A DNA stretch of 64,000 bases from Candidatus Marsarchaeota archaeon (GTDB lineage Archaea; Micrarchaeota; Micrarchaeia; Micrarchaeales; Micrarchaeaceae), in contig JAMCZQ010000002.1 in assembly GCA_023485295.1 (NCBI GenBank), forward strand, positions 1 to 64,000, written 5' to 3'. A model generated the notes under the pieces. The model saw only the letters and a program-made list of their open reading frames with translations. It ran no database searches and was not told the DNA's origin. Positions 1 to 64,000 of this stretch are shown piece by piece. Made by a program: the position numbers and the translations under genes. The stretch's first letter is position 1. Every line of letters begins with the position of its first letter.

Positions 1-2
1 GT

Positions 3-2534
3 GAGGGAGCAAATTCTGGTTATGTCGGCATATCTGCTGGCTATTACAATGGCGCAAATGTGCAAGCAAACCCAATAAATGTTATGTGGTTTTACATGCG
101 CGCATACCCGCCAAACGGCGTAATGCCTGGCTATACCGTAAACACTACTCCAATAAGCGTTTACGTTTCTGCGTCTTCAAACCCAATAGCGTACGGCTCG
201 CAGGTTGTGGTAACTGCGCACTGCCCATACGCTACGGACGACTGTGCACTCGATTATTCCAACAATACGCAAATCGCTTCTGGGGCAGGCTCCGCATCAT
301 ATACTTTCAACGCCTTCAGCCTTGCTGCAGGCACCTACGGGTTTTATGCAAATGATATAACAAACAGCACGCTCAGCTCTCCATTCCAGCTCACAGTAAG
401 CAAAAATTCAACATACGAGTTCTCGCTGCTGGTCCCATCGAACTATTCTTATGAAAATGAGTCTGCCAAAGTCACAGCAACGATCAGCACAAGGAACTCG
501 GTAATAAAGGGATCTTTGTACTTTAATGGCACGCTGATAAATTCAACTTATTCAGGTTCGCTCAACTATGTTACGCGATCGCATGCGGGCGATTACGCGT
601 TTACGTTCAACACCCCTGGCAACGCAAACTATTCGGCAGAATCGATAAACCGTACGCTAGCAATACTTAAGGCGCTGCCTACACTTAAATGGATAAAAAC
701 ATGCGCTACGCCAATATATGACGGTGCGCAGTTAACATGCACAGTAAACGCCTCAATCTCAACGATCAACAACCAGGTAAACGCAAGCCTGTACTTTTCG
801 AATACTCTGATCAATTCGACAAATAGCATAATAACCTATGCAAGCGGCTCTGGATCTGCAACTGCAGCTGGAAGCACCGTTTTCACTTTCAATACTCTTG
901 GCAATGAAAATTATTCAATTGCTTCAATAAACACGACATTCACAATAGACAAGGCAATTCCAACGCTTTCATGGATAAAGGAATGCAGCAATTACGTTTA
1001 CAGTGGCAGCGCATGCACAGTAAACGCCTCAATCTCAACGATCAACAACCAGGTAAACGCAAGCCTTTATATAGGAGGCACATTGCTCGGCAAGACCAAT
1101 AAGTATATAACTGGCAACAGCCCGAGTGCCGCTAGCACGTATACATTCACATTCAGTACGACCGGCAACAGCAATTATACATCAAATTCCATATCAAACC
1201 AGTTTACAATATCAAAAGCCACGCCTGTGGACTATCTGTATGTAAACAGCAGCGGGGTCAATGCCATAGTCACTACGGTAAGCAATCAGCTTGCAGCCAA
1301 TCTCTACCTCAACGGCAATCTCATAGCCAATGACATATACACAGAGTACACGACAAACATACCTTCAACAACCGGCCTTTATGTTTATGCGTTCAATTCC
1401 ACAGGAAACAACAACTATACATCATTCTCAATAACCAAGAAATACCTGTTCAGCACCGCCCCGACGCTTCCAAGCGGCATACTATACTATGTGCCAATAG
1501 GGTTGGATAATAACCAGAGCGTTGCAACGCCTGCGCCGTTCCAGCAGTCTGTAAACATAACAGAAAGCTCTTATTCGGGGAACATTGTGTACAATGACAA
1601 CTTTGCGAACTTCGAGTATTTCTATGCAAACGGGACCGTAATACCTGCATGGATAGAGGAAAATTCATCAGGCAAGATCCTGACATGGCTCAATATCGCC
1701 AACGGGATTCCAGCGCATTCAAACATTGTAGTATACCTGGGCTTTGCATCCACAAGCACAAACCTTCTCTCAAGCAGCGGCACAACAGGCATAGGCGAAG
1801 CCCCGCAGCTGTCAAGCACCTATGGCGAGTACGATGATGGCGCTAGCGTGTTTAACCATTACTGGAACTTTGCCGGTGCAACGCTGCCGAGCGGATTCAC
1901 AGAAAACGTGCTAAGCAATCCTGCAGGGGCAACAGGAAACTATGCAGTAAATAATGGCATTACCATAACAAACACAGATGGCCAAGACTTCTGGGACAGC
2001 GATTACATGATAACGCTGGTTTATTACTCAACCCCAGTCACTACAATAGGGCAGATATGGCAAACAAGGATAGACTCGCTTACTGGCAATTCAGGAGATG
2101 GCGGCTGGACAAAGGCAGGCATAGTTATACAGAATAACATAACTGATTCGTCAGTTTCAAACGGCGAAGCGGCAATCGAGGCAACCTCAGGGCAAGGATT
2201 CGCATACCAGTGGCAGAGCGGCACATCGTATGTGGCGCCTTCAGGAAGCTATCACGCATACGGCGGATACAGCATATCATATCCTGCGATAGAAAGCCTG
2301 ATACCTGAAAGTACTTCGACAGTAGGCGGCTATTATGGCAGAACCCTTGGCTCTTTGTCGCAGGAAGGCTATTCTTCTACTCCTACTTCCATGTCTTCTA
2401 CTGGCAGCGTAGGCCTGCTTATAACCGCTCACTATGATGCTGGGACTTCATCAGCAACCTTCCAGTACCTTCTGTCACGCGCCTATCCCCCAAGCGGCGT
2501 AATGCCAGTGCCTCTTTTCGGCTCGCTATCATAG
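3..2534 (+). CDS. Large surface protein with DUF2341 domains and Ig-like repeats (5' end outside window)
   Basis: The frame is open from the left edge, so the gene starts upstream; a GTG at 60 is only an internal codon. The first ~40 residues look like the end of one DUF2341 (concanavalin-like) domain, closing with RAYPPNGVMP. About five Ig-like units of roughly 80-95 residues follow, each ending in a G-N-x-N-Y-S/T motif. From about residue 480 of the GTG-numbered product a second DUF2341 domain runs to the end, with GIGEAP and YGEYDDG motifs and closing RAYPPSGVMP. It is very rich in N-x-S/T sequons, as expected of an exported glycosylated wall or adhesion protein. No C-terminal membrane anchor is visible. 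A paralogue lies at 63092-64000 on the other strand. The ligand is unknown. Confidence 0.8.
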   Translation, partial: EGANSGYVGISAGYYNGANVQANPINVMWFYMRAYPPNGVMPGYTVNTTPISVYVSASSNPIAYGSQVVVTAHCPYATDDCALDYSNNTQIASGAGSASYTFNAFSLAAGTYGFYANDITNSTLSSPFQLTVSKNSTYEFSLLVPSNYSYENESAKVTATISTRNSVIKGSLYFNGTLINSTYSGSLNYVTRSHAGDYAFTFNTPGNANYSAESINRTLAILKALPTLKWIKTCATPIYDGAQLTCTVNASISTINNQVNASLYFSNTLINSTNSIITYASGSGSATAAGSTVFTFNTLGNENYSIASINTTFTIDKAIPTLSWIKECSNYVYSGSACTVNASISTINNQVNASLYIGGTLLGKTNKYITGNSPSAASTYTFTFSTTGNSNYTSNSISNQFTISKATPVDYLYVNSSGVNAIVTTVSNQLAANLYLNGNLIANDIYTEYTTNIPSTTGLYVYAFNSTGNNNYTSFSITKKYLFSTAPTLPSGILYYVPIGLDNNQSVATPAPFQQSVNITESSYSGNIVYNDNFANFEYFYANGTVIPAWIEENSSGKILTWLNIANGIPAHSNIVVYLGFASTSTNLLSSSGTTGIGEAPQLSSTYGEYDDGASVFNHYWNFAGATLPSGFTENVLSNPAGATGNYAVNNGITITNTDGQDFWDSDYMITLVYYSTPVTTIGQIWQTRIDSLTGNSGDGGWTKAGIVIQNNITDSSVSNGEAAIEATSGQGFAYQWQSGTSYVAPSGSYHAYGGYSISYPAIESLIPESTSTVGGYYGRTLGSLSQEGYSSTPTSMSSTGSVGLLITAHYDAGTSSATFQYLLSRAYPPSGVMPVPLFGSLS
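736..1066 (+). repeat. 55-bp perfect direct repeat inside the Ig-like region
   Basis: Bases 736-790 and 1012-1066 are identical over 55 positions and lie 276 bp (92 codons) apart in the same frame. Both encode the start of an Ig-like unit containing TVNASISTINNQVNASLY. The spacing equals one repeat unit, so this looks like a recent duplication or gene conversion between neighbouring Ig modules. Confidence 0.9.
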
Positions 2535-2702
2535 CCTTATGCTGTATTTTGCTTATATTATGCATGCGCCAAAGAGCGGCACAGCTGGGTCTTTAAAAAT
2601 GGGCTTTTTGTGTCGTGCAAAATAAGAAAAAAAGTAAAGTTTTGCTTCAGCATCATTTAAAAACCTTGTTGCAGACTTAAAATATAGATTATTGGTGAAT
2701 AA

Positions 2703-4589
2703 ATGGACGCAAAAGGGGATAGTGATAAAATAGGTGCATTAAGCGCAAATGCCACAGAAGTGGAGCTCCAGCTGGATTTGGACAAGAGCATGGAGGAAGA
2801 GAAGATAGACCAGAACCTTATATCAAACATAAACAACGTAAGGCCTGAAACTGGAGGAGATTACGATGCAAATGCGGTAGACCCTATACTGGCGCCATAT
2901 CACAGGACAATAGAAGAGATAGAGGCCATGCCAGTAATAGAGCGCACAAAGACAGTGTGCCCAGAATGCAAGCTCGTGATAGACGGCACAATATACAAGG
3001 ACGGGGACAACGTAATGATCAGGAAGAAGTGCCCAGAGCACGGCTGGACTGTTGAAAAGTACTGGGAAGACTATGACATGTACATGAAAATGAGGCGCTA
3101 CAACTATTTTGGCAGGGGCTTTGACAACCCGAATTACATAACAGAGACCAAGGGCGCAAACTGCCCGTTTGACTGCGGAATGTGCGAAAGGCACAAGTCG
3201 CATACAGGTCTTGCAAACGTTGTGGTAACAAACAGGTGCCACCTGAGCTGCTGGTACTGCTTCTTCTATGCAAAAGAGGGCGAGGCGATATATGAGCCAA
3301 GCCTGCCTGAAATAGAGAAGATATTCAGGAACCTGCGCAGCCAGAAGCCAATACCTGCGAACGCCATACAGATAACTGGCGGCGAGCCGACAATGCACCC
3401 GCACATAGTTGAAATAATAGAAATGGCAAAGAAGGCCGGCTTCGACCAGATACAGCTCAACACAACAGGCATAAACCTTGCCCTGAATCCTGACCTGGCA
3501 GTTAAGCTAAGGCATGCAGGAGTCAGCACGCTTTACATGAGCTATGATGGCGTAAGCAAGAGGGCAAACCCCAAGAACCACTGGGAGGTGCCTATGACTC
3601 TTGAAGCTGCAAGGAAAGCAGGAATAAGCATAGTGCTTGTGCCCACAGTAATACGCACAATAAACGACCACGAGCTTGGTGCAATGATAAACTTCGCGCT
3701 GAACAACAGCGACATAATAAGGGCAGTAAACTTCCAGCCTGTGTCGCTTGTGGGAAGGATGCCTTCAAGGCTAAGGGAAAAGCAGCGCATATCAATACCA
3801 GGCGCCATAAAGCTTATAGAGCAGCAGACAAATGGCGTAGTGGCCAAGGAGGACTGGTTCTCAGTGCCTTACATAGGCGGAATAAACAAGTTCATAGAAG
3901 CCCTAACAGGCGAGTACAAATACGACATGTCCATACACTTTGCATGCGGCGCAGGCACTTACATATTCGTGGACAGCGACAACAAGATAATACCGATAAC
4001 AAGGTTCGTGGACGCGGCAGGCCTTGTGGAGCACCTGCAGAGGGCAGTCGACGAGATGGAAGGCAAGAGCAGGCTTGAGAGGCGCATGATAGCGGTAAAG
4101 ACGCTGCTAGGTTTCAAGAAATTCATAGACAAGTCGCACCAGCCAAAGTCTGTCAATTTCTCAAAGCTGCTGGGCTCTGTATTCCTGAAGCACGATTTCG
4201 CAAGCATGGGCAAGTTCCAGATGAAATCAATATTCCTTGGCATGATGCACTTCCAGGACGAGTATACATACGACATACACAGGGTAGAAAAGTGCGACAT
4301 ACACTACGCCATGCCTGATGGCGAGGTGCTGCCTTTCTGCACATTCAACGTATTCCCAGAAGTATACAGGGACAAGGTGCAGAAGCAGTACAGCATACCC
4401 TCAATGGAGTGGCAGCAGACGCACAAGGACTGGAGCTATTCAAAGGACAAGTACATAAGGAACATAAAGGAGCTTGAGGCCAGCCCGCAGTACCGCAAGA
4501 CGTATGGCGAGATGATAGACTATTTTGCGCTGCCGGTCAACGGCGGCAAGCCTGTCGCCAACTTTGCGAACGAGGTGCTGAAGAATTGA
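2703..4589 (+). CDS. tes: Radical SAM protein of the TES/MJ0619 family, probable tetraether lipid synthase
   Basis: A 628-residue radical SAM enzyme. The SAM cluster motif C-x3-C-x2-C is at C179, C183 and C186, followed by a TGGEPTMHP motif. Before the core are CPEC (86-89) with C110, a likely rubredoxin-like site, and CPFDCGMC (154-161); more cysteines lie near the C-terminus (DGEVLPFC). This cysteine arrangement matches the MJ0619 family, whose characterised member TES joins two archaeol chains to form tetraether lipids. The first ~70 residues are acidic and probably disordered. TES function is inferred from family resemblance; some homologues may do related lipid or methylation chemistry. 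An AT-rich box (2677-2686) precedes the ATG, and a hairpin follows the stop. Confidence 0.72.
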   Translation: MDAKGDSDKIGALSANATEVELQLDLDKSMEEEKIDQNLISNINNVRPETGGDYDANAVDPILAPYHRTIEEIEAMPVIERTKTVCPECKLVIDGTIYKDGDNVMIRKKCPEHGWTVEKYWEDYDMYMKMRRYNYFGRGFDNPNYITETKGANCPFDCGMCERHKSHTGLANVVVTNRCHLSCWYCFFYAKEGEAIYEPSLPEIEKIFRNLRSQKPIPANAIQITGGEPTMHPHIVEIIEMAKKAGFDQIQLNTTGINLALNPDLAVKLRHAGVSTLYMSYDGVSKRANPKNHWEVPMTLEAARKAGISIVLVPTVIRTINDHELGAMINFALNNSDIIRAVNFQPVSLVGRMPSRLREKQRISIPGAIKLIEQQTNGVVAKEDWFSVPYIGGINKFIEALTGEYKYDMSIHFACGAGTYIFVDSDNKIIPITRFVDAAGLVEHLQRAVDEMEGKSRLERRMIAVKTLLGFKKFIDKSHQPKSVNFSKLLGSVFLKHDFASMGKFQMKSIFLGMMHFQDEYTYDIHRVEKCDIHYAMPDGEVLPFCTFNVFPEVYRDKVQKQYSIPSMEWQQTHKDWSYSKDKYIRNIKELEASPQYRKTYGEMIDYFALPVNGGKPVANFANEVLKN

Positions 4590-4592
4590 ATT

Positions 4593-4613
4593 GGGCTTTT
4601 GTTTTTTAAGCCC
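4593..4613 (+). terminator. Hairpin with T-rich loop after tes
   Basis: GGGCTT (4593-4598) pairs with AAGCCC (4608-4613) across a loop containing six consecutive T. It starts three bases after the tes stop codon. Archaeal termination usually relies on T runs, so the T-rich loop is the likely active element. Confidence 0.5.
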
Positions 4614-4636
4614 TTAAATATGCATGGTGCTTTGGA

Positions 4637-5341
4637 TTGGACAGATCTGACAAAAAGCCTAAAATGAGCGAGTATCAAGAGGACTTGATAAAGAATTCAA
4701 GCATAGACCAGGAGATGCTGAAGAAGCAGTACATAGAGGAGAACGGCAACCTGTTCAGGGTGCCGTACAGGATGGTCGCTAAGGTCACTTTCAGCAACGT
4801 GAGCAAGGCAGATTTTGTAGACCCAGAGCATGCGGCTCGTTTGCAGTACAGGCTTATGCTGAATGACGCCATACTCAAGGCGCGCGTGCATTACGCAAAA
4901 GGCAACATAGTCATAATCTACAATCCGGAAAACGCCGACAACCTGAAGGAGAAGATAAGCCTCGAGGAAATAATAAAGTTCCTTAATAGCGAAGGTGTGC
5001 ATGTAAGCGCTGCGAACGCTGTGAAAGAGGACTATGACTACTACAAGAATTTCTATTCCTACGCCTTTAGCCCTCCAGCCATACGCGAGCACGCACCATA
5101 CGGCTATACGCTGCAGGAATGGCGCAAGATAAAGCCTGAGTGGGAAAAGAAAAAGGTAGAATACACTGTCAAGAAGGAGCAGCAGTTCCACGACTGGCAG
5201 ATGAGCTACCTTAGAGAGCATCCAGAGCTGGCAAAGGAGCTCGGAATTGAGCTGCAGGATAAGAAAAAGCTTACCCTGAAGGAAAAGCTGCTCGGCAGGA
5301 AAAGCAGCTCAGGCAAGGGATTCTGGTTCCACGGAGCATAA
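4637..5341 (+). CDS. Conserved hypothetical protein, possible partner of TES
   Basis: Not recognised. A 234-residue charged soluble protein without membrane segments or a signal peptide. The first part has an alternating beta/alpha look; around residues 60-135 the pattern VTFSNV...IVIIYNPENAD...EIIKFLNSEGVHV resembles a small ferredoxin-like alpha/beta fold of the heavy-metal-associated type, without Cys ligands. The C-terminal third is Lys/Glu-rich, aromatic and helical (YTLQEWRKIKPEWEKKK). The start is TTG at 4637; an in-frame ATG at 4664 (residue 10) is equally possible. It lies 47 bp downstream of tes on the same strand with a box TTAAATA at 4614-4620 between them, so it may have its own promoter. 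A role in lipid metabolism is suggested only by position. Confidence 0.6.
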   Translation: MDRSDKKPKMSEYQEDLIKNSSIDQEMLKKQYIEENGNLFRVPYRMVAKVTFSNVSKADFVDPEHAARLQYRLMLNDAILKARVHYAKGNIVIIYNPENADNLKEKISLEEIIKFLNSEGVHVSAANAVKEDYDYYKNFYSYAFSPPAIREHAPYGYTLQEWRKIKPEWEKKKVEYTVKKEQQFHDWQMSYLREHPELAKELGIELQDKKKLTLKEKLLGRKSSSGKGFWFHGA

Positions 5342-5351
5342 GCCCTAGTTT

Positions 5352-6281
5352 TTAGCCAGGCAGCTTTGTCATTGCTATTATGCCGTCTATTACTCCGTTC
5401 GCCCCAACACCGCCAGTGCTCCTTACAACGATCCTGTGGCTGAGCACAGGCCTTGCCAGGTATTTTATATCGTCTATTGACACATCGCTCCTGCCCTCGA
5501 CAAGCGCCTTTGCCTTGCCGCATGCCATGAAGCTTATCTCGGCCCTTGGGCTTGCACCCATTAGCACGTGCATCTCCTTTCTGGTCGCCTGAGCTATGGA
5601 GGTTATGTATTTTACGACCTCGTCAGATATATTCACGGCCTTTGCCTGCTTCTGCAGGCTTAGAACATCCTCCTTGCTCAGCACCCTGTTTATGTGCGTG
5701 CTTTCTTCGTTTTCCTTTATCCTGAGCATCTGCTCTTCATCCTCAGCCCTCGCATAGTCTACTGCTATGCGCATCAGAAACCTGTCGGCCAGGACCTTCG
5801 GCAATGGCGACGTGCCCTCTATGTTCAGGGGGTTCTGCGTGGCAAACGTTATAAAAGGCCTTTCCAAGGGCATTGTTGCTGTGCCGAGCGTTACCTGCTT
5901 CTCCTCAAGCGCCTCAAGCAAAGCGGTCGCAGTCCTCTGGGGGGTCCTGTTAAGCTCGTCTATAAGCAGTATGTTGGTGAATATGGGGCCCTTCTTTACC
6001 TCCACGTTCTTTGTCTTTTCATCCAGATACGTGAAGCCCACGACATCCTTGAACTCCAGGTCCGGGGTTCCCTGAATCCTTGCAAAATCAGCCTCTATGG
6101 TTTCGCTCAGGGCCTTTGTCATTGTAGTCTTGGCGAGCCCTGGCACACCCTCAAGGAGCGCGTGCCCGTCAGCTACGACTGCTATGAACATCAGCTTTAT
6201 TATTTCATCGTTGCCTGCGACCTTTTTCTTTATCTCCTTTACGACAGCTTCAAATGCATCCTTTGGATTCGTTATATGCAC
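5352..6281 (-). CDS. moxR: MoxR-family AAA+ ATPase
   Basis: 309 residues, the usual MoxR length. Walker A is GVPGLAKT near residues 45-52 (this Ala-containing form is normal for MoxR) and Walker B is ILLIDELNR near 105-113. The sensor region has FATQNPLNIEGTSPLP, followed by the C-terminal lid with the ASPRAEI motif. MoxR proteins act as chaperone-like ATPases that mature other complexes, usually together with VWA-domain partners. No VWA or DUF58 gene is next to it, so the client is unknown. It is transcribed toward the 234-residue gene, 10 bp end to end. Confidence 0.88.
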   Translation of the reverse strand: MHITNPKDAFEAVVKEIKKKVAGNDEIIKLMFIAVVADGHALLEGVPGLAKTTMTKALSETIEADFARIQGTPDLEFKDVVGFTYLDEKTKNVEVKKGPIFTNILLIDELNRTPQRTATALLEALEEKQVTLGTATMPLERPFITFATQNPLNIEGTSPLPKVLADRFLMRIAVDYARAEDEEQMLRIKENEESTHINRVLSKEDVLSLQKQAKAVNISDEVVKYITSIAQATRKEMHVLMGASPRAEISFMACGKAKALVEGRSDVSIDDIKYLARPVLSHRIVVRSTGGVGANGVIDGIIAMTKLPG

Positions 6282-6387
6282 CTTGCGCTTAGCGCAGTAT
6301 TATTTCGCATGCCCTATTTATAAAGATTATTACTTGCCGCGCCTGCATGCGCAAAAAGAATGCAAAGCTAAGCCCCTGCACGCAACA

Positions 6388-6416
6388 TTTATAGATGTTG
6401 ATTTTACAATATCAAC
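6388..6416 (+). promoter_or_regulatory. Probable rpoF promoter with a small inverted repeat
   Basis: TTTATA at 6388-6393 is a plausible TATA box. Just downstream an inverted repeat GTTGAT-N8-ATCAAC (6397-6416) would cover the predicted transcription start. The repeat is short and could be chance. Confidence 0.4.
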
Positions 6417-6442
6417 TGTTGTAAGAAGTACGTTAATGTCTA

Positions 6443-6787
6443 GTGGTGAAAATGATTGGCAAGAAGGCAGAGCAGAACGGCTTTATAACGCTTGACGAGG
6501 TCTACGAAATACTCAAGGAGCGCAAGAAGAGCCCTAAGCCGCTGACATACGAGCAGCAGCTGGCATACGAGTATGTTGAAAAATTCAAGCTGCCAAAAAA
6601 GCATACTGAAAAGGCAAAGTCCGATCTGCAGAAGCTTGGCATTCTGAGCGATTATGCAGTGGCAAAACTTATCGAGGTAATGCCAAAGAACGCCGGCATG
6701 GTCAGGCAAATACTTGCAAAGGAAAAGGGCAGCATAGACGATTCGGCGATAAGCAAGATACTTGAGATAACTACGAGCAAGGGATAA
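6443..6787 (+). CDS. rpoF: DNA-directed RNA polymerase subunit F (Rpb4-like)
   Basis: A 114-residue helical protein resembling archaeal RpoF, which pairs with RpoE to form the polymerase stalk. The N-terminal part has the ITLDEVYEIL and LTYEQQLAYEYVEKF helices; the C-terminal HRDC-like part is IEVMPKNAGMVRQILAKEK. Possible starts are GTG 6443, GTG 6446 and ATG 6452 (giving MIGKKAEQNG). The gene is followed by DUF655 and a facing rpl21e; in most archaea these form the co-oriented set rpl21e-rpoF-DUF655, which supports the call. Confidence 0.85.
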   Translation: MVKMIGKKAEQNGFITLDEVYEILKERKKSPKPLTYEQQLAYEYVEKFKLPKKHTEKAKSDLQKLGILSDYAVAKLIEVMPKNAGMVRQILAKEKGSIDDSAISKILEITTSKG

Positions 6788-6838
6788 TCTGATGCATGCA
6801 GTTTCAGTATACATAAATGAAAAAGCGGGTACTATCAC

Positions 6839-7411
6839 ATGGAAGGGGAGAAAAGGGAGGAATATGCGGTTGTGCTGGACTTCATGTCTAGCGGAAAGTC
6901 TTTTTCTTCAAGGTCAGAGCCTGTCGCACAGCTGATAGGCGAGGAATGGTTTACACTTTTTGAAGCAACGCCAAAGCCTTCGATGCAGCTCAACATAGGG
7001 GAGCGCGTTTACATAGGCAAGGGCGAGCGCGACAAGATAGCAATGATACGCTTCAGGATAAGCTATTCAGAGCTTACGCAGACAGCGCAAAGCAACCTCA
7101 AGAACGTCATCATGCAGATAATAAAAAGCAACCCGGAGCGCTTTGTCGCGATCTTCAACAACGCAGGCCCGTTAAACATACGGGAGCATTCGCTTGAGCT
7201 GCTACCTGGCATAGGCAAAAAGCACCTGCAGGCAATACTTAATGCAAGGAAAGAGAAAAAATTCGAGAGTTTCGAGGACATAACATCAAGGATACCGCTG
7301 CTTCAGGACCCTGCCGGCATGATAGCGCAGCGCATAATACTAGAGCTCGAAGGAAACGAAAGATTCTACATGATGACAAAGCCGTACTTCAAGAAGGAGC
7401 AGCGCCAATAA
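6839..7411 (+). CDS. DUF655 family protein
   Basis: 190 residues. The N-terminal half (EEYAVVLDFMSSGKS, then GERVYIGKGERDKI) is an OB-like beta region. The C-terminal half contains a helix-hairpin-helix element, LELLPGIGKKHLQAILNAR, near residues 120-140. This is the DUF655 layout, an archaeal family found next to rpoF and predicted to bind nucleic acid; its biochemical role is not established. The ATG at 6839 is 51 bp after the rpoF stop, probably in one transcript. The gene converges on rpl21e. Confidence 0.82.
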   Translation: MEGEKREEYAVVLDFMSSGKSFSSRSEPVAQLIGEEWFTLFEATPKPSMQLNIGERVYIGKGERDKIAMIRFRISYSELTQTAQSNLKNVIMQIIKSNPERFVAIFNNAGPLNIREHSLELLPGIGKKHLQAILNARKEKKFESFEDITSRIPLLQDPAGMIAQRIILELEGNERFYMMTKPYFKKEQRQ

Positions 7412-7436
7412 GCGGTCTAAAAGAAGTTGAGCAGAG

Positions 7437-7721
7437 CTAGGCCTTGTCCAGGTGTATTGCTGGCACCACTATGGCGCGCTTTGCATTCATTATTTTTACC
7501 TCAACCACATAGGCGTCGCCGCGTTTCTCTGTTATAACGCCTATCCTGCCCTTGTAGCGCGGATGAGGTATGTTCTTGAAATTGCCCTTCGGCACTATTG
7601 CGACCTTGTCCCCGACATTGAAATTCTTTATAAAAGCCCTGACCGGCTGCTTTGAAGGCACGTGATGCCTTGAAATATTCCTTGTCTTGCCTGAGAAAAG
7701 GCCTGCGGATCTTTTTGTCAT
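7437..7721 (-). CDS. rpl21e: 50S ribosomal protein L21e
   Basis: 94 residues if started at the ATG at 7721, giving MTKRSAGLFSGKTRNIS, which matches the usual basic N-terminus of the family; ATG codons 9-15 bases upstream add a non-conserved MLMMY. The body has the SH3-like pattern GDKVAIVPKGNFKNIPHPRY, then KGRIGVITEKRGDAYVVEV. It is a structural protein of the large subunit. A box matching TATATAAAG lies near 7780 on this strand. In most archaea it is co-oriented upstream of rpoF; here it is inverted and converges on DUF655. Confidence 0.9.
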   Translation of the reverse strand: MTKRSAGLFSGKTRNISRHHVPSKQPVRAFIKNFNVGDKVAIVPKGNFKNIPHPRYKGRIGVITEKRGDAYVVEVKIMNAKRAIVVPAIHLDKA

Positions 7722-7847
7722 ATACATCATCAACAATACAGTTAAGCTTTAAGCGCTTATACTATTTAGACCCAATCTTTATATGCATTTTGATGCTGCC
7801 GCAAAATAGCCGAGCAGGCATCGATAAAGCAGGCCAAGCGCAATATA

Positions 7848-7861
7848 CATAAATATTTATG
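7848..7861 (+). promoter_or_regulatory. Palindromic TATA box upstream of the single-repeat TBP gene
   Basis: CATAAATATTTATG is a perfect 14-bp palindrome centred about 41 bases before the ATG at 7896, predicting a start site near 7882. A second AT box (TTTTTAAA, 7886-7893) directly abuts the ATG and is probably leader. Confidence 0.55.
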
Positions 7862-7895
7862 CCTTAACGCTTAAAAATCTTCTAGGTGTTTTTAA

Positions 7896-8228
7896 ATGGC
7901 AAAATCACAGCATCATGATTCGGCACAGGGCAAGCACATTGTGCTGCACCCGACATACGAAGTAGTGAATATGGTTGCGAGTGCAGACCTTAACATAGAA
8001 TTGGACTTGTACGGCCTTGCAAGGCTTTCTTACGATGTGGACTACGAGCCTGAGCAGTTTCCCGGAGCTATACTGAAGATACATGATCCGAAGTCTGCGC
8101 TGCTGCTCTTCAAGAACGGCAAGATCATATGCACTGGTGCAATGACTGAAGCAGCTGTCAGGCGCTCCATAGGACAAGCCATAGAGCTGATTAAAAAGTA
8201 CAAGAGGCAGCAGGGCAAGGCCAAGTAA
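7896..8228 (+). CDS. TATA-box-binding protein homologue with a single TBP repeat
   Basis: A 110-residue protein that matches one half of TBP. Usual archaeal TBPs are about 180-200 residues with two tandem repeats; here there is one (residues ~20-101). The DNA-contact positions known from TBP structures are present: central Asn (N25 in EVVNMVASADLN), the two intercalating-type Phe (F55 in EPEQFPG and F72 in LLLFKNGK) and Thr (T80 in CTGA). Repeat order S1 to H2 is complete and ends with a KRQQGK tail. The gene is not interrupted: the reading frame closes with TAA, and the next 52 bases encode nothing TBP-like. A homodimer would rebuild the saddle. It could be the organism's basal TBP, a TFB-interacting modulator or an accessory factor. 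Confidence 0.85.
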   Translation: MAKSQHHDSAQGKHIVLHPTYEVVNMVASADLNIELDLYGLARLSYDVDYEPEQFPGAILKIHDPKSALLLFKNGKIICTGAMTEAAVRRSIGQAIELIKKYKRQQGKAK

Positions 8229-8280
8229 GGCAATTGCACGGCATACTACTCGAAATCCGCAAAAGCGGCTGATTCAAAAG

Positions 8281-8736
8281 GTGCTAGGTCAAATGGACAA
8301 CGTATCTGCAAGCTCTAAGCTGGCAAGGTCGTATATGGCCATAGCCTTTGCGTATCTGCTCATAGGCACTCTCATACTGGCGCTTGACCTTACCGGCCTT
8401 ATATCAGTAAAGCATGACCCTATATTCGTGCTTGAGCTTTATGGCTTCGTCACGATGATGATATTCGGGCTTTCGTACATTTTCGCTCCGGGGCTCTCGC
8501 ATGCAACTTTTGCGAATTACAAGTCAGTTGCGGTTGAACTTGCAGCTATGAATGTAGGCATAATAATCCTGTTCTTATCGATGGTCGGGCTCTTCGGGAG
8601 TGCAGCAATGGTCCTACTGCCGTTGGGCCTGGCATTGCTCCTGCTTGCAATAGCCATACACGTGGCAAACATCTGGCACATAATGGCTCTTGGAAAGACA
8701 ATAAAGCCAGTCGTGCAGCAGCAGCCAAAAGCGTAA
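8281..8736 (+). CDS. Small 4-TM membrane protein, possibly heme-oxidase-like
   Basis: 151 residues with four predicted membrane helices (about 18-40, 50-72, 85-107, 110-133) and a short cytoplasmic tail ending VVQQQPKA. The segment LELYGFVTMMIFGLSYIFAP resembles helices in small NnrS-like or cytochrome-oxidase-subunit-I-like 4-TM proteins, but with only H46 and H74 near membrane ends a heme role is not proven. Starts: GTG 8281 or ATG 8293 (MDNVSAS); the ATG looks better. The hemerythrin gene follows, suggesting shared oxygen or NO chemistry. Confidence 0.6.
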   Translation: MLGQMDNVSASSKLARSYMAIAFAYLLIGTLILALDLTGLISVKHDPIFVLELYGFVTMMIFGLSYIFAPGLSHATFANYKSVAVELAAMNVGIIILFLSMVGLFGSAAMVLLPLGLALLLLAIAIHVANIWHIMALGKTIKPVVQQQPKA

Positions 8737-8752
8737 AACCTTGGTGCATAGA

Positions 8753-9187
8753 ATGGGAAAAGTATACGAGTTCATGTCTGGCGAGCATCACGAAGAGTAT
8801 GAACTTCTCGAGCAGTTCAAGCTTTCAGGATCTTCAGAATACTTCGAAAAGTTTGTGTCAGGGATATCCAGGCATATGGAGTTCGAAGAAAAAATATTAT
8901 TTCAAATAGTGGAGTCCCATACTGGCGAAACCGTAAATCCGCTGCTTGAGGAGATATCGCTGCAGCATTCCAGGATAAGGTCCCTGATGCAGGAAATAAG
9001 CCAGATGATTAAGAATCCAGGATCCGGGGAAAATTTCGATGCACCTGTTTCAGAGCTCGAGCAGCTACTCAATTCTCACGATTCCATGGAGGAATCGGAC
9101 TTCTATCCTTGGATTGACGAGTACGCCGATCCGGAAGAGGTAAAGAATGCATTCGAAAAGCTTAATGCCATAAAACCAAACATTTAA
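8753..9187 (+). CDS. Hemerythrin (HHE) domain protein
   Basis: 144 residues from the ATG at 8753; TTG 8741 and GTG 8744 are upstream alternatives. It is a four-helix protein with spaced iron-ligand candidates: H-H-E-E-Y-E near residue 12, R-H-M-E-F-E-E near 42, Q-H-S-R near 70 and S-H-D-S-M-E-E-S-D-F-Y-P-W near 108. This is the HHE cation-binding pattern of a di-iron site that binds oxygen or NO, or that stores or senses iron. It lies 16 bp after the 4-TM protein and 37 bp before the Met/Cys-rich gene, though a TATA-like box suggests the next genes have their own promoter. Confidence 0.82.
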   Translation: MGKVYEFMSGEHHEEYELLEQFKLSGSSEYFEKFVSGISRHMEFEEKILFQIVESHTGETVNPLLEEISLQHSRIRSLMQEISQMIKNPGSGENFDAPVSELEQLLNSHDSMEESDFYPWIDEYADPEEVKNAFEKLNAIKPNI

Positions 9188-9194
9188 ATATTTA
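9185..9194 (+). promoter_or_regulatory. TATA box of the Met/Cys-rich protein-padR operon
   Basis: TAAATATTTA, a perfect 10-bp palindrome, begins at the end of the hemerythrin gene (TAA stop at 9185-9187) and sits about 35 bases before the ATG at 9225, predicting transcription from about 9217, inside the operator palindrome. Confidence 0.55.
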
Positions 9195-9202
9195 TATGAC
9201 TA

Positions 9203-9224
9203 ATTATATCAGTAGTGATATAAT
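9203..9224 (+). promoter_or_regulatory. Perfect 9-bp inverted repeat, likely PadR operator
   Basis: ATTATATCA, then GTAG, then TGATATAAT: nine of nine arm positions pair. The repeat ends one base before the ATG at 9225 and overlaps the predicted transcription start. Binding by the downstream PadR dimer would block transcription, so autoregulation is the natural reading. Confidence 0.65.
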
Positions 9225-9524
9225 ATGAGATATGAAATGAACGACGAAGACGGTCGAGGATCTGGAAGCGGCTGCGGGTGCGGCTGCAGAAACGGCGAAG
9301 GAGGCATGCGCGGAAGGATGCACGGCTCTATGGGTATGCATATGCGCGGCATGGGCAATTGGATGATGGACGGAATTGATGATATGGGCCCGCTGCACAA
9401 GGAAAGGCTCATAGAAAAGCTTAAGCTCTACAAGGAGGATCTGGAGGCGCAGGCAAAGTTCATAGCAAGGCGCATCGACGAGATACAGAAGGGCTCAAGC
9501 GAATCCGAAGAAAAGGAGGAATGA
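9225..9524 (+). CDS. Gly/Met/Cys-rich small protein with C-terminal coiled coil
   Basis: 99 residues. Residues 11-22 contain GSGSGCGCGCRN; residues 27-55 are Gly/Met/His-rich (GGMRGRMHGSMGMHMRGMGN), which would suit soft-metal or copper binding; residues 58-88 form a charged helix (KERLIEKLKLYKEDLEAQAK) typical of a coiled coil. The layout recalls DUF5320-type small proteins, often found beside redox or metal genes. It shares an operon with padR, the two being separated by one base, with GGAGGA at 9515-9520 serving padR. Function unknown; metal sensing or sequestration is an inference. Confidence 0.65.
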   Translation: MRYEMNDEDGRGSGSGCGCGCRNGEGGMRGRMHGSMGMHMRGMGNWMMDGIDDMGPLHKERLIEKLKLYKEDLEAQAKFIARRIDEIQKGSSESEEKEE

Positions 9525-9525
9525 A

Positions 9526-9891
9526 ATGCCAAGAGGCTATTGCAACTGCGGCCCTTTCAGGGTAGACATAGTGCCGAAGGGACTGCTCAAGCCCCTGGTC
9601 CTTAAATTGCTCTCTGAAAGGCCAATGCATGGCTTTGAGCTTATGGAGCAGATATTCGAGAAGACCAACGGCATGTGGAGGCCTGGCCCTGCTGCAATAT
9701 ATCCTACGCTTGAGTGGCTCGAGGCAAACGGCTACATAAAATCCGATGAAACAGAAAGGAAGCCTGAAAAGACGAGAAGGCAGTACTCAATAACCAAGAA
9801 AGGCACCGAAGCCCTGGAAGACTACGAGAAATCGGCAAAGGAAATCAAAAAAAGGATGCAGGAGTTCAGCACAGTATATGGCAGGATATAA
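9526..9891 (+). CDS. PadR-family transcriptional regulator
   Basis: 121 residues. The winged-helix domain is complete: GLLKPLVLKLLSERPMHGFE, then WRPGPAAIYPTLEWLEANGY (recognition helix) and the wing KTRRQYSITKKGTE, then a short dimerisation helix. The N-terminus has an unusual CNCGP motif (residues 6-10) that could bind metal or react with oxidants. GGAGGA lies five bases before the ATG. PadR proteins usually repress genes for efflux or stress response; the palindrome at 9203-9224 is the likely target. Confidence 0.88.
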   Translation: MPRGYCNCGPFRVDIVPKGLLKPLVLKLLSERPMHGFELMEQIFEKTNGMWRPGPAAIYPTLEWLEANGYIKSDETERKPEKTRRQYSITKKGTEALEDYEKSAKEIKKRMQEFSTVYGRI

Positions 9892-10074
9892 GGGCTGCAG
9901 GCAGGTTATCCGAGCTCTTTAACGCGATTGCAGCATTGCATTCTTCGCTTCTGTTCCTGATGTTGTATTAGTGCGGCAACCCAAAGCATTGCCACGACAA
10001 GTCATGTGCTCAAACTTATGATTTGCTATTGAATAACCATGCTGGGCGCACGCAGGCCTTAGCAACGAAAGCTT

Positions 10075-10167
10075 TAAATATTTATCATTACTAAAAACAC
10101 TACGCTGTATTGCTTATTCTGTAACAACCCTATTCTCATCCACCCGGGGCGTATGGAAACATACGCC
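10075..10167 (+). other. Palindromic TATA-like box followed by a perfect GAAA-loop hairpin
   Basis: In the 276-base gap between padR and trmI lie TAAATATTTA at 10075-10084 and, 63 bases on, the hairpin GGCGTATG-GAAA-CATACGCC (10148-10167, eight perfect pairs, GNRA tetraloop on the plus strand). The hairpin abuts the stop codon of the facing trmI gene. No reading frame explains it. It could be a short non-coding RNA or the 3' structure of the trmI transcript. The rest of the gap (9892-10074) shows nothing recognisable. Confidence 0.4.
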
Positions 10168-10767
10168 TCATTGTAAAACACTTAGCCTTGGCTTTGCCCT
10201 GTTTTTTGCAAAAACCAAATACGCAGTATGCCAAATGCCCTTGGTGGAAGGCCTTATGCCCTCCTGCCTTACCAGGATATCCCTGAGCATGCATTCATAC
10301 GTGCGTATGTCGTAGAAGCCGCCCTTTTCAAGCCTTTTTATAAAACGTGCGACCTGCTCTACGTGCGGCAGGTAGCCAACGACCATGCCGCCGTCCTTCA
10401 AGCTTTTTTTGCATTTCCCCAAAGCCTTTTCTGCGCTCGGCATGTCAAGCGTTATAAGGTCGGCATCCCTCTCTTTGATCCCCTTCGTTATGTCGGCATT
10501 CCTGAATTCGAGATTGTCGACCTTTGCCATTGCTTTGTTCTTTTCAGCGATCCTGATGAAGTCCTCCCTTACGTCATAGCTCACAACACGTTTGCATACC
10601 ATGGCCAGAGCCACGGCAAGCCATCCGCTTCCGGTGCCTGCATCAATGCAAAAGCTTTGCTTGTTTACGCCAGAATATGCTATTATTATCCCTATGTCCT
10701 TTGGAAGTATCACCTGAGGCCCGCGCTTGAAGCGCTTATAAGGTTCCGGCAAGTCTATGTGCATCAT
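10168..10767 (-). CDS. trmI: tRNA (adenine-N1)-methyltransferase, TrmI type
   Basis: 199 residues from the ATG at 10767, which starts one base after the topA stop; a longer open frame reaching into topA is low-complexity and not used. The N-terminal part has KRFKRGPQVILPKDIG, typical of TrmI. The SAM-binding motif IDAGTGSG is at residues 41-48, with the acidic residue of motif II in VVSYDVRED and the catalytic-region motif LITLDMPSAE. Archaeal TrmI methylates A57 and A58 of the T-loop of tRNA. At ~200 residues it lacks most of the N-terminal barrel found in ~250-residue homologues. It is translationally coupled to topA. Confidence 0.82.
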   Translation of the reverse strand: MMHIDLPEPYKRFKRGPQVILPKDIGIIIAYSGVNKQSFCIDAGTGSGWLAVALAMVCKRVVSYDVREDFIRIAEKNKAMAKVDNLEFRNADITKGIKERDADLITLDMPSAEKALGKCKKSLKDGGMVVGYLPHVEQVARFIKRLEKGGFYDIRTYECMLRDILVRQEGIRPSTKGIWHTAYLVFAKNRAKPRLSVLQ

Positions 10768-10768
10768 A

Positions 10769-12979
10769 TCAACCGTTTTTCTTTGATTTCGACCTTGTTT
10801 TTTTGGCCTTGGCCTTGCCCTTTGGCCTGCGCTTTGGCCTTGCTGTTTTCTTCTTCGGCGCGGGCCCAGCCATGCTGTCGGCAGTGGCTGCTGCATTTGA
10901 GCTTTCGCTTTGCTGCTGCGGCTTGGCCGCTGCATCCTCCTTTTTCCTGAACTGCACAAGCCTGTGCGTGCAGTTCGGGTCAAGATCCATCTCAAAAGGC
11001 CTCATGCCTTTCCTTATGACTTTTACTATGGGCGTTTTGCAATACTCGCATACCCTGCCTGTAGGCACTATCTTCGCCTTTTGCACAAGCGGATAGGTGT
11101 TGGTGCACTTTGGATAGTTTGAGCATGCAACAAACTGCTTCCCTGCGCGCGAATGCCTTATTATGAGATTGCCTCCGCACTTCGGGCATATTCCAAGCAC
11201 GCTGCTTTCCATAAGCCCTGCCTTCATCGATTCTGATATCTGCAGCCTGTTCTTGTCGAACATGGCCAAAGCCTCGAGCAGCATCTTCTTGCCGCGCGCC
11301 AGCACTTCGTCCTCCTTTTTCGCGCCTTTTGCAATGCCATCCATGTCTTCCTCAAGCTCCCTTGTTGTGCTCTCCTCCATTATCATAGGGCAGTTTTTTT
11401 GCAGGGAGTCGAAAACGCTCATGCCGAAAGCCGTCACTGATATGCTTGAGCCCTCTATATAGCCGCGCTTGAAAAGCGTATCCACAATGCTCGCCCTTGT
11501 AGCCTTTGTGCCGAGCTCCCTCTTTTCGAGCTCAGCAATCAGGCTTGCCTTTGTATATCTCTTTGGCGGCTTAGTCTCAAGGTCTTCGATGCTTGGGTTT
11601 TCCGCAGGGTAAGTGTTCCCTGCTATAAACTCCTTCATCTCGCGTTCCTCGATCCTTGCATACTTGTATGTATCCAGCCAGCCGTTGCTAAGCACTTTGG
11701 CGCCGCTTGCGGAATAATGCTCTGAGCCAATGGCGGCTTTGGCATTTATCCTTGCAACCACGGCCGGCTCGTCGAAGCATGCAAGAAACCTCCTGGCTAT
11801 AAGGTCATAAAGCATGCTCTCCTGTTTCGTAAGGCCCTTAGGCGCGCTTCCGGTAGGGAATATTGCAGGATGCGCTTCATCTGTCTTTTTGCCTTCTATT
11901 GGCTTGAACCTGCCCTGCTGCACAAGCCTTTTCGCTATAGCTTCGTAATCCGGATTTTCGCCCAGGGCTTTTATTATATTAGGAAGCCCAAGCGAAAACG
12001 GCAGCTTCTGGGAAGATGTCCTGGGATAGGATATATAGGAATGCTCATACAGGCTTTGCGCGATTGCCAATGTCGCAGAAGGGTCGAACCTGAATACGCG
12101 GCTTGCTTCCAGCTGCAGCGAAGTCAGGTCAAATGGAGGGTACGGCCAGCGTTTTTCCTCGCTTTTTTTCACTTCTTCAAAAACAGCATTTCTTATATTT
12201 GCTTCTGTCTCATGCAGCGCTGCGATTGCTGTATTTTTGTCAAAAATGTCGCCTCTTGTGTTCTGGAACTGGGTGCCGTTTATGTATACAAAAACGCGCC
12301 AGAACGGCCTTGGCGTAAATGCAGCGATTTCCTTTTCCCTCTTTGCGAGCAGCGCGAGTGTCGGGCCCTGCACCCTGCCTATGCTCAAAGGCTTGCTGCT
12401 GCCTATGCTGCCCAGGGCGTATGTCAAAGCGCGGCTTAGGTTTATGCCCCATATCCAATCCAGCATGTGCCTTGTCTCGCCAGCATAGAAATTGTTCAAA
12501 TCAAGGTCGGAAAGGTTCCTGAAGGCTTCGCTTAGGTCCTTAGTCGTAGTGGTAGAAAACTTCATGCGTTTAGCATGCACGCTCAATTTTTCTACCGGCT
12601 CGTCCATCACGGCTTTTATTACGTTTGTGCCTATCACAGTGCCTTCTATGTCGTAGTCGCAAGCATTTATGAATTCGCTGCACTGCCTGGCTATGTCCTT
12701 TATGGCGTCAAGATACTGCTTTGTGAAGGCAGAGCTCTTGCTGGCTTCGTACGAAGGCGCCCATTCTACATCAAGGATAGGGTAGCCCCTTGAGGTGCCT
12801 ACCTGCTTTATCGTAAACAGGTGGCCGACTGCAGGAGCTACGAACAGCGACCCGCTTTCTGATTCTATCTGGAAATAGCTGGTCTTTCCATGCACAATCC
12901 TTTTCTGCGAGCCGTTCCCGAGCGCAATGGCTATGCGCAGTGCTACACTGGGCTTTTCGGCTATTATCAAAGTATTCAA
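10769..12979 (-). CDS. topA: Type IA DNA topoisomerase
   Basis: 736 residues. The TOPRIM domain starts with LIIAEKPSVA and has ACDYDIEG at residues 107-113. The catalytic Tyr is Y318 in ISYPRTSS. The C-terminal region has a four-cysteine zinc finger (CPKCGG ... CSNYPKC) and a second CEYCKTP ... NCTHR element, then a Lys/Arg-rich tail (KKKTARPKRRPKGKAKAKK). It relaxes negatively supercoiled DNA or decatenates; no helicase domain is fused, so it is not reverse gyrase. The start is TTG at 12979 with a strong GGAGGT site seven bases before it. It follows a small membrane-protein gene by five bases and is followed by trmI. Confidence 0.92.
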   Translation of the reverse strand: MNTLIIAEKPSVALRIAIALGNGSQKRIVHGKTSYFQIESESGSLFVAPAVGHLFTIKQVGTSRGYPILDVEWAPSYEASKSSAFTKQYLDAIKDIARQCSEFINACDYDIEGTVIGTNVIKAVMDEPVEKLSVHAKRMKFSTTTTKDLSEAFRNLSDLDLNNFYAGETRHMLDWIWGINLSRALTYALGSIGSSKPLSIGRVQGPTLALLAKREKEIAAFTPRPFWRVFVYINGTQFQNTRGDIFDKNTAIAALHETEANIRNAVFEEVKKSEEKRWPYPPFDLTSLQLEASRVFRFDPSATLAIAQSLYEHSYISYPRTSSQKLPFSLGLPNIIKALGENPDYEAIAKRLVQQGRFKPIEGKKTDEAHPAIFPTGSAPKGLTKQESMLYDLIARRFLACFDEPAVVARINAKAAIGSEHYSASGAKVLSNGWLDTYKYARIEEREMKEFIAGNTYPAENPSIEDLETKPPKRYTKASLIAELEKRELGTKATRASIVDTLFKRGYIEGSSISVTAFGMSVFDSLQKNCPMIMEESTTRELEEDMDGIAKGAKKEDEVLARGKKMLLEALAMFDKNRLQISESMKAGLMESSVLGICPKCGGNLIIRHSRAGKQFVACSNYPKCTNTYPLVQKAKIVPTGRVCEYCKTPIVKVIRKGMRPFEMDLDPNCTHRLVQFRKKEDAAAKPQQQSESSNAAATADSMAGPAPKKKTARPKRRPKGKAKAKKTRSKSKKNG

Positions 12980-12984
12980 AAAAT

Positions 12985-13254
12985 TTACCTCCTGGTGCTG
13001 CTTTTCCTTGCATGCTTCTTAGCATGTGCTTTGCCGTGCTCCTTTGTAGGGCCGGCTTTCCGGGGCTTTTCCGCTGCAGCCTGGCTATTCCCTGCCTTGG
13101 AGACAAGCCACGCCTCTACAAAGCCCATTACGATTGCAATGCCTGCCATTGTATAAAAATAACTGCCGGAACCATAAAGTATAAATACAGTTATTGCAGC
13201 AATTATCAGTATAACCGTTATAACTGATACTACAACTTCTACAATATTATCCAT
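12985..13254 (-). CDS. Small membrane protein with Lys/His-rich tail
   Basis: 89 residues from the ATG at 13254, which is preceded by GGAGAT with a four-base gap. Two membrane helices (about 3-29 and 34-52) are followed by a cytoplasmic tail rich in Lys, His, Ala and Arg (KEHGKAHAKKHARKSSTRR). Not recognised. It ends five bases before the topA start and contains the topA ribosome site, so the two are probably co-translated. A longer upstream open frame overlaps the divergent transporter gene and has no ribosome site. Confidence 0.6.
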   Translation of the reverse strand: MDNIVEVVVSVITVILIIAAITVFILYGSGSYFYTMAGIAIVMGFVEAWLVSKAGNSQAAAEKPRKAGPTKEHGKAHAKKHARKSSTRR

Positions 13255-13273
13255 CTGATCTCCTGATGAGCTA

Positions 13274-13642
13274 ATGACCTTTACAATATACCTGGTTATA
13301 TTTATAACACTTTTTGCTGCCGCTGTGGCATCGTCAGCCCAAATATTATTCAAGTCGCAGCTGTCCAAGCATAAGCCTGGGATTTTAGGCATAGTAAAAA
13401 TGATATTCACAAACAAACTGATAATAGCTGGCCTGATGGGCTACCTTGGCAGCCTTGTAGTCTACCTATATGCCCTATCCAAAGCCCCTCTGTCGGTGGT
13501 TTACCCTATTTTTGCGAGCAGCTTCATATTCGTAACGCTGCTTTCGGCAAAATTCCTCCATGAAGGCCTGGACTACAAGCGAGCCATTGGCATATTTGCA
13601 ATATTTGCAGGCATAGTCATAATAGCCATATCATACGCGTGA
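13274..13642 (+). CDS. DMT-superfamily 4-TM protein, first of a pair
   Basis: 122 residues, four predicted membrane helices, resembling EamA/SMR half-transporters: an initial helix with SSAQILFKSQLSKHK, then the signature APLSVVYPIFASSFIFVTLL and a last helix AIGIFAIFAGIVIIAI. Such 4-TM proteins work as dimers; the next gene encodes a matching half, so a heterodimer like the ArnE/ArnF or paired SMR type is likely. The substrate is unknown; lipid-linked sugars, drugs and guanidinium-type cations are all handled by this superfamily. Confidence 0.75.
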   Translation: MTFTIYLVIFITLFAAAVASSAQILFKSQLSKHKPGILGIVKMIFTNKLIIAGLMGYLGSLVVYLYALSKAPLSVVYPIFASSFIFVTLLSAKFLHEGLDYKRAIGIFAIFAGIVIIAISYA

Positions 13643-13974
13643 TGCACATGCAGAGGCGCAAGCTGGAAAACATCTCAATGCTGCTCGGGTCTACGCTGCT
13701 TGGAGCAATAGGGCAGGTGCTATTCAAATACGCGCTGGCCGTCAATATGCTGCTTATAATAGGCGTCGGCATCCTGGCGTATTTTTTCTCAACTATAATA
13801 TACTTCTACGTGCTTACGCGCGCAAACCTCAGCTGGGCGTATAGCATAGGCGGCTTAAGCTATATATTTGCTGTGCTGCTTGCTGCCACGGTCCTGGGCG
13901 AGACTGTCACGCCACTGCGCTGGCTCGGCGTGCTGATAATAAGCGCAGGCGTTGTGCTTGTTGGGGCAAGCTGA
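13642..13974 (+). CDS. DMT-superfamily 4-TM protein, second of a pair
   Basis: 110 residues from the ATG at 13642, which shares a base with the preceding TGA; GTG 13639 and ATG 13648 are alternatives. Four membrane helices are visible, with GSTLLGAIGQVLFKYAL in helix 1, ANLSWAYSIGGLSYIFAVLL in helix 3 and LGETVTPLRWLGVLIISAG in helix 4. The stop/start overlap indicates translational coupling and one-to-one production with the first half. Confidence 0.75.
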   Translation: MHMQRRKLENISMLLGSTLLGAIGQVLFKYALAVNMLLIIGVGILAYFFSTIIYFYVLTRANLSWAYSIGGLSYIFAVLLAATVLGETVTPLRWLGVLIISAGVVLVGAS

Positions 13975-13999
13975 GCCTGCACGATGCGCCATCCAAAAA

Positions 14000-14569
14000 T
14001 CAGCTGTTTACTTCAAATTTCTTGATTTCTACCCTGCTTATGGGCACTATTTTAGAAAGTTTTGTCGCAAGCTCCTGCTGCAGCTTGCCTTCTACAATGC
14101 TAGATACCGCTTCCTGGAAGCTTTTCCCAGAAATATAATCGTTTACGTACATTATGGCTTCCTTCCTTATGCCTACTAGCTTCGTGTGCGCCGACCTACC
14201 CCTTGTCACGACTAGCAGCTTTGTTGTTACGCTCCTTTCATCCTTTGTCCTGGAATTGAAAACGCAGTCCGCAATGCTTTTGTACCTCCTCACCAGCGAC
14301 CTTATGTAGCTGTATAGAAGCTCCAAGCGCAGTATCTGCGTGTGTGCGGCCTCGCCGTTCACGTCAGTAACCTTCAAAACGACTTCAGTATAGGCGTGGG
14401 ACGGGTTGTTCGTAAGCGAAGAAAGCGCAATCTTAAGATTCCTGCCAAGCGCAGCCTTGTCGCTGTTTGCAGGCATTTCTGCTATCTGCACCTCGTTGAA
14501 CTCCTTTGGTGCATAAACTATGAACCATTTCTTAAGTTTCCATTTATCGGTAGTTTTTTGCAAAGCCAT
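14000..14569 (-). CDS. rps3ae: 30S ribosomal protein S3Ae (S1e)
   Basis: 189 residues with the family's features: N-terminal KWKLKKWFIVYAPKEFNEV, central GRNLKIALSSLT and a C-terminal helix KIVPISRVEIKKFEV. It is a structural small-subunit protein specific to archaea and eukaryotes. It begins nine bases after the S15 stop, so the two form an operon. In many archaea a RecJ-like gene sits between or beside them; here the RecJ-like gene is at 44174-45565. Confidence 0.9.
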   Translation of the reverse strand: MALQKTTDKWKLKKWFIVYAPKEFNEVQIAEMPANSDKAALGRNLKIALSSLTNNPSHAYTEVVLKVTDVNGEAAHTQILRLELLYSYIRSLVRRYKSIADCVFNSRTKDERSVTTKLLVVTRGRSAHTKLVGIRKEAIMYVNDYISGKSFQEAVSSIVEGKLQQELATKLSKIVPISRVEIKKFEVNS

Positions 14570-14578
14570 TTCAATACC

Positions 14579-15046
14579 TCAGTGCCCCTTCACCAGCAGC
14601 TCGGCCTGCTTCGGATTGTATCTCCACCCATCCGGCAGCTTGCCGCTTTTTATGTAATACTTTGTAAGCCTCCATATCTTTGCCTCTATCCTGCCAAGCC
14701 TTACGGTGTTGCTTACATCCTGCTTGTTCTTCTCAAGGTGCTTGCGCAGCTTCACTGCCTTTTTCATAAGCGCAAGCATATCATAAGGCACGCTTTCCTG
14801 TATGCCGTTTTCCTTAAGGACAGCCTCAAGTTTCTTTCCAAGCATATGGTTTATATAAGGCACACTGTGGTCCTTTTTAAGCTTCTCCCCTATCAAAGCC
14901 GGAGGCAGCCCCTGCTTTGCATATTCAACAGCATATTTGACTATCTTATCCTTGTCGTTTTCCGCCCCTTCTATAATGCTGCCGCTCCCAAGAATGGGCT
15001 TTCTTGACTTCGACTTTCCGTGCCTTTTAGTATGCAATCTTGCCAT
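14579..15046 (-). CDS. rpsO: 30S ribosomal protein S15
   Basis: 155 residues from the ATG at 15046, giving MARLHTKRHGKSKS, the standard archaeal/eukaryotic S15 N-terminus; a TTG/ATG three codons upstream adds MFA. The C-terminal half has the S15 core, NTVRLGRIEAKIWRLTKYY, which binds 16S rRNA. It is first in an operon with rps3ae. Confidence 0.9.
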   Translation of the reverse strand: MARLHTKRHGKSKSRKPILGSGSIIEGAENDKDKIVKYAVEYAKQGLPPALIGEKLKKDHSVPYINHMLGKKLEAVLKENGIQESVPYDMLALMKKAVKLRKHLEKNKQDVSNTVRLGRIEAKIWRLTKYYIKSGKLPDGWRYNPKQAELLVKGH

Positions 15047-15114
15047 CGCAAACACTTAGATTACTTTACATTCTTGCCTATCAACGCTATGCACTACAAT
15101 TTATGAAGAAAAGT

Positions 15115-17556
15115 TCAAAGAGCTATTTCTATTGAGAATTTTTCTGACTCTTTAACCTCTATCTTTTCAGCCTTGCATATGCGCCTAAGCTCCTCTTTGG
15201 AATAATTGACAACGCTATAATATTCTTCAGGAACATTTATATTTATTATCTTTATCTGCGAATTCAGGGCTGATTTGGCCTCAGACTTGCGCTTGCGCAC
15301 CTCGCTTATTATATCATTCAGCAGGTTTCCAGAGCTTATTACGTCATGCGCAGGTATCCCGCTTTCGAAAACAAAGCCGTTTATTGCATAGCCTGCAGGG
15401 CTTTCCACCTTTGAATGCTTTGGGAATTCCATGCCCATAACCAGGTCGCTGGAAAACATTGAATTCACCTCTTCGCACGCATGGGGTATTATTGGCGCAA
15501 GCGCCTTAATCGATTCTCTCAGCACATGCATCAGCGTGAAAATCGCAGAAAGCTTGCTCTTTTCGCTTTTCTTGTCTGTGGAATACACCCTGTGCTTTAC
15601 GTTTTCTATGTAATAATCGCAGAAATCATGCCAGTAAAAGCCAATGAGCGCGTTTGCAGCTGAATACATGTCATATTCGCCATAGCGCATGTCTGCTTCT
15701 TCAAGCACTGCATTCAGCCTTTGGAGTATCCAAAGGTCAAACATGTTGAAATCAGAATGCGGCTGCTCATCAGGGATCTTAGTTTCGCCAATGGCGTTTT
15801 TTACGAAAAGCGCCGAGTTGTACAGCTTATTGATAAAGCTTTTTGCATACTTCATCTCTTCGTAAGAAAATACCTTGTCTTTAGTGGTGCCGCCGCTCAG
15901 GGCTACCCACAGCCTTATCGAGTCTATGGAATAATCGCGCGCCAGCTGCAGAGGGTCTATGCCATTGCCATAGCTCTTGTGCATTTCCCTTCCGTCGGTG
16001 CCCAGGACCATGCCATGCGTGAGCAGCGTTTCGAAAGGCTTGTCGTTCGCAACTGTCCACGTCCTGAATATGGTGTAAAATGCCCACGTCCTTATTATGT
16101 CTGTGCCTTGGATCCTTATCGAAGCCGGAAAAGCAGATTTCAGCATATCCTTGTTGTCAGGCCAGCCAGCCACCACTAATGGCGTTATACCAGAATCAAC
16201 CCAAACATCGCACGTATTCTTTTCGCCCACTATGTTCTTGGATCCGCACTTCGGGCATGCATCAACAGGCGCTTCTTCGCGTGAAGGGTTTACCGGCAGC
16301 ATGGACTCGTCAGGCGCTATGATGTTGCCGCAGTCATTGCAATACCAGAACGGAATGGGGGTTCCGAATATCCTGTTGCGCGATATATTCCAGTCCCATT
16401 CTATGAAGTTTGCCCAGTCATATAGCCTTTGCGCCGCAGTTTCAGGCACCCATTTTATGTCGTGCGCTATCTCCTTTATCTTTTCTGCATTCTCCTTGGT
16501 CTTGAGGAACCATTCCATGTCTGAAATCAGTTCTATTGGGGTATTGCATCTGTCGTGTATCTTTACGATCTGCTTGATTTTGTCCACATGGTCAAGTGCG
16601 TTGAGCGCGCGCAGTTCTTCTAAGATTGCTTGCCTGGCTTCTGCGCCCTTTAGCCCTGTGAATTTTCCCGCATTAAGGAGCCTTCCGTATTTGTCCTCCG
16701 CAGCGATGAGCTCCAGCCCGTGCTTATAAAACATTGAAATGTCCTGCTTGTCGCCGAACGTGCATACCATCTCAGCTCCGGTCCCAAACTCCTTCTCAAC
16801 GCTTTCATCCGCTATGATGTTTACGGTTTTGCCAAATAAGGGAGTTATTGCCTTCTTGCCGACAAGCTTGTTGTACCTTTCGTCGCTTGGGTTTACTGCC
16901 ACAGCTACGCATGCGTGAAGGAGTTCAGGCCTGGTAGTTGCTATAAGCAGTTCCTCAGCATCCTTCCCTGCTACCTTGAATTTTATGTAATTAAGTTCCG
17001 ATTCGCGCTCCTGCTCGTTTGTCTCTTCCCTTGATATTGATGTAGCGCAATGCGGGCACCACTCCACCGGATGCTCTGCCCTGTACAGCAGGCCTTTTTT
17101 ATGCGAAATCAGAAGCGACAGCTGCACCTTGCGCCTGTAGTCCTCGGACATCGTCACATATTCGTATCTTTCATCGAACGATGCCCCCATGAGCCTCATT
17201 CCTTCTTTTAGCACCTTTATGTTTGCGTTTGCGACCTCCACGCATTTATTGTAGAATTCCTCCTCGCTCATATTCCTTCCGTACTTCTTTTCCGTTTCGA
17301 GCTCTGTAGGAAATCCCTGCGTGTCCCAGCCCTGTGCATATAGCACGTTATGGCCTTTCATGCGCTTGTACCTTGCTATGGCGTCTATATAAGAAACCCA
17401 AAAGGCCTGCCCCATGTGCAATGACCCTGTGGTGTTTGGCGGCGGCGCATCTATCACGAATAATGGTTTTTTCGAATCGTCCTTGTTGAAATTGAAAAGT
17501 TCAGCCATTTTCCACCGGTCGTTCCACTTCTCTTCATCTTTTGAATTATAAGGCAA
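15115..17556 (-). CDS. valS: Valyl-tRNA synthetase
   Basis: 813 residues, class I. The HIGH-type motif is GSLHMGQAF near residue 45. The CP1 editing domain carries TTRPELLHACVAVAVNP. Zinc knuckles are CPHCATS (~167) and CNDCGNI ... CPKCGS (~405-440). The KMSKS-type motif is EMHKSYGN, a divergent form that keeps only the second Lys. The anticodon-binding helical domain follows from ~640; the C-terminal coiled coil of bacterial enzymes is absent, as in archaeal ValRS. It charges tRNA-Val with valine. There are 163 bases upstream before the TRAM gene with no other gene. Confidence 0.93.
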   Translation of the reverse strand: MPYNSKDEEKWNDRWKMAELFNFNKDDSKKPLFVIDAPPPNTTGSLHMGQAFWVSYIDAIARYKRMKGHNVLYAQGWDTQGFPTELETEKKYGRNMSEEEFYNKCVEVANANIKVLKEGMRLMGASFDERYEYVTMSEDYRRKVQLSLLISHKKGLLYRAEHPVEWCPHCATSISREETNEQERESELNYIKFKVAGKDAEELLIATTRPELLHACVAVAVNPSDERYNKLVGKKAITPLFGKTVNIIADESVEKEFGTGAEMVCTFGDKQDISMFYKHGLELIAAEDKYGRLLNAGKFTGLKGAEARQAILEELRALNALDHVDKIKQIVKIHDRCNTPIELISDMEWFLKTKENAEKIKEIAHDIKWVPETAAQRLYDWANFIEWDWNISRNRIFGTPIPFWYCNDCGNIIAPDESMLPVNPSREEAPVDACPKCGSKNIVGEKNTCDVWVDSGITPLVVAGWPDNKDMLKSAFPASIRIQGTDIIRTWAFYTIFRTWTVANDKPFETLLTHGMVLGTDGREMHKSYGNGIDPLQLARDYSIDSIRLWVALSGGTTKDKVFSYEEMKYAKSFINKLYNSALFVKNAIGETKIPDEQPHSDFNMFDLWILQRLNAVLEEADMRYGEYDMYSAANALIGFYWHDFCDYYIENVKHRVYSTDKKSEKSKLSAIFTLMHVLRESIKALAPIIPHACEEVNSMFSSDLVMGMEFPKHSKVESPAGYAINGFVFESGIPAHDVISSGNLLNDIISEVRKRKSEAKSALNSQIKIININVPEEYYSVVNYSKEELRRICKAEKIEVKESEKFSIEIAL

Positions 17557-17719
17557 AGTATCACCTATTACAAAGCATAGAGTTATTTCCAGAAAGCATA
17601 TTTAACCTTTACTGGAATCAAAACAATAAAACAGGATTAGAAAATATGAACTTAAAATACAAAATCAAAAAGTAAAATAAAAAATTAAAAAAAGCAGCTA
17701 CTAATAAGCGTTCAAGCTA

Positions 17720-18010
17720 TTATACCCTTTCGCCTATTGCGAACCTTGCTTTCACGTCTGTTATTTTCACCTTCATGCTTTCTCCTTGCTTTGCACCCTT
17801 TACAAAGACAACAAAGCCGTTGACTTTAGCAATGCCGTCACCTTTTGACGCGACTGCCTCTATCGTTACATCGACTTCGTCTCCTGCCTTTACTGGCTTC
17901 TGCAAAAAGTAAGAGGGCTTTATAGAAACTCCTCTCCTTTCTCTGTTTCCTCGTCTTTCTTCACGTTCGTTTGCGTTCATTTCCTGTCCGTAACCTTCGT
18001 TTTCTTCCAT
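17720..18010 (-). CDS. TRAM-domain RNA-binding protein
   Basis: 96 residues. A charged N-terminal stretch (REERRGNRERRG) is followed by a TRAM domain at residues ~38-94: VKAGDEVDVTIEAVASKGDG, then VNGFVVFVKGAKQGE and VKITDVKARFAIGE. Stand-alone TRAM proteins are common in archaea, bind RNA and act as chaperones, sometimes in cold adaptation. Single-gene transcription unit. Confidence 0.85.
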   Translation of the reverse strand: MEENEGYGQEMNANEREERRGNRERRGVSIKPSYFLQKPVKAGDEVDVTIEAVASKGDGIAKVNGFVVFVKGAKQGESMKVKITDVKARFAIGERV

Positions 18011-18187
18011 CTGTATCTTTGCTCATACGTAGAATCAGCGTTTTGCGCATTACTACATATATTTAACATTGCGCTATCACTTATATATAAACCTTTCCTT
18101 TTGCCATTACGCCAGCAGAAGCCCGTGCTATTTGCCAAATTCAGGGCATGCTCCCTGCTGCGCCCTTTGAAAAATGTCATGCACAAG

Positions 18188-18196
18188 CTATTTATT
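18188..18196 (+). promoter_or_regulatory. TATA box for the secreted protein/pheST transcript
   Basis: CTATTTATT centred about 30 bases before the ATG at 18222, predicting transcription from about 18219 and therefore a leaderless mRNA. This spacing argues against starts further upstream. Confidence 0.5.
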
Positions 18197-18221
18197 CTTG
18201 CGTTATGAAAGTAAATGCGTA

Positions 18222-18992
18222 ATGCACCTGCTTAAGGCTTTTATACTGCTGATGTCGCTTGCTGTGTTAGCCATGCCTATAATGGCAAATGCCTCATACA
18301 CCGTCACCAACCTCAATACCACAGTAGTGCTCAATCAAAATACAAGCGCACAGGTAACTGAGGTGTTGACGCTGAAAGTAAGCAACAGCTCTGTGAAGCA
18401 ATACGATACCAACAGGATAGCATTAAACCTTACGCTTAGCACATGGCAGTCGCTTATAGGCCCGCTGCTTGTGCAGCACATAATAAACCCGCATTCCGGC
18501 ATATATAACTTCAAGTTTCTTCCAGGCCCGCTAGTGCCAACCTATTACGGGGGAGAAGCCAAGCTGCTAATGACGTACAGCGTTGAGAATGTCACGTCAG
18601 TTGTAGAGCCAGCCCCAAGGGAATTTGTATACACTTTTAATGACAATGTATTCAATTTCGAGCATGCAGCAAGTGGCGAGGTGCTGCCTAGCAATACAAC
18701 TTTAAGCATCATAATACCTAATGGGGCGCAGCTGACTTCCGTTTACCCAGTTCCTGACGCTCCGGTGGGCAATTTCACGTCAGGGTATGCAAACATAACA
18801 AGGTTTTCATGGTTCGATGGGGAGCCGCTATCGAAATTCACATTCGTCTTTGTCACGCATGAGAGCCTTGGAGCAGAAGTTGAGGGATTTTTCTCAAAGG
18901 TGTACAGCTACCTCGGGGTATTCACATACATAATAACTGCCTTGGTAGTAATAGGGTTGATCCTGTACGCATACATCAGGGCCAGGAAATGA
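18222..18992 (+). CDS. Secreted, membrane-anchored protein of unknown function
   Basis: 256 residues from the ATG at 18222. An N-terminal signal peptide (LLKAFILLMSLAVLAMPIMA, cleaved near ANA), an extracellular beta-rich region with several N-x-S/T sequons, and a single C-terminal membrane helix (TYIITALVVIGLILYAYI) with a basic RARK end. This is a type I membrane protein facing outside. No known domain recognised. It is ten bases upstream of pheS and may be co-transcribed with it, though functional linkage is unlikely. Confidence 0.65.
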   Translation: MHLLKAFILLMSLAVLAMPIMANASYTVTNLNTTVVLNQNTSAQVTEVLTLKVSNSSVKQYDTNRIALNLTLSTWQSLIGPLLVQHIINPHSGIYNFKFLPGPLVPTYYGGEAKLLMTYSVENVTSVVEPAPREFVYTFNDNVFNFEHAASGEVLPSNTTLSIIIPNGAQLTSVYPVPDAPVGNFTSGYANITRFSWFDGEPLSKFTFVFVTHESLGAEVEGFFSKVYSYLGVFTYIITALVVIGLILYAYIRARK

Positions 18993-19002
18993 TTTAAGGT
19001 CG

Positions 19003-20502
19003 ATGCATTTGCACGATTATGAATTAAAAGTGCTATATTCATTAAAAGAAGGTCCGGCCACTCCGGAAGCGATACTAAAGTCGACAGGCATGAGTGAAGA
19101 CTCTTTCAAGTGGGCTGTAGAGAACCTTTCGGAAAAGGGCGCCATAGCAGCAAAGTATGAATTAAGCCTGGAAGTAGAGGTGTCAGAAGAGGGGCTTAGG
19201 TACATCAGCTCTGGATTCCCTGAAGAAGCCCTGCTTAAAAGGCTGTCGAGCTCCCAGACCAGAGTGTCTGACATAGGCAGCAATATCGCATTGCTCTGGG
19301 CCAAGCGGAACGGATGGGCCAGCATATCAGAAGGCGAAGTCTCAATAACTGCAAAAGGGCTTCAGCAGCTGAAAAAGCCATATGGCCAAAGAGAGCTGCT
19401 TGAGGAGATATCCGAAATACTTAAGGATGCGGATTCTCTTAAAAAATCTGCAAGGCTTAAAGCGCTATACGATTCAAAAAGACTTTTATTCGAGGAGCTT
19501 TCAAAGCGCAAGCTCATAAAGCTAAAGGAAAAAAGGAGCCTCTCCTCGGTTTCTATATCAGATGTGGGCCTCGCGTTGCTGGAATCGGAAGTTGAACAAT
19601 CATCGGGGTCCATTGGCCAGCTTACAAGGGAGCTTATGAAGAGCGGAGAATGGAAAAACAGGCAGTTCAAACCCTATAACGTAAACGCCGAGCCAGAGGC
19701 GGTATATCCTGCAAGGATGCATCCAGTCCATGAATTCATAGACGTCATAAGGAATGTATGGATAAGCATGGGCTTTGTAGAGACAAGCGGCCCGATAATA
19801 GAATCATCATTCTGGAATTTCGATGTGCTGTTTTCTCCGCAGGATCATCCCACACGGGAGATGCAGGACACATTCTTCCTGTCCAATCCTGAAACATCAA
19901 GGCAGGACGACAAAGGGCTGCTGCGCAAAGTAATGCTTATGCACAAGAGGGCATGGAGCAAGAATTGGAGCGAATCGCTAGCTTCTCAGGCGCTTCTAAG
20001 GACCCATACTACAAGCGTATCGGCGCATAACATATACAAATACGGGAACCTTGATGCAGGCGCATATCCGCTAAAGCTTTTTTCGATAGGCAAGGTATTC
20101 AGAAACGAGAGCATAGACTATAAGCACCTTGCAGAGTTGCACCAATACGACGGCATAATAATAGACAAAGACCTTGGCGTATCGCAACTGAAGCACACCC
20201 TTACCGATTTTTACAACGCGCTGGGGTTTAAAGTAAGGTTCAAGCCATCATACTTCCCTTTCGTAGAGCCGGGTCTTGAAGTGAATTACTACGACGAGGG
20301 GCATGAAGACTGGATAGAGCTTTGCGGCGGCGGAATAATCCGCAAAGAAATAACGCAAGCCCTGGGCTCAAAAATGAGGGTTCTGGCATGGGGCGGAGGC
20401 CTTGAAAGGCTGATGTTCAAATTCCTAAGCATTAGCTCGCTGACGGAGCTCTATAAAAATAACATAGGCTGGCTCAGGTCAAGGAAAAACATTATGCTGT
20501 AG
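19003..20502 (+). CDS. pheS: Phenylalanyl-tRNA synthetase alpha subunit
   Basis: 499 residues, archaeal/eukaryotic type with N-terminal winged-helix DNA-binding-like modules (residues ~1-200) before the class II catalytic core. Motif 1 region: GFVETSGPIIESSFWNFDVL; motif 2: VFRNESIDYKHLAELHQYDG; motif 3: VLAWGGGLERLMFKF. It forms an alpha2-beta2 enzyme with the next gene and charges tRNA-Phe. Confidence 0.94.
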   Translation: MHLHDYELKVLYSLKEGPATPEAILKSTGMSEDSFKWAVENLSEKGAIAAKYELSLEVEVSEEGLRYISSGFPEEALLKRLSSSQTRVSDIGSNIALLWAKRNGWASISEGEVSITAKGLQQLKKPYGQRELLEEISEILKDADSLKKSARLKALYDSKRLLFEELSKRKLIKLKEKRSLSSVSISDVGLALLESEVEQSSGSIGQLTRELMKSGEWKNRQFKPYNVNAEPEAVYPARMHPVHEFIDVIRNVWISMGFVETSGPIIESSFWNFDVLFSPQDHPTREMQDTFFLSNPETSRQDDKGLLRKVMLMHKRAWSKNWSESLASQALLRTHTTSVSAHNIYKYGNLDAGAYPLKLFSIGKVFRNESIDYKHLAELHQYDGIIIDKDLGVSQLKHTLTDFYNALGFKVRFKPSYFPFVEPGLEVNYYDEGHEDWIELCGGGIIRKEITQALGSKMRVLAWGGGLERLMFKFLSISSLTELYKNNIGWLRSRKNIML

Positions 20503-20510
20503 GTGCTTAA

Positions 20511-22157
20511 GTGGCTATCGTAACGTTTGATTTGAGGGATTTGGAGGCTGCCTCCGGAAAGCTGGATTTAAAAGAAGCCATTGGCGCCATAGGCATGGAA
20601 GTCGAAGCCGTTGAAAACGGCCAAATATCCTTGGACGTCACGCCAAATAGGCCCGACCTTCTCGACATTACCGGGTTGTCACGGCAGCTCGGCTTCTATT
20701 CGGGGAATCTTAAGCAATCCGAATACAGGATAAACGGGCCGAGCGGCATTTCTATAAAAGTCGACGGCAGCGTAAAAGCAGTCAGGCCATACATAGCAGG
20801 GATAGTTGCAAAGGGCCTAAACCTTGAGGCGCAACGGCTGCGTTACCTGATAAACTTTTCTGAGAAGCTTGGAGAAACGTATGGCAGAAGGCGCAAAAAG
20901 CTTGCCCTTGGCCTTCATGATCTTGACAGGATTGCCGGGCAGCTATCCTATGCAGCAAGCGAAGATGGAAGCATAAGGCCCCTGAACGGCAGCAAAGAAA
21001 TGTCATTTTCGGAAGTGCTCTCCAGCCACGAAAAGGGCATTGCATATTCAGATACGATAAAGGTCCATGGCAAAGGCACCATGTTCCCGTTCCTTAAGGA
21101 CTCGCGCAATACAATATCGCTCATACCGATAACCAATTCAGAGCATACGAAAGTGACTACACATACGAATAACCTGTTCGTTGACATAACAGGCACAGAC
21201 GAGGCTATAATATCAAAAGTTGCAGACATACTGGCATGCAAATTCATAGACATGGGCGCCGCTGTGCAGAGCGTAAAAATAATATATGGCAACAAGGAAA
21301 TTGTATACCCGGGGCTTTACACTAAGGACATACACATAACAAAATCCGGTTTTGAGTCCGTGCTTGGCATGCGCAAACAGCCCATAGACATGCAAAAGCT
21401 GTGCGATCTGGCAGGCTACATGTACAAAGGCCATAATAAAAATAGCCTTTCCGTTACAGTGCCGCCGTACCGTGCAGACGTGATAAATGCCCAGGACGTT
21501 TATGAAGACCTGCTATTTGCCTTCGGCTATGACAACGTTTTGCCTTTGCCTGTGCTGGATTACCACATGGGCAAGCAGGATAAAAGCGCGGAATTTGTAA
21601 ACAGGCTATGCGCATTAATGATTGGCTTAGGGTATACGGAAGCATATAATAATTACTTGACAAACGAACAGCAGCAATTTGGCATGCTGGAATGGCCTTT
21701 CGAGCCCAAAAGCCTTGTAAAAATAAAATACTCCAAGACAGAAAACATAAGCATAATGAGGCAGTCCCTGCTTCCGATGCTGATGCAGAACCTTCTGGAC
21801 TCTTCTGCAAATCCAATGCCATACAGGCTGTTCGAGATAGGCAAGGTGTTCAGGTTTAGAGAAGGTGCAATTCAAGAGGAAACCCACATTGCCTTTGTTT
21901 CCGAGCACTCAAAAGCGAATTTTTCGGAGGCAAAAACTATTTCTGCGCGCATTCTTGAATTTTTGGGAATCGAATGCACGATCGTAGAGTACAAAGACCC
22001 TGCATTCATAGATGGCAGATGCGCAAGGATAATAACAAATGACGGCAATAAGGCCATAGGAATAATTGGCGAAATACATCCAAGGATACTGCTTAACTTC
22101 AGGCTTGACGAACCTGTTGACGCTTGCGAAATATCGTTGAATATGCAAATCAAGTAA
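20511..22157 (+). CDS. pheT: Phenylalanyl-tRNA synthetase beta subunit
   Basis: 548 residues, the short archaeal form. GTG start at 20511, eight bases after the pheS stop. Domain B1 has VTPNRPDLLDITGLSRQL; the B3/B4 editing module spans ~90-250; the B5 domain has VTVPPYRADVINAQDVYED; the catalytic-like domain ends with IGEIHPRILLNFRLDEPV. Beta carries the tRNA-binding and editing functions. Co-translated with pheS. Confidence 0.93.
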   Translation: MAIVTFDLRDLEAASGKLDLKEAIGAIGMEVEAVENGQISLDVTPNRPDLLDITGLSRQLGFYSGNLKQSEYRINGPSGISIKVDGSVKAVRPYIAGIVAKGLNLEAQRLRYLINFSEKLGETYGRRRKKLALGLHDLDRIAGQLSYAASEDGSIRPLNGSKEMSFSEVLSSHEKGIAYSDTIKVHGKGTMFPFLKDSRNTISLIPITNSEHTKVTTHTNNLFVDITGTDEAIISKVADILACKFIDMGAAVQSVKIIYGNKEIVYPGLYTKDIHITKSGFESVLGMRKQPIDMQKLCDLAGYMYKGHNKNSLSVTVPPYRADVINAQDVYEDLLFAFGYDNVLPLPVLDYHMGKQDKSAEFVNRLCALMIGLGYTEAYNNYLTNEQQQFGMLEWPFEPKSLVKIKYSKTENISIMRQSLLPMLMQNLLDSSANPMPYRLFEIGKVFRFREGAIQEETHIAFVSEHSKANFSEAKTISARILEFLGIECTIVEYKDPAFIDGRCARIITNDGNKAIGIIGEIHPRILLNFRLDEPVDACEISLNMQIK

Positions 22158-22189
22158 ATGTTTAAAAGCTTTGGAACCGTTGATTAATT

Positions 22190-22690
22190 ATGCCTGGGAA
22201 AAAACAAAATGCGCAAGCTGCAATAGAGTACCTGACTACATACGGCTGGGCCATAATAATCATTTCAGTGTCGCTGGCAGCCCTCTACTACCTTGGCGTA
22301 TTCAACCCTGCAACATACGTCAGCACAAGCTGCCTATTCCCTGCTGACTTCAACTGCATATCAAGCGTTTTGTACCCTAATGGCACCCTTGTCATAAACC
22401 TTGAGCAGTCAACCACGTCTCCAATAAACATAACTGCGATAGGCTGCAATTCAAATGAGACGCTGACGCATATGGTGTCTTTCGCATCTGCACCGATACC
22501 ATTGCTTATAGGCTCGAACATCACGATATCAGGCAATTCGACAGTGCCGCTGCAGTGCTGGGAAAACGACACAGTGTTTACTGGAAAGCCAGGGGGCATA
22601 TTCCACGGCTATATACTGCTAAATTACACTGATGTGGACACCGGTTATGGGCATACCATTCCAGCAACGGTTCTTGAAAAGGTAGTATAA
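22190..22690 (+). CDS. Type IV pilin-like secreted protein
   Basis: 166 residues. The N-terminus MPGKKQNA followed by QAAIEYLTTYGWAIIII is the archaeal class III (pilin-type) signal: a short basic leader, processing before the Q-A-A-I-E-Y helix by a PibD/FlaK-type peptidase, and a hydrophobic assembly helix. The extracellular part has four cysteines (C51, C58, C88, C123) that could form two disulfides, and many N-x-S/T sequons. It would form or decorate a pilus-like fibre. 32 bases after pheT; possibly independent. Confidence 0.72.
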   Translation: MPGKKQNAQAAIEYLTTYGWAIIIISVSLAALYYLGVFNPATYVSTSCLFPADFNCISSVLYPNGTLVINLEQSTTSPINITAIGCNSNETLTHMVSFASAPIPLLIGSNITISGNSTVPLQCWENDTVFTGKPGGIFHGYILLNYTDVDTGYGHTIPATVLEKVV

Positions 22691-22721
22691 GGGCCGTGCA
22701 CTCATTGCTGTAAAGACATTC

Positions 22722-24650
22722 TTATAATTCTATCCCGCTTTTTGTGTGCCTCCTCCTGCTGGTAAACGGCCTGAATTCGTTTCCATTGCCCGAGAAGAAT
22801 TTTGAAAAGAACTCCACGTATATAAGCCTGGCGCCTTGTATGCCTGGTTCGAAAAGCGCTATTGCTATGTTAAAGAGCTGCCCCAGCAGCAGTATTACAA
22901 TACCGACTATGGCCAAAACTATTGAATGCTTTATTGCATGAAGGAATATGAAGTCTATGACCTGCGCCAGGATTACAGAAGCCAGCAATATGCCTATGAG
23001 CCTGGTGTATGAGAGTATGTGGCTTATGAGCGATGGCAGCTCCATAAGGGATTCGAAGCCTTCTGCAACCAGGAACACTGCAACCCCGCCTATAAGCAGG
23101 AAATACGACAGCACTGCATAGGCGTTTGAAAGGCCGAGCGGCTCCCTGTGCAGCACCGCCAGGCCGAATATGACTATGCCCCACGCGGCCATAAGCCAAC
23201 CTATTCTTCCTGCAGCAAGCTTTTTGTTCCCTATTGCAAGCTTATTTAGGAAGCCAAGCACAAACCCGAACGAGACCATGAATACGCCTATCCAGCCGGA
23301 TAGCACAAGAAGCGTCGGAAGCCCTGTTTCTACATTGAACAGTGCAGTGTAAGGCAGCTGGAAACCAAAGTACTCGTTAAATACGACGCCAAGCGCAATC
23401 GCTATTATTGAACCTGGAATTATTGATTTTGCAAGTATCTTCAGGCCATTATCGCTTACGATGGTATGCACAAAATTGCTTATTGCCTTCGGGAAGTGGC
23501 TTTTTGCATTCTTCTTTTTCTGCCCAAGCCTTCTCAAAAGCCAGAACGCACCCAGGAGCATAACTGCGCCATAGCCTGCGTCGCCGATCATAAAGCCAAA
23601 GAATATGGGGAACACGACTGCAAATATCAGCGTCGGGTCTATTTCATTGCTTTTTGGCAGGGAATAAAATTTTATGAAGAACTCAAAAAGTTTTGTTGTC
23701 ACTGGGTTTTCCATCTTTGTCGGTGGCAGCTCCTTTGTGCTTATCTTCTCCATCAGGAATTTGCCGCCGGTGACTGTCTTGATTGCTTTATGCAATCTGT
23801 CCACGTCCTCTTCAGGAATCCATCCTTCTATAGCTATTACGGACTTGCTCACGCCAAATTTTGCTGCGGCTTCGGCCCTTTCTACCTCTATGTCCAGCTG
23901 TTCCCTTATAGCGCTTACTATCGGATAATAAACCTCGGAAATATTGCGCATATCGGCTTCAAGCAGCTCTATCCTGCCCTTCAATTCGCCTATCTTCTTT
24001 TCTTCGTCAGCCTCGTTTGCTGCAAGCGTGCCTTCAAGCTTCGGTATGAGCTCAACTGTCAGCTTCAGGCCTTTGGCATACGTGCCGAAGCTCTGCTCAA
24101 AGTCCTTCTTCATGCTTATTATAGTTGAGTACTCTCCTTTGATCACTACGCAGTCCTCCACCTTTGAATGCACTTCAGCGTTGAATTTTTCCAGCTCCCT
24201 CCCGAAAACAAGGAACGATACAATGCGCTCCGAAGAGAATATGCGAAGGTCATGCTTTATCCTGGGCATTTTCTTAAGCATCGAAAGCATGCTTTCGTGC
24301 TCTTTCATTTCGTCGGAAAGCTTGCCCAGTTCGCTCTTTATGCCTACCACCTTCTCGTCAATGTCTATTTGATTGGCCTTAGCCATCAAATCCTCAAGCG
24401 TGGCAAACGTAAAAGTGGCTTCGGTCTCGTATGCATCAAGCATCCCCTCAAGGCTCCTGAACCTTTGGGCGTAATCGCTTATCTCTTTGTAGTCTTCCAG
24501 GCTTCCGCCGGCAAGCAGCTGCAGCGCCCTTTCAGGCAGGTACTCTATCTGCATCACTCCAGTATCATGAAGCGCCCCGACTACCTCATGCTGCAGGTCT
24601 TTCGGGAATATTATGCGTTCCCTTTCCATCTTGGCCGGCTTCAAAAGCAT
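22722..24650 (-). CDS. atpI: A-type ATP synthase subunit I
   Basis: 642 residues. The N-terminal cytoplasmic half is coiled coil (KSELGKLSDEMKEHESML, KGRIELLEADMRNISEV). The C-terminal half has about seven to eight membrane helices and the conserved FGFMIGDAGYGAVMLLGAF and SHILSYTRLIGILLASVI segments; the essential Arg of the ion channel is in SYTRLIG. It is the stator and ion half-channel of the rotary ATPase. The start is directly after the atpH stop. It is last in the operon, whereas in most archaea H and I come first. Confidence 0.92.
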   Translation of the reverse strand: MLLKPAKMERERIIFPKDLQHEVVGALHDTGVMQIEYLPERALQLLAGGSLEDYKEISDYAQRFRSLEGMLDAYETEATFTFATLEDLMAKANQIDIDEKVVGIKSELGKLSDEMKEHESMLSMLKKMPRIKHDLRIFSSERIVSFLVFGRELEKFNAEVHSKVEDCVVIKGEYSTIISMKKDFEQSFGTYAKGLKLTVELIPKLEGTLAANEADEEKKIGELKGRIELLEADMRNISEVYYPIVSAIREQLDIEVERAEAAAKFGVSKSVIAIEGWIPEEDVDRLHKAIKTVTGGKFLMEKISTKELPPTKMENPVTTKLFEFFIKFYSLPKSNEIDPTLIFAVVFPIFFGFMIGDAGYGAVMLLGAFWLLRRLGQKKKNAKSHFPKAISNFVHTIVSDNGLKILAKSIIPGSIIAIALGVVFNEYFGFQLPYTALFNVETGLPTLLVLSGWIGVFMVSFGFVLGFLNKLAIGNKKLAAGRIGWLMAAWGIVIFGLAVLHREPLGLSNAYAVLSYFLLIGGVAVFLVAEGFESLMELPSLISHILSYTRLIGILLASVILAQVIDFIFLHAIKHSIVLAIVGIVILLLGQLFNIAIALFEPGIQGARLIYVEFFSKFFSGNGNEFRPFTSRRRHTKSGIEL

Positions 24651-24971
24651 TTATACACCAAAGTGCTCCTTGATCGCTTGCTGCATTGCAGCAAGAATGC
24701 TGTCCTTACCCGGAACTGAAAAGCCAGCTATGCTGGTTTTATACTTTTCTATTATGGATTTGCTTTCTATGTCTGCTTCTTTTATGGCATTTGCCCTTAT
24801 GCTGTCAGCGTTGCTTTTCGCCGACTCTACGGCATCATGCATTATTATCTCCGCCTGCATCCTTGCAGCCTTTATTATGTTCTCCGAATCCTTTTTCGCC
24901 AGTTCGACAGCCTTTGAATATGAATCTTCGCTATCCTTTATTTTTTCCAAAACTCCGTATTCGCTCATCAT
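24651..24971 (-). CDS. atpH: A-type ATP synthase subunit H (peripheral stalk)
   Basis: 106 residues, almost entirely helical with heptad-like Ala/Glu/Lys pattern (SENIIKAARMQAEIIMHDAV), as in subunit H/G which pairs with E to form the peripheral stalk. Its ATG overlaps the stop of the 60-residue gene (ATGA) and its stop abuts atpI, so the three are coupled. Confidence 0.82.
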   Translation of the reverse strand: MMSEYGVLEKIKDSEDSYSKAVELAKKDSENIIKAARMQAEIIMHDAVESAKSNADSIRANAIKEADIESKSIIEKYKTSIAGFSVPGKDSILAAMQQAIKEHFGV

Positions 24972-25150
24972 AAAACACCCGCAATTATAAGCACGAATAT
25001 GATTATCGCTAACGCAGCCGCTATGTTGAAATAAAATATGAAATAATAGATCTTCAGGAACCTGGATACCGCTGCGCTGTCATAACTCACTGAAATGCCG
25101 TTCCTGTGCAGTATCTTGTCAAGCGCGTAGTTACTTCTCTCCTTGTGCAT
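24968..25150 (-). CDS. 60-residue single-TM protein inside the ATP synthase operon
   Basis: Not a recognised ATPase subunit. The N-terminal half is basic and soluble ([17 protein letters not shown]); the C-terminal half is one long hydrophobic helix (IAAALAIIIFVLIIAGVL). The ATG at 25150 lies inside the end of atpD (20-base overlap) and the stop overlaps the atpH start by four bases, so it is embedded in the operon and likely translated with it. In position it recalls the small ahaG gene after D in Methanosarcina operons; I cannot say if they are related. Assembly factor or lipid/ion-ring accessory are options. Confidence 0.6.
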   Translation of the reverse strand: MHKERSNYALDKILHRNGISVSYDSAAVSRFLKIYYFIFYFNIAAALAIIIFVLIIAGVL

Positions 25151-25763
25151 TTATCTTACCCTTTATGAATTTGATCGAGACTATTTGGTCGCGTTCCATG
25201 TCATCAAGCCTCTGCTTTATATAGTCCGCCTTTTCCATGAGCCTTGGTATTGCAACATTTTCTATCGCATTGCTTCGCCTGTTAAGCTTCTCGATCTCAT
25301 GGAGCAGCCTCCTCAGCGAATTTTCCTTTTCGGCAACTTCTATGAGCATCTTGAAAAGTTCGTCGTAACGCATCCTTGCGTCATCTATAGAAGCTGACGT
25401 GGAAACCAGCTCGTATTCTATGTTTGCGGCATACTGCTTGTTTATCTCGAGGCTCGGTATCTTTACTCCCATTATGTTCTTTGATGAAGCCTTGGCACCT
25501 GTTTCTGATATTTCCGCGGCAACGCGTTCCAGCGTCATTCTGCCGGACATTATCTCAGCAAGCCTTATGCTGTCCTTTGCGGACCGTATGCTTTCAAGCA
25601 TGTTGCCCCTCATCTCCCTTATCTGCTTAACCAAATCGAAGAATGCAAGCACCAAGCTTGATCTTTTCATCTTGAGCAGGTTAAGCCCTTTTGCCGCTAT
25701 CTTTATGCGGTTTCGTGTCTTTATGAGCTCCAAACGCGTAGTCTTAATGTTTGTCTGTGCCAA
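25131..25763 (-). CDS. atpD: A-type ATP synthase subunit D (central stalk)
   Basis: 210 residues from TTG at 25763, chosen because GGGAGGAG (25775-25768) precedes it at ribosome-site distance and because conservation starts just after ([19 protein letters not shown]). A TTG at 25784 would extend it seven residues. Two long helices at the ends form the antiparallel coiled coil that rotates inside the A3B3 head. It overlaps the end of atpB by 20 bases and the 60-residue gene by 20 bases. Confidence 0.88.
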
Positions 25764-27144
25764 CTTGCTCCTCCCACTTGCCAAATTTTTTTATGAATTC
25801 CTCCTTTATCCTCTTTATCTCGGTCTTTTCTATTCCGGCCATCAGCTCCCATCCAAGGTCAAGGGTGCGCTCAATGCTCCTGTCCTCATAATAACCCTGG
25901 TTCACAAACTTGTCCTCAAAGCTGTCGGCAAATTTCAGGTACGCCTTGTCGCCTTTGCTTAGCGCCTCCTCTCCAACTATCTCTGTAAGGTTCCTAAGGT
26001 CCTTCCCTTTAGCGTATGCGGCATATAGCTGGTCTGCTACGCCCCTATGGTCCTCCCTCGTGCTGCTTTTGCCTATTCCTTGATTCATAAGCCTTGAAAG
26101 CGATAGCAGCACATCGACATTTGGGTATATGCCCTTTCTGTACAGGTCCCTGCTCAGCACAATCTGGCCTTCAGTTATGTATCCTGTGAGGTCTGGTATC
26201 GGGTGTGTGATGTCGTCGCCAGGCATTGTAAGTATTGGCACCTGCGTTATTGAGCCTTTCCTGTTCTTTATCTTTCCTGCACGCTCGTATATTGTAGATA
26301 AATCAGTATACATGTAGCCAGGGAAGCCTCTCCTGCCAGGAACCTCCTGCCTCGCGGCCGAAATCTCCCTGAGGGCCTCGCAGTAGTTTGTCATGTCGCT
26401 CAGTATAACCAGCACATGCATTCCCTCTTCGTATGCGAGGTACTCTGCGGTTGTCAAAGCAAGCCTTGGGAGTATTATCCTTTCCATCGAAGGATCCGAT
26501 GACAGGTTCAGGAACATTACGGTCCTGTCTATCGCGCCTGTTTCCTCGAATTCCTTTTTGAAGAAGTTTGCCTCCTCGCTGTTTATCCCTATTCCGCCGA
26601 AAACTACGCTGAAGTTCTCATTTTTATTTAGCAGTTTCGCCTGCCTGGCGATCTGCGCGGCAAGCCTATTGTGGGGCAGGCCTGAAGCCGAGAATATAGG
26701 AAGCTTCTGCCCCCTTACTAGCGTGTTCATCCCGTCTATGGTGGAAATTCCGGTCTCTATGAATTCGGATGGCTCCTCCCTTGAATACGGATTTATTGCG
26801 CTTCCGTTTATATCAAACTCGTCCCCTTCGTAAAGCGCCGGCCCGCCATCCCTGGGTTCGCCCATGCCGTTTAGTATGCGTCCCATTATATTTCCGCTCA
26901 GCCTGAGCTTTGCCGTATTGCCAGTGAATCTGACTGCAGTATTTTCGGTGTTCATGCCCCTGGTCTCGCCGAATGACTGGACGATCGCAAGATTGCCTCG
27001 TGTATCAAGCACCTGGCCGGTAATCAAGCGCCCGTCGTCAAGCTTTATTTCCACTATCTCGTTATAAGCAGCATCCTCTATCCCTGTTACGAACAAAAGC
27101 ACGCTTGTTATCTGGTTTATTGTCTTGTAATAAACGTCGCTCAT
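25744..27144 (-). CDS. atpB: A-type ATP synthase subunit B
   Basis: 466 residues from the ATG at 27144 (MSDVYYKTI); a TTG five codons upstream overlaps atpA. The family's degenerate P-loop region is [17 protein letters not shown], with no Walker A lysine, as expected for the non-catalytic subunit. Also present: EAISAAR-type motif ([19 protein letters not shown]) and [20 protein letters not shown]. It forms the hexameric head with subunit A. Starts four bases after atpA. Confidence 0.95.
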
Positions 27145-27148
27145 TGCA

Positions 27149-28900
27149 TCATTCCTCAATAACCTTGATCTTTCTTATCTCTTCGGCAGACTTTACCACA
27201 TCTTCGTAATACTTCTGGATGTCGGCCTCCTTTACAAATTTCATCTTTGCAAGCTTTTGTTTTACTTCCACCTTTGCAATCGATTCTGTTGTTATGCCCC
27301 TTTCTACTGCAAGCTGTTCCTCTTCGCCGACTTTGAGTATGCTCTTAAGCATCAGGTACTGCTTTTTTATCGATGAATAGGAGTCCACTTCGTCAAATGC
27401 GTTCTGCTGCAGGAAATCCTCTCTTATGCTTTTTGCAGTGTCCAATACAGCCTTGTCTGCTTCCGGCAGCGCGTCATAGCCCACAAGCTGCGCTATTTCA
27501 TTTATCTCTGCTTCCCTTTGCAGTGTCCTCATCGCTTTCTCGTATGTGTCATGCCATTCTGGGCTGACATTTTCCGTGTACCACTTTGACAGGTCATCAG
27601 CGTAAAGCGAATAGCTGTTCAGCCAGTTTATCGATGGGAAATGCCTTGAATTTGCAAGTGACGCATCAAGTGCCCAGAACACTCTTGTAACCCTAAGGGT
27701 ATTCTGAGATACCGGCTCAGATATGTCCCCGCCTGGTGGCGATACGGCCCCTATCGCCGTTATGGAGCCTATTCTATTGTTAAGAACGTGGACCCTTCCG
27801 GCCCTCTCGTAGAACTCTGCAATCTTCCTTCCAAGATAAGCAGGATAGCCCTCTTCGCCTGGCATTTCCTCAAGCCTTCCAGAAATTTCCCTAAGGGCTT
27901 CGGCCCATCTAGAAGTGCTGTCTGCCATTAATGCAACGTCATATCCCATGTCCCTGTAGTATTCCGCAATTGTTATTGCAGTGTATATGCTTGCCTCCCT
28001 GGCAGCTACAGGCATATTCGAGGTGTTTGCTATGAGTATGGTCCTGTCCATGAGCGGCTTCCCGCTTCTGGGGTCGCTAAGCTCTGGGAAGGTTGTAAGT
28101 ATCTCGGTCATCTCGTTTCCGCGCTCGCCGCAGCCAACGTATACTATCACGTCTGCGTCAGACCATTTCGCCAGCTGGTGCTGTATGACTGTTTTCCCTG
28201 AGCCGAAAGGCCCTGGCACTGCCGCAGTGCCGCCTTTTGCCACTGGGAACAGCGAATCTATTACACGCTGCCCTGTAACCAGCGGCATGTCCATGCCCAT
28301 CTTATCCAGCACTGGCCTTGGCACCCTGACTGGCCATGTCTGTGCCATCTTTGCCTCCACGTCGCCCTTATCTGTGGAGATAGTGCCTATGCTCTCATCT
28401 ATTGTATAATCGCCTTCGTCTATACTGGCTATCTTGCCTGAAATGCCGTATGGTACCATTATCCTATGCTTTACGGCACTGGTCTCTTCTACTTCGCCAA
28501 GGATGTCGCCCTGCTTTACTGCATCCCCTGCCTTTACTGAAGGCATGAAGTGCCATTTCTTTTTGTTGTCCAAGGGCTCAACGTTGATGCCCCTGGCTAT
28601 GAAATCCCCGCTTGCCTCCCTTATCCTGTCAAGCGGCCTTTGTATGCCGTCGAATATAGAGCCCATGAGTCCTGGGGCGAGCTTTACCGAAAGCTGCATG
28701 CCTGTGCTTTTCACTATGCCCCCTGGCCTTAGGCCGCTCGTATCCTCGTACACCTGCACTGTGGCATTGCCATTTTCCAGCTTTATTATCTCGCCTATGA
28801 GCTCCTCTTCGCCCACGCGCACAACGTCATACATGTTGGGGTTTTCCAGTCCCTTTGCTATGACAACCGGGCCTGAAACCCTATATATTGAACCAGCCAT
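27149..28900 (-). CDS. atpA: A-type ATP synthase catalytic subunit A
   Basis: 583 residues from the ATG at 28900 ([10 protein letters not shown]). Walker A is GPFGSGKT in [17 protein letters not shown] near residue 230; the non-homologous insert of A subunits spans ~115-190; the catalytic Glu lies in [12 protein letters not shown]; further [20 protein letters not shown] and [20 protein letters not shown]. No intein. Hydrolyses or synthesises ATP, coupled to ion flow. Confidence 0.96.
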
Positions 28901-28905
28901 TTGAA

Positions 28906-29250
28906 TCAACCATTCTTGTATATGTCTATGCCAAGCACTCTCTTAGCGATATCGCCCACGGATTCGCCAGACCCTGCATTTTCATTCTCAGAGGGTATAA
29001 ACACTACCAAGGGCTTCAGCATGGTTTCCGCAAGCTTGACTGCCTGCTGGCCCATGCTCTTCCTTACATCATACGATGAGATTATCAAATCGTACTCCTT
29101 CAAGCCCATCAGCTCTGAAAGCTTGGCTGCAGCCTCTTTGCCTTCGCTTATGAAAACGTCCTTTATCCCTATAAGCTTAAAACCAAGCACCATTTCCCTT
29201 TCGCCTACGACAGCTATCTTTCCGAAATCCTGGATTGCCATGAAGCTCAC
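28906..29250 (-). CDS. atpF: A-type ATP synthase subunit F
   Basis: 114 residues from GTG 29250, or 111 from ATG 29241. Rossmann-like small subunit: KIAVVGEREMVLGFKLIGIK, then EYDLIISSYDVRKSM and PLVVFIPSENE. It binds the D subunit in the rotor. The GTG overlaps the atpC stop by four bases. Confidence 0.9.
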   Translation of the reverse strand: MSFMAIQDFGKIAVVGEREMVLGFKLIGIKDVFISEGKEAAAKLSELMGLKEYDLIISSYDVRKSMGQQAVKLAETMLKPLVVFIPSENENAGSGESVGDIAKRVLGIDIYKNG

Positions 29251-30302
29251 GAAGCATTTGTCCCCATTACAAACCTGTTTGCAGAGGCTGAGTCTATGCC
29301 ATAATACCTGGTCAGGAATATAGAACGCAGGCTGTTGCGCTCTGTCTCTGCCCTTATGATGTAGCCGAGCATGAACGGCAAAGAAGCCGTGAAAGAAGCG
29401 AATAAAGGCATGTATTTGTCGTAAAGCGCGCGCCTGAAATACAGTTCCAGGTCTGATGCCATGCCTTTTTCAAAATACTTGTGTATAGCGTCTGCAAGGC
29501 CTTGGCTGTCAGGCAAGCCAGGGAATCGCACGTCCTTGCCAGAAACTGCATCTATAACCTGCTGCTTGGAAAGTTTTCCGCCAGGTATGAGCAGCGGCTC
29601 TGCTGCCGGGTCTATATACCTGCTTTTAGCGGCGACAACTATGTTCTTTGAATCTATCAGCGCAGTGACATAGCCGTATACGGTGCCCTCGTCGCCTTTG
29701 TAGAACTTAAGCGTTTCCAGAAGCCGTGAATAATAGTAGAGATCAAGCTCCAGCATCATGCTGCTCAGGCTTTTAGTCTTGATATAATCGTCGATGTGGG
29801 ACATCAGGGCGGTGCCGTACCCGAACCGCGCCAGGTGGTTGACTACAGTCTCTACATCCTTAAGCTCCATCATCCTTGCATATTCGTGCGCTCCTATGCT
29901 GCCTGCAAGCACGCCTATAGGGTTGCCTGAAAGAACGAAAAATTCGCCTGTCTGCGATATGCTGTAGCCAAGGGCTTTTGCCGATAGCAGCGCTTTTATG
30001 TTCTCGATGTCGAACTTCCTTATATACGCCTCGACAAAAGGCCTGGCCGTCGGAGGCATGGCTGCGTAAGCCTTGTTTACCCTCCTAGAAAATTTCAGGT
30101 TAAGCACAGCTTCGATTAAGTCAGGCATCTTGTACAGTCCGGAGAGGCTGTCTATCTCGCTTTTGTAATCTGTTTCTGACAGGGTCTTCATCATGTCATC
30201 GGTATCCTTGCCTACCAGCTGCTCAATGCCCTTTTGGCTGAGCATCAATGTCGAAAGCGCTTTGAGAGCGCCATACTTGCCCGTATACGTAGAATCGCTC
30301 AT
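29247..30302 (-). CDS. atpC: A-type ATP synthase subunit C
   Basis: 351 residues, all-helical, three-fold repeat architecture with YIRKFDIENIKALLSAKALG, FYKGDEGTVYGYVTALIDSK and GYIIRAETERNSLRSIF, the latter typical of subunit C/d. It links the central stalk to the membrane ring. The ATG overlaps the atpE stop (ATGA). Confidence 0.88.
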   Translation of the reverse strand: MSDSTYTGKYGALKALSTLMLSQKGIEQLVGKDTDDMMKTLSETDYKSEIDSLSGLYKMPDLIEAVLNLKFSRRVNKAYAAMPPTARPFVEAYIRKFDIENIKALLSAKALGYSISQTGEFFVLSGNPIGVLAGSIGAHEYARMMELKDVETVVNHLARFGYGTALMSHIDDYIKTKSLSSMMLELDLYYYSRLLETLKFYKGDEGTVYGYVTALIDSKNIVVAAKSRYIDPAAEPLLIPGGKLSKQQVIDAVSGKDVRFPGLPDSQGLADAIHKYFEKGMASDLELYFRRALYDKYMPLFASFTASLPFMLGYIIRAETERNSLRSIFLTRYYGIDSASANRFVMGTNAS

Positions 30303-30874
30303 TCCGATCCCGTTATAAGCTTAAGCAGCTTGGAGTACATCCTTGGCTTTATAATCTCCAGTATCCTGTTCATGCTGTAATCAAGTTCCTTCTTGCCGTC
30401 TGCAGACACTGCAATAAGTCCTCCGGCAAATGCGCTTCCTGCGTCGAGTATCTTTGCTTTGCGCTTTAGCCCTTCCAAAGCCTGAATGTCATCCTTGCGC
30501 ACATACACCGTGCAGCCTTCGCCTATTTCATCCAATGCGGTATTGTAAAGCTTCAAAAGAAGGGCTTTGTACTGGCTGCTTTTTAAGTAGCTCGCGATGT
30601 TCTTCCGCAGCTCTTTGTATGCATTGTCAAAGCTTTCCTGCATTGCAGAATACACGAGCCTTTTGGCCTCTATGTTCGCCTTTGAAAGCTCCCTGGCCTT
30701 TATCTGCTTTGCTTCAAGGTCCGCGGCGTCAAGTATCTCCTTAGACTTTTTTGAAGCAGCATCTTTGGCAGCTTTTATTATTTCGGAAGCCTGCGCACGC
30801 GCATCGCCAATGAGCCTGTCAGTCTCCAGCTGTTTCTTTTTTTCGATATCATCTATTATCTCTTCGAGACCCAT
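30299..30874 (-). CDS. atpE: A-type ATP synthase subunit E (peripheral stalk)
   Basis: 191 residues. N-terminal ~100 residues are Ala/Lys/Glu-rich helix (AASKKSKEILDAADLEAKQI), followed by a globular C-terminal domain with VYVRKDDIQALEGL and the conserved GGLIAVSADGKKELDYSMN. It pairs with H to form the stator. Confidence 0.88.
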   Translation of the reverse strand: MGLEEIIDDIEKKKQLETDRLIGDARAQASEIIKAAKDAASKKSKEILDAADLEAKQIKARELSKANIEAKRLVYSAMQESFDNAYKELRKNIASYLKSSQYKALLLKLYNTALDEIGEGCTVYVRKDDIQALEGLKRKAKILDAGSAFAGGLIAVSADGKKELDYSMNRILEIIKPRMYSKLLKLITGSE

Positions 30875-30904
30875 TCTATTACCGTGCTAATTGCCTGCCG
30901 CACA

Positions 30905-31132
30905 TCAAAGTATCTGCAACAGCAGTATGAGCCCTAAGACGAAGCCAATGATCCACAATGTCTCTGGTATTACGAAGAAGAATAGGACCTGGCCGAATTT
31001 TTCCGGCTTTTCTGCTATTATACCCATTCCAGCAGCACCTATTCCCTGCTGCGCCATTCCTGTGCCTATAAGGCCCCCGGCTATTGCTATCGATGCAGCA
31101 ACAGCGTATAATGGACTTACTGCCACTACCAT
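30905..31132 (-). CDS. atpK: A-type ATP synthase proteolipid subunit K (c ring)
   Basis: 75 residues, a single two-helix hairpin: IAIAGGLIGTGMAQQGIGAA in helix 1 and LFFFVIPETLWIIGFVLGLI in helix 2, with the ion-binding Glu in PETLW. One carboxylate per hairpin, so the classic high-stoichiometry ring rather than the doubled V-type form. First gene of the operon. Confidence 0.92.
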   Translation of the reverse strand: MVVAVSPLYAVAASIAIAGGLIGTGMAQQGIGAAGMGIIAEKPEKFGQVLFFFVIPETLWIIGFVLGLILLLQIL

Positions 31133-31272
31133 ATATTTTCACCATTTAATAATAAATCTAAATTGCAAAACATAAAATTTAGTACGAATGAATTAAACTA
31201 TTTATACAATACAATTCATATATGTTTGCGTGCGATACCTTTATAAATTCATTATAATAGCGGTTAGAGGCC
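31133..31272 (+). promoter_or_regulatory. Divergent promoter region between atpK and rtcB
   Basis: 140 AT-rich bases. TTTATAAA at 31240-31247 is spaced so that rtcB transcription would start at about 31271, two bases before the ATG at 31273. For the ATPase operon an AT box around 31150-31160 on the other strand is about 25 bases from the atpK ATG. Both transcripts would be practically leaderless. Confidence 0.55.
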
Positions 31273-32724
31273 ATGAGCATGGAAGTTAAGATTAACAAAA
31301 TCAACGAGTTCACGTGGGAGATCCAGCATGCAGGCAATCCAGATAACATGGTGCCTGTAAGGATATTTGCCAACAGCAGCATAATATCATCAATGCAAAG
31401 GGATCGTACAATGCAGCAGGCAATGAATGCCACTACGCTTCCGACAATGGTGAAGCACATGCTAGTAATGCCTGACGGGCACGAGGGCTACGGCTTCCCG
31501 GTCGGTGGCGTTGCAGCCTTCCCTGCAGACGATGGCATAATATCGCCAGGCGCCATAGGCTTTGACATAAATTGCGGCGTCAGGCTTATAAGGACAGACC
31601 TGAGCTTTGAGGAAGTTAGGCCAAGGCTCGGCGAACTCATGGACACGCTTTTCAGCATGGTTCCAAGCGGCGTCGGAAGCAAGGCAAGCAAGGGCTTTAC
31701 AAGAAGCGATATAGAAAAGGTCGCCATAGAGGGCGCAGCCCAGGTCATAAAGCATGGCTTTGGCGTCAGCGAGGACCTTGAAAGGATGGAAGAAAATGGC
31801 TGCATGGATGGCGCTGATCCTGACAGGGTAAGCGACCTGGCAAAGAAGCGCGGCACCCCACAGCTAGGCACGCTTGGGGCCGGCAACCATTTCCTTGAGG
31901 TGCAGCGCGTTGGAAGGATTCTGGATCCAGCAACATCAAAGGCCTACGGCCTCTGGGAAGACCAGGTTGTTGTAATGGTCCATAGCGGCTCAAGGGGCTA
32001 CGGCCACCAGGTGTGCAGCGATTACCTAAGGGTGCTCAATGATTATAGCGCAAAGAACAACATAAGGCTGGTAGATCCAGAGCTAAGCTACGCGCATATA
32101 GGCTCAAAGGAGTCTGAAGATTACCTCAAAGCGATGAAATGCGCTGTTAACTTCGCATTCGCAAACAGGCAGGTAATGATGGACTCCATACGCAAAAGCT
32201 TTGAAAAAGTGTTTTCCAAGAGCTGGGATGCTTTGGGCATGCACCTTGTATATGATGTCGCGCACAACATAGCAAAAGAGGAGGAGCACGATGTCGAGGG
32301 CAGGAGGATGAAGCTGATAGTGCACAGGAAGGGCGCCACAAGGGCGTTTGCGCCAGGAAGGCCAGAAATACCAAAAATATACAGGGACTACGGGCAGCCC
32401 GTCCTTATACCTGGCAGCATGGGGACCTCAAGCTACGTCCTTGCAGGCCTTGAAGGCGCTATGAAGCAGAGCTTCGGCTCCTCATGTCATGGCTCTGGCA
32501 GGCTTATGTCGAGGCACCAAGCCATAAGAGAGATACCTGCATCCAAGACACTTGGAAGCATGCGCGACAAGCACATAGAATTAAGGGTCAGGGACAGGAA
32601 ACTCGTAAGCGAAGAATCCGAGCTGGCATACAAGAACGTCGATGACGTGGTGGCAAGCGTGGCAGGCGCAGGCATAACAAAGATCGTGGCGCAGCTGCTG
32701 CCTATAGGAGTTGCAAAGGGCTAG
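31273..32724 (+). CDS. rtcB: RNA ligase RtcB
   Basis: 483 residues. All known metal ligands are visible: D98 and C101 (GFDINCG), H206 (GNHFLE), H237 (HSGSRG) and H331 (DVAHN). The guanylated His is H406 in SSCHGSGR. No intein. RtcB joins 2',3'-cyclic phosphate and 5'-OH ends with GTP during tRNA splicing and RNA repair. The archease partner is not in this window. Start ATG 31273, or 31279 two codons later. Confidence 0.95.
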   Translation: MSMEVKINKINEFTWEIQHAGNPDNMVPVRIFANSSIISSMQRDRTMQQAMNATTLPTMVKHMLVMPDGHEGYGFPVGGVAAFPADDGIISPGAIGFDINCGVRLIRTDLSFEEVRPRLGELMDTLFSMVPSGVGSKASKGFTRSDIEKVAIEGAAQVIKHGFGVSEDLERMEENGCMDGADPDRVSDLAKKRGTPQLGTLGAGNHFLEVQRVGRILDPATSKAYGLWEDQVVVMVHSGSRGYGHQVCSDYLRVLNDYSAKNNIRLVDPELSYAHIGSKESEDYLKAMKCAVNFAFANRQVMMDSIRKSFEKVFSKSWDALGMHLVYDVAHNIAKEEEHDVEGRRMKLIVHRKGATRAFAPGRPEIPKIYRDYGQPVLIPGSMGTSSYVLAGLEGAMKQSFGSSCHGSGRLMSRHQAIREIPASKTLGSMRDKHIELRVRDRKLVSEESELAYKNVDDVVASVAGAGITKIVAQLLPIGVAKG

Positions 32725-32797
32725 CAATGCAGTGCATGACAAAGCTATAAATATAACGAAATAGCCATATATAGTATTTAAAAATTGGGTAAGGGAG

Positions 32798-33061
32798 ATG
32801 GAAGACAGGATAATCATAAGCCTGCATACAGAGCCTGGGAAGCGTAGGCATACGTGCGTGGCTTGCGAAGCCTATAAGCGTGAGATAAAAAAGAAAAATA
32901 AGGAGGCACTGCTTCTTTATATAAAGCACATATATGAAGTGGCGCAGAAATCAGGAGGCAACAACTTCATAATAAGGAAAAGCGAAGTGCTCAAGAAAGA
33001 CTCCCAAGAGAAGATTAACGAGGTAATATTCTCGCTCCCCAAGCACAGCAAGGGCAAATGA
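32798..33061 (+). CDS. Small basic hypothetical protein
   Basis: 87 residues, very Lys-rich, with one CVAC motif (residues 20-23) in RRHTCVACEAYKREIKKK and a helix-turn-helix-like C-terminal part (NFIIRKSEVLKKDSQEK). It may bind nucleic acid, possibly with one zinc shared in a dimer, but no family is recognised. TATA-like TATTTAAAAA near 32776-32785 precedes it. Confidence 0.5.
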   Translation: MEDRIIISLHTEPGKRRHTCVACEAYKREIKKKNKEALLLYIKHIYEVAQKSGGNNFIIRKSEVLKKDSQEKINEVIFSLPKHSKGK

Positions 33062-33080
33062 CCCCAACTCTGGTGTTTCA

Positions 33081-33476
33081 ATGGTTGACGGGCTAATAAA
33101 GGTTACCAGCGACGACGCTTTCGAAACCGTGCTCGAAAGGGCAGTGGAGGCCATAGAAAAGCGCAACATACGAATTTTCGCAATTCTGGACCATAAGAAA
33201 AATGCAGAAAGCGTTGGCATGGAAATGGGCAATGCCACTGTAATAATTTTTGGCAATCCAGAAGCAGGCACCAAGCTTATGCAGGACAGGCCCAGCATAG
33301 CGATAGACCTACCTCTAAGGCTGCTTATAAGCAGTGAGGACGGCAAAACAGCGCTTCGCTATTACAATCCGCTGCACCTGGCCAAGGAGCACAAGCTCAA
33401 TGACAACCTTGACTTGATAAACAAGCTTTCAGGGCTGCTCAATGCTATAGTAATGGAAGCGGCGGGCAAGGCCTGA
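33081..33476 (+). CDS. DUF302 domain protein
   Basis: 131 residues with the DUF302 signature: a ferredoxin-like beta-alpha-beta start (VTSDDAFETVLERAVEAIEK), then VIIFGNPEAGTKLMQDRPSI and AIDLPLRLLISSEDG. Members are widespread and uncharacterised; some bacterial ones are upregulated under stress or bind small ligands. 20 bases after the previous gene; converges with the DNA glycosylase. Confidence 0.82.
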   Translation: MVDGLIKVTSDDAFETVLERAVEAIEKRNIRIFAILDHKKNAESVGMEMGNATVIIFGNPEAGTKLMQDRPSIAIDLPLRLLISSEDGKTALRYYNPLHLAKEHKLNDNLDLINKLSGLLNAIVMEAAGKA

Positions 33477-33484
33477 AAATATCC

Positions 33485-34072
33485 TTATGTGCAATCATCA
33501 TGCAAATCGCTCTTTTTTGTGTCAAGCTCCTTTGCGATTTTCATGATTCTTCTAAGCTCTTTTACCCTTATGGATGCGTAGCCCCTTATTGGGAAATGGC
33601 ATAAATAGACTTTTGCTCCTAAAAGCGTTCCTTTTTGGCCATAGCCCTGAATCACTGAGCCATCAAACATTTGATAAGTCACCTTTCCTATGAAGCACAC
33701 AACCATAGGCCTGTAAGTTTTCACTGCCCTGAGCATTCGCCTTATTCCATAAGCTGCTTCAGATCTTTTGAGCTTTGAAACATCGACAGTAGGCCTGTCT
33801 ATCAGGTTTATGAAGTTGAGCCGATACTTTTTGGCAAACCTTTTTTCATACATCTCCATTAGCTCAGAATCGTCTTTGAGAAGCGCAGGAGGCTCGTCTA
33901 TTATATTGGCTCTGCTGAGAAGGTACCAGAACATCTTGTTGTTCGAGAATGGGACACCCCTCTCGTAGGAGCCCGGATGGGGATTTATGCCTACGAACAT
34001 TATCAACGCATTCTTTGACAGCTTGTAGCGTATATTTTTGTATTTCAAAACAACACCCGCATTGATTGGCAC
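33485..34072 (-). CDS. Mismatch-type uracil/thymine DNA glycosylase (MUG/TDG superfamily)
   Basis: 195 residues. Motif 1 is MFVGINPHPGSYERGVPFS, matching the GINP-G...G-x-x-F(S/A) active-site loop of MUG/TDG and family 4/5 relatives; NNKMFWYLL follows as in NRFW. The later conserved block is VVCFIGKVTYQMFDG. It would remove uracil or thymine from G mismatches produced by deamination. Lacks the four Cys of Fe-S family 4 enzymes. Encoded in tandem with DUF488, four bases after it. Confidence 0.72.
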   Translation of the reverse strand: MPINAGVVLKYKNIRYKLSKNALIMFVGINPHPGSYERGVPFSNNKMFWYLLSRANIIDEPPALLKDDSELMEMYEKRFAKKYRLNFINLIDRPTVDVSKLKRSEAAYGIRRMLRAVKTYRPMVVCFIGKVTYQMFDGSVIQGYGQKGTLLGAKVYLCHFPIRGYASIRVKELRRIMKIAKELDTKKSDLHDDCT

Positions 34073-34076
34073 AGCC

Positions 34077-34616
34077 CTAAGCGCGTCGGCTTTTGGGATA
34101 TGTTATCTTGGTTCCTTTTACCTTGGCAAACGATGTAAGCTCGTGCGGCCTTGACCCAGAAATACCTGATATGTGATAAACCTTTCTTCCTCTTACTATG
34201 AGAGCATCAGCAATGAGCGACCTGTGGCACCTGAACGGGTTGCCCTCGGCGCACATCATAGCAAGAGTGTGTTTCCTGCTGAGCCCTATGAGCTTCAATA
34301 TGGCGCTGGCGAAAGCCCTGGTCTGCATGTAGTCTGCAAATCCCCTGAAGCTTTCGTTTCTCCACCCAATATTCACTGACCCTTTCGATGGCTTCCTCAG
34401 GCCCCCGAGCTCCTTGAAATGCACGTATTCTATGCCGTTCCTCTTCAGCCGAGATGAAAGCCTTGCCTCATTGAAATCGGGCTGGTGCCTTGATTTCGGA
34501 ATTGTTCGAACATCAACAAGCATGTCAACCGAATGTGACTTGAGAATTTTTATGAACTTTGATATTTCGAGGTTTGAATAGCCCAATGCATATATTGGGT
34601 TCTGGCTTTTAGGCAT
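34077..34616 (-). CDS. DUF488 family protein
   Basis: 179 residues from ATG 34616 (MPKSQNPIYALGYSN); GTG 34631 adds five. Conserved elements: ALGYSNLEISKFIKIL, VDVRTIPKSRHQPDFN, YVHFKELGG and the Cys motif MMCAEGNPFRCHRSLIAD. The two Cys and the DVR site are typical of DUF488, a family of unknown function suspected to act on nucleic acids or nucleotides. Coupled to a DNA glycosylase downstream, pointing to base repair. TATA-like box TTATAAATAA near 34660 on this strand. Confidence 0.85.
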   Translation of the reverse strand: MPKSQNPIYALGYSNLEISKFIKILKSHSVDMLVDVRTIPKSRHQPDFNEARLSSRLKRNGIEYVHFKELGGLRKPSKGSVNIGWRNESFRGFADYMQTRAFASAILKLIGLSRKHTLAMMCAEGNPFRCHRSLIADALIVRGRKVYHISGISGSRPHELTSFAKVKGTKITYPKSRRA

Positions 34617-34803
34617 AATAGCATGTCTCACAACTTATATTAACACTTATTGCAATTATTTATAACAGGAAAGAATTTTGTTTTCTCTTTGATGCAGAAG
34701 AAAATACGATCGCACAAGGTGTAAACAACACAGAGCAGCATCCTACTGCCATAAATAACTATTTCAAGCATATGTCAATGCAGAATGCAGGCACGGTAAT
34801 CAA

Positions 34804-35019
34804 ATGCCAGAAAAGATAAAGACCAATATCGGCGCAATAGACACGTATCCGAAGCTCATATTGGCACTCATAATGCTTGAGCTCGTTTTGAGCGTGATAC
34901 TTTACACGATTGGCCATTTTAGGGATAACTCTTATTTGCGTGGTGTAGGAATTGGACTCACAATCACATGGGTCACTAGCGCGATAGCGTACTTAAGCGT
35001 AAGGATTAGGTCAAAATAA
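34804..35019 (+). CDS. Two-TM mini membrane protein, helix order A-B
   Basis: 71 residues, two membrane helices. Helix A: LIMLELVLSVILYTIG; helix B: RGVGIGLTITWVTSAIAYL. Not recognised. The next gene encodes the same two helices in reverse order. Start ATG 34804, with CATAAATAAC near 34750 as possible TATA box. Confidence 0.55.
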   Translation: MPEKIKTNIGAIDTYPKLILALIMLELVLSVILYTIGHFRDNSYLRGVGIGLTITWVTSAIAYLSVRIRSK

Positions 35020-35031
35020 AGGAGCGAAGCA

Positions 35032-35223
35032 ATGAAAATAAGAAAATATTATGTCCGTGGTGTCGGTGCCGGTTTGATAATAGCGTGGGCGACAAGCGCG
35101 ATAGCTTATTGGAAAGCAGGAGGCACATTTACCGAGGTTGAACTGATACTGTTTGAATTTGTCCTTAGCATGATATTCCTCGCAGTTTCGCTATTCATGA
35201 AAGAGTATCCCGAATCGAAGTAG
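35032..35223 (+). CDS. Two-TM mini membrane protein, helix order B-A
   Basis: 63 residues. Helix B': RGVGAGLIIAWATSAIAYW at the N-terminus; helix A': LILFEFVLSMIFLAVS at the C-terminus. It is a permuted relative of the preceding gene, 12 bases downstream with AAAGGAGCG as ribosome site (about 35019-35027). Function unknown; the pair could form a heterodimer with opposite topologies. Confidence 0.55.
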   Translation: MKIRKYYVRGVGAGLIIAWATSAIAYWKAGGTFTEVELILFEFVLSMIFLAVSLFMKEYPESK

Positions 35224-35334
35224 TTTTGCGCACGGAAAGCAAAGAGCATGGATTTTTTGAAGCAAGAAATTGTTATCAGCGCCGCCCCTGCTGGACTGCC
35301 AATCGCCAACATAATGTCATTCTGTTGACACTGG

Positions 35335-36606
35335 TTATCTTGAATGAGATGGAGCCGGTGGAATGGTTGCCGTGTAGTGCTGCGACGATATATGTCCCGA
35401 GAGTTCAATGATGCTACCATTTATGTAGTGGCAGTATACGCCGCTGCTGTTTGTCTCAAGCACGAGGCACGAATACATGCTGTGTACTGGAGCAAGCCAT
35501 GCCAGAAGCAGCACGATTATAGCAGCAAACGCAAATGAAACCATGGAATTTCTGAACTCTTTCTTGGAAAGCGAACTCTTCTTGCCTTCAATCATTGAAA
35601 AAATGTTTGTATTGCTTGTATCCCGTATCATCACATTAACCGGCTTGCCGTGCAGCGTTTCGTCTGTATGTTCCACGTAACCTGCAGCTGCATAGCTCTG
35701 ATCAACTGGTAGGTAAGACTCTATAAGATAGTAGTAACCTGCTTTCGGGACCATCCGTTTGCTACCTATTGGTACAATACTGATTCCTGTGCTGCCAGTT
35801 ATTGCATCAAGGCTTAGGTCTGTTCCAGAGTTTCTGGCATCTTCTAGCATATTGCCAAGGGCGGCAATGTTATCTGACATCTTGAGTCTGGCCTGCTGGA
35901 CAAGCCCCAGTTCTTTTGAATTTATTTTAATTGGCTTCCCGCTATTATCGTATAACATGTAAATATTTGATTTCGGAAGGAAGCCATTCACCTTCTCGAG
36001 TGACAGGGCAGTATAGCCTGTGCCGTCAGTAAGGTAGGTCGCTTCACCTTTCCAATACGAGCCAAGAAAATCTGTTACTGTGTGCGAAGAACCGCCTTGC
36101 TGCGTCACATAATAGGCAAATAGGGAAACGTCGTAGAATGTACATTTTGCCCTGGTTAGCGGAGTGTTTATCGTGTTTCCGCTCTCAGATTCGAGCTTTG
36201 CTTCGAGTATGTAGAAGCCAGTTGATGTGGAGTCCATCTTTGCGACTGGCGTATTGGCGACCATCATATGAACTGCAAAATATGAGAAACCTAGATACAG
36301 AACTCCAATCGCTATCAGTATCGCGGCGAGGATTAGTACTGTTGGGTATAGGAACGTAGTTGGGTTGATTGAATTGGCGTTGCCGCCTAAAATCGCGCTG
36401 CCGAATAATAGACTTATGCCCCCTATTATCAGGACCACAGAGATTATTGCAAAAGTGGGGGGCTTTCTTTTGGTTGTGGGTGCGTCGATATGCTCATGCT
36501 GGCTTAAAACCTTTGGATCTGCATTGGCAAAATCTGCGCGCACTGCGACAACGGGTGTTTTCATTTTGTTTGCGTACGTGTTCCAGGTGCCATTGAACTT
36601 CGCCAT
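35335..36606 (-). CDS. GIDE-like membrane protein
   Basis: 423 residues. Two membrane helices near residues 51-73 and 86-108, then a region similar to the GIDE domain (first found in a mitochondrial E3 ligase): NTPVAKMDSTSTGFYILEA, then TPLTRAKCTFYDVSLF and GEATYLTDGTGYTALSLEKV, and a third helix near 355-373. A Ser/His/Pro-rich C-terminus lacks a RING finger. Prokaryotic GIDE proteins are often next to LemA, as here (eight bases). Likely a membrane-stress or envelope protein; activity unknown. Confidence 0.62.
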   Translation of the reverse strand: MAKFNGTWNTYANKMKTPVVAVRADFANADPKVLSQHEHIDAPTTKRKPPTFAIISVVLIIGGISLLFGSAILGGNANSINPTTFLYPTVLILAAILIAIGVLYLGFSYFAVHMMVANTPVAKMDSTSTGFYILEAKLESESGNTINTPLTRAKCTFYDVSLFAYYVTQQGGSSHTVTDFLGSYWKGEATYLTDGTGYTALSLEKVNGFLPKSNIYMLYDNSGKPIKINSKELGLVQQARLKMSDNIAALGNMLEDARNSGTDLSLDAITGSTGISIVPIGSKRMVPKAGYYYLIESYLPVDQSYAAAGYVEHTDETLHGKPVNVMIRDTSNTNIFSMIEGKKSSLSKKEFRNSMVSFAFAAIIVLLLAWLAPVHSMYSCLVLETNSSGVYCHYINGSIIELSGHISSQHYTATIPPAPSHSR

Positions 36607-36614
36607 GCTAAAAC

Positions 36615-37190
36615 CTACTGATGCATGTCAAAATTTATCTTGACATCTGCCTTTGCCTCTTCTGGCACTTGGAACAGAGTCATTGCAGAAAAGCCCATTG
36701 CTCCGGCAAGCAGATTATATGGGAACTGCTGTATACGTATGTTCAAGTCAGTAACCGATTGGTTGTAAAACTCTCTCCTGTCGGCTATCTGCGATTCGAG
36801 GGTCAGTATGCTCTGCTGCAATTGTATGAAGCTGTTGTTCGCCTTGAGGTCAGGATAGTTCTCCGCTACTGCAAATACGCTCTTGAGCGCAGAGGATACC
36901 TGATTAGACGCATTCATCTTTGCCTGAACGTCCCCTTGGGGCAGATCCATCCATTGGCTTCTCAATTGCGTGAGCTGCGTCATGAGTCCCTTCTCGTACT
37001 TCATGTAGCCGCTTACCGCGTCTATGAGCTTGCCAAGGGCGTCATGCCTCTTCTCGAGGAGCACATCTATGTCGGCCCAGGCCTTCTTTGCGTTGTTCCT
37101 CAATGCAACTAAAGAGTTGTATATTACTATTACCAGCCCAGCTATTATTATCACAGCAAGGCCGACTATGGCATACAGCAGCAGACTCAT
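36615..37190 (-). CDS. lemA: LemA family protein
   Basis: 191 residues: N-terminal membrane helix (LLLYAIVGLAVIIIAGLVIV) then a four-helix bundle with YNSLVALRNNAKKAWADIDV, LLEKRHDALGKLIDAV and YNQSVTDLNIRIQQFPYNLL, all LemA hallmarks. LemA proteins are membrane-anchored and implicated in envelope stress, with an unclear mechanism. First gene of an operon with the GIDE-like gene; a TATA box TTTTTATA at about 37222-37230 on this strand. Confidence 0.9.
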   Translation of the reverse strand: MSLLLYAIVGLAVIIIAGLVIVIYNSLVALRNNAKKAWADIDVLLEKRHDALGKLIDAVSGYMKYEKGLMTQLTQLRSQWMDLPQGDVQAKMNASNQVSSALKSVFAVAENYPDLKANNSFIQLQQSILTLESQIADRREFYNQSVTDLNIRIQQFPYNLLAGAMGFSAMTLFQVPEEAKADVKINFDMHQ

Positions 37191-37290
37191 TTAATCATGC
37201 TATAGCTATACAATATAGGTATAAAAATTTAGCTATGAAACCTCTGCAGATACCGTTTATCAGGGTAGGGCTAACAGCACGAAGCTTAAC

Positions 37291-37326
37291 GCCTACTGCC
37301 TTGATGTGTCGAGGGAAAGCGTAGGC
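37291..37326 (+). other. Possible stem-loop in the lemA-tRNA gap
   Basis: GCCTAC (37291-37296) can pair with GTAGGC (37321-37326), with an inner CCTT/AGGG helix and a nine-base loop. The 207-base gap 37191-37397 has no reading frame of note. This may be a non-coding RNA fragment or chance; it has no H/ACA or C/D box that I can point to. Confidence 0.2.
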
Positions 37327-37397
37327 ATTCTTTGATAACCGCCATCGACAGTGAACATAATAAAGGTAATGGTGTTAGCTTTTAAACCTGTGATATA

Positions 37398-37471
37398 CGC
37401 CCCTGCCGGGATTTGGACCCGGGTCACAAGCTCCGCAAGCTCGTGTTCTATCCAAGTTATACTACAGGGGC
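37398..37471 (-). tRNA. tRNA-Arg (anticodon GCG)
   Basis: 74 bases, full cloverleaf, no intron. Acceptor GCCCCTG pairs with CAGGGGC; D arm is GTAT-AACTTGGATA-GAAC with the GG pair; anticodon stem CGAGC/GCTTG encloses the loop TTGCGGA, anticodon GCG, reading CGC and CGT; variable loop TGAC; T stem CCGGG/CCCGG with loop TCCAAAT. CCA is not encoded; discriminator base is G. T-loop position 55 is C rather than the usual U. A TATA-like ATTTAAAC lies about 35 bases upstream on this strand (near 37508). Confidence 0.9.
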
Positions 37472-37627
37472 ATGTCTGACAATCACAAATTTGTCTGCTC
37501 ATGTTTAAATATTCTATTAAAGCCACATTATCTTAAAATTCTTATCAAAATCTCAAAAGAAAACAAAAGATTTATAAGATACTTTTTGATATAAATCTAT
37601 ACTTCGTTAAAAGATTAAGGCGCATGC

Positions 37628-38671
37628 ATGTTTCATACTTATATGACAATACTGGTTCCCTCGATCGTAGCGGCAATAATCACGGCAGTAGCGACCAAAT
37701 TTCTGATAAAGTACATGGGTTCCTCAGGCATAACGCTTGTGGACCATAATAAAAAAAGCAAGCCAGTCATAGCGACGGGCGTAGGATTCGGCATAGCATT
37801 CGGATTTAGCATAGGCATATTCACATACATATTCGGCGCAAGCTTCAATTTCTATACGCCAATTGCTTCAATATCCGACCTTTTCGGGATAATGACATCC
37901 ATACTGCTTATAACAATAGTGGGATTTATAGATGACATAAATATACGGATCGGCAAATCGCATGAGACAAAGGATAAAGAAGGCTCATGGACCGGCCTCA
38001 AGCAATGGCAGAAGCCAGTGCTTACGTTCATGGGCGCGATACCGCTGATGGCCATCAATGCAGGGGTTTCAGTAATTAGGATACCTTTTGTAGGAAACAT
38101 TGCATTCTCAATATTTTACCCATTAGTCATAGTGCCCCTTGCCATAATGTTCGGCGCAAACGCCTTCAACCTGCTTGGAGGGTTTGACGGCATAGCCACA
38201 GGCACAGGCACAATTGCCATCCTTGGGCTGCTCATCTACAGCATATTTTTCGGCACGTACACAGGAACGCTGATATCTGCGGTATTGTTCGCATCAATGC
38301 TTGTGTTTGCGCTGTTCAACATATATCCTGCCAAAATGATACCTGGGGACAGCTTTACCTATTTCTTCGGTGCAGCAATAATAGCAGACATGATACTAGG
38401 CAATATGGAATCCTTTGGGATAATAATATTCATGCCGTGGATAATCGAGTTCATACTCCATGCGCGCAGGAAATTTAAAACAAGGGACATGGGCGAGCTC
38501 CAGCATGATGGCACATTCGCGCCTCCATACGGGAAGAAGATATACAGCTGGACCCACCTTATCATGAATATGAAGAAATGCAAGGAGTGGGAGATATCGC
38601 TTTACATGTGGTTTGTAGAATTCGGCTTCATAGCGCTGGCGTTTGTGCTTAAATCATTCTCGCTGCTTTAA
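37628..38671 (+). CDS. Polyprenyl-phosphate GlcNAc-1-P transferase family protein (GPT/MraY superfamily)
   Basis: 347 residues, about ten membrane helices. Conserved catalytic motifs: GFIDDI (residues 99-104) and NAFNLLGGFDGIATG (177-191), then PGDSFTYFFGAAI and a cytoplasmic HAPP-equivalent loop (HDGTFAPPYGKK). Closest in style to eukaryotic Alg7/archaeal AglH, which attach a HexNAc-1-phosphate to dolichyl phosphate, the first step of N-glycan assembly. Faces the histone gene with overlapping stop codons. A TATA-like GATATAAATC sits near 37589. Confidence 0.82.
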   Translation: MFHTYMTILVPSIVAAIITAVATKFLIKYMGSSGITLVDHNKKSKPVIATGVGFGIAFGFSIGIFTYIFGASFNFYTPIASISDLFGIMTSILLITIVGFIDDINIRIGKSHETKDKEGSWTGLKQWQKPVLTFMGAIPLMAINAGVSVIRIPFVGNIAFSIFYPLVIVPLAIMFGANAFNLLGGFDGIATGTGTIAILGLLIYSIFFGTYTGTLISAVLFASMLVFALFNIYPAKMIPGDSFTYFFGAAIIADMILGNMESFGIIIFMPWIIEFILHARRKFKTRDMGELQHDGTFAPPYGKKIYSWTHLIMNMKKCKEWEISLYMWFVEFGFIALAFVLKSFSLL

Positions 38672-38997
38672 ATGCTGCTAAGCGCGTGCCTGCGCACTCC
38701 ATGCATTTCAGTGCGCCTCTTCCTATTGGCCTTCCTGCGCAGGATATTCGCATATATTACAGTTTTGCCGCCATTGAACTTATTCTTATCAGCTATGAAA
38801 TCCATGTCAGAGGCTCTTATGAGCTTGCTTCTGCCTGCATAATTAGCGTACACGGAAGCTTCACTGACGAGCTCTTTTATCGTATCCTCCATCTCTTTTT
38901 CAAGAGACGTCACTGCGTTCTCATTTATCATCTCAGCACCAGCATCCTTAAGAAAAGCTTCCACATCATAAAGACTAAATCCTCTCTGTTTTATCAA
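38668..38997 (-). CDS. Archaeal histone with basic C-terminal tail
   Basis: 109 residues from TTG 38997, supported by AGGGGTG about seven bases upstream and by CTTTAAAAA at 39052-39044 as a TATA box. The histone fold covers residues ~11-70: alpha1 DVEAFLKDAGA, alpha2 NENAVTSLEKEMEDTIKELV, loop YAGRSKLIRASD (R-S...D equivalent of the RxTxxxxD clamp) and alpha3 SDMDFIADK. Residues 71-109 form a tail with many Lys/Arg (ILRRKANRKRRTEMHGVRRH). Most archaeal histones are ~65-70 residues without tails. Packs or regulates DNA. The frame continues upstream but without homology. Confidence 0.72.
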   Translation of the reverse strand: MIKQRGFSLYDVEAFLKDAGAEMINENAVTSLEKEMEDTIKELVSEASVYANYAGRSKLIRASDMDFIADKNKFNGGKTVIYANILRRKANRKRRTEMHGVRRHALSSI

Positions 38998-39115
38998 AAA
39001 TACACCCCTTAAACAAGTTGTAAATAGTTTATTCAAACAAAGGTTTTTAAAGAAATCCGAAAATGCGTCATTAGTGGCAGTGAGCGCATAATCCAAGCTG
39101 TTTAAAAGCATGCGC

Positions 39116-40048
39116 TCAGACCACCAGCAGCGCCAGAATCCCATAGGAAACTGCTATAAGTATATTATCATCAATTCCACTTCTCAATCCTTCCACCACT
39201 GCGATTATCGCGGCAATCGCTATTCCTATGTATCCAACCAGCAAAAATCCAGCTATCGCGCCTGCGACGAAGAACGCCAGGCTTCCAAAAAGGCTCTTTT
39301 CTTTGTTATATGCCAGCTTTATCTTACCGAGCTTCAATCCGAATATTGTTGCAAGCGGATCGCAAACAAGCAGCAGTATGGCTCCAAATACTTCAAAGTT
39401 GAACTGATGCAGCAACCCGAGCAGTATGCTCAGCCCAGCTGCAAGGAAAAGAGCCCCATGCTCGTAAACCTGCTCCTCCTTTTTCAGGCTTCTGAAAAAC
39501 CCAAGATGATACTTCGAATTCCAGGCGGTAAGCAGCCCAAAAACCCCAAGAAGTTCAAGCCCGAACAATATGTAAAGCCCGTATAGCCTGCCGAAAACGC
39601 CCAAGACAACAAGGATTATCGCAGCTAGGGCAAGCTGAAACATGTCCCTGTTTATCTCAATGACCTTCTTGCGGTTGGCATACGCGCTCTTCACGCTTTT
39701 CCTTTCATCGCTATAATCCAGCAGGACCGCAGCAGCCCCAAGCCCGAACCCAAGCATTATGGGATAAGCATAAAGGCCCAAAAAGGCCGTTGCAACGTAT
39801 TCTGCAGCAAGTACTGCCAAGAATATGTAGGAAAGCATACTGATTTTTGTATAGAAAAACGCCAGCCCATATGCCGCAAGCACAGAAATTAAAAACATTG
39901 TAATATGGACTTGGTTATAACCAAAGGCTGGAATAATCAGTATGACTATAACAGCCAGAAATACTGACATCAAATTTCTTTTTGCAAATCGCGAGAGCGC
40001 AATCCCAAGAAGAAACAATACCGCTATTATTAGGTAATCGATGATCAT
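39116..40048 (-). CDS. CTP-dependent polyprenol/dolichol kinase-like membrane protein
   Basis: 310 residues from ATG 40048, 9-10 membrane helices. The C-terminal third has the dolichol/phytol kinase signature: LLLVCDPLATIFGLKLGKIK, YNKEKSLFGSLAFFVAG and AAIIAVVEGLRSGIDDN. Family members phosphorylate dolichol, phytol or diacylglycerol with CTP; here dolichol phosphate recycling or synthesis fits the neighbours. The gene follows DUF2070 by 15 bases and probably shares its transcript. Confidence 0.7.
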   Translation of the reverse strand: MIIDYLIIAVLFLLGIALSRFAKRNLMSVFLAVIVILIIPAFGYNQVHITMFLISVLAAYGLAFFYTKISMLSYIFLAVLAAEYVATAFLGLYAYPIMLGFGLGAAAVLLDYSDERKSVKSAYANRKKVIEINRDMFQLALAAIILVVLGVFGRLYGLYILFGLELLGVFGLLTAWNSKYHLGFFRSLKKEEQVYEHGALFLAAGLSILLGLLHQFNFEVFGAILLLVCDPLATIFGLKLGKIKLAYNKEKSLFGSLAFFVAGAIAGFLLVGYIGIAIAAIIAVVEGLRSGIDDNILIAVSYGILALLVV

Positions 40049-40063
40049 CAAAGCGCCATTCGT

Positions 40064-41917
40064 TCAAATCAAATTTATTATCCAGGCAGCAACCAGGAAT
40101 CCCGCAGCTATTATTGTAGGCACAAGCACCTTCGCAAGGCTTATCATGGAATCAAGGGAAGTCATCATCTTCTCCCTTTGGTTTATGCCCCAAATATAAA
40201 AGTTCTTTATTACAGTGCTTTTATATGCCACATCAGCATGCTTAAGCTGTTTAAGCGCTCCATTAACCGCTTCGTCAACCAGCTTTTCCAAGCTCCTATA
40301 TTTAGTGTGCCTGCCAAGCACGTTGCTTGCAGTCTCCCTCATCGAATTTATGTAGTGCGTGTCGGTCGTATACACTTCAGCTTCTATGCCAAATTTGTCG
40401 CGTACATGGCTTATTATGGCTTCCCTAAAAGCTGGCTTCATATTGTTTGCGTTGAATGCTATAATGCCGAATTTCTTTCCGCCTATGCCAAATACAGACG
40501 CATTTATGTTCCCCGGTGCAACATCCGCAGGCTCCCCAAGCGCAACATAGGCATTAAGCGATTTCGAGCCGAAGAGGAGCTCCTTCGAAGACGCAAGTGG
40601 GGCTTTTATTGAATCGATTGCTGCCAGGTAATCATTAAGGATCTTTGAATTGAACTTTACTGATTCAAGCTCCTCGGCAGGCGCAGACTCAAACCTTGAA
40701 TTATGCGCGTCAACAAGTATCGGGGCTTCTACAATCTTCTCAAGCGCCTTTTCAATCACTGCTGCAGCTTCTGGCGTAATGTCCTCTGTGACTTTCGGCG
40801 CCCTGGTCAGGGTAATCAGGCCGCATTTTCCGAATTTCAGTATCTTTACCATGGCCCCATTGCTTTCCCCGTAATAATAGCCGAATTCGCTGTTCTCTGC
40901 ATGTGTTTCCTGCTGGTCTATCACAGCTTCGAATGCGCGCTTGACCTGCATGAACTGGTCCGACGATACTGCATTGTAATCCTCATTGACTGCTGCGTGA
41001 AGTACAAAGACGCTTGCCTTGTACTTCGAATTTCCATACTTTTCCACAAGGTACGGGAAATTGCTGCTGCCCAAGGTGCCGACAGGCCCGAAGTGTATCT
41101 GCGGCACAAAGAAAACGGAATCAAGCTTGCCTCCTGACCTTATCGTAATTGCCTTTACCGTTATGTCGGTGCGAACCCCAAAGCTGTTTTTCGATTTCCT
41201 ATCAGGCAGTGCTATATTTATGCTGAAAAGCCAGTTCTGCAGCATCTGTGCGAATATGTCAACACCGCTGAATCCAAGGCTCCTTTTTATCGGCGAATCT
41301 ATCAAATATATTATTATATAGCTTATCACCAGGAATATGAATATTCCAGCGTAGAGCTTTATCAGAAGCAGCCCCAGCGGTATTGTGCGGTTGAATATTA
41401 TGCCGCTTGCAGGCAGGAAAAATATAAGGTTAAGCGTTGGCTGTATCAGCGAGAACAGCGATGCGTTCTTATATCTGTTCATCATCAGCTTGTTGACAAA
41501 GAGCCACCACGCGAAAATGCTTGCGTCGCCTACTATTATCGTTACTATGCTCAGCGCGTAAGAGCCTGATATCAAGTATACGGCAACAGAAAGCACCATG
41601 AAGATTGCATACGTGGTCTCTGCAAGCAGCGAGACGAATACTATGTACTTCGAGCGTATATAGGTCCTCATCCCCTTGTAAATGAATATCGTTATGGTTG
41701 TAGGGATGATTATGGCTATGAGGCCCCCGACAAGCCCGTTTATTAGTATGTACGGGATTGTGTATAAGGCATCGGAATGGTGCACTATGTATGCGCTGAG
41801 CACGCCAACTACCAGGCCCACTACTACAAGTATTGCGAAAAGCCTAAGCGCATTCGGCAGGTTTTTCGAAAATAAGCTTACGTGCTTGAGTGCGCCCTTA
41901 TAGCTCTTGTTCTCCAT
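40064..41917 (-). CDS. DUF2070 family membrane protein
   Basis: 617 residues. Six to seven N-terminal membrane helices (to ~210), a large soluble domain with the DUF2070 hallmark FVPQIHFGPVGTLGSSNFPY and the following HAAVNEDYNAVSSDQ, HAEN and LVDAHNSR segments, and a final helix (VPTIIAAGFLVAAWIINLI). The conserved His/Asp/Asn pattern suggests a metal-dependent hydrolase-like domain. The family is almost purely archaeal and uncharacterised; clustering with dolichol genes suggests a role in polyprenol or glycan metabolism. Confidence 0.8.
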   Translation of the reverse strand: MENKSYKGALKHVSLFSKNLPNALRLFAILVVVGLVVGVLSAYIVHHSDALYTIPYILINGLVGGLIAIIIPTTITIFIYKGMRTYIRSKYIVFVSLLAETTYAIFMVLSVAVYLISGSYALSIVTIIVGDASIFAWWLFVNKLMMNRYKNASLFSLIQPTLNLIFFLPASGIIFNRTIPLGLLLIKLYAGIFIFLVISYIIIYLIDSPIKRSLGFSGVDIFAQMLQNWLFSINIALPDRKSKNSFGVRTDITVKAITIRSGGKLDSVFFVPQIHFGPVGTLGSSNFPYLVEKYGNSKYKASVFVLHAAVNEDYNAVSSDQFMQVKRAFEAVIDQQETHAENSEFGYYYGESNGAMVKILKFGKCGLITLTRAPKVTEDITPEAAAVIEKALEKIVEAPILVDAHNSRFESAPAEELESVKFNSKILNDYLAAIDSIKAPLASSKELLFGSKSLNAYVALGEPADVAPGNINASVFGIGGKKFGIIAFNANNMKPAFREAIISHVRDKFGIEAEVYTTDTHYINSMRETASNVLGRHTKYRSLEKLVDEAVNGALKQLKHADVAYKSTVIKNFYIWGINQREKMMTSLDSMISLAKVLVPTIIAAGFLVAAWIINLI

Positions 41918-42043
41918 AATAACATCGCAGTAAATGAAGATCTATTCTTATAGCGAGCCGGAATTCCATGCTGTTGAGGATTGCCCAGAGATACTTGGGC
42001 TTTTGTATTTAATAAGTTTTTTGAAACGCACAAAGCCTGCGCA

Positions 42044-42751
42044 TTACTTCCCGTACCTCCTTTTCCTTCTCGAGTATTCGCTTATTGCTTTCTGCAGGTC
42101 CTTTTTAGTGAAGTCTGGCCAATATTTTTTGCTGAAGTAAAGCTCAGAATATGATGACTGCCATGGCAGCAGCCCGGAAAGCCTCTTTTCCCCTGAAGTA
42201 CGTATTATCAGGTCAGGATCTTCAAGCGCAGATGTCCTAAGGTTCTGCTTTATTTCATCATAATTCATGTTTGCAGGCGAAACGCCCTTGGCGACGAGCC
42301 TCCTTACCGCATGCAGTATGTCTTCCCTGCCGCCATAAGCCACCAGTATGTTTATATAAAAGTCATTGTACTTCTTTGTCCTTTCTTCTATGGACTTGAA
42401 TGCCTGGTTAACCTTTGCCGGCAAAAGCTTGCGATCTCCTATGAACTTCACATGCGCCTTGTTATCTGCAAGCATTTTGAGCATCCTCTTGTCCTTTGAT
42501 GCCCTTATGTAAAGCTGGTAAAGAACCTTGAGCTCGTTTTGCGACCTTTTCTGTATGTTTTCCGTAGAAAGCGCCCATACAGTCAGGCTTTTAACCCCTA
42601 TCTTGCTCAACCAGCATGAGAAGTCCACGAATTTGCTTATGCCGTAGCTATAGCCCCTAAACAAATTCAACTTATTCCGATTTGCCCAACGCCTGTTTCC
42701 GTCGGGAATCAAGGCCAAATGCTGCGGCAGCCTTAAATCATCACGTATCAT
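42044..42751 (-). CDS. uppS: cis-Prenyltransferase (polyprenyl diphosphate synthase)
   Basis: 235 residues. Catalytic Asp D17 in LIPDGNRRWA; GYSYGISKF, WALSTENIQKRS and the C-terminal RTSGEKRLSGLLPWQ plus YSELYF motifs are all present. Adds isoprenes in cis to make the long polyprenol carrier for glycan assembly. The ATG coincides with the predicted transcription start. 126 bases separate it from DUF2070 downstream. Confidence 0.93.
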   Translation of the reverse strand: MIRDDLRLPQHLALIPDGNRRWANRNKLNLFRGYSYGISKFVDFSCWLSKIGVKSLTVWALSTENIQKRSQNELKVLYQLYIRASKDKRMLKMLADNKAHVKFIGDRKLLPAKVNQAFKSIEERTKKYNDFYINILVAYGGREDILHAVRRLVAKGVSPANMNYDEIKQNLRTSALEDPDLIIRTSGEKRLSGLLPWQSSYSELYFSKKYWPDFTKKDLQKAISEYSRRKRRYGK

Positions 42752-42773
42752 GATTGCACCGGTCTACGCCCTA

Positions 42774-42785
42774 ATATATTTATAT
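42774..42785 (-). promoter_or_regulatory. uppS TATA box
   Basis: ATATAAATATAT on this strand, centred about 28 bases before the ATG at 42751, so the mRNA would be leaderless. Confidence 0.55.
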
Positions 42786-42931
42786 GAATTAATATTTATT
42801 AACTCGTATCTCTTTTAACTAACTTATTTAATAACTTAACGCTAAGTACTATAAATAATGTATTTCTGTGAATGCTGGCAATGCGCATTGGGCAGCACTC
42901 CGCAGTTTTGGTTTTGGCAAAAGCGGTAAAA

Positions 42932-44152
42932 ATGGACTATAATGCATTCTACGAGCTAGGCTCATTGGACGAGGTGCTTGGAGAAGACCAGGCAATAGCT
43001 GCAATGCGCAGCTTTGCTAGCAAAGCAAACTCCGGCACGCTCGAAAAGCCGCTGATTCTGTTCGGGCCTACAGGAGTCGGGAAAAGCGTATCGGCTCGCC
43101 TGCTTGCTGCTGAGTATAAATGGAACCTGATAGAATTGAATGCCAGCGATTACAGGGACAAGGATTCCATAAAGAAAATTCTTGGCGCAGCGTCGCAATC
43201 GCGCAGCCTTTTCAATAAGATGAATCTGATACTGCTAGATGAGATAGACGACATAAGTGCAAAATTTGACAAAGGCGCATCCTCTGCAATCCTAGACCTG
43301 ATAAATACTTCAAAAAACCCAATAATCTTCATTGCAAATGACGTCTGGGACCAGAAAATCTCCTTTCTGAGGGGCCATTGCACCCCTGTGGAGTTTAAGA
43401 AGCCAAAGCCTTTTGTAATAGAAAGGGTACTTGAACGCATATCTGCCAGGCTCAGCATAAAGCCAGCAGCAGACGTAATGCGTGCAATAGCTGCAAGGTC
43501 AAGCGGCGACGTAAGAAGCGCGATAAATGACATGTTTGCAGTATCGGGTGCCAGCGCTGACGCTCTTGACTACATCGGCCTTAGGGACAGGAAGGAGTAC
43601 ATATTCTCAACGCTGGACAAGATATTCATGTCCAACACGCTTTCAGCTCCGCTGAGAGCCATAACCAATGCAGAGGATTCGAATGACATGCTACTCAAGT
43701 GGATTGACCAGAACATACCTAACAGGTATAGCGATATGCATGACATACGCAACGCATACGCGAGCCTATCCTGCGCATCAATATACTTTAACAAGGCTTC
43801 GCGCTCGCAGTACTATACCTACTGGCGCTATACGAATGTGTTAATGTCCAGCGGCGTTGCCCTAGCAAAGAGCTTTTACCCGCAAATGTCTAACAGGTAT
43901 GAATTCCCGCATACCATAAAGTCGCTAAGCTCCTCAAAGGGATCGCGAGCCTCCAGCGCCGAGATAGCTGCAAAGCTCAAAAGGCGCATACACGAGAGCA
44001 CCCGGAAGATACTGGAGTACTATGTGCCAATTCTTGCAATGATTGCGAAGCAGAACGAAGCGATGGGCAAGAAAAATGAAATCTACGACTTTTTTGAAAC
44101 GCATTACGAGCTCTCTGAAAAAGACATCGAATTCATAAAGTCTTCAGCATAA
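42932..44152 (+). CDS. rfcL: Replication factor C large subunit
   Basis: 406 residues from ATG 42932, where homology begins (MDYNAFYELGSLDEVLGED); in-frame ATGs at 42872 and 42881 add 17-20 unrelated residues and lie close to the predicted transcription start (TATA ACTATAAATA near 42848). Walker A GPTGVGKS, Walker B LILLDEIDD, the ELNASDYRDK motif of RFC-L and the sensor SSGDVRSAIND are present. The canonical N-terminal W-x-E-K-Y-R-P motif is absent. Loads the PCNA clamp together with the small subunit, which is not in the window. The C-terminal PCNA-binding tail is not evident. Confidence 0.85.
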   Translation: MDYNAFYELGSLDEVLGEDQAIAAMRSFASKANSGTLEKPLILFGPTGVGKSVSARLLAAEYKWNLIELNASDYRDKDSIKKILGAASQSRSLFNKMNLILLDEIDDISAKFDKGASSAILDLINTSKNPIIFIANDVWDQKISFLRGHCTPVEFKKPKPFVIERVLERISARLSIKPAADVMRAIAARSSGDVRSAINDMFAVSGASADALDYIGLRDRKEYIFSTLDKIFMSNTLSAPLRAITNAEDSNDMLLKWIDQNIPNRYSDMHDIRNAYASLSCASIYFNKASRSQYYTYWRYTNVLMSSGVALAKSFYPQMSNRYEFPHTIKSLSSSKGSRASSAEIAAKLKRRIHESTRKILEYYVPILAMIAKQNEAMGKKNEIYDFFETHYELSEKDIEFIKSSA

Positions 44153-44173
44153 GCGCGCAGCCAAGCAGCTATT

Positions 44174-45565
44174 CTAGCCTAAGTTTGACTCGATGCTGCT
44201 TCTTATGTAGTCCAAGCTGTCCTGCATGTGTTCGACATCATTTACTTTCATGCTTGCAGCCTCATTGTGCCCTCCGCCATTCTCTATGTGGCCTATATCC
44301 CTCATTTCCCCTATCAGATCAAGCAGGCCAGCCTTGGCCGAAAGGTCTTTGTTTACCCTTATTGAAATCAATGCCTTGTTATAGACTATGCATACTGCCT
44401 TCTTGCCGTTCTCCTTCTCAATTTTGTCTTGAAAGAGCGAAGCAAACTTGCCATGCTTTACGAACCTTAGGCCGAGATCTTCTATGTACTTGTAATTCAA
44501 AATAGAGACTACGTAATCCTTATGCCTGTATATCTTTGACTTCTGCAGCGCCATTGCCATGGCCTGGTCCAGCTCCCCAGAAGCGGTGTCTATCACCTCG
44601 GAGAAAATTGCTTCATCAGACATTGCATTTATGATGTTTTTCGGCGTGACAAACTTTCCATCAAACGTCTCATGCATAGTAATGCTGTCAAGAAACAGTG
44701 CCATTTCGTTTGCCTTTTTTTCCGGCTTTCCGTAAACGCTATGGTCGCTTATGAGTGACGCTTTCATGAACCTTGAGACGTTTACGCATGATATAGAGTG
44801 CGCCAGCGCTCCTGCCAGGTAGCCAGCAGTGGTGTTGGAGTCGCCACCTTCAAGCCAAGGATTTACGTAAACGTCTATGTCGCTGTAAGCGAATCCGCTA
44901 TACAAAGGATGGTGGTCTATCCATACGAGCTTCGCCTTGCCCTTTGCGCTTTTTATTGCATTTTTGCTTTCCTGTGCTGTGCCAAAATCTATGGCGCAGA
45001 CTATCGGCTTTTCAATGCTTTCATAGTTGCTGAACCTTGCCGAATCAGCCTCGAAGGCCTCCTGGGTATACGCCACGTTCCTGTTCATGGTCCACAGGCA
45101 ATTAACGCTCTTGAATCCAAGAATGCCTGCAAGCTTTTCAAACGCCATATATAGCGCAATGGCGCCGGAAGAGCCATCGCCATCGTTGTGGAACCTAAAG
45201 AATATGGGCGCCCCGGAAATGAAATTCCTGACCAATGCCTTGCCGGCCATTTCAAGCCTGCTGCCCAAGCGCGCAACCGAATCGTCAAGACCTTGAATCC
45301 CTGAGGAATACTGCTTGCACATTGGGGTTACCTTCTTCACCAGTGCATCTATCTTCTCTTCGTAAAGCTCATGTGTCGCCTTTGCGCCCTTCAGGCTGGA
45401 AAGCCCGAGCGATACGCCGTCATAGTTTTCTGCTCCAAGCTCTACAATGTCATATGGCTCAAGGCGCATTGATGAATACGACTGCAGCACAGAGTCTCCA
45501 ACCAGGGTGTACAGGCTCTCGCCGCGGGCTGAGATCTTTGTAGATGCGACAATGAATTTTTTCAA
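44174..45565 (-). CDS. DHH/DHHA1 phosphoesterase, archaeal RecJ-like
   Basis: 463 residues. DHH-superfamily motifs: FHNDGDGSSGA (residues 125-135), D193 in CAIDFG, DHHP (217-220) and the DHHA1 motif ENGGGHNEAAS near 430. Archaeal RecJ-like proteins are single-strand exonucleases; some bind GINS and act like Cdc45 at the replisome. The N-terminal ~100 residues could be an OB-like extension. It converges on rfcL, and a role near replication or repair is consistent but unproven. Confidence 0.8.
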   Translation of the reverse strand: MKKFIVASTKISARGESLYTLVGDSVLQSYSSMRLEPYDIVELGAENYDGVSLGLSSLKGAKATHELYEEKIDALVKKVTPMCKQYSSGIQGLDDSVARLGSRLEMAGKALVRNFISGAPIFFRFHNDGDGSSGAIALYMAFEKLAGILGFKSVNCLWTMNRNVAYTQEAFEADSARFSNYESIEKPIVCAIDFGTAQESKNAIKSAKGKAKLVWIDHHPLYSGFAYSDIDVYVNPWLEGGDSNTTAGYLAGALAHSISCVNVSRFMKASLISDHSVYGKPEKKANEMALFLDSITMHETFDGKFVTPKNIINAMSDEAIFSEVIDTASGELDQAMAMALQKSKIYRHKDYVVSILNYKYIEDLGLRFVKHGKFASLFQDKIEKENGKKAVCIVYNKALISIRVNKDLSAKAGLLDLIGEMRDIGHIENGGGHNEAASMKVNDVEHMQDSLDYIRSSIESNLG

Positions 45566-45654
45566 CGAAACACCATGCCTAAAATGAAAGTAAATATGGC
45601 TTTATCATCTAAAAGGCTATCGCGTGCACATGCCGGGCATGTGCGCAAAGGCAT

Positions 45655-46638
45655 TCATGAGCTCGAGTTTGACGCAGCAGAAATGCATTGCGATTTGAAG
45701 CTGCTGTTCTGGATCTGGTCGCACAGGGTCGCATTTTTATACCTTACTGCAAAGCCGTAGTAGCATGAATAGTATATGGTCAAGCCGTAGCTTTTTACGT
45801 AGTTGCAGGAGCTGTTTATGACCGAGGCATTTTCGGTCACATTCAGTGCTGCTATATTCTGGCTTGCAACATACGCGCAATCAACCGAGTAATTTCCTGG
45901 AAGAAGGGCGCACAAAGCAGCATCCCTATAGGTTGTCGCCAATTCGTAATAGCATATGTCGCTGTCTGACATGCTCAAAGCTTCAAAATCGTAGTAGGAG
46001 CTTAAGTTTCTGTTAAGGTTCAGCAAGTCCGCTACGGGCACTCCGCCGCCAACCGTGCCATTCAGGTACGAGCAATATGACGGGTTTCCGGTTGCCATCG
46101 CCTTCAAATAATAGCTTGAGCTCATGCAAACCGTGCGTTCTGTGGTGTTCTGAATGCCAGTGCAGTAAGCTTGGCTGGAATAGTTCATCGCCTTTGCATA
46201 GCCATACATGCAATTTGAGGATGCTGTGGCGTTTTTTATCAGGCTGCAATACGACTCGTTCTTGGCAGTCAGCGCAGCTGAGCTTATGCATGTTGCAATT
46301 CCTGAGCTTGCATTGAGCGTCAAGCATGCATGTGCATTGCCTGTATCAGATGCTACCGACTGTATGCACTGGGATCTCACAGGTATTGCGTTTATGTGCG
46401 TGCATATGCTTGCATTGCCCTCTGACACTGCATAATTCTCATAGCATGCGTTCCTCTGAGTAGAGAATATTATGCTGCCACAGCCCTTATGCTCAGAGTT
46501 TGCCGCTATCGCAGCTATTATGAGCAATGCAAGGACTATGGCGGCAAGCGCAAATATCCTGTAGCGTTCCGGTATCCTGCGCAAAGGCCCTTGTCCAGGC
46601 GCATTCCCGCCATTTTGTGCAGCCTTGTTCTTAGGCAT
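45655..46638 (-). CDS. Membrane-anchored Cys-repeat protein
   Basis: 327 residues. A cytoplasmic basic N-terminus and one membrane helix (residues ~26-47, FALAAIVLALLIIAAIAA) lead to an outside-facing region with regularly spaced cysteines in units like 'A-x5-8-C-x2-I-x6-9-C' (NASICTHI, NESYCSLI, QAYCTGI, ATLCDQI). The Ala/Cys helical repeats probably form disulfide-stapled hairpins; N-x-S/T sequons are frequent. No known function. ATG overlaps the KaiC-like stop by one base, so the two are translated together. Confidence 0.65.
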   Translation of the reverse strand: MPKNKAAQNGGNAPGQGPLRRIPERYRIFALAAIVLALLIIAAIAANSEHKGCGSIIFSTQRNACYENYAVSEGNASICTHINAIPVRSQCIQSVASDTGNAHACLTLNASSGIATCISSAALTAKNESYCSLIKNATASSNCMYGYAKAMNYSSQAYCTGIQNTTERTVCMSSSYYLKAMATGNPSYCSYLNGTVGGGVPVADLLNLNRNLSSYYDFEALSMSDSDICYYELATTYRDAALCALLPGNYSVDCAYVASQNIAALNVTENASVINSSCNYVKSYGLTIYYSCYYGFAVRYKNATLCDQIQNSSFKSQCISAASNSSS

Positions 46639-47378
46639 TAGAGGTTTTCACCCATTTGCTCCACAGTATACACCTTAAAGCCCTTTTCGGTTATCTCGTA
46701 AGGAGACAGCGCCCAGCTGTGGTTGGAGCCGCGCATTTTCACTATCTCAGCAGTAAGCGTGCGCCTATCCTCTTTTCCGAGCTGGTAAAGCATTATGATG
46801 CCATCGAATATGAAGAATTCAGTGGAATACTTGAGCTTGCTCCTGTCCGAAAAGTCCACTTCAACGGTGAGGAAAGCCGTAACGCCAAGCCTGTGCAGGC
46901 TTTCAGACAAAAGCAGCATTGATTTTCTGTAATTAAAATTGTCGTTCAGCACCATTTTCATCAATGATATGGAGTCTATCACCACACACTTGGCATTGTT
47001 CTGCTTTATTATTGATTCTATGTCTGAAATAATATTGCCGAATGAGTACATTGCGGAATCACTTTGGGTCTGCAGCTTCGACGCAGGATCCTCTCCGTCT
47101 ATTATGATTTCGCCGTTTTTAACCATGTCATCGATATCGGTAAAGCCCTTGAATGCAAACTTCGCGTTCTTTAAAAGCATATCTGGCTTCTCTACAAGGG
47201 ATATGAAAGCCCCCTTTACCCCTGCAAGTGCATTGCGGTAAAGTATTTCGAAACCCATAAGGGTCTTTCCAGCGCCAGGGCCTCCAGCAATGAGTATCTG
47301 GTTGCCTTCAGGCACACCTCCGTTAAGCATAAAATCTAAACCGCTTATACCGGTTTTTACCCTAGCTACATCAACCAT
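46638..47378 (-). CDS. KaiC-like RecA-superfamily ATPase
   Basis: 246 residues from ATG 47378 (GTG 47387 is possible). A single KaiC domain: TGISGLDFMLNGGVPEGNQI, Walker A GGPGAGKT, catalytic Glu region SLVEKPD, Walker B KCVVIDSIS and the end motif VKMRGSNHSW. Single-domain archaeal KaiC proteins are signalling or recombination-related ATPases of unknown targets. The tight coupling to the Cys-repeat membrane protein suggests the ATPase regulates a surface process. Confidence 0.85.
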   Translation of the reverse strand: MVDVARVKTGISGLDFMLNGGVPEGNQILIAGGPGAGKTLMGFEILYRNALAGVKGAFISLVEKPDMLLKNAKFAFKGFTDIDDMVKNGEIIIDGEDPASKLQTQSDSAMYSFGNIISDIESIIKQNNAKCVVIDSISLMKMVLNDNFNYRKSMLLLSESLHRLGVTAFLTVEVDFSDRSKLKYSTEFFIFDGIIMLYQLGKEDRRTLTAEIVKMRGSNHSWALSPYEITEKGFKVYTVEQMGENL

Positions 47379-47410
47379 TTGAACCACTTACAACATACTT
47401 ACCAATCTAA

Positions 47411-47420
47411 TATTTAAATA
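47411..47420 (-). promoter_or_regulatory. Palindromic TATA box of the KaiC-like operon
   Basis: TATTTAAATA, self-complementary, about 37 bases before ATG 47378 on this strand; it lies in the 70-base divergent gap and could also serve the plus-strand gene at 47449. Confidence 0.45.
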
Positions 47421-47448
47421 ACTTTTTAGTCATAAAATAGCGTATTGA

Positions 47449-48219
47449 ATGAGGAAAAAAATAGTATATGTTGGCATAGCCGTACTGCTAGCGGGGCTGC
47501 TTGCATATTTTTATGTATACTCGAGCATAAGCTCAGCGATTTCCGCATCGTCCACCCAGGTGCTGAGCAGGGTGTACAAAAACTTTACGCTTCAACAGGC
47601 TTCATACGGCGTGATAAACTTCACAGGCACAGCGCCCAACATAAGCGCCTTCGTTGTAGAAGCCAACAAATCCGTTGACGTGTCTTTGCTCAATGCAAGT
47701 GCATATGCGTTATGGGGATCCTCGATAAGTTCCAACAAGAGCGCATATGGCTATGCAGAAGCAGCGCGTTCTCTTGAAGGCAGGGGCGCAATTCTGCTAT
47801 ACGAGAATGTCACGAATGCCACTTATCCATACACGTATGCGCAGCCAGCATATGCAACCAATAACACAAATGCAACCTTCGGCATACTCCCGATCGGCAG
47901 GTACTACATAATAGTCAACGGCCATAACAGCTCAGAGGGCCAGATTGCGGTAAATTCCATAGTAGTTGGGGATGTCAGTGTTGCGGAAAACTACGACACG
48001 CTTAAGAGCATAGGCCTGCTCAGCGTTGTTGCAGTGCTTCTCTTTGTAATAGGGCTTATAATCATAATAGTCGGCCTTTTCAGGAAGGACAAGAACAAGC
48101 AAGGCAGTGAAATGAGCCAAGAAGCAATAGACAAACTCTATTCTGGGATAAGGAATACCCCAACTGCCACGGAGCGGCGTGCAAAGCAAAAGCCAAAGGG
48201 CAAGAAGCACAATAGATAG
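47449..48219 (+). CDS. Two-TM secreted-domain protein of unknown function
   Basis: 256 residues: N-terminal membrane helix (VYVGIAVLLAGLLAYFYVY), an extracellular beta-rich domain with about ten N-x-S/T sequons, a second helix (LLSVVAVLLFVIGLIIIIVG) and a cytoplasmic Lys-rich tail. Divergent from the KaiC/Cys-repeat operon. Not recognised. Confidence 0.6.
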   Translation: MRKKIVYVGIAVLLAGLLAYFYVYSSISSAISASSTQVLSRVYKNFTLQQASYGVINFTGTAPNISAFVVEANKSVDVSLLNASAYALWGSSISSNKSAYGYAEAARSLEGRGAILLYENVTNATYPYTYAQPAYATNNTNATFGILPIGRYYIIVNGHNSSEGQIAVNSIVVGDVSVAENYDTLKSIGLLSVVAVLLFVIGLIIIIVGLFRKDKNKQGSEMSQEAIDKLYSGIRNTPTATERRAKQKPKGKKHNR

Positions 48220-48240
48220 GGCAATCTGGCAACTGCAAGA

Positions 48241-48275
48241 TATTTATTCGTTTAGTGTCTAAACTACATTAGACA
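48241..48275 (+). promoter_or_regulatory. Promoter and palindromic operator of the XRE regulator gene
   Basis: TATA-like TATTTATT at 48241-48248 is followed by TGTCTAA-N6-TTAGACA (48256-48275), seven of seven arm positions paired. The predicted start (~48271) falls within the palindrome, so a bound dimer would block initiation. Likely autoregulation by the XRE protein at 48302. Confidence 0.6.
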
Positions 48276-48301
48276 ATATAAGAAGTATGACGTAGATTGA
48301 A

Positions 48302-48997
48302 ATGGACGAGCTTGGTGAAAAAATAGCTGGCGAGATAGCCCTTTCTGAGAGCCCCGGGAGCGTAATGAAGAAATGGAGGGAACTCTTCGGCATTACGCAA
48401 GCGGAACTTTCAAAGGCCATAAAAATATCGGCATCGACAATAAGCGATTATGAGAGCAACAGGAGGCTCAGCCCTGGCGTTGGCATAATAAAAAGGTTCG
48501 TTTCCGCGCTATTCGAGATAGACGAAACAAGGGGCAGCACAGTGCGCTCCAGCCTTGAAAAATTTTCTGGCACAGCTGCAGCAAACGGCGGTGATATATA
48601 CACAATCCATGATTTCTCCAGCCCGATAAGCGGCACTGATTTTGCAAGGATAATAGAAGGAAAGGTTATAGCAAGCCCAAACCAGCTGGACGAGGTGAAG
48701 CTTTTCGGCTATACAAAGCTCGACAGCCTTCGCGTGATACTTGAGATGTCGCCTTCCGATTATCCGAAGCTTTTCGGCTCGACTACGGAGCGCGTATTCA
48801 TATTCCAGAACGTCAGCACTGGCAGGTCGCCATTGGTGGTAATAAGGGTGGCTCCGATAAAGCCAAAGGTGGTGCTGATACACAACCTTACCAATATTGA
48901 CAAGCTGGCTATAAAAATTGCGCAGATCGAGCATATACCTTTGCTGACCACCAAGCTTTCCATGGAGGAAATAGAAGAGAGGCTTAGCAAGGTATAA
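48302..48997 (+). CDS. XRE-type helix-turn-helix transcriptional regulator
   Basis: 231 residues. Residues ~20-80 hold a Cro/CI HTH: MKKWRELFGITQAELSKAIK, then ISASTISDYESNRRLSPGVG. The C-terminal two-thirds (TDFARIIEGKVIASP ... TKLDSLRVILEMSPSDYPKL) resemble archaeal regulators with a ligand-binding or dimerisation domain. The closest archaeal-type annotation is the COG1709 group. Target beyond its own promoter unknown; converges with the FNR-type gene. Confidence 0.82.
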   Translation: MDELGEKIAGEIALSESPGSVMKKWRELFGITQAELSKAIKISASTISDYESNRRLSPGVGIIKRFVSALFEIDETRGSTVRSSLEKFSGTAAANGGDIYTIHDFSSPISGTDFARIIEGKVIASPNQLDEVKLFGYTKLDSLRVILEMSPSDYPKLFGSTTERVFIFQNVSTGRSPLVVIRVAPIKPKVVLIHNLTNIDKLAIKIAQIEHIPLLTTKLSMEEIEERLSKV

Positions 48998-49022
48998 GCC
49001 TTGGGATGCCAGAGAGGCCTTA

Positions 49023-49757
49023 TCAGCCCCAGACGTCAGCCTTTACCCTGTTGTTTGGCACATTAAGCGATGCCAGCGCATCTTTTATTGCCTTTACGAA
49101 CGGCAATGGCCCGCACACATATACCGTGCGCTCCATTATGTCAGGGGCAGACTTCATTATCATGTCAGCGTTAACGTGGCCTGTCTGCCCGTTCCAGCCA
49201 TCTCCAGCCTGCGGCCTTGTTACCGTTATGACCGATTTTATCTTTAGCGACTCCGCAAGCTGCATAAGCTCATCCTTCATTATTATTTCGGTCGGAAACT
49301 TTATGCTATATATTAGCACGACATCAGTGCCAGCGCCTATCTTTTTTATGTGCCTGAGCATGGACATGAATGGCGCAAAGCCAGTGCCGCCAGCTATGAA
49401 CAGCACCTTTTTGTTTTCCTCAGGTACGAATGCGAACTGCCCATAAGGGCCCTCTATGACATATTTATCGCCTTTCTTCGACTGCATGAAATAAGTCACA
49501 TGTCCGTCATGCTCCTTTACCACGTAGAACTCAAGGTAATCTGCATTTGGCTCAGAAGCTATCGAATAAGCCCTCCTAACAAGCAGCTTACCTGTTCCTT
49601 TTTCCACACCCATTATCATTGCAAACATGCCTGGATCAAAATCAAGCCTGCTGCCGTCTGTTGCCTGTAGCCTCACCAGCTGCACCTCTGGCGTGTTGCT
49701 CTCGGAAAGTATAAGCTCGTACTCTTTTTTTGTTATCGGATATGTCTTTGCCGCCAT
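49023..49757 (-). CDS. FAD/NAD(P)-binding oxidoreductase, ferredoxin-NADP reductase type
   Basis: 244 residues. FAD-binding motif RRAYSIAS (R-x-Y-S), NAD-binding GGTGFAPFMSML, and C-terminal VYVCGPLPFVKAIKDAL. Close in size and style to electron-transfer reductases lacking their own Fe-S domain. Transfers electrons between NAD(P)H and a small carrier such as ferredoxin or rubredoxin. No partner next to it; a 99-base gap separates it from the dehydrogenase operon. Confidence 0.85.
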   Translation of the reverse strand: MAAKTYPITKKEYELILSESNTPEVQLVRLQATDGSRLDFDPGMFAMIMGVEKGTGKLLVRRAYSIASEPNADYLEFYVVKEHDGHVTYFMQSKKGDKYVIEGPYGQFAFVPEENKKVLFIAGGTGFAPFMSMLRHIKKIGAGTDVVLIYSIKFPTEIIMKDELMQLAESLKIKSVITVTRPQAGDGWNGQTGHVNADMIMKSAPDIMERTVYVCGPLPFVKAIKDALASLNVPNNRVKADVWG

Positions 49758-49856
49758 AAAATCAACCTAATAATTAACTATAGATTGCAAGTTCGTTTAT
49801 TAAAAACTATTTATAAATTTTTTAACTGGTAGCTGCGCATGCAATCGGCGCACAGA

Positions 49857-50618
49857 TCACGCGTGCACTTCTAATGCAAACTTTTCAATCAAATTTGCCA
49901 CGTCGCCAGGTTTTGCCACATGTGGCACATGCCCTGCATCGACGATTGCAAGCTCTGAATTCCTTATGCGCTCTTGGAAAAGTTTACCAATGCGTGCATC
50001 TATTACTCTGTCTTTGCCGCCCCATATTATGAGCGTAGGCACATCAAGCTTTAGCAAAGACTCCTTTGTAAGGAAATGCTCTTTTACCTCGCCATATATG
50101 GTGCTCTTCATAACGAATTCCTTGTTGTTATTCATTTTCATAACTGAATTAAGCTCTGTTTCGTAGAAATGTCCAATCGATCCATTTGCAAGTACCTCGT
50201 CAAACTGTTCTTTAAGGCCGGCAGCGTCCTCAAGCACCAACTTTTTCGGCATGGCCTTTGCGTCCTGCATTACTGTGCAATAATAAGCTGCAATCCAGCC
50301 GCCGTAGGAATGGCCCACCAGCATGTAGTCCTTCGATCCAATTCCTGCCAATGCATCATAAAGGCATTCAGCCTGCACGCCAATGTTATAATTCAACTGC
50401 GGTGCATCTGAATCGCCGTGCCCCAAAAGGTCAAGCGCCAAGATATCAAAATTATCTTGGATTGCCTCAATGAACCTTTTCCAGCTTCTTGAGTCAGCCC
50501 CAAGGCCGTGCAGCAGCACAAGCTGCAATGCGCCTTTCGAGGAAGCAGTGCCTTTCATATAATGAAGTTTGCCGTGCCGCGTGCCTACAAATCCAGATTC
50601 AAGCAAGCTGAAATCCAT
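49857..50618 (-). CDS. Alpha/beta hydrolase in the 2-oxoacid dehydrogenase operon
   Basis: 253 residues. Catalytic triad candidates: S104 (GHSYGG), D203 (WGGKDRV) and H230 (DAGHVPHV); oxyanion HGLG (37-40). ATG overlaps the E3 stop by one base. Acetoin-dehydrogenase E2 proteins often carry a fused hydrolase of this type; here it is separate. It might hydrolyse a CoA ester or diketone; substrate unknown. Confidence 0.85.
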   Translation of the reverse strand: MDFSLLESGFVGTRHGKLHYMKGTASSKGALQLVLLHGLGADSRSWKRFIEAIQDNFDILALDLLGHGDSDAPQLNYNIGVQAECLYDALAGIGSKDYMLVGHSYGGWIAAYYCTVMQDAKAMPKKLVLEDAAGLKEQFDEVLANGSIGHFYETELNSVMKMNNNKEFVMKSTIYGEVKEHFLTKESLLKLDVPTLIIWGGKDRVIDARIGKLFQERIRNSELAIVDAGHVPHVAKPGDVANLIEKFALEVHA

Positions 50619-51991
50619 TATGACCTACCGTAAAAGAAGTGTATGGGCCTGCCAAGCGCAGCCTCGGCAACTTCCTGTATTGACTCGCTGAATGTCGGGT
50701 GCGGGTGTATGGTATCCGCCAGGTCTTCGAGCGTCATGCCCATCTCTATTCCAAGCGCAGCCTCGGCAATCATTGCATTTGCATCAGGCGATACGAGTTC
50801 TATGCCCTTTACAACATTATTGCTGTCGTATGCAACCTTTGCGAAGCCTGACGTTTCAGAAAGGGCTATGCCCCTGCCAAGCGCGCTGAGCGGGAATTTT
50901 TTGACTGTTATGCCTTCAGCCTCGTCTATGCTTCCTGCGATGGCTATCTCAGGGTCTGAGAATATGACTGCAGGCACTACCATGTTGTCGAACGATGAAT
51001 CCAGTCCTGCCGCAACTTCTGCAGCAACTACGCCTTGCCTGATAGCCTTATGCGCAAGCAATGGCTCTCCAATCACATCGCCGACAGCCAATATGTTCTG
51101 GTCGCTTGTTACCAGCCTGCTGTTGACCTTTATGAAGCCTTTCTGATCCAGCTCGACTCCTGTATTCTCAAGACCGCAGCCAAAGGTATACGGCGTAAGG
51201 CCCACAGCCACCACTACAACATCAGCATTTACTGCAACGCCAGACGCCAGCTTAAGCGCTTTGCTCTGCCTGTCATAGCTCTCAGGCGTTTCGCCTGCGT
51301 AGATCTTTACTCCCATAGCCTGCATTTTCTTCTTTATGACGGCTACCGCCTCCTTGTCAAACTTTGACAGGACATCAGATCTTGCAATTATCGACACCTT
51401 CGAACCGAGCTTTGCGTAAAGCGTACCTATTTCGACTGACACGTACCCTGCGCCTATTATCGCCATGCTTGCAGGCACATAATCCATCATAAGCGCCTGC
51501 TTATAGTCAAGTATGGATTTCCCGTCGAACTCAAAGCCTTTCAAAACTGTCGGGGTCGACCCAGTAGCCACTATCGCCTTTTTGAAAGAAAGCTCTACCC
51601 CGCTGCTTAGCTGCAGCTTGCTGCTAGACAGGAACGTGCCTGAGCTCTTGAACACATCAATCTGGTTGGCTTTGCAAAGAAATGCAACGCCATCCTCCAG
51701 CTTTTTGGATACACCCATACGCCATTCATACATTTTTTTGGCATCAAGCGAAGCCTGTGCCGATATGCCGAATTCCTGCGAATGCGTGGCGCTGTAATAA
51801 ATGTCTGCTATATGTATGAGCGTCTTTGAAGGTATGCACGCATAATTGAGGCAGTGCCCTCCGAGCTTCTCCTTTTCCACAAGCGCGACAGTTTTGCCAA
51901 GCTCCGCGGCCCTTATCGCAGCTACGTAGCCTCCTACGCCTGCGCCTAAGACTGCAATATCAACCTCTTCGGGTATTTCTCCCATTACCAT
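50618..51991 (-). CDS. lpdA: Dihydrolipoamide dehydrogenase (E3)
   Basis: 457 residues from ATG 51991, preceded by AGGTG; ATG 51985 is also possible, and a longer frame overlaps E2. FAD site LGAGVGGYVAAIRAAELG; redox disulfide CLNYAC (C47, C52 in this numbering); NAD site IIGAGYVSVEIG; C-terminal catalytic base HPHPTFSE. Reoxidises the dihydrolipoyl groups of E2. Confidence 0.95.
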   Translation of the reverse strand: MVMGEIPEEVDIAVLGAGVGGYVAAIRAAELGKTVALVEKEKLGGHCLNYACIPSKTLIHIADIYYSATHSQEFGISAQASLDAKKMYEWRMGVSKKLEDGVAFLCKANQIDVFKSSGTFLSSSKLQLSSGVELSFKKAIVATGSTPTVLKGFEFDGKSILDYKQALMMDYVPASMAIIGAGYVSVEIGTLYAKLGSKVSIIARSDVLSKFDKEAVAVIKKKMQAMGVKIYAGETPESYDRQSKALKLASGVAVNADVVVVAVGLTPYTFGCGLENTGVELDQKGFIKVNSRLVTSDQNILAVGDVIGEPLLAHKAIRQGVVAAEVAAGLDSSFDNMVVPAVIFSDPEIAIAGSIDEAEGITVKKFPLSALGRGIALSETSGFAKVAYDSNNVVKGIELVSPDANAMIAEAALGIEMGMTLEDLADTIHPHPTFSESIQEVAEAALGRPIHFFYGRS

Positions 51992-52007
51992 ATGCTGCAC
52001 CTGCTGG

Positions 52008-53234
52008 TCAAAGCATCTCGAGGAAATCAGGGTCCTCAAGGTACTTCTTTATAGTGTTTCCGAACTTTACTGCTTCTGCGCCGTCTACTACCCTATGGTC
52101 AAACGTGACCGTGAATGGCAGTATCCTTCCAGGCTTTACCACGCCGTCTTCGACTATTGGCATGTCCCTTACCATTGTAACGCCGAGTATCGCAACGTCC
52201 GGATAATTTATCATAGGTATTGCCAGGAATCCGCCGCCCAAGCTGCCCACATTGGTTATGGTAAAGCTTGTGTCTCGCATTTCGCTTATTGAGATGGTCT
52301 GGTCGAGCACCTTCTTATGCAGTTCGTCAATGTCTTTCGCTATCTGTATTATGCTTTTCTTGTCGGAATCCCTTATGACAATGACCTTGAGGCCGTCTGG
52401 GGCTTCTGCGGCAAGCCCTATGTTGTAATATTTCTTGACAAGCACTTCCTGCCTGTCCTTGTCATAACTGGCATTGAACTTTGGGTTTTCCTTCAGTGCT
52501 TGCACTGTTGCCTTGATTATGAACGGCAGGTACGAGAGCTTTACACCCAATTCCTTCAAAGCCTCATTTTTCTCTTTTTGAAGTATGTTGTAGAGCTCCT
52601 CTGCATTAATCAAGTCCATGTGCGATGCCCTTGGTATGGTCCATGACGCTTCCATGTTACGGGCTATCGCCTTTCTGGTCTGCGACAGGGGCACCCTTTC
52701 GATGTTGCTGCTCTGTTGTGCCTGCTGTTGCGCATTCTGTTGCACTTGAGGGGCTTGCCGTGAACCTGCCGCAACGCGCTTGACGTCATCCTGCGTTATG
52801 CGGCCATGCGGCCCCGTGCCTTTGACGCTCTTCAGGTCAACCTTGAGTTCTTCCGCAAGCTTTCTCACCGAAGGCGGCGCTAGCACCTCTTCTGCCGCAG
52901 CAGGTTGCTTGGCTTGGGCTGCATTCTCTTTTGCAGCCACGCTGGCCGGTTTTGGCTTTTCCTGATGCTGTGCAGCATTTTGCGATATATTTGCAAGCTC
53001 TTCAGGAGTCCCGACAAATGCTAGGGTATCGCCTACCTTAACATCATCCCCCTCCTTGACCACTTCCTTTATCCTGCCGCTCAACGGCGCCGGTATATTT
53101 ACAACTGCCTTGTCTGTTTCTACCTGCAGCACAGCGCTGTCTTCCTTTACATCAGAACCATCTGCTACAAGCCACTTTTGCACATGCCCTTCGGTTATTC
53201 CTTCCCCAATGTCTACAAATTTTATTTCCTTCAC
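52008..53234 (-). CDS. Dihydrolipoamide acyltransferase (E2)
   Basis: 408 residues. One lipoyl domain with lipoylated K42 (VETDKAVV), an Ala/Lys/Gln linker, a peripheral-subunit-binding domain (PPSVRKLAEELKVDLKSVKG) and a Gln-rich linker (QVQQNAQQQAQQ), then the catalytic domain ending with FDHRVVDGAEAVKF (His-x3-Asp). Transfers acyl groups to CoA. Specificity (pyruvate, branched-chain or acetoin) cannot be read from the sequence. 12 bases after E1b. Confidence 0.93.
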   Translation of the reverse strand: MKEIKFVDIGEGITEGHVQKWLVADGSDVKEDSAVLQVETDKAVVNIPAPLSGRIKEVVKEGDDVKVGDTLAFVGTPEELANISQNAAQHQEKPKPASVAAKENAAQAKQPAAAEEVLAPPSVRKLAEELKVDLKSVKGTGPHGRITQDDVKRVAAGSRQAPQVQQNAQQQAQQSSNIERVPLSQTRKAIARNMEASWTIPRASHMDLINAEELYNILQKEKNEALKELGVKLSYLPFIIKATVQALKENPKFNASYDKDRQEVLVKKYYNIGLAAEAPDGLKVIVIRDSDKKSIIQIAKDIDELHKKVLDQTISISEMRDTSFTITNVGSLGGGFLAIPMINYPDVAILGVTMVRDMPIVEDGVVKPGRILPFTVTFDHRVVDGAEAVKFGNTIKKYLEDPDFLEML

Positions 53235-53246
53235 TCCAAAGACCCC

Positions 53247-54215
53247 TTACATTTCCTCAAGCTCTTTTATTGCAGCTTCAATCCTGCTCTGGTTAGGTAT
53301 GTAGTAATTCTCATACCCTGGCATCGGATAAGGGAAGCTAGGAGACGCAATCCTGATTATCGGCGCGTCTAGTTCGTACATCGCTTTCTCGCTTATGAGG
53401 GCGGATATCTCAGCGCCAACACCGAAGCTTGTAGGCGCCTCGTGCACTATCATTACCTTTCCGGTCCTCTTTGCACTGCTTATTATTGTGCTTTCGTCAA
53501 GCGGATTTATTGTTCTAATGTCTATCAATTCTGCGTCAGTGCCTACCTTGTCCAGCGCCTTCTCAACCACATTAACCATAGTCCCGTATGTTATTATCGT
53601 CATCCGGTCGCCTGTCCTGAGCACGTTGGCCTTGCCTATGGGCACTTCATACATGCCTTCAGGCACATCCTGCTTGAAAAGCCTGTAAAGCTTTGTTGGC
53701 TCAAGGAACAGGGTCGGGTCATTACTGTGGGCTGCGCTTATAAGCAGGCCTTTGGCATCATATGGGTTTGACGGTTCCACTATTACGATGCCTCCTATTC
53801 CTGCGTAGGCTGCTTCTGGGCTTTCGGAATGGTGCTCAAGAGTTTTTACTCCGCCGCTTACAGGCGTCCTTATCACCATCGGCAGCTGGACATTGCCTCT
53901 TGTCCTGCTCCTGTACCTCGCTGCGTGGTTAACGATCTGCCCGAAACCAAGATACATGAAGCCAGCGAACTGAATTTCAGGTATTGGCCTAAGCCCGTTG
54001 ATTGCCATACCTATCGAAACGCCTATTATGCTTGATTCTGCCAAAGGCGTATCAATCACGCGCGTTTCTCCATATTTCTCAAACAGGCCTTCTGTCACCC
54101 TGAACACTCCGCCATCCTTGCCGATGTCTTCCCCAAGCAGCACAACATTCTCATTCTCTTCTAGTACCTGTTCCAAGGCGTTATTTATCGCCGAAACCAT
54201 ATTCATCATAGTCAT
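53247..54215 (-). CDS. 2-oxoacid dehydrogenase E1 beta subunit
   Basis: 322 residues, standard length. NMVSAINNALEQVLEENENV, then LLGEDIGKDGGVFRVTEGL, FGRP-equivalent PEIQFAGFMYLGFGQIVNHA and the C-terminal IVHEAPTSFGVGAEISALI. Forms the E1 tetramer with the alpha subunit. 17 bases after E1a. Confidence 0.93.
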   Translation of the reverse strand: MTMMNMVSAINNALEQVLEENENVVLLGEDIGKDGGVFRVTEGLFEKYGETRVIDTPLAESSIIGVSIGMAINGLRPIPEIQFAGFMYLGFGQIVNHAARYRSRTRGNVQLPMVIRTPVSGGVKTLEHHSESPEAAYAGIGGIVIVEPSNPYDAKGLLISAAHSNDPTLFLEPTKLYRLFKQDVPEGMYEVPIGKANVLRTGDRMTIITYGTMVNVVEKALDKVGTDAELIDIRTINPLDESTIISSAKRTGKVMIVHEAPTSFGVGAEISALISEKAMYELDAPIIRIASPSFPYPMPGYENYYIPNQSRIEAAIKELEEM

Positions 54216-54232
54216 ACAAATGCACCTCTACT

Positions 54233-55312
54233 TTATCCTGAGCTTTGCCAGAATCCCGCAGCTTCGGCCTCGTCCTTCTGCTCTTTTAAGACCTGCGGCA
54301 AAAAGCTGTAAACGCTGTCGAACATTCCGGAAGGATTCGGCTTAAATTGCTCTGCTTTTTCTAAAGCCTCGTCTATAAGCTTTGCATGCTCCTCTTCGAT
54401 GCTGCTTTTTACAGAGTCGCTCAACATGCCTTTTGAGGTAAGGTATTTCTCGACTCTTGCTATAGGGTCTTTCTGCTTCCATGCGTCTACTTCTGCATCT
54501 GGCCTGTACTTTGTAGGATCATCCGAAGTAGTATGCATGCTCATCCTATACGTAACGCATTCGATTACATACGGTTTGCCCGCCTTTGCGCTTTCTATCG
54601 CATCCTTCATGGCCTTGTAAACTGCAAGCACATCGTTTCCGTCGACCTGTATCGAATCTATCCCTGCGGCTACAGCCTTCTGCGCAAGCGTCTGCGCAGC
54701 AGTCTGCATTTTTCTTGGCACTGATATTGCCCACTGGTTATTCTCTATCACTACAACCAGCGGAAGCTTGAACACCCCTGCGAAGTTTATTGCTTCGTAA
54801 AAATCCCCCTCGGAAGTTCCGCCGTCTCCAATATATACGACGACTACGGAATCCACGCCTTTGTACTTGTTTGCAAATGCAATTCCTGCAGCATGCGGCA
54901 TCTGCGTTCCTACGGGCACAATGACTGGCGTCATATTGAGCTCTTTCGGTATTGCAGCCCCATCCTCATAGCCTTTCCAATAAACAAAAAATTGCTCGAG
55001 CGGCAGGCCTCTTGTTATGTATACACCGTGCTGCCTGAAATTAGGCACAGCAAAGTCGTTTTTGCGCATTGCAATAGCGCTGCCGATCTGCGTCGCTTCC
55101 TCGCCGATCAGGGGTGCATATGTTGCAAGCCTGCCCTGCCTTTGCAGGCTGAGCGCCTTTGCGTCCAGTGCCCTGGCAAGCGACATGGCTTTATACATTT
55201 CGAGCACAAGCTCGTCATCAGCTTCATTCGGCTTCAGCGCCTCGTCGATGTTGCCGGACTCATCCATTATTTGCATGTATTTTATGCTTGTGCTAAATGC
55301 GTCCTTTATCAT
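54233..55312 (-). CDS. 2-oxoacid dehydrogenase E1 alpha subunit (thiamine diphosphate binding)
   Basis: 359 residues from ATG 55312, with GGTG six bases before; GTG 55321 is an alternative. ThDP motif IGDGGTSEGDFYEAINFAG with VVIENNQWAIS. The phosphorylation-loop region has YRMSMHTTSDDPTKYR. Decarboxylates pyruvate or another 2-oxoacid. First gene of the five-gene operon; a TATA-like TTAATATAA near 55355 on this strand. Confidence 0.93.
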   Translation of the reverse strand: MIKDAFSTSIKYMQIMDESGNIDEALKPNEADDELVLEMYKAMSLARALDAKALSLQRQGRLATYAPLIGEEATQIGSAIAMRKNDFAVPNFRQHGVYITRGLPLEQFFVYWKGYEDGAAIPKELNMTPVIVPVGTQMPHAAGIAFANKYKGVDSVVVVYIGDGGTSEGDFYEAINFAGVFKLPLVVVIENNQWAISVPRKMQTAAQTLAQKAVAAGIDSIQVDGNDVLAVYKAMKDAIESAKAGKPYVIECVTYRMSMHTTSDDPTKYRPDAEVDAWKQKDPIARVEKYLTSKGMLSDSVKSSIEEEHAKLIDEALEKAEQFKPNPSGMFDSVYSFLPQVLKEQKDEAEAAGFWQSSG

Positions 55313-55451
55313 GTGTTCCACCTTTCTATGTTTTATCTATAGAATAAATGTTATATTAAGGTTTTCTAATTTACAAGCTTAAGGCCATTATCTGCATGAA
55401 CATTGCATGCAAATTTCTGCAGCTGCATAAAATACTAAATGCCCTTATGCA

Positions 55452-55465
55452 AAAATATATATTTT
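55452..55465 (+). promoter_or_regulatory. Palindromic TATA box of asnS
   Basis: AAAATATATATTTT, self-complementary, centred about 36 bases before ATG 55495; predicted start about 55487. Confidence 0.55.
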
Positions 55466-55494
55466 GTTTGCACAACAATATATAGGTGTTTAAA

Positions 55495-56805
55495 ATGGCT
55501 TCGTATTCATATGCATCTGAAATGCCTTTAAAGCAAGGTAAAACAGTATCCGTGCGTGGATGGATCTACAGAAAAAGGGAAAGCGGAGGAATAATCTTTA
55601 TAGTAGTAAGGGATCGCACAGGCATAATACAGACTTCGGTGAAAAAAGACAGCGTCGATACAGCTTCATGGAAGGCTGCTCAGGACGCAACAATCGAATC
55701 GAGCATAGAGCTGAGCGGCAGCGTAAAGGCCGACCAGCGCGCCCCTACAGGCTATGAAATTGAAGCCAAGAATTTCAAATGCATTAACGTCAGCGAGCCG
55801 TTTCCAATAACTGAATACCAAAGCACAGAGCTGCTTTTGGACAAAAGGCACCTCTGGCTCAGGAGCATGAAAATGACCAACATAATGAAGATGCGCTCCT
55901 ACGTATTCAGGTACCTAAGGGAATTCCATGATAAGAAAGGCTTTTACGAGATAACTCCACCGTTAATAACCAGAGCTGCGGGCGAAACTGGCGCAGATAT
56001 GTTCCCTGTGGACTATTTCGGCCAGCAGGCATACCTCACGGAGTCGTCGCAACTTTATGCCGAAGCAATGATTTTCTCCCTTGAAAAGGTTTATTCGTTC
56101 GCACCGTCATACAGGGCTGAGAAATCAAGAACAGTGAAGCACCTCGCCGAATATTGGCACCTTGAGATGGAGGCTGCCCATTATAACCTAGACAAGCTAA
56201 TGAAATTCGAAGAACAGATGGTAAGCTATGTAGCCCAAAGCATATTAAAAAAGAATGCAGACATACTGGATCAGCTCAATGTTGACAAAGCAGCACTGGA
56301 AAAGATAAGGCCGCCGTTTAAGCGCCTGACATACGAGCAGTCGCTAGAGGTTCTAAACCAGAAGGGCAAGAACATGAAGTGGGGCGACGACCTTGGTGTT
56401 GAAGAGGAGCGGCTTCTTACCGAAGATGAAGAAAAGCCGGTGTTCGTAATGTATTGGCCTAGGGAAATGAAAGCATTCTACCAGCCGATAAACCCAAAGG
56501 ACGAAAGAACTACAATGAGCGCAGACCTGCAGGCACCAAGGGGCCATGGCGAAATAATAGGCGCAAGCGAAAGGATATGGCGCTATGACGAGCTGATGCA
56601 ACGTTTCCATGAATTCGAGAAGGCAAAAGGCATAAAGTTTAACATGGAGAATTATGAATGGTACATAGACCTACGCAGATACGGCAGTGTCCCGCACTCC
56701 GGATTTGGCCTGGGCACCGAAAGGCTAATCAAATGGATGCTCAATCTTGACCATATAAGAGATGCAATTCCATTCCCGCGTATGGTGAACAGGCTCTTCC
56801 CATAA
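55495..56805 (+). CDS. asnS: Asparaginyl-tRNA synthetase
   Basis: 436 residues from ATG 55495 (GTG 55486 possible). OB-fold anticodon-binding domain with VRGWIYRKRESGG and GSVKADQRAPTGYEIE, then the class II core: SAQLY-type motif TESSQLYAEAMIFSLEKVYS, motif 2 PSYRAEKSRTVKHLAEYWHL, KWGDDLGVEEERLLTEDEEK and motif 3 SGFGLGTERLIKWML. The WGDDLG...E-E-R segment and overall pattern fit AsnRS better than AspRS, so direct Asn charging is inferred. AspRS remains possible. Confidence 0.82.
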   Translation: MASYSYASEMPLKQGKTVSVRGWIYRKRESGGIIFIVVRDRTGIIQTSVKKDSVDTASWKAAQDATIESSIELSGSVKADQRAPTGYEIEAKNFKCINVSEPFPITEYQSTELLLDKRHLWLRSMKMTNIMKMRSYVFRYLREFHDKKGFYEITPPLITRAAGETGADMFPVDYFGQQAYLTESSQLYAEAMIFSLEKVYSFAPSYRAEKSRTVKHLAEYWHLEMEAAHYNLDKLMKFEEQMVSYVAQSILKKNADILDQLNVDKAALEKIRPPFKRLTYEQSLEVLNQKGKNMKWGDDLGVEEERLLTEDEEKPVFVMYWPREMKAFYQPINPKDERTTMSADLQAPRGHGEIIGASERIWRYDELMQRFHEFEKAKGIKFNMENYEWYIDLRRYGSVPHSGFGLGTERLIKWMLNLDHIRDAIPFPRMVNRLFP

Positions 56806-56841
56806 AAAGCCTATGCGTGCTAAGCGTTATAGAATGATCAA

Positions 56842-58377
56842 ATGCCCAAAAAATTATACCTTGTCGGAATAGATGCCGCGCCGCTTTGGATCTTAAAAGA
56901 AAACCTGAGCAAATACAAGCTTTCTGGATTCGGAGAATTTTTCAGGAAGGGCTTATTGATGGACATGGAATCGACGCTGCCACCCATGACAGGGCCATCA
57001 TGGCCAAGCATATACACTGGGTTCAGGCCAGGGGACCATGGCGTTCCGGAATTCCTGCGCATGGAGCCGAGCTATACAAAGTCGGTGGCATACTACGACC
57101 CTACGATCAAGAAGCCATTCTGGGAGGCGCTTGCGGAAAACGGCCATAAATGCCTTGTAATAACGCCAGCAATGCTGGTGAGGCCAACTGCGAACGAGAA
57201 TATAGACATGATAACTGGATTCCCGCTGCCTTCAAAATTCAGCTCAAAACGCATACAAAAGGTTGCCGCTGCATTTAAATTTTCAGGCGAGCCGGACATA
57301 GAGGCTGACATGAAATCTGGAAAGATAAGCCTCGCAGAGGCATCGAAGATTTTCCAGGAAAGCATAGTCAAAAGAGCCGACGTAGCAAAAGCCATGATGA
57401 ATGAAAAAGACTACGACTTCGTTTTTGTTTGCTTTACCGAGCAAGACCGCTTGCAGCATTTTACGCTTAACTTGAAGGATTGGAGGGATTACGTAATGCC
57501 ATTGTACGAGCGCATATCGGAATTCCTATTGTGGCTCGAGCACCGTTTGGAATCGGGAAATGGCACAATAATGATGGTTTCGGACCACGGGGCGCAGCCG
57601 ATAAAAAAGAAATTCCTGATGAATGGGTGGCTTATAAAAGAGGGCTATGCAAGGCTGAAGCCCGAACTGGAAGCGGCCCTTCAGAATACTACTGCGCTGA
57701 GCACCATGAAATACAGTCTAAGGGAAAAGGTGCTAAAGAGAGTCAACAGGAGCGGCTCCAGAAAGCTGATTTACGACAAGCTGCCAATCAAATTAAAAAA
57801 CCTTTCGAAGAACACGTTTTCGAAACTGCTTGAGGGCGTGTCGCAAGATGATTATGTACGCATACACGACTTCGACTACGACATGCGCAGGACCAAAGCC
57901 TTTGCAAGCATTGCCAATACAATAGTCTGCACAATATACATAAACGACTCACGTTTTTCACATGGCATAGTGAGCAAAACCGAAAAGAAAAAGCTCAAGC
58001 GCGAGCTTATGGAAAAGATTGCAGCAATAAAGGACAGCGACGGCAGCAAGCTGATCGTTAAGGTATTCGATGCAGATGATTATTATGAAGGCACAAAGCT
58101 CTTTATAGCTCCTGACATAATGGCAGAGATAAAGCGCGGTTACCTGATAGACGTTTTCGGTTACCAGAAAAGCGGCAGGCTTTTCATGGCTCCAGAGATG
58201 GCAAAGCGCGGCGACCACATGCGGAACGGCATATTGGGGCTTCTATCGACCAGCGAACCAATCGATTACAAGGACATATCCAAAAGCAAGGTGTACGTCT
58301 ACAATGTAGCCCCTACAATACTGAAATATTTTGACTGCGCTGCGGAAACAGATGCGCGCTACAAACCAATATTCTAG
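56842..58377 (+). CDS. Type I phosphodiesterase/nucleotide pyrophosphatase family protein
   Basis: 511 residues of the alkaline-phosphatase superfamily. Metal and nucleophile sites: LVGIDAAPLW, the Thr loop MTGPSWPSIYTG, FTEQDRLQHF (Asp/His) and MVSDHGAQPIKK (Asp-His). Homologues often sit in polysaccharide or glycosylation clusters and cleave phosphodiesters in nucleotide-sugars or lipid-linked intermediates. Its stop is directly followed by the GT4 start. Confidence 0.85.
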   Translation: MPKKLYLVGIDAAPLWILKENLSKYKLSGFGEFFRKGLLMDMESTLPPMTGPSWPSIYTGFRPGDHGVPEFLRMEPSYTKSVAYYDPTIKKPFWEALAENGHKCLVITPAMLVRPTANENIDMITGFPLPSKFSSKRIQKVAAAFKFSGEPDIEADMKSGKISLAEASKIFQESIVKRADVAKAMMNEKDYDFVFVCFTEQDRLQHFTLNLKDWRDYVMPLYERISEFLLWLEHRLESGNGTIMMVSDHGAQPIKKKFLMNGWLIKEGYARLKPELEAALQNTTALSTMKYSLREKVLKRVNRSGSRKLIYDKLPIKLKNLSKNTFSKLLEGVSQDDYVRIHDFDYDMRRTKAFASIANTIVCTIYINDSRFSHGIVSKTEKKKLKRELMEKIAAIKDSDGSKLIVKVFDADDYYEGTKLFIAPDIMAEIKRGYLIDVFGYQKSGRLFMAPEMAKRGDHMRNGILGLLSTSEPIDYKDISKSKVYVYNVAPTILKYFDCAAETDARYKPIF

Positions 58378-58379
58378 TG

Positions 58380-59621
58380 ATGGGATTGGCAAGGGTGCTT
58401 ATATTTGATACAAGCTCGCGCCTTGACACAGTAGGCGGAGCCCAGCGGGTTGCTGCGAACCTTTTCTACGAGCTTAGGAAGCGCGGGCTTGAAACATTCT
58501 ATCTCGGCTACAGGACTGATTACCTAAATCATGCCGAAAAAAATGTTATGTTTTTGAAGCCTTCAAAACAACGGGAGCTAAAGAAATTCTTCGAAAAACA
58601 CAAGGTTGACAAGGTTATAGAAAGCAAGATCGTTAGGATTGGGTATTATACCATATATTCGCTGCGCGGAATAAACACCGTCGATATGGTGCCATTTCTC
58701 AAAAAAATAGCGCCAGACGTAATACTTGCCAGCTCAATAACAGACTATGTAATACTCAAAAAAGTGCGAAGGTTTGTCCCAGATGCCAAGATAATCTATG
58801 TGGACCATGCGAACGCTTCAGGCACATATAACGGCGCGTTTGATTACAACATAATGCATCTCACATTCGGCACTGGAAGATTCGTAGGCCTTGCGAAAGC
58901 AAGGAAAAGGTTCTTTGAATTCTTCGACGGCATAATTGCATTGAATATACCGCAATACGAAGCAATAAAGCAGTACAATAAAAACGTGACGATAATACAC
59001 AGCAGCTCATTGCTTGAGGGCAAAAAGCCAACGGAAGCAGAAATCTCAAGCTTCAAGAAAAGGATGGGCCTTGCTGGAAAGAGGATAGTGCTGTACTTAG
59101 GCAGGCTTTCGGAAGCGCAGAAGAACGTAAGCGCACTGATAAAGGCGTTCCAAGAAATAGACGACGAATCCATGCGCTTGCTGATCGTTGGCGACGGAAA
59201 ATCAAGGCAGCTATATGAAGAAATGGCTTCAAAGGACAGGCGGATAATCCTGGCGGGGAGAGTGCCTGAAGATATGCTGCCATTGTACTATTCAATTGCT
59301 GATCTGTACGTGCTTCCTTCAATATGGGAATCCTTCAACGCAACCTTTATAGAGGCCGCTACGTTCGGCGCGCCGCTTCTGCTGTCAGAGAACGCGATAA
59401 ACAAGGACATAGAAGAAAGGTTCGGCAGGAAGCTCATGCTTTTTAACCCGAACGACATAGAAGAGCTCAGGAACAAGATAACTGCAGTGCTAAATGACAA
59501 AGCCTTAAGGAATCAGCTGCTGGAGCTTTCAAAGGACATAGCAAAGGAATACAGCAAAAAGGCCCAGATGGATGCCTACGCAAATGCCATAAAGAAGTTT
59601 TATAAAGATGGCACATTCTGA
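58380..59621 (+). CDS. GT4-family glycosyltransferase
   Basis: 413 residues from ATG 58380, two bases after the phosphodiesterase TAG; GTG 58377 overlaps that stop. N-terminal Rossmann domain: VLIFDTSSRLDTVGGAQRVA; C-terminal donor domain: RIVLYLGRLSEAQKNVSALI, LLIVGDGKSRQ and the E-x7-E region PSIWESFNATFIEAATFG. Retaining transferase using a nucleotide-sugar donor. Acceptor unknown; glycan or glycolipid assembly is likely. Confidence 0.88.
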   Translation: MGLARVLIFDTSSRLDTVGGAQRVAANLFYELRKRGLETFYLGYRTDYLNHAEKNVMFLKPSKQRELKKFFEKHKVDKVIESKIVRIGYYTIYSLRGINTVDMVPFLKKIAPDVILASSITDYVILKKVRRFVPDAKIIYVDHANASGTYNGAFDYNIMHLTFGTGRFVGLAKARKRFFEFFDGIIALNIPQYEAIKQYNKNVTIIHSSSLLEGKKPTEAEISSFKKRMGLAGKRIVLYLGRLSEAQKNVSALIKAFQEIDDESMRLLIVGDGKSRQLYEEMASKDRRIILAGRVPEDMLPLYYSIADLYVLPSIWESFNATFIEAATFGAPLLLSENAINKDIEERFGRKLMLFNPNDIEELRNKITAVLNDKALRNQLLELSKDIAKEYSKKAQMDAYANAIKKFYKDGTF

Positions 59622-59735
59622 GCCAAGCCCGCATGCCAACAGCCTACTTCTTCTAGCACTGCTTTAAAAGCGCTTCGCGCGCAGCTTTGCAGCCAATACG
59701 GCATTGCTGATGCAAAGACTTTAAGAAATGCGCTG

Positions 59736-59743
59736 AAATATAT
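59736..59743 (+). promoter_or_regulatory. TATA box of the acyl-CoA operon
   Basis: AAATATAT about 30 bases before ATG 59769, predicting an almost leaderless transcript. The gap 59622-59735 holds nothing recognisable. Confidence 0.45.
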
Positions 59744-59768
59744 CTACGGACTGGGATATGGTTATCGC

Positions 59769-60503
59769 ATGGCTAATATAATCGTAAAAGGATCAGAAAT
59801 AACACAAATCATAATAAACAGGCCAGAGAAGCACAATGCCCTGGACTACGAAACATTGCAGTCTCTTTCGAAAAGCATTTCGCTTGCATCTTCAAACGAC
59901 AAATGCAAAGCGATAATTATAAGCGGTGCCGGCGGCAGGGCATTTTCTGCAGGGGCAGATGTAAGCTATCTTTATAGCATAAGCAGCAAGAAAGAGGCCA
60001 TAGAAGCCTTTGAAGCATTCTATTCGGCATACAAGTGCATATGGGATTCGCCAAAGCCGACAATAGCAGCCATAAGCGGCTACTGCCTAGGCGGTGGCAA
60101 CGAGCTAGCAATCTCGTGCGATTTCAGAATAGCTACCCGAGAGTCGGTATTCTCACAGCCTGAGGTAAAGCTTGGCATAATACCTGGAGGCGGCGCAACA
60201 TACAGACTGCCGATCCTGATAGGCTTGCAGAACGCTAGAAGAATGATACTGCAAGGGGAAAACTTTACTGCAGAGGCTGTGCTTGCGATGGGCCTTGTCG
60301 ATGCAATTGCGGAAAAGGATGCAGTAGCATACGCAAAGGAATTCGCTTTGGAGCTTGCAAAAAACCCCATAAGCCGTGCAAAGGTTGCGATAAATTCTGC
60401 AATAAAGCTTGACTATGAAAATGAAAAGCGCCTGTTCATAAAAAGTGTACTCGACAAAGAAGCCAAGTCTGCCATGGCAGCTTTCCTTAATCATAAAAAA
60501 TAA
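59769..60503 (+). CDS. Enoyl-CoA hydratase/crotonase
   Basis: 244 residues. Oxyanion-hole segments SGAGGRAFSAGADVS and GYCLGGGNELAISCD; catalytic Glu pair E112 and E132 (SQPEVKLGIIPGGG) are both present, which supports true hydratase activity. Converts trans-2-enoyl-CoA and 3-hydroxyacyl-CoA. First gene of a three-gene operon with thiolase and 3-hydroxyacyl-CoA dehydrogenase. Confidence 0.9.
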   Translation: MANIIVKGSEITQIIINRPEKHNALDYETLQSLSKSISLASSNDKCKAIIISGAGGRAFSAGADVSYLYSISSKKEAIEAFEAFYSAYKCIWDSPKPTIAAISGYCLGGGNELAISCDFRIATRESVFSQPEVKLGIIPGGGATYRLPILIGLQNARRMILQGENFTAEAVLAMGLVDAIAEKDAVAYAKEFALELAKNPISRAKVAINSAIKLDYENEKRLFIKSVLDKEAKSAMAAFLNHKK

Positions 60504-60530
60504 TGCCTTGAATTTGGTTAACGTGATTCG

Positions 60531-61751
60531 ATGGAGGATGCATACATAATAGATGCGGTTCGAAGCCCAGTCGGTAAGTTTTTGGGCTCATTTTCAAAGC
60601 TTACTGCTCCAAAGCTTGCAAGCCAGGTAGTTGAAGGGCTTATCGCCAAAACCGGACTCAAAAAAGATGATGTGGAGGAAATAATATGCGGCAACGTGCT
60701 TTCTGCAGGCGTGGGCCAGAACCCTGCAAAGCAGGTGATCATGTTTTCGGAAATGCCAAAGAGCATACCAACGCTTAACGTGAATATGGTTTGTGCCTCT
60801 GGGCTTAGAGCCATATCGCTTGCAGCCCAGGCAGTAAAGCTCGGGGATTACGGCGTTGTGCTTGCAGGCGGGATGGAAAGCATGAGCAGCGCACCGCACC
60901 TATTGCGTGACGTTCGCGAATTCAAAAAATTCGGAGATGTAAGCCTCTCGGAGTTCTACAAATATGCGTCTAAATCTGGCCAGCAGGATCAAAAGCTTAT
61001 CGATGAAATGATATTTGACGGCCTGTGGGATTGCTATTCAGACATGCACATGGGTGCCATAGCAGAGAGCATTGGTAAGAAATACGGAATAGGCAGGGAG
61101 GAGCAGGATACGCTCGCATATGAAAGCCACAAGAAAGCTGCGCAAGCGACAGATTCAGGGGCTTTCAAGGACGAAATTATACAGATAAAGGCAGAAAATG
61201 GCTATGTAAAAACTGACGAAGGCATACGGCGCGATACAAGCATGGAAAAGCTTTCGTCGCTCAAGCCAGCGTTTAGGCAAGACGGCACGGTGACCGCAGG
61301 AAATGCATCGCAGCTCAGCGATGGCGCTGCATTTGCATTGATAATGTCTGGCTCGAAGGCAAAGGCCCTTGGGGTCGAGCCCATAGCAAAGATAGAATCA
61401 TATTCCGAAGGGGGAATAGACCCGCAATGGTATGGGCTTTCTCCTGTTGAAACAATGAAAAGCGCTCTAAAGAAGGCAAACCTAAAGCTGGGCCAGATGG
61501 ACCTCATAGAAATAAACGAGGCTTTTGCTGTGCAGGTTCTTGGAGTCGTAAGGGAACTAGGCATAGAAAAGCAGAAGCTCAACGTCAATGGCGGGGCAAT
61601 AGCGCTTGGGCATCCTATTGGCGCGTCAGGCGCCAGAATAGCAGCAACGCTTGCACACGCAATGAAAAACAGGAAGGCAGAGTATGGCATTGCGTCATTA
61701 TGCCATGGAGGCGGCGGCTCAGCCTCGATGGTGCTCAGCAGGGTAGATTGA
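60531..61751 (+). CDS. Acetyl-CoA C-acetyltransferase (thiolase)
   Basis: 406 residues with all catalytic residues: C88 (NMVCASGLRA), H361 (ALGHPIGASG) and C391 (SLCHGGGG). Bacterial-type biosynthetic/degradative thiolase, not the archaeal HMG-CoA-linked thiolase type, which lacks the last Cys pattern. Condenses two acetyl-CoA or cleaves acetoacetyl-CoA. The next gene starts directly after its stop. Confidence 0.92.
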   Translation: MEDAYIIDAVRSPVGKFLGSFSKLTAPKLASQVVEGLIAKTGLKKDDVEEIICGNVLSAGVGQNPAKQVIMFSEMPKSIPTLNVNMVCASGLRAISLAAQAVKLGDYGVVLAGGMESMSSAPHLLRDVREFKKFGDVSLSEFYKYASKSGQQDQKLIDEMIFDGLWDCYSDMHMGAIAESIGKKYGIGREEQDTLAYESHKKAAQATDSGAFKDEIIQIKAENGYVKTDEGIRRDTSMEKLSSLKPAFRQDGTVTAGNASQLSDGAAFALIMSGSKAKALGVEPIAKIESYSEGGIDPQWYGLSPVETMKSALKKANLKLGQMDLIEINEAFAVQVLGVVRELGIEKQKLNVNGGAIALGHPIGASGARIAATLAHAMKNRKAEYGIASLCHGGGGSASMVLSRVD

Positions 61752-62594
61752 ATGAGCGAAAAGATAACTGTCATAGGGCCCGGAAAGATGGGTACGGGCA
61801 TAGTGCAAGTAATGCTGGCCGCAGGCTATGATGTGCTGCTTATAGGCAGGAGCAAAGAGGCGCTGGACAAGGGCATGGCGCTTCTCAGCTCAAGCATGGA
61901 CAAGGCAATAGAGAAGCAACGCATGACTAGGGAGCAGAAGACGTTGCTTTTGTCAAGGCTGCACAGTACAACAAACTATGCTGAATCAGCCGGCTCTATA
62001 GCAGTCATAGAGGCCGTGACTGAAGATTTCAATGCGAAGGTCAGCGTTTTGCAGGAAGCGGAGAAAAACTGCGGCCCAGCAATTCTAGCGACGAATACAT
62101 CCTCTATACTGCTCGGCAAGTTAGCTGCAAAGCTGAAGGATCCTTCAAAATTTCTTGGAATGCATTTCTTTAACCCTGTTCCTGTAATGAAGCCTATAGA
62201 GCTCATAACTACGCAGTTTACGTCAAGCGAGGCTGAAGCCAAGGCGCTTGAAATCGCATCAAGGGCCGGCAAAACTGCTATAAAGGTAAATGATTACCCT
62301 GGCTTTGTAGCCAACAGCGTTCTCATGCCATTGATCAACGAAGCGATATTGCTGCTGGAGAATGGCGTCGCAACAAAGGAAGGAATAGACGCCATAGTAC
62401 GGCTAGGCCTGAATCATCCAATGGGTCCTTTGGAACTTGCGGATTTCATAGGCCTTGACGTGTGCAAGGACATAATGGATTCCATATATTCCGAGACTAA
62501 GGATGAGAAATTCAAGCCTGTTAAGCTTCTTGTTGAAATGGTGAAAAGCGGCAAACTTGGCAGAAAGTCCGGAGAAGGGTTTTATAAGTATTGA
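61752..62594 (+). CDS. 3-Hydroxyacyl-CoA dehydrogenase (3-hydroxybutyryl-CoA type)
   Basis: 280 residues, the stand-alone monofunctional size. NAD site VIGPGKMGTGIVQVMLAAG (GxGxxG form with G9, G11, G14); catalytic H138 and E150 (GMHFFNPVPVMKPIE); C-terminal NHPMGPLELADFIGLD. Interconverts 3-hydroxyacyl-CoA and 3-ketoacyl-CoA. Ends exactly against the stop of the facing CBS gene. Confidence 0.93.
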   Translation: MSEKITVIGPGKMGTGIVQVMLAAGYDVLLIGRSKEALDKGMALLSSSMDKAIEKQRMTREQKTLLLSRLHSTTNYAESAGSIAVIEAVTEDFNAKVSVLQEAEKNCGPAILATNTSSILLGKLAAKLKDPSKFLGMHFFNPVPVMKPIELITTQFTSSEAEAKALEIASRAGKTAIKVNDYPGFVANSVLMPLINEAILLLENGVATKEGIDAIVRLGLNHPMGPLELADFIGLDVCKDIMDSIYSETKDEKFKPVKLLVEMVKSGKLGRKSGEGFYKY

Positions 62595-63011
62595 CTACTG
62601 CTCAAAAATCCCTATGAGCCCTACTGCATGCTTTACTATGTCTCCTTCTGTAAGTATCCCGTTTAGCTTGCCGTTCAAATCAACAATGCAGAGCTTCTTT
62701 ATGCGGTTCGAAGCCATTAACCTTGCGGCAGCATCTAAGCTTATGTCTTCTGTTATTGTTATGACCGGCGTTGTCATTATGTCAGCTGCAGTAGTATTTC
62801 TAGGATCCCTATGCTCAGCGACAATCTTCCGTACCATATCGCCTTCTGTAACCATGCCTATCGGTACATCATCTTCGTTGACTATAACTACAGCACCTAT
62901 TTTCTTATCACGCATGATCTGGGCCAAATCAGATACCTTATCATTCTTGCTGCCTGTTATTGCAGAGTAGCTCATTGCGTCTGATACATGCATCGTGCTC
63001 TTCATCGCCAT
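62595..63011 (-). CDS. Tandem CBS-domain protein
   Basis: 138 residues: CBS1 (~7-65, DKKIGAVVIVNEDDVPIGMV, TEGDMVRKIV) and CBS2 (~75-135, NRIKKLCIVDLNGKLNGIL, TEGDIVKHAV). Stand-alone CBS pairs bind adenine nucleotides and act as energy sensors. Target unknown. Confidence 0.9.
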   Translation of the reverse strand: MAMKSTMHVSDAMSYSAITGSKNDKVSDLAQIMRDKKIGAVVIVNEDDVPIGMVTEGDMVRKIVAEHRDPRNTTAADIMTTPVITITEDISLDAAARLMASNRIKKLCIVDLNGKLNGILTEGDIVKHAVGLIGIFEQ

Positions 63012-63091
63012 CCAACCACTATTAGATTATAATATGCGTGTATTATATAAAAGTCTTTCTAAGGCCTTTGCATTTTTAGGCAGGCATAGGG

Positions 63092-64000
63092 CTAACTCAC
63101 GCTGCCGAGGCTTGCGCTTGGCATGACTCCACCAGGAGGATATGCGCGTATTATAAGCCCGTTCCAGTACTCATCTTCAGTACCGCCTCCGTCCCCGACG
63201 AAGCCAAGATATTCACCGTTATTCGCGACCGTATATTCATTAGACGGGTTCTGGTAAAATTCAGACCCATAATTTCCCAAAGTTGTGGATAAGTACTCTG
63301 TAGCGATCCCGTTATCTACTATTACTCCAGAAAGCACCCATTCGTTATCCCACGTTCCAGTATCAGGAGGTGCATCCCATGTTGTCCAACTGGATGTTCC
63401 TGCTATTCCATACCACCCGGTGCCATATCCCTGTCTTGATAGCTGCCCGCTTCCGCCTGAACTTTCTAGAAAGAATACGTCATTCAATCTGATGATGTAA
63501 GTGTAATATTCTATTATCATATTTGTGGATTGGCCGTCTGCTAGCCCATACAGATAGTTCCCCCCATAGTTCAACGCGTATAGCGCCTCTGTCCCAAAAG
63601 GCGATCCTGACGGTGCAGAGTCTGTTTGGCCTGCCGTGCCAACTGCTGTCAACCCGCTTAGCGAATCTCCTGAAAAATAATTAAGGAACACGCTCGCGCC
63701 ATCATCGTATTCGCCATAGGTGCCGCTTAGAGCAGGGGCTTCGCCTATGCCTGTTGTGCCGCTGCTTGAAAGAAGGTTTGTAGTCTTTGGCGCGAATCCC
63801 AGGTATATTGTTATTGCGGAATTTGCAGGTATGCCGTTTTGTAGCTTTAACCATGCAGTAATTGTGCCGGAATTGTTGCTCTCTATCCATGCAGGTATTA
63901 TCGCGCCTCCATCATAGAAGAATTCGAAGTTCGCAGCATTTCCGTTATATGCCAAGTAACTGGAATAATCCGATTCGGGTATCTGAACCTCTTGCTGGAA
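63092..64000 (-). CDS. DUF2341-domain surface protein (5' end outside window)
   Basis: The frame is open to the right edge; the visible 302 residues start with FQQEVQIPESDYSSYLAYNG and cover a whole DUF2341 domain: ANFEFFYDGGAIIPAWIESN, GIGEAPALSGTYGEYDDGAS and closing IIRAYPPGGVMPSASLG. It ends like the protein at 3-2534 and shares a 35-base identical stretch with it (63735-63769 against 1770-1804). Exported surface protein; no C-terminal anchor seen. Confidence 0.82.
   Translation of the reverse strand, partial: FQQEVQIPESDYSSYLAYNGNAANFEFFYDGGAIIPAWIESNNSGTITAWLKLQNGIPANSAITIYLGFAPKTTNLLSSSGTTGIGEAPALSGTYGEYDDGASVFLNYFSGDSLSGLTAVGTAGQTDSAPSGSPFGTEALYALNYGGNYLYGLADGQSTNMIIEYYTYIIRLNDVFFLESSGGSGQLSRQGYGTGWYGIAGTSSWTTWDAPPDTGTWDNEWVLSGVIVDNGIATEYLSTTLGNYGSEFYQNPSNEYTVANNGEYLGFVGDGGGTEDEYWNGLIIRAYPPGGVMPSASLGSVS

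Follow-up and report, generated by a model that had tools for sequence, protein, structure and literature searches.

A gene in the window, the 64,000-nucleotide stretch of archaeal DNA analyzed here, encodes a TATA-binding protein (TBP) with a single lobe. Taken as a whole, the data are best explained if this protein, TBP-A, is one subunit of a two-subunit general TBP, in lineages where the one-lobe form is old and fusions came later; we regard this explanation as very probable. TBP is common to archaea and eukaryotes, and its two-fold symmetry has been explained by a one-lobe ancestor that was duplicated and fused. Such an ancestor was beyond study, and the lineages described here offer living one-lobe TBPs. 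The same genomic slot holds one-lobe TBPs and apparently re-fused two-lobe TBPs, and a duplicated but unfused pair is also on offer. The origin of the TBP saddle thereby becomes directly testable, as does the problem of directional transcription from a symmetric TBP. One member, Ca. Micrarchaeum harzensis A_DKE, is available in co-culture with a complete genome. The features of the window that bear on the gene are the following.

6443..6787, + strand: RNA polymerase subunit RpoF (Rpb4), conserved neighbor (Pfam 3.9e-6; synteny)
6839..7411, + strand: DUF655 protein, conserved neighbor (Pfam 2.5e-60; synteny)
7437..7736, - strand: ribosomal protein L21e, divergent neighbor (Pfam 4.1e-14; synteny with one-repeat and fused TBP genes)
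7841..7878, + strand: candidate BRE/TATA upstream of TBP-A (best matches of the A_DKE upstream motif)
7896..8228, + strand: TBP-A, one-repeat TATA-binding protein, 110 aa (Pfam, AlphaFold2, Foldseek)
7956..8201, + strand: single TBP lobe of TBP-A (six-frame Pfam match, column-by-column comparison)

The TBP-A gene runs from an ATG to a TAA on the forward strand, with a Shine-Dalgarno-like stretch (AGGTG) immediately 5' of the start codon. A Pfam search gave one PF00352 match, at residues 21-102, which spans profile positions 2-85 of 85 with E = 6.7e-24 and 84 bits against a cut-off of 22.9. The original prediction of a single complete TBP repeat with the DNA-contact residues N25, F55, F72 and T80 in place was thus borne out: among 47 one-repeat homologues, N25, F55 and F72 never vary, and the conservation of T80 is 90% or more. 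The lobe also carries E51 and E53, the Glu pair that contacts TFB (C.L3.2 and C.L3.4); this role is described for the C lobe of ordinary TBPs in PMC7221094. Two tandem lobes per chain are found neither in TBP-A nor in its paralogue TBP-B, which have one match each, and TBP-A falls far under the cut-offs of the NCBIfam TBP models (best 76.7 bits vs 278), all of which describe proteins of about 180-194 aa. No remnant of a second lobe was found near the gene.

Structure prediction, which had been proposed for the monomer, returned a full TBP lobe. The AlphaFold2 model, built with the 47 homologues, is a confident single lobe (pLDDT 90.2), and all 44 of its Foldseek matches in the PDB at E<=1e-3 are TBPs. 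The best is M. jannaschii TBP (2z8u; rmsd 0.9-1.1), and most alignments cover about 80 residues at roughly 1 A rmsd. Strand S1 of the monomer model spans only 26-31. A fused relative has two long S1 strands (15-26 and 109-119), and the predicted short strand fits an exposed edge to which a partner could bind. TBP-A therefore resembles canonical TBP (PF00352; M. jannaschii 2z8u, Sulfolobus 1mp9, Pyrococcus 1pcz) in its lobe fold, its DNA-contact Asn/Phe/Phe/Thr and its TFB-contact Glu pair. It differs in having one lobe per polypeptide where canonical TBP has two, and in the DPANN-type motifs FPGAI and FKNGK, which stand against FPGL and SSGK in canonical TBP.

Previous reports offer limited information on such proteins. 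According to a 2018 review, archaeal TBP consists of two repeats, and two surveys of DPANN genomes merely list TBP as present. In the available part of Ravarani et al. (2020; PMC7221094), single-lobe archaeal TBPs are mentioned in one sentence, citing Brindefalk et al. (2013), and these are probably the same kind of protein as TBP-A. On the strength of that part of the paper, the bare existence of single-lobe archaeal TBPs was already known, and the earlier statement that known archaeal TBPs have two repeats was nearly right, failing only for these forms. Unlike the present data, the mention in the part available comes without taxa, DPANN, pairing or evolution. The distribution, pairing, synteny and re-fusion of one-lobe TBPs were not found in the literature examined, and a literature search for split, half-size, single-domain or heterodimeric TBPs returned nothing relevant. 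The N-domain of RNase HIII is, like TBP-A, a single TBP-like domain. However, the single domains of this type are fused to enzymes and very divergent, as described in PMC7221094, whereas TBP-A stands free and has the residues of an archaeal TBP. Haloarchaea resemble the source genome in having more than one TBP gene per genome, but their intact TBPs are two-lobe paralogues, in contrast to the half-size subunits A and B.

The source genome belongs to the genus Ca. Micrarchaeum and comprises 885 kb at 95.7% completeness. A six-frame search of the whole genome found exactly two TBP matches, A and B, and a two-repeat TBP was not found by this Pfam search. TBP-B is likewise an intact one-repeat gene, located on another contig (C6:45182-45424) and unlinked to A. 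The closed chromosome of Ca. Micrarchaeum sp. A_DKE, from the same genus (NZ_CP060530.1, 989,838 bp), also has A and B as its only TBPs, and its A is 89% identical to TBP-A. Complete genomes for the A_DKE co-culture were reported with the name Ca. M. harzensis (PMC8975820), and NCBI taxonomy places the genus in the phylum Microcaldota (Micrarchaeota), family Micrarchaeaceae. Single-repeat orthologues, for which a search had been suggested, are present in the same genus, the same family and the sister family. Most genomes compared are MAGs. Exactly two TBP matches were found in 40 of the 46 genomes of Micrarchaeaceae, the family of the source genome. The 28 genomes of the sister family have one match (16), two (11) or none (1), and those with a single one-lobe gene include a one-contig genome of 771,545 bp. 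Elsewhere in the class, seven families (f8, f9, f10, f13, f14, f15 and f17) have one one-repeat gene and another (f11) has one to three copies, while fused two-repeat TBPs of about 185-230 aa occur in f3-f7, f12, f16, f18 and f20.

Two genomes deserve separate mention. In G073, an 8.4-kb contig (C43, locus L014) carries an ordinary two-repeat TBP, in addition to the A and B genes of this genome; apart from it, no two-repeat TBP was found in the searched genomes of the family. As its sequence is non-DPANN and lies outside the conserved slot, it was set aside and is probably contamination from a host, or an import. In G066, two nearly identical one-repeat TBP genes lie ~1.3 kb apart (C62, L072) and a third copy lies elsewhere, which is a case of recent copy-number growth without fusion.

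TBP-A lies next to the divergent L21e gene, beyond which are RpoF and DUF655 and often one more conserved gene. This slot is also filled by the one-repeat genes of ten other families and the fused genes of nine, and the same L21e-RpoF-DUF655 arrangement accompanies fused TBPs in a second phylum and one-repeat genes in a third, both phyla being groups of the genome search tool. Because one-repeat and fused genes share the slot, the architecture must have changed in place. TBP-B occupies a different conserved slot, flanked by two other conserved genes. In the lobe tree, the B genes of the order's two families group as a single clade, which suggests a duplication predating the family split and later losses of B in the sister family. 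On the other side of TBP-A, a small Gly/Met/Cys-rich ORF without a Pfam match (SGCGCGCRNGEGGMRGRMHGSMGMHMRGMG, positions 9225-9524) lies directly upstream of a PadR-type regulator and is perhaps metal-binding.

A TFB with both cyclin folds was found in 49 of 50 genomes tested, and the source genome is among those with TFB. The TFB open frames of its order (e.g. G000:C5:3171-3695) span ~340-400 aa against ~300-310 in most of the class, and the profile match of their first cyclin fold begins only at position 11. An upstream motif consisting of an A-rich BRE and then an 8-bp TATA box is common to a one-gene genome (G026; gcAAtcTTTaTAtAct), A_DKE with A and B (gaAAAgcTTTATATAT) and a genome with a fused TBP (G012; AaAAAgaTTTATAAAt). 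The log-likelihood gains were 255, 171 and 244, respectively, against block-shuffled maxima of 70, 67 and 53; the motif search was seeded with TATA and left unseeded for the BRE, and gene starts were called by a simple codon model. BRE/TATA promoters are thus common to canonical TBP systems and one-lobe TBP genomes. A more palindromic TATA core was not found in the one-gene genome; the core is near-palindromic in all three and does not tell them apart. Upstream of TBP-A itself, two weak candidates were located at 7841-7856 and 7863-7878, with A_DKE motif scores of 4.7 and 4.3.

Since the TATA box is of normal length and the only lobes are A and B, or A alone in one-gene relatives, two lobes are needed. 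The original prediction that a lone lobe must pair to form the saddle is in this way supported by the lack of another TBP and by the 8-bp boxes, which together make a strong case for dimerization, and the relatives with A only suggest that A alone can homodimerize. A and B would then be one-lobe subunits that jointly serve this archaeon as its general TBP. They would form the usual saddle from two lobes held together non-covalently (A:A and/or A:B), and the dimer would occupy an ordinary 8-bp TATA box. TFB would bind one stirrup and read the BRE, thereby setting direction. A:B is somewhat favored as the main form in the family of the source genome, given that B is kept almost everywhere in it; the sufficiency of A alone in relatives counts against this preference.

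Three other readings of the gene have been considered. A homodimer of A may serve as the general TBP, with B as a specialized or regulatory paralogue forming its own or mixed dimers at some promoters. This division of labor is possible but rather less likely than joint action. A occupies the ancestral slot and is nearer to the sole TBP of the sister genomes (branch 0.16 vs 0.53 for B), and B is absent from many of those genomes. However, B is kept in nearly all genomes of the source family, and both A and B retain the DNA-contact N/F/F and the TFB-contact E51/E53. B also often has Gln at position 24, as in classical C lobes, which hints at asymmetric pairing. The idea that the one-lobe protein is a modulator of a canonical TBP rather than the general TBP, raised earlier as a dominant modulator of promoter choice, has only the small size of the protein in its favor. 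It is very improbable and was rejected, as Pfam searches found no canonical TBP in the source genome or the closed A_DKE genome, leaving nothing to modulate, barring a TBP too divergent for Pfam. The third reading is that the gene reflects an error in sequencing or assembly, or is what a pseudogene has left of a normal TBP. Truncated TBPs do exist: Halobacterium NRC-1 pNRC200 (795-1097, L319) has an annotated 100-aa TBP beside the ISH8A transposase that looks truncated and serves as a contrast case. The chance that this reading holds for TBP-A is negligible. The gene is conserved in the closed genome, as the 89% identical copy, and in dozens of independent assemblies, with clean ends and no second-lobe remnant, which refutes this reading and agrees with the earlier view that the gene is not broken.

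The history of the two architectures was examined with a species tree of 57 genomes, based on concatenated RNA polymerase subunits (2263 columns), and with a tree of individual lobes, which has 86 columns only and few firm forks. In the species tree, the 12 fused Micrarchaeota genomes form one clade (92/97). This clade joins the one-repeat families f11, f14 and f21 at 100/100 and lies inside a series of one-repeat lineages that is paraphyletic. Rooted on the second phylum, the tree requires 2 changes in lobe number under free parsimony and 6 under a loss-only history. G163, a one-repeat genome that the tool assigns to the second phylum, falls on the Micrarchaeota side once the tree is rooted. 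In the lobe tree, the N and C lobes of the fused Micrarchaeota TBPs group with neighboring one-repeat families (89/92). Within a gene, the N and C lobes of Micrarchaeota are on average 65.7% identical, compared with 53% for the second phylum and 42% for ordinary archaea. Two-repeat TBPs therefore appear to have been re-made by internal duplication in one Micrarchaeota clade. We infer that these DPANN lineages have long had a one-repeat TBP and that fusion was re-made more than once: duplication without fusion would have given A and B, and in-place duplication with fusion would have given two-lobe TBPs again in other Micrarchaeota families. Two-repeat orthologues at the position of TBP-A, which had been named as evidence against the one-repeat reading, are indeed present, but only in these more distant families, where the trees favor re-fusion.

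A fused ancestor that lost one lobe independently in many lineages, with the fused Micrarchaeota TBPs as the retained original, is a rather unlikely alternative. Within DPANN, a constraint that sets every N lobe apart from every C lobe is not rejected by the AU test (p = 0.22), which makes repeated lobe loss from one fused DPANN ancestor possible and leaves re-fusion unproven. Fused TBPs of the outgroup phylum share the synteny, and a genuine one-lobe gene in G128, a member of a fused family, shows that reversal from the fused form does happen. This history nevertheless requires the 6 independent losses, and it is at odds both with the clustering of fused Micrarchaeota lobes among adjacent one-lobe families and with their higher N/C identity than in the outgroup phylum. 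High lobe-lobe likeness could also come from gene conversion instead of new duplication. Conversely, the one-lobe TBP of these DPANN may be a surviving ancestral state, and the two-lobe form may have arisen independently several times, although this is distinctly improbable. The independent origins, an equally improbable set, would be the main archaeal line, the second DPANN phylum, one Micrarchaeota clade and at least one third-phylum genome. The argument for multiple origins is that the AU test strongly rejects one N/C duplication shared by the second phylum and other archaea (p = 0.0004); one such event behind all TBPs is rejected only weakly (p = 0.024, or p = 0.03 when the one-lobe genes are left out). 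Lobe homogenization or long-branch effects could mimic such a pattern. The one-repeat form may never have passed through a fused stage in these lineages. The proposed likeness to the ancestor of TBP thus holds for the architecture, which may be either a surviving ancestral state or a secondary reduction. The one-lobe genes could not be matched to either lobe of ordinary TBPs, N or C, as all DPANN lobes are separate from both lobes of other archaea (99/92).

Further variants were found in the other two phyla. In two third-phylum genomes (G233 and G234), the lobes of the fused TBPs are 80-83% identical in protein and 79-85% in DNA and have no nearer match among other lobes, a sequence likeness that points to fresh local duplications. 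Many second-phylum genomes (e.g. G192:C7:25815-26012) encode a very divergent protein of 95-110 aa with a TBP-like domain scoring about 20-30 bits. G233 also contains a 726-aa frame (C8:9538-10695, L417/L418) in which four divergent TBP lobes precede a hydrophobic stretch resembling a membrane helix and then a tail; judging from its sequence, the product is apparently a membrane-anchored four-lobe TBP-like protein.
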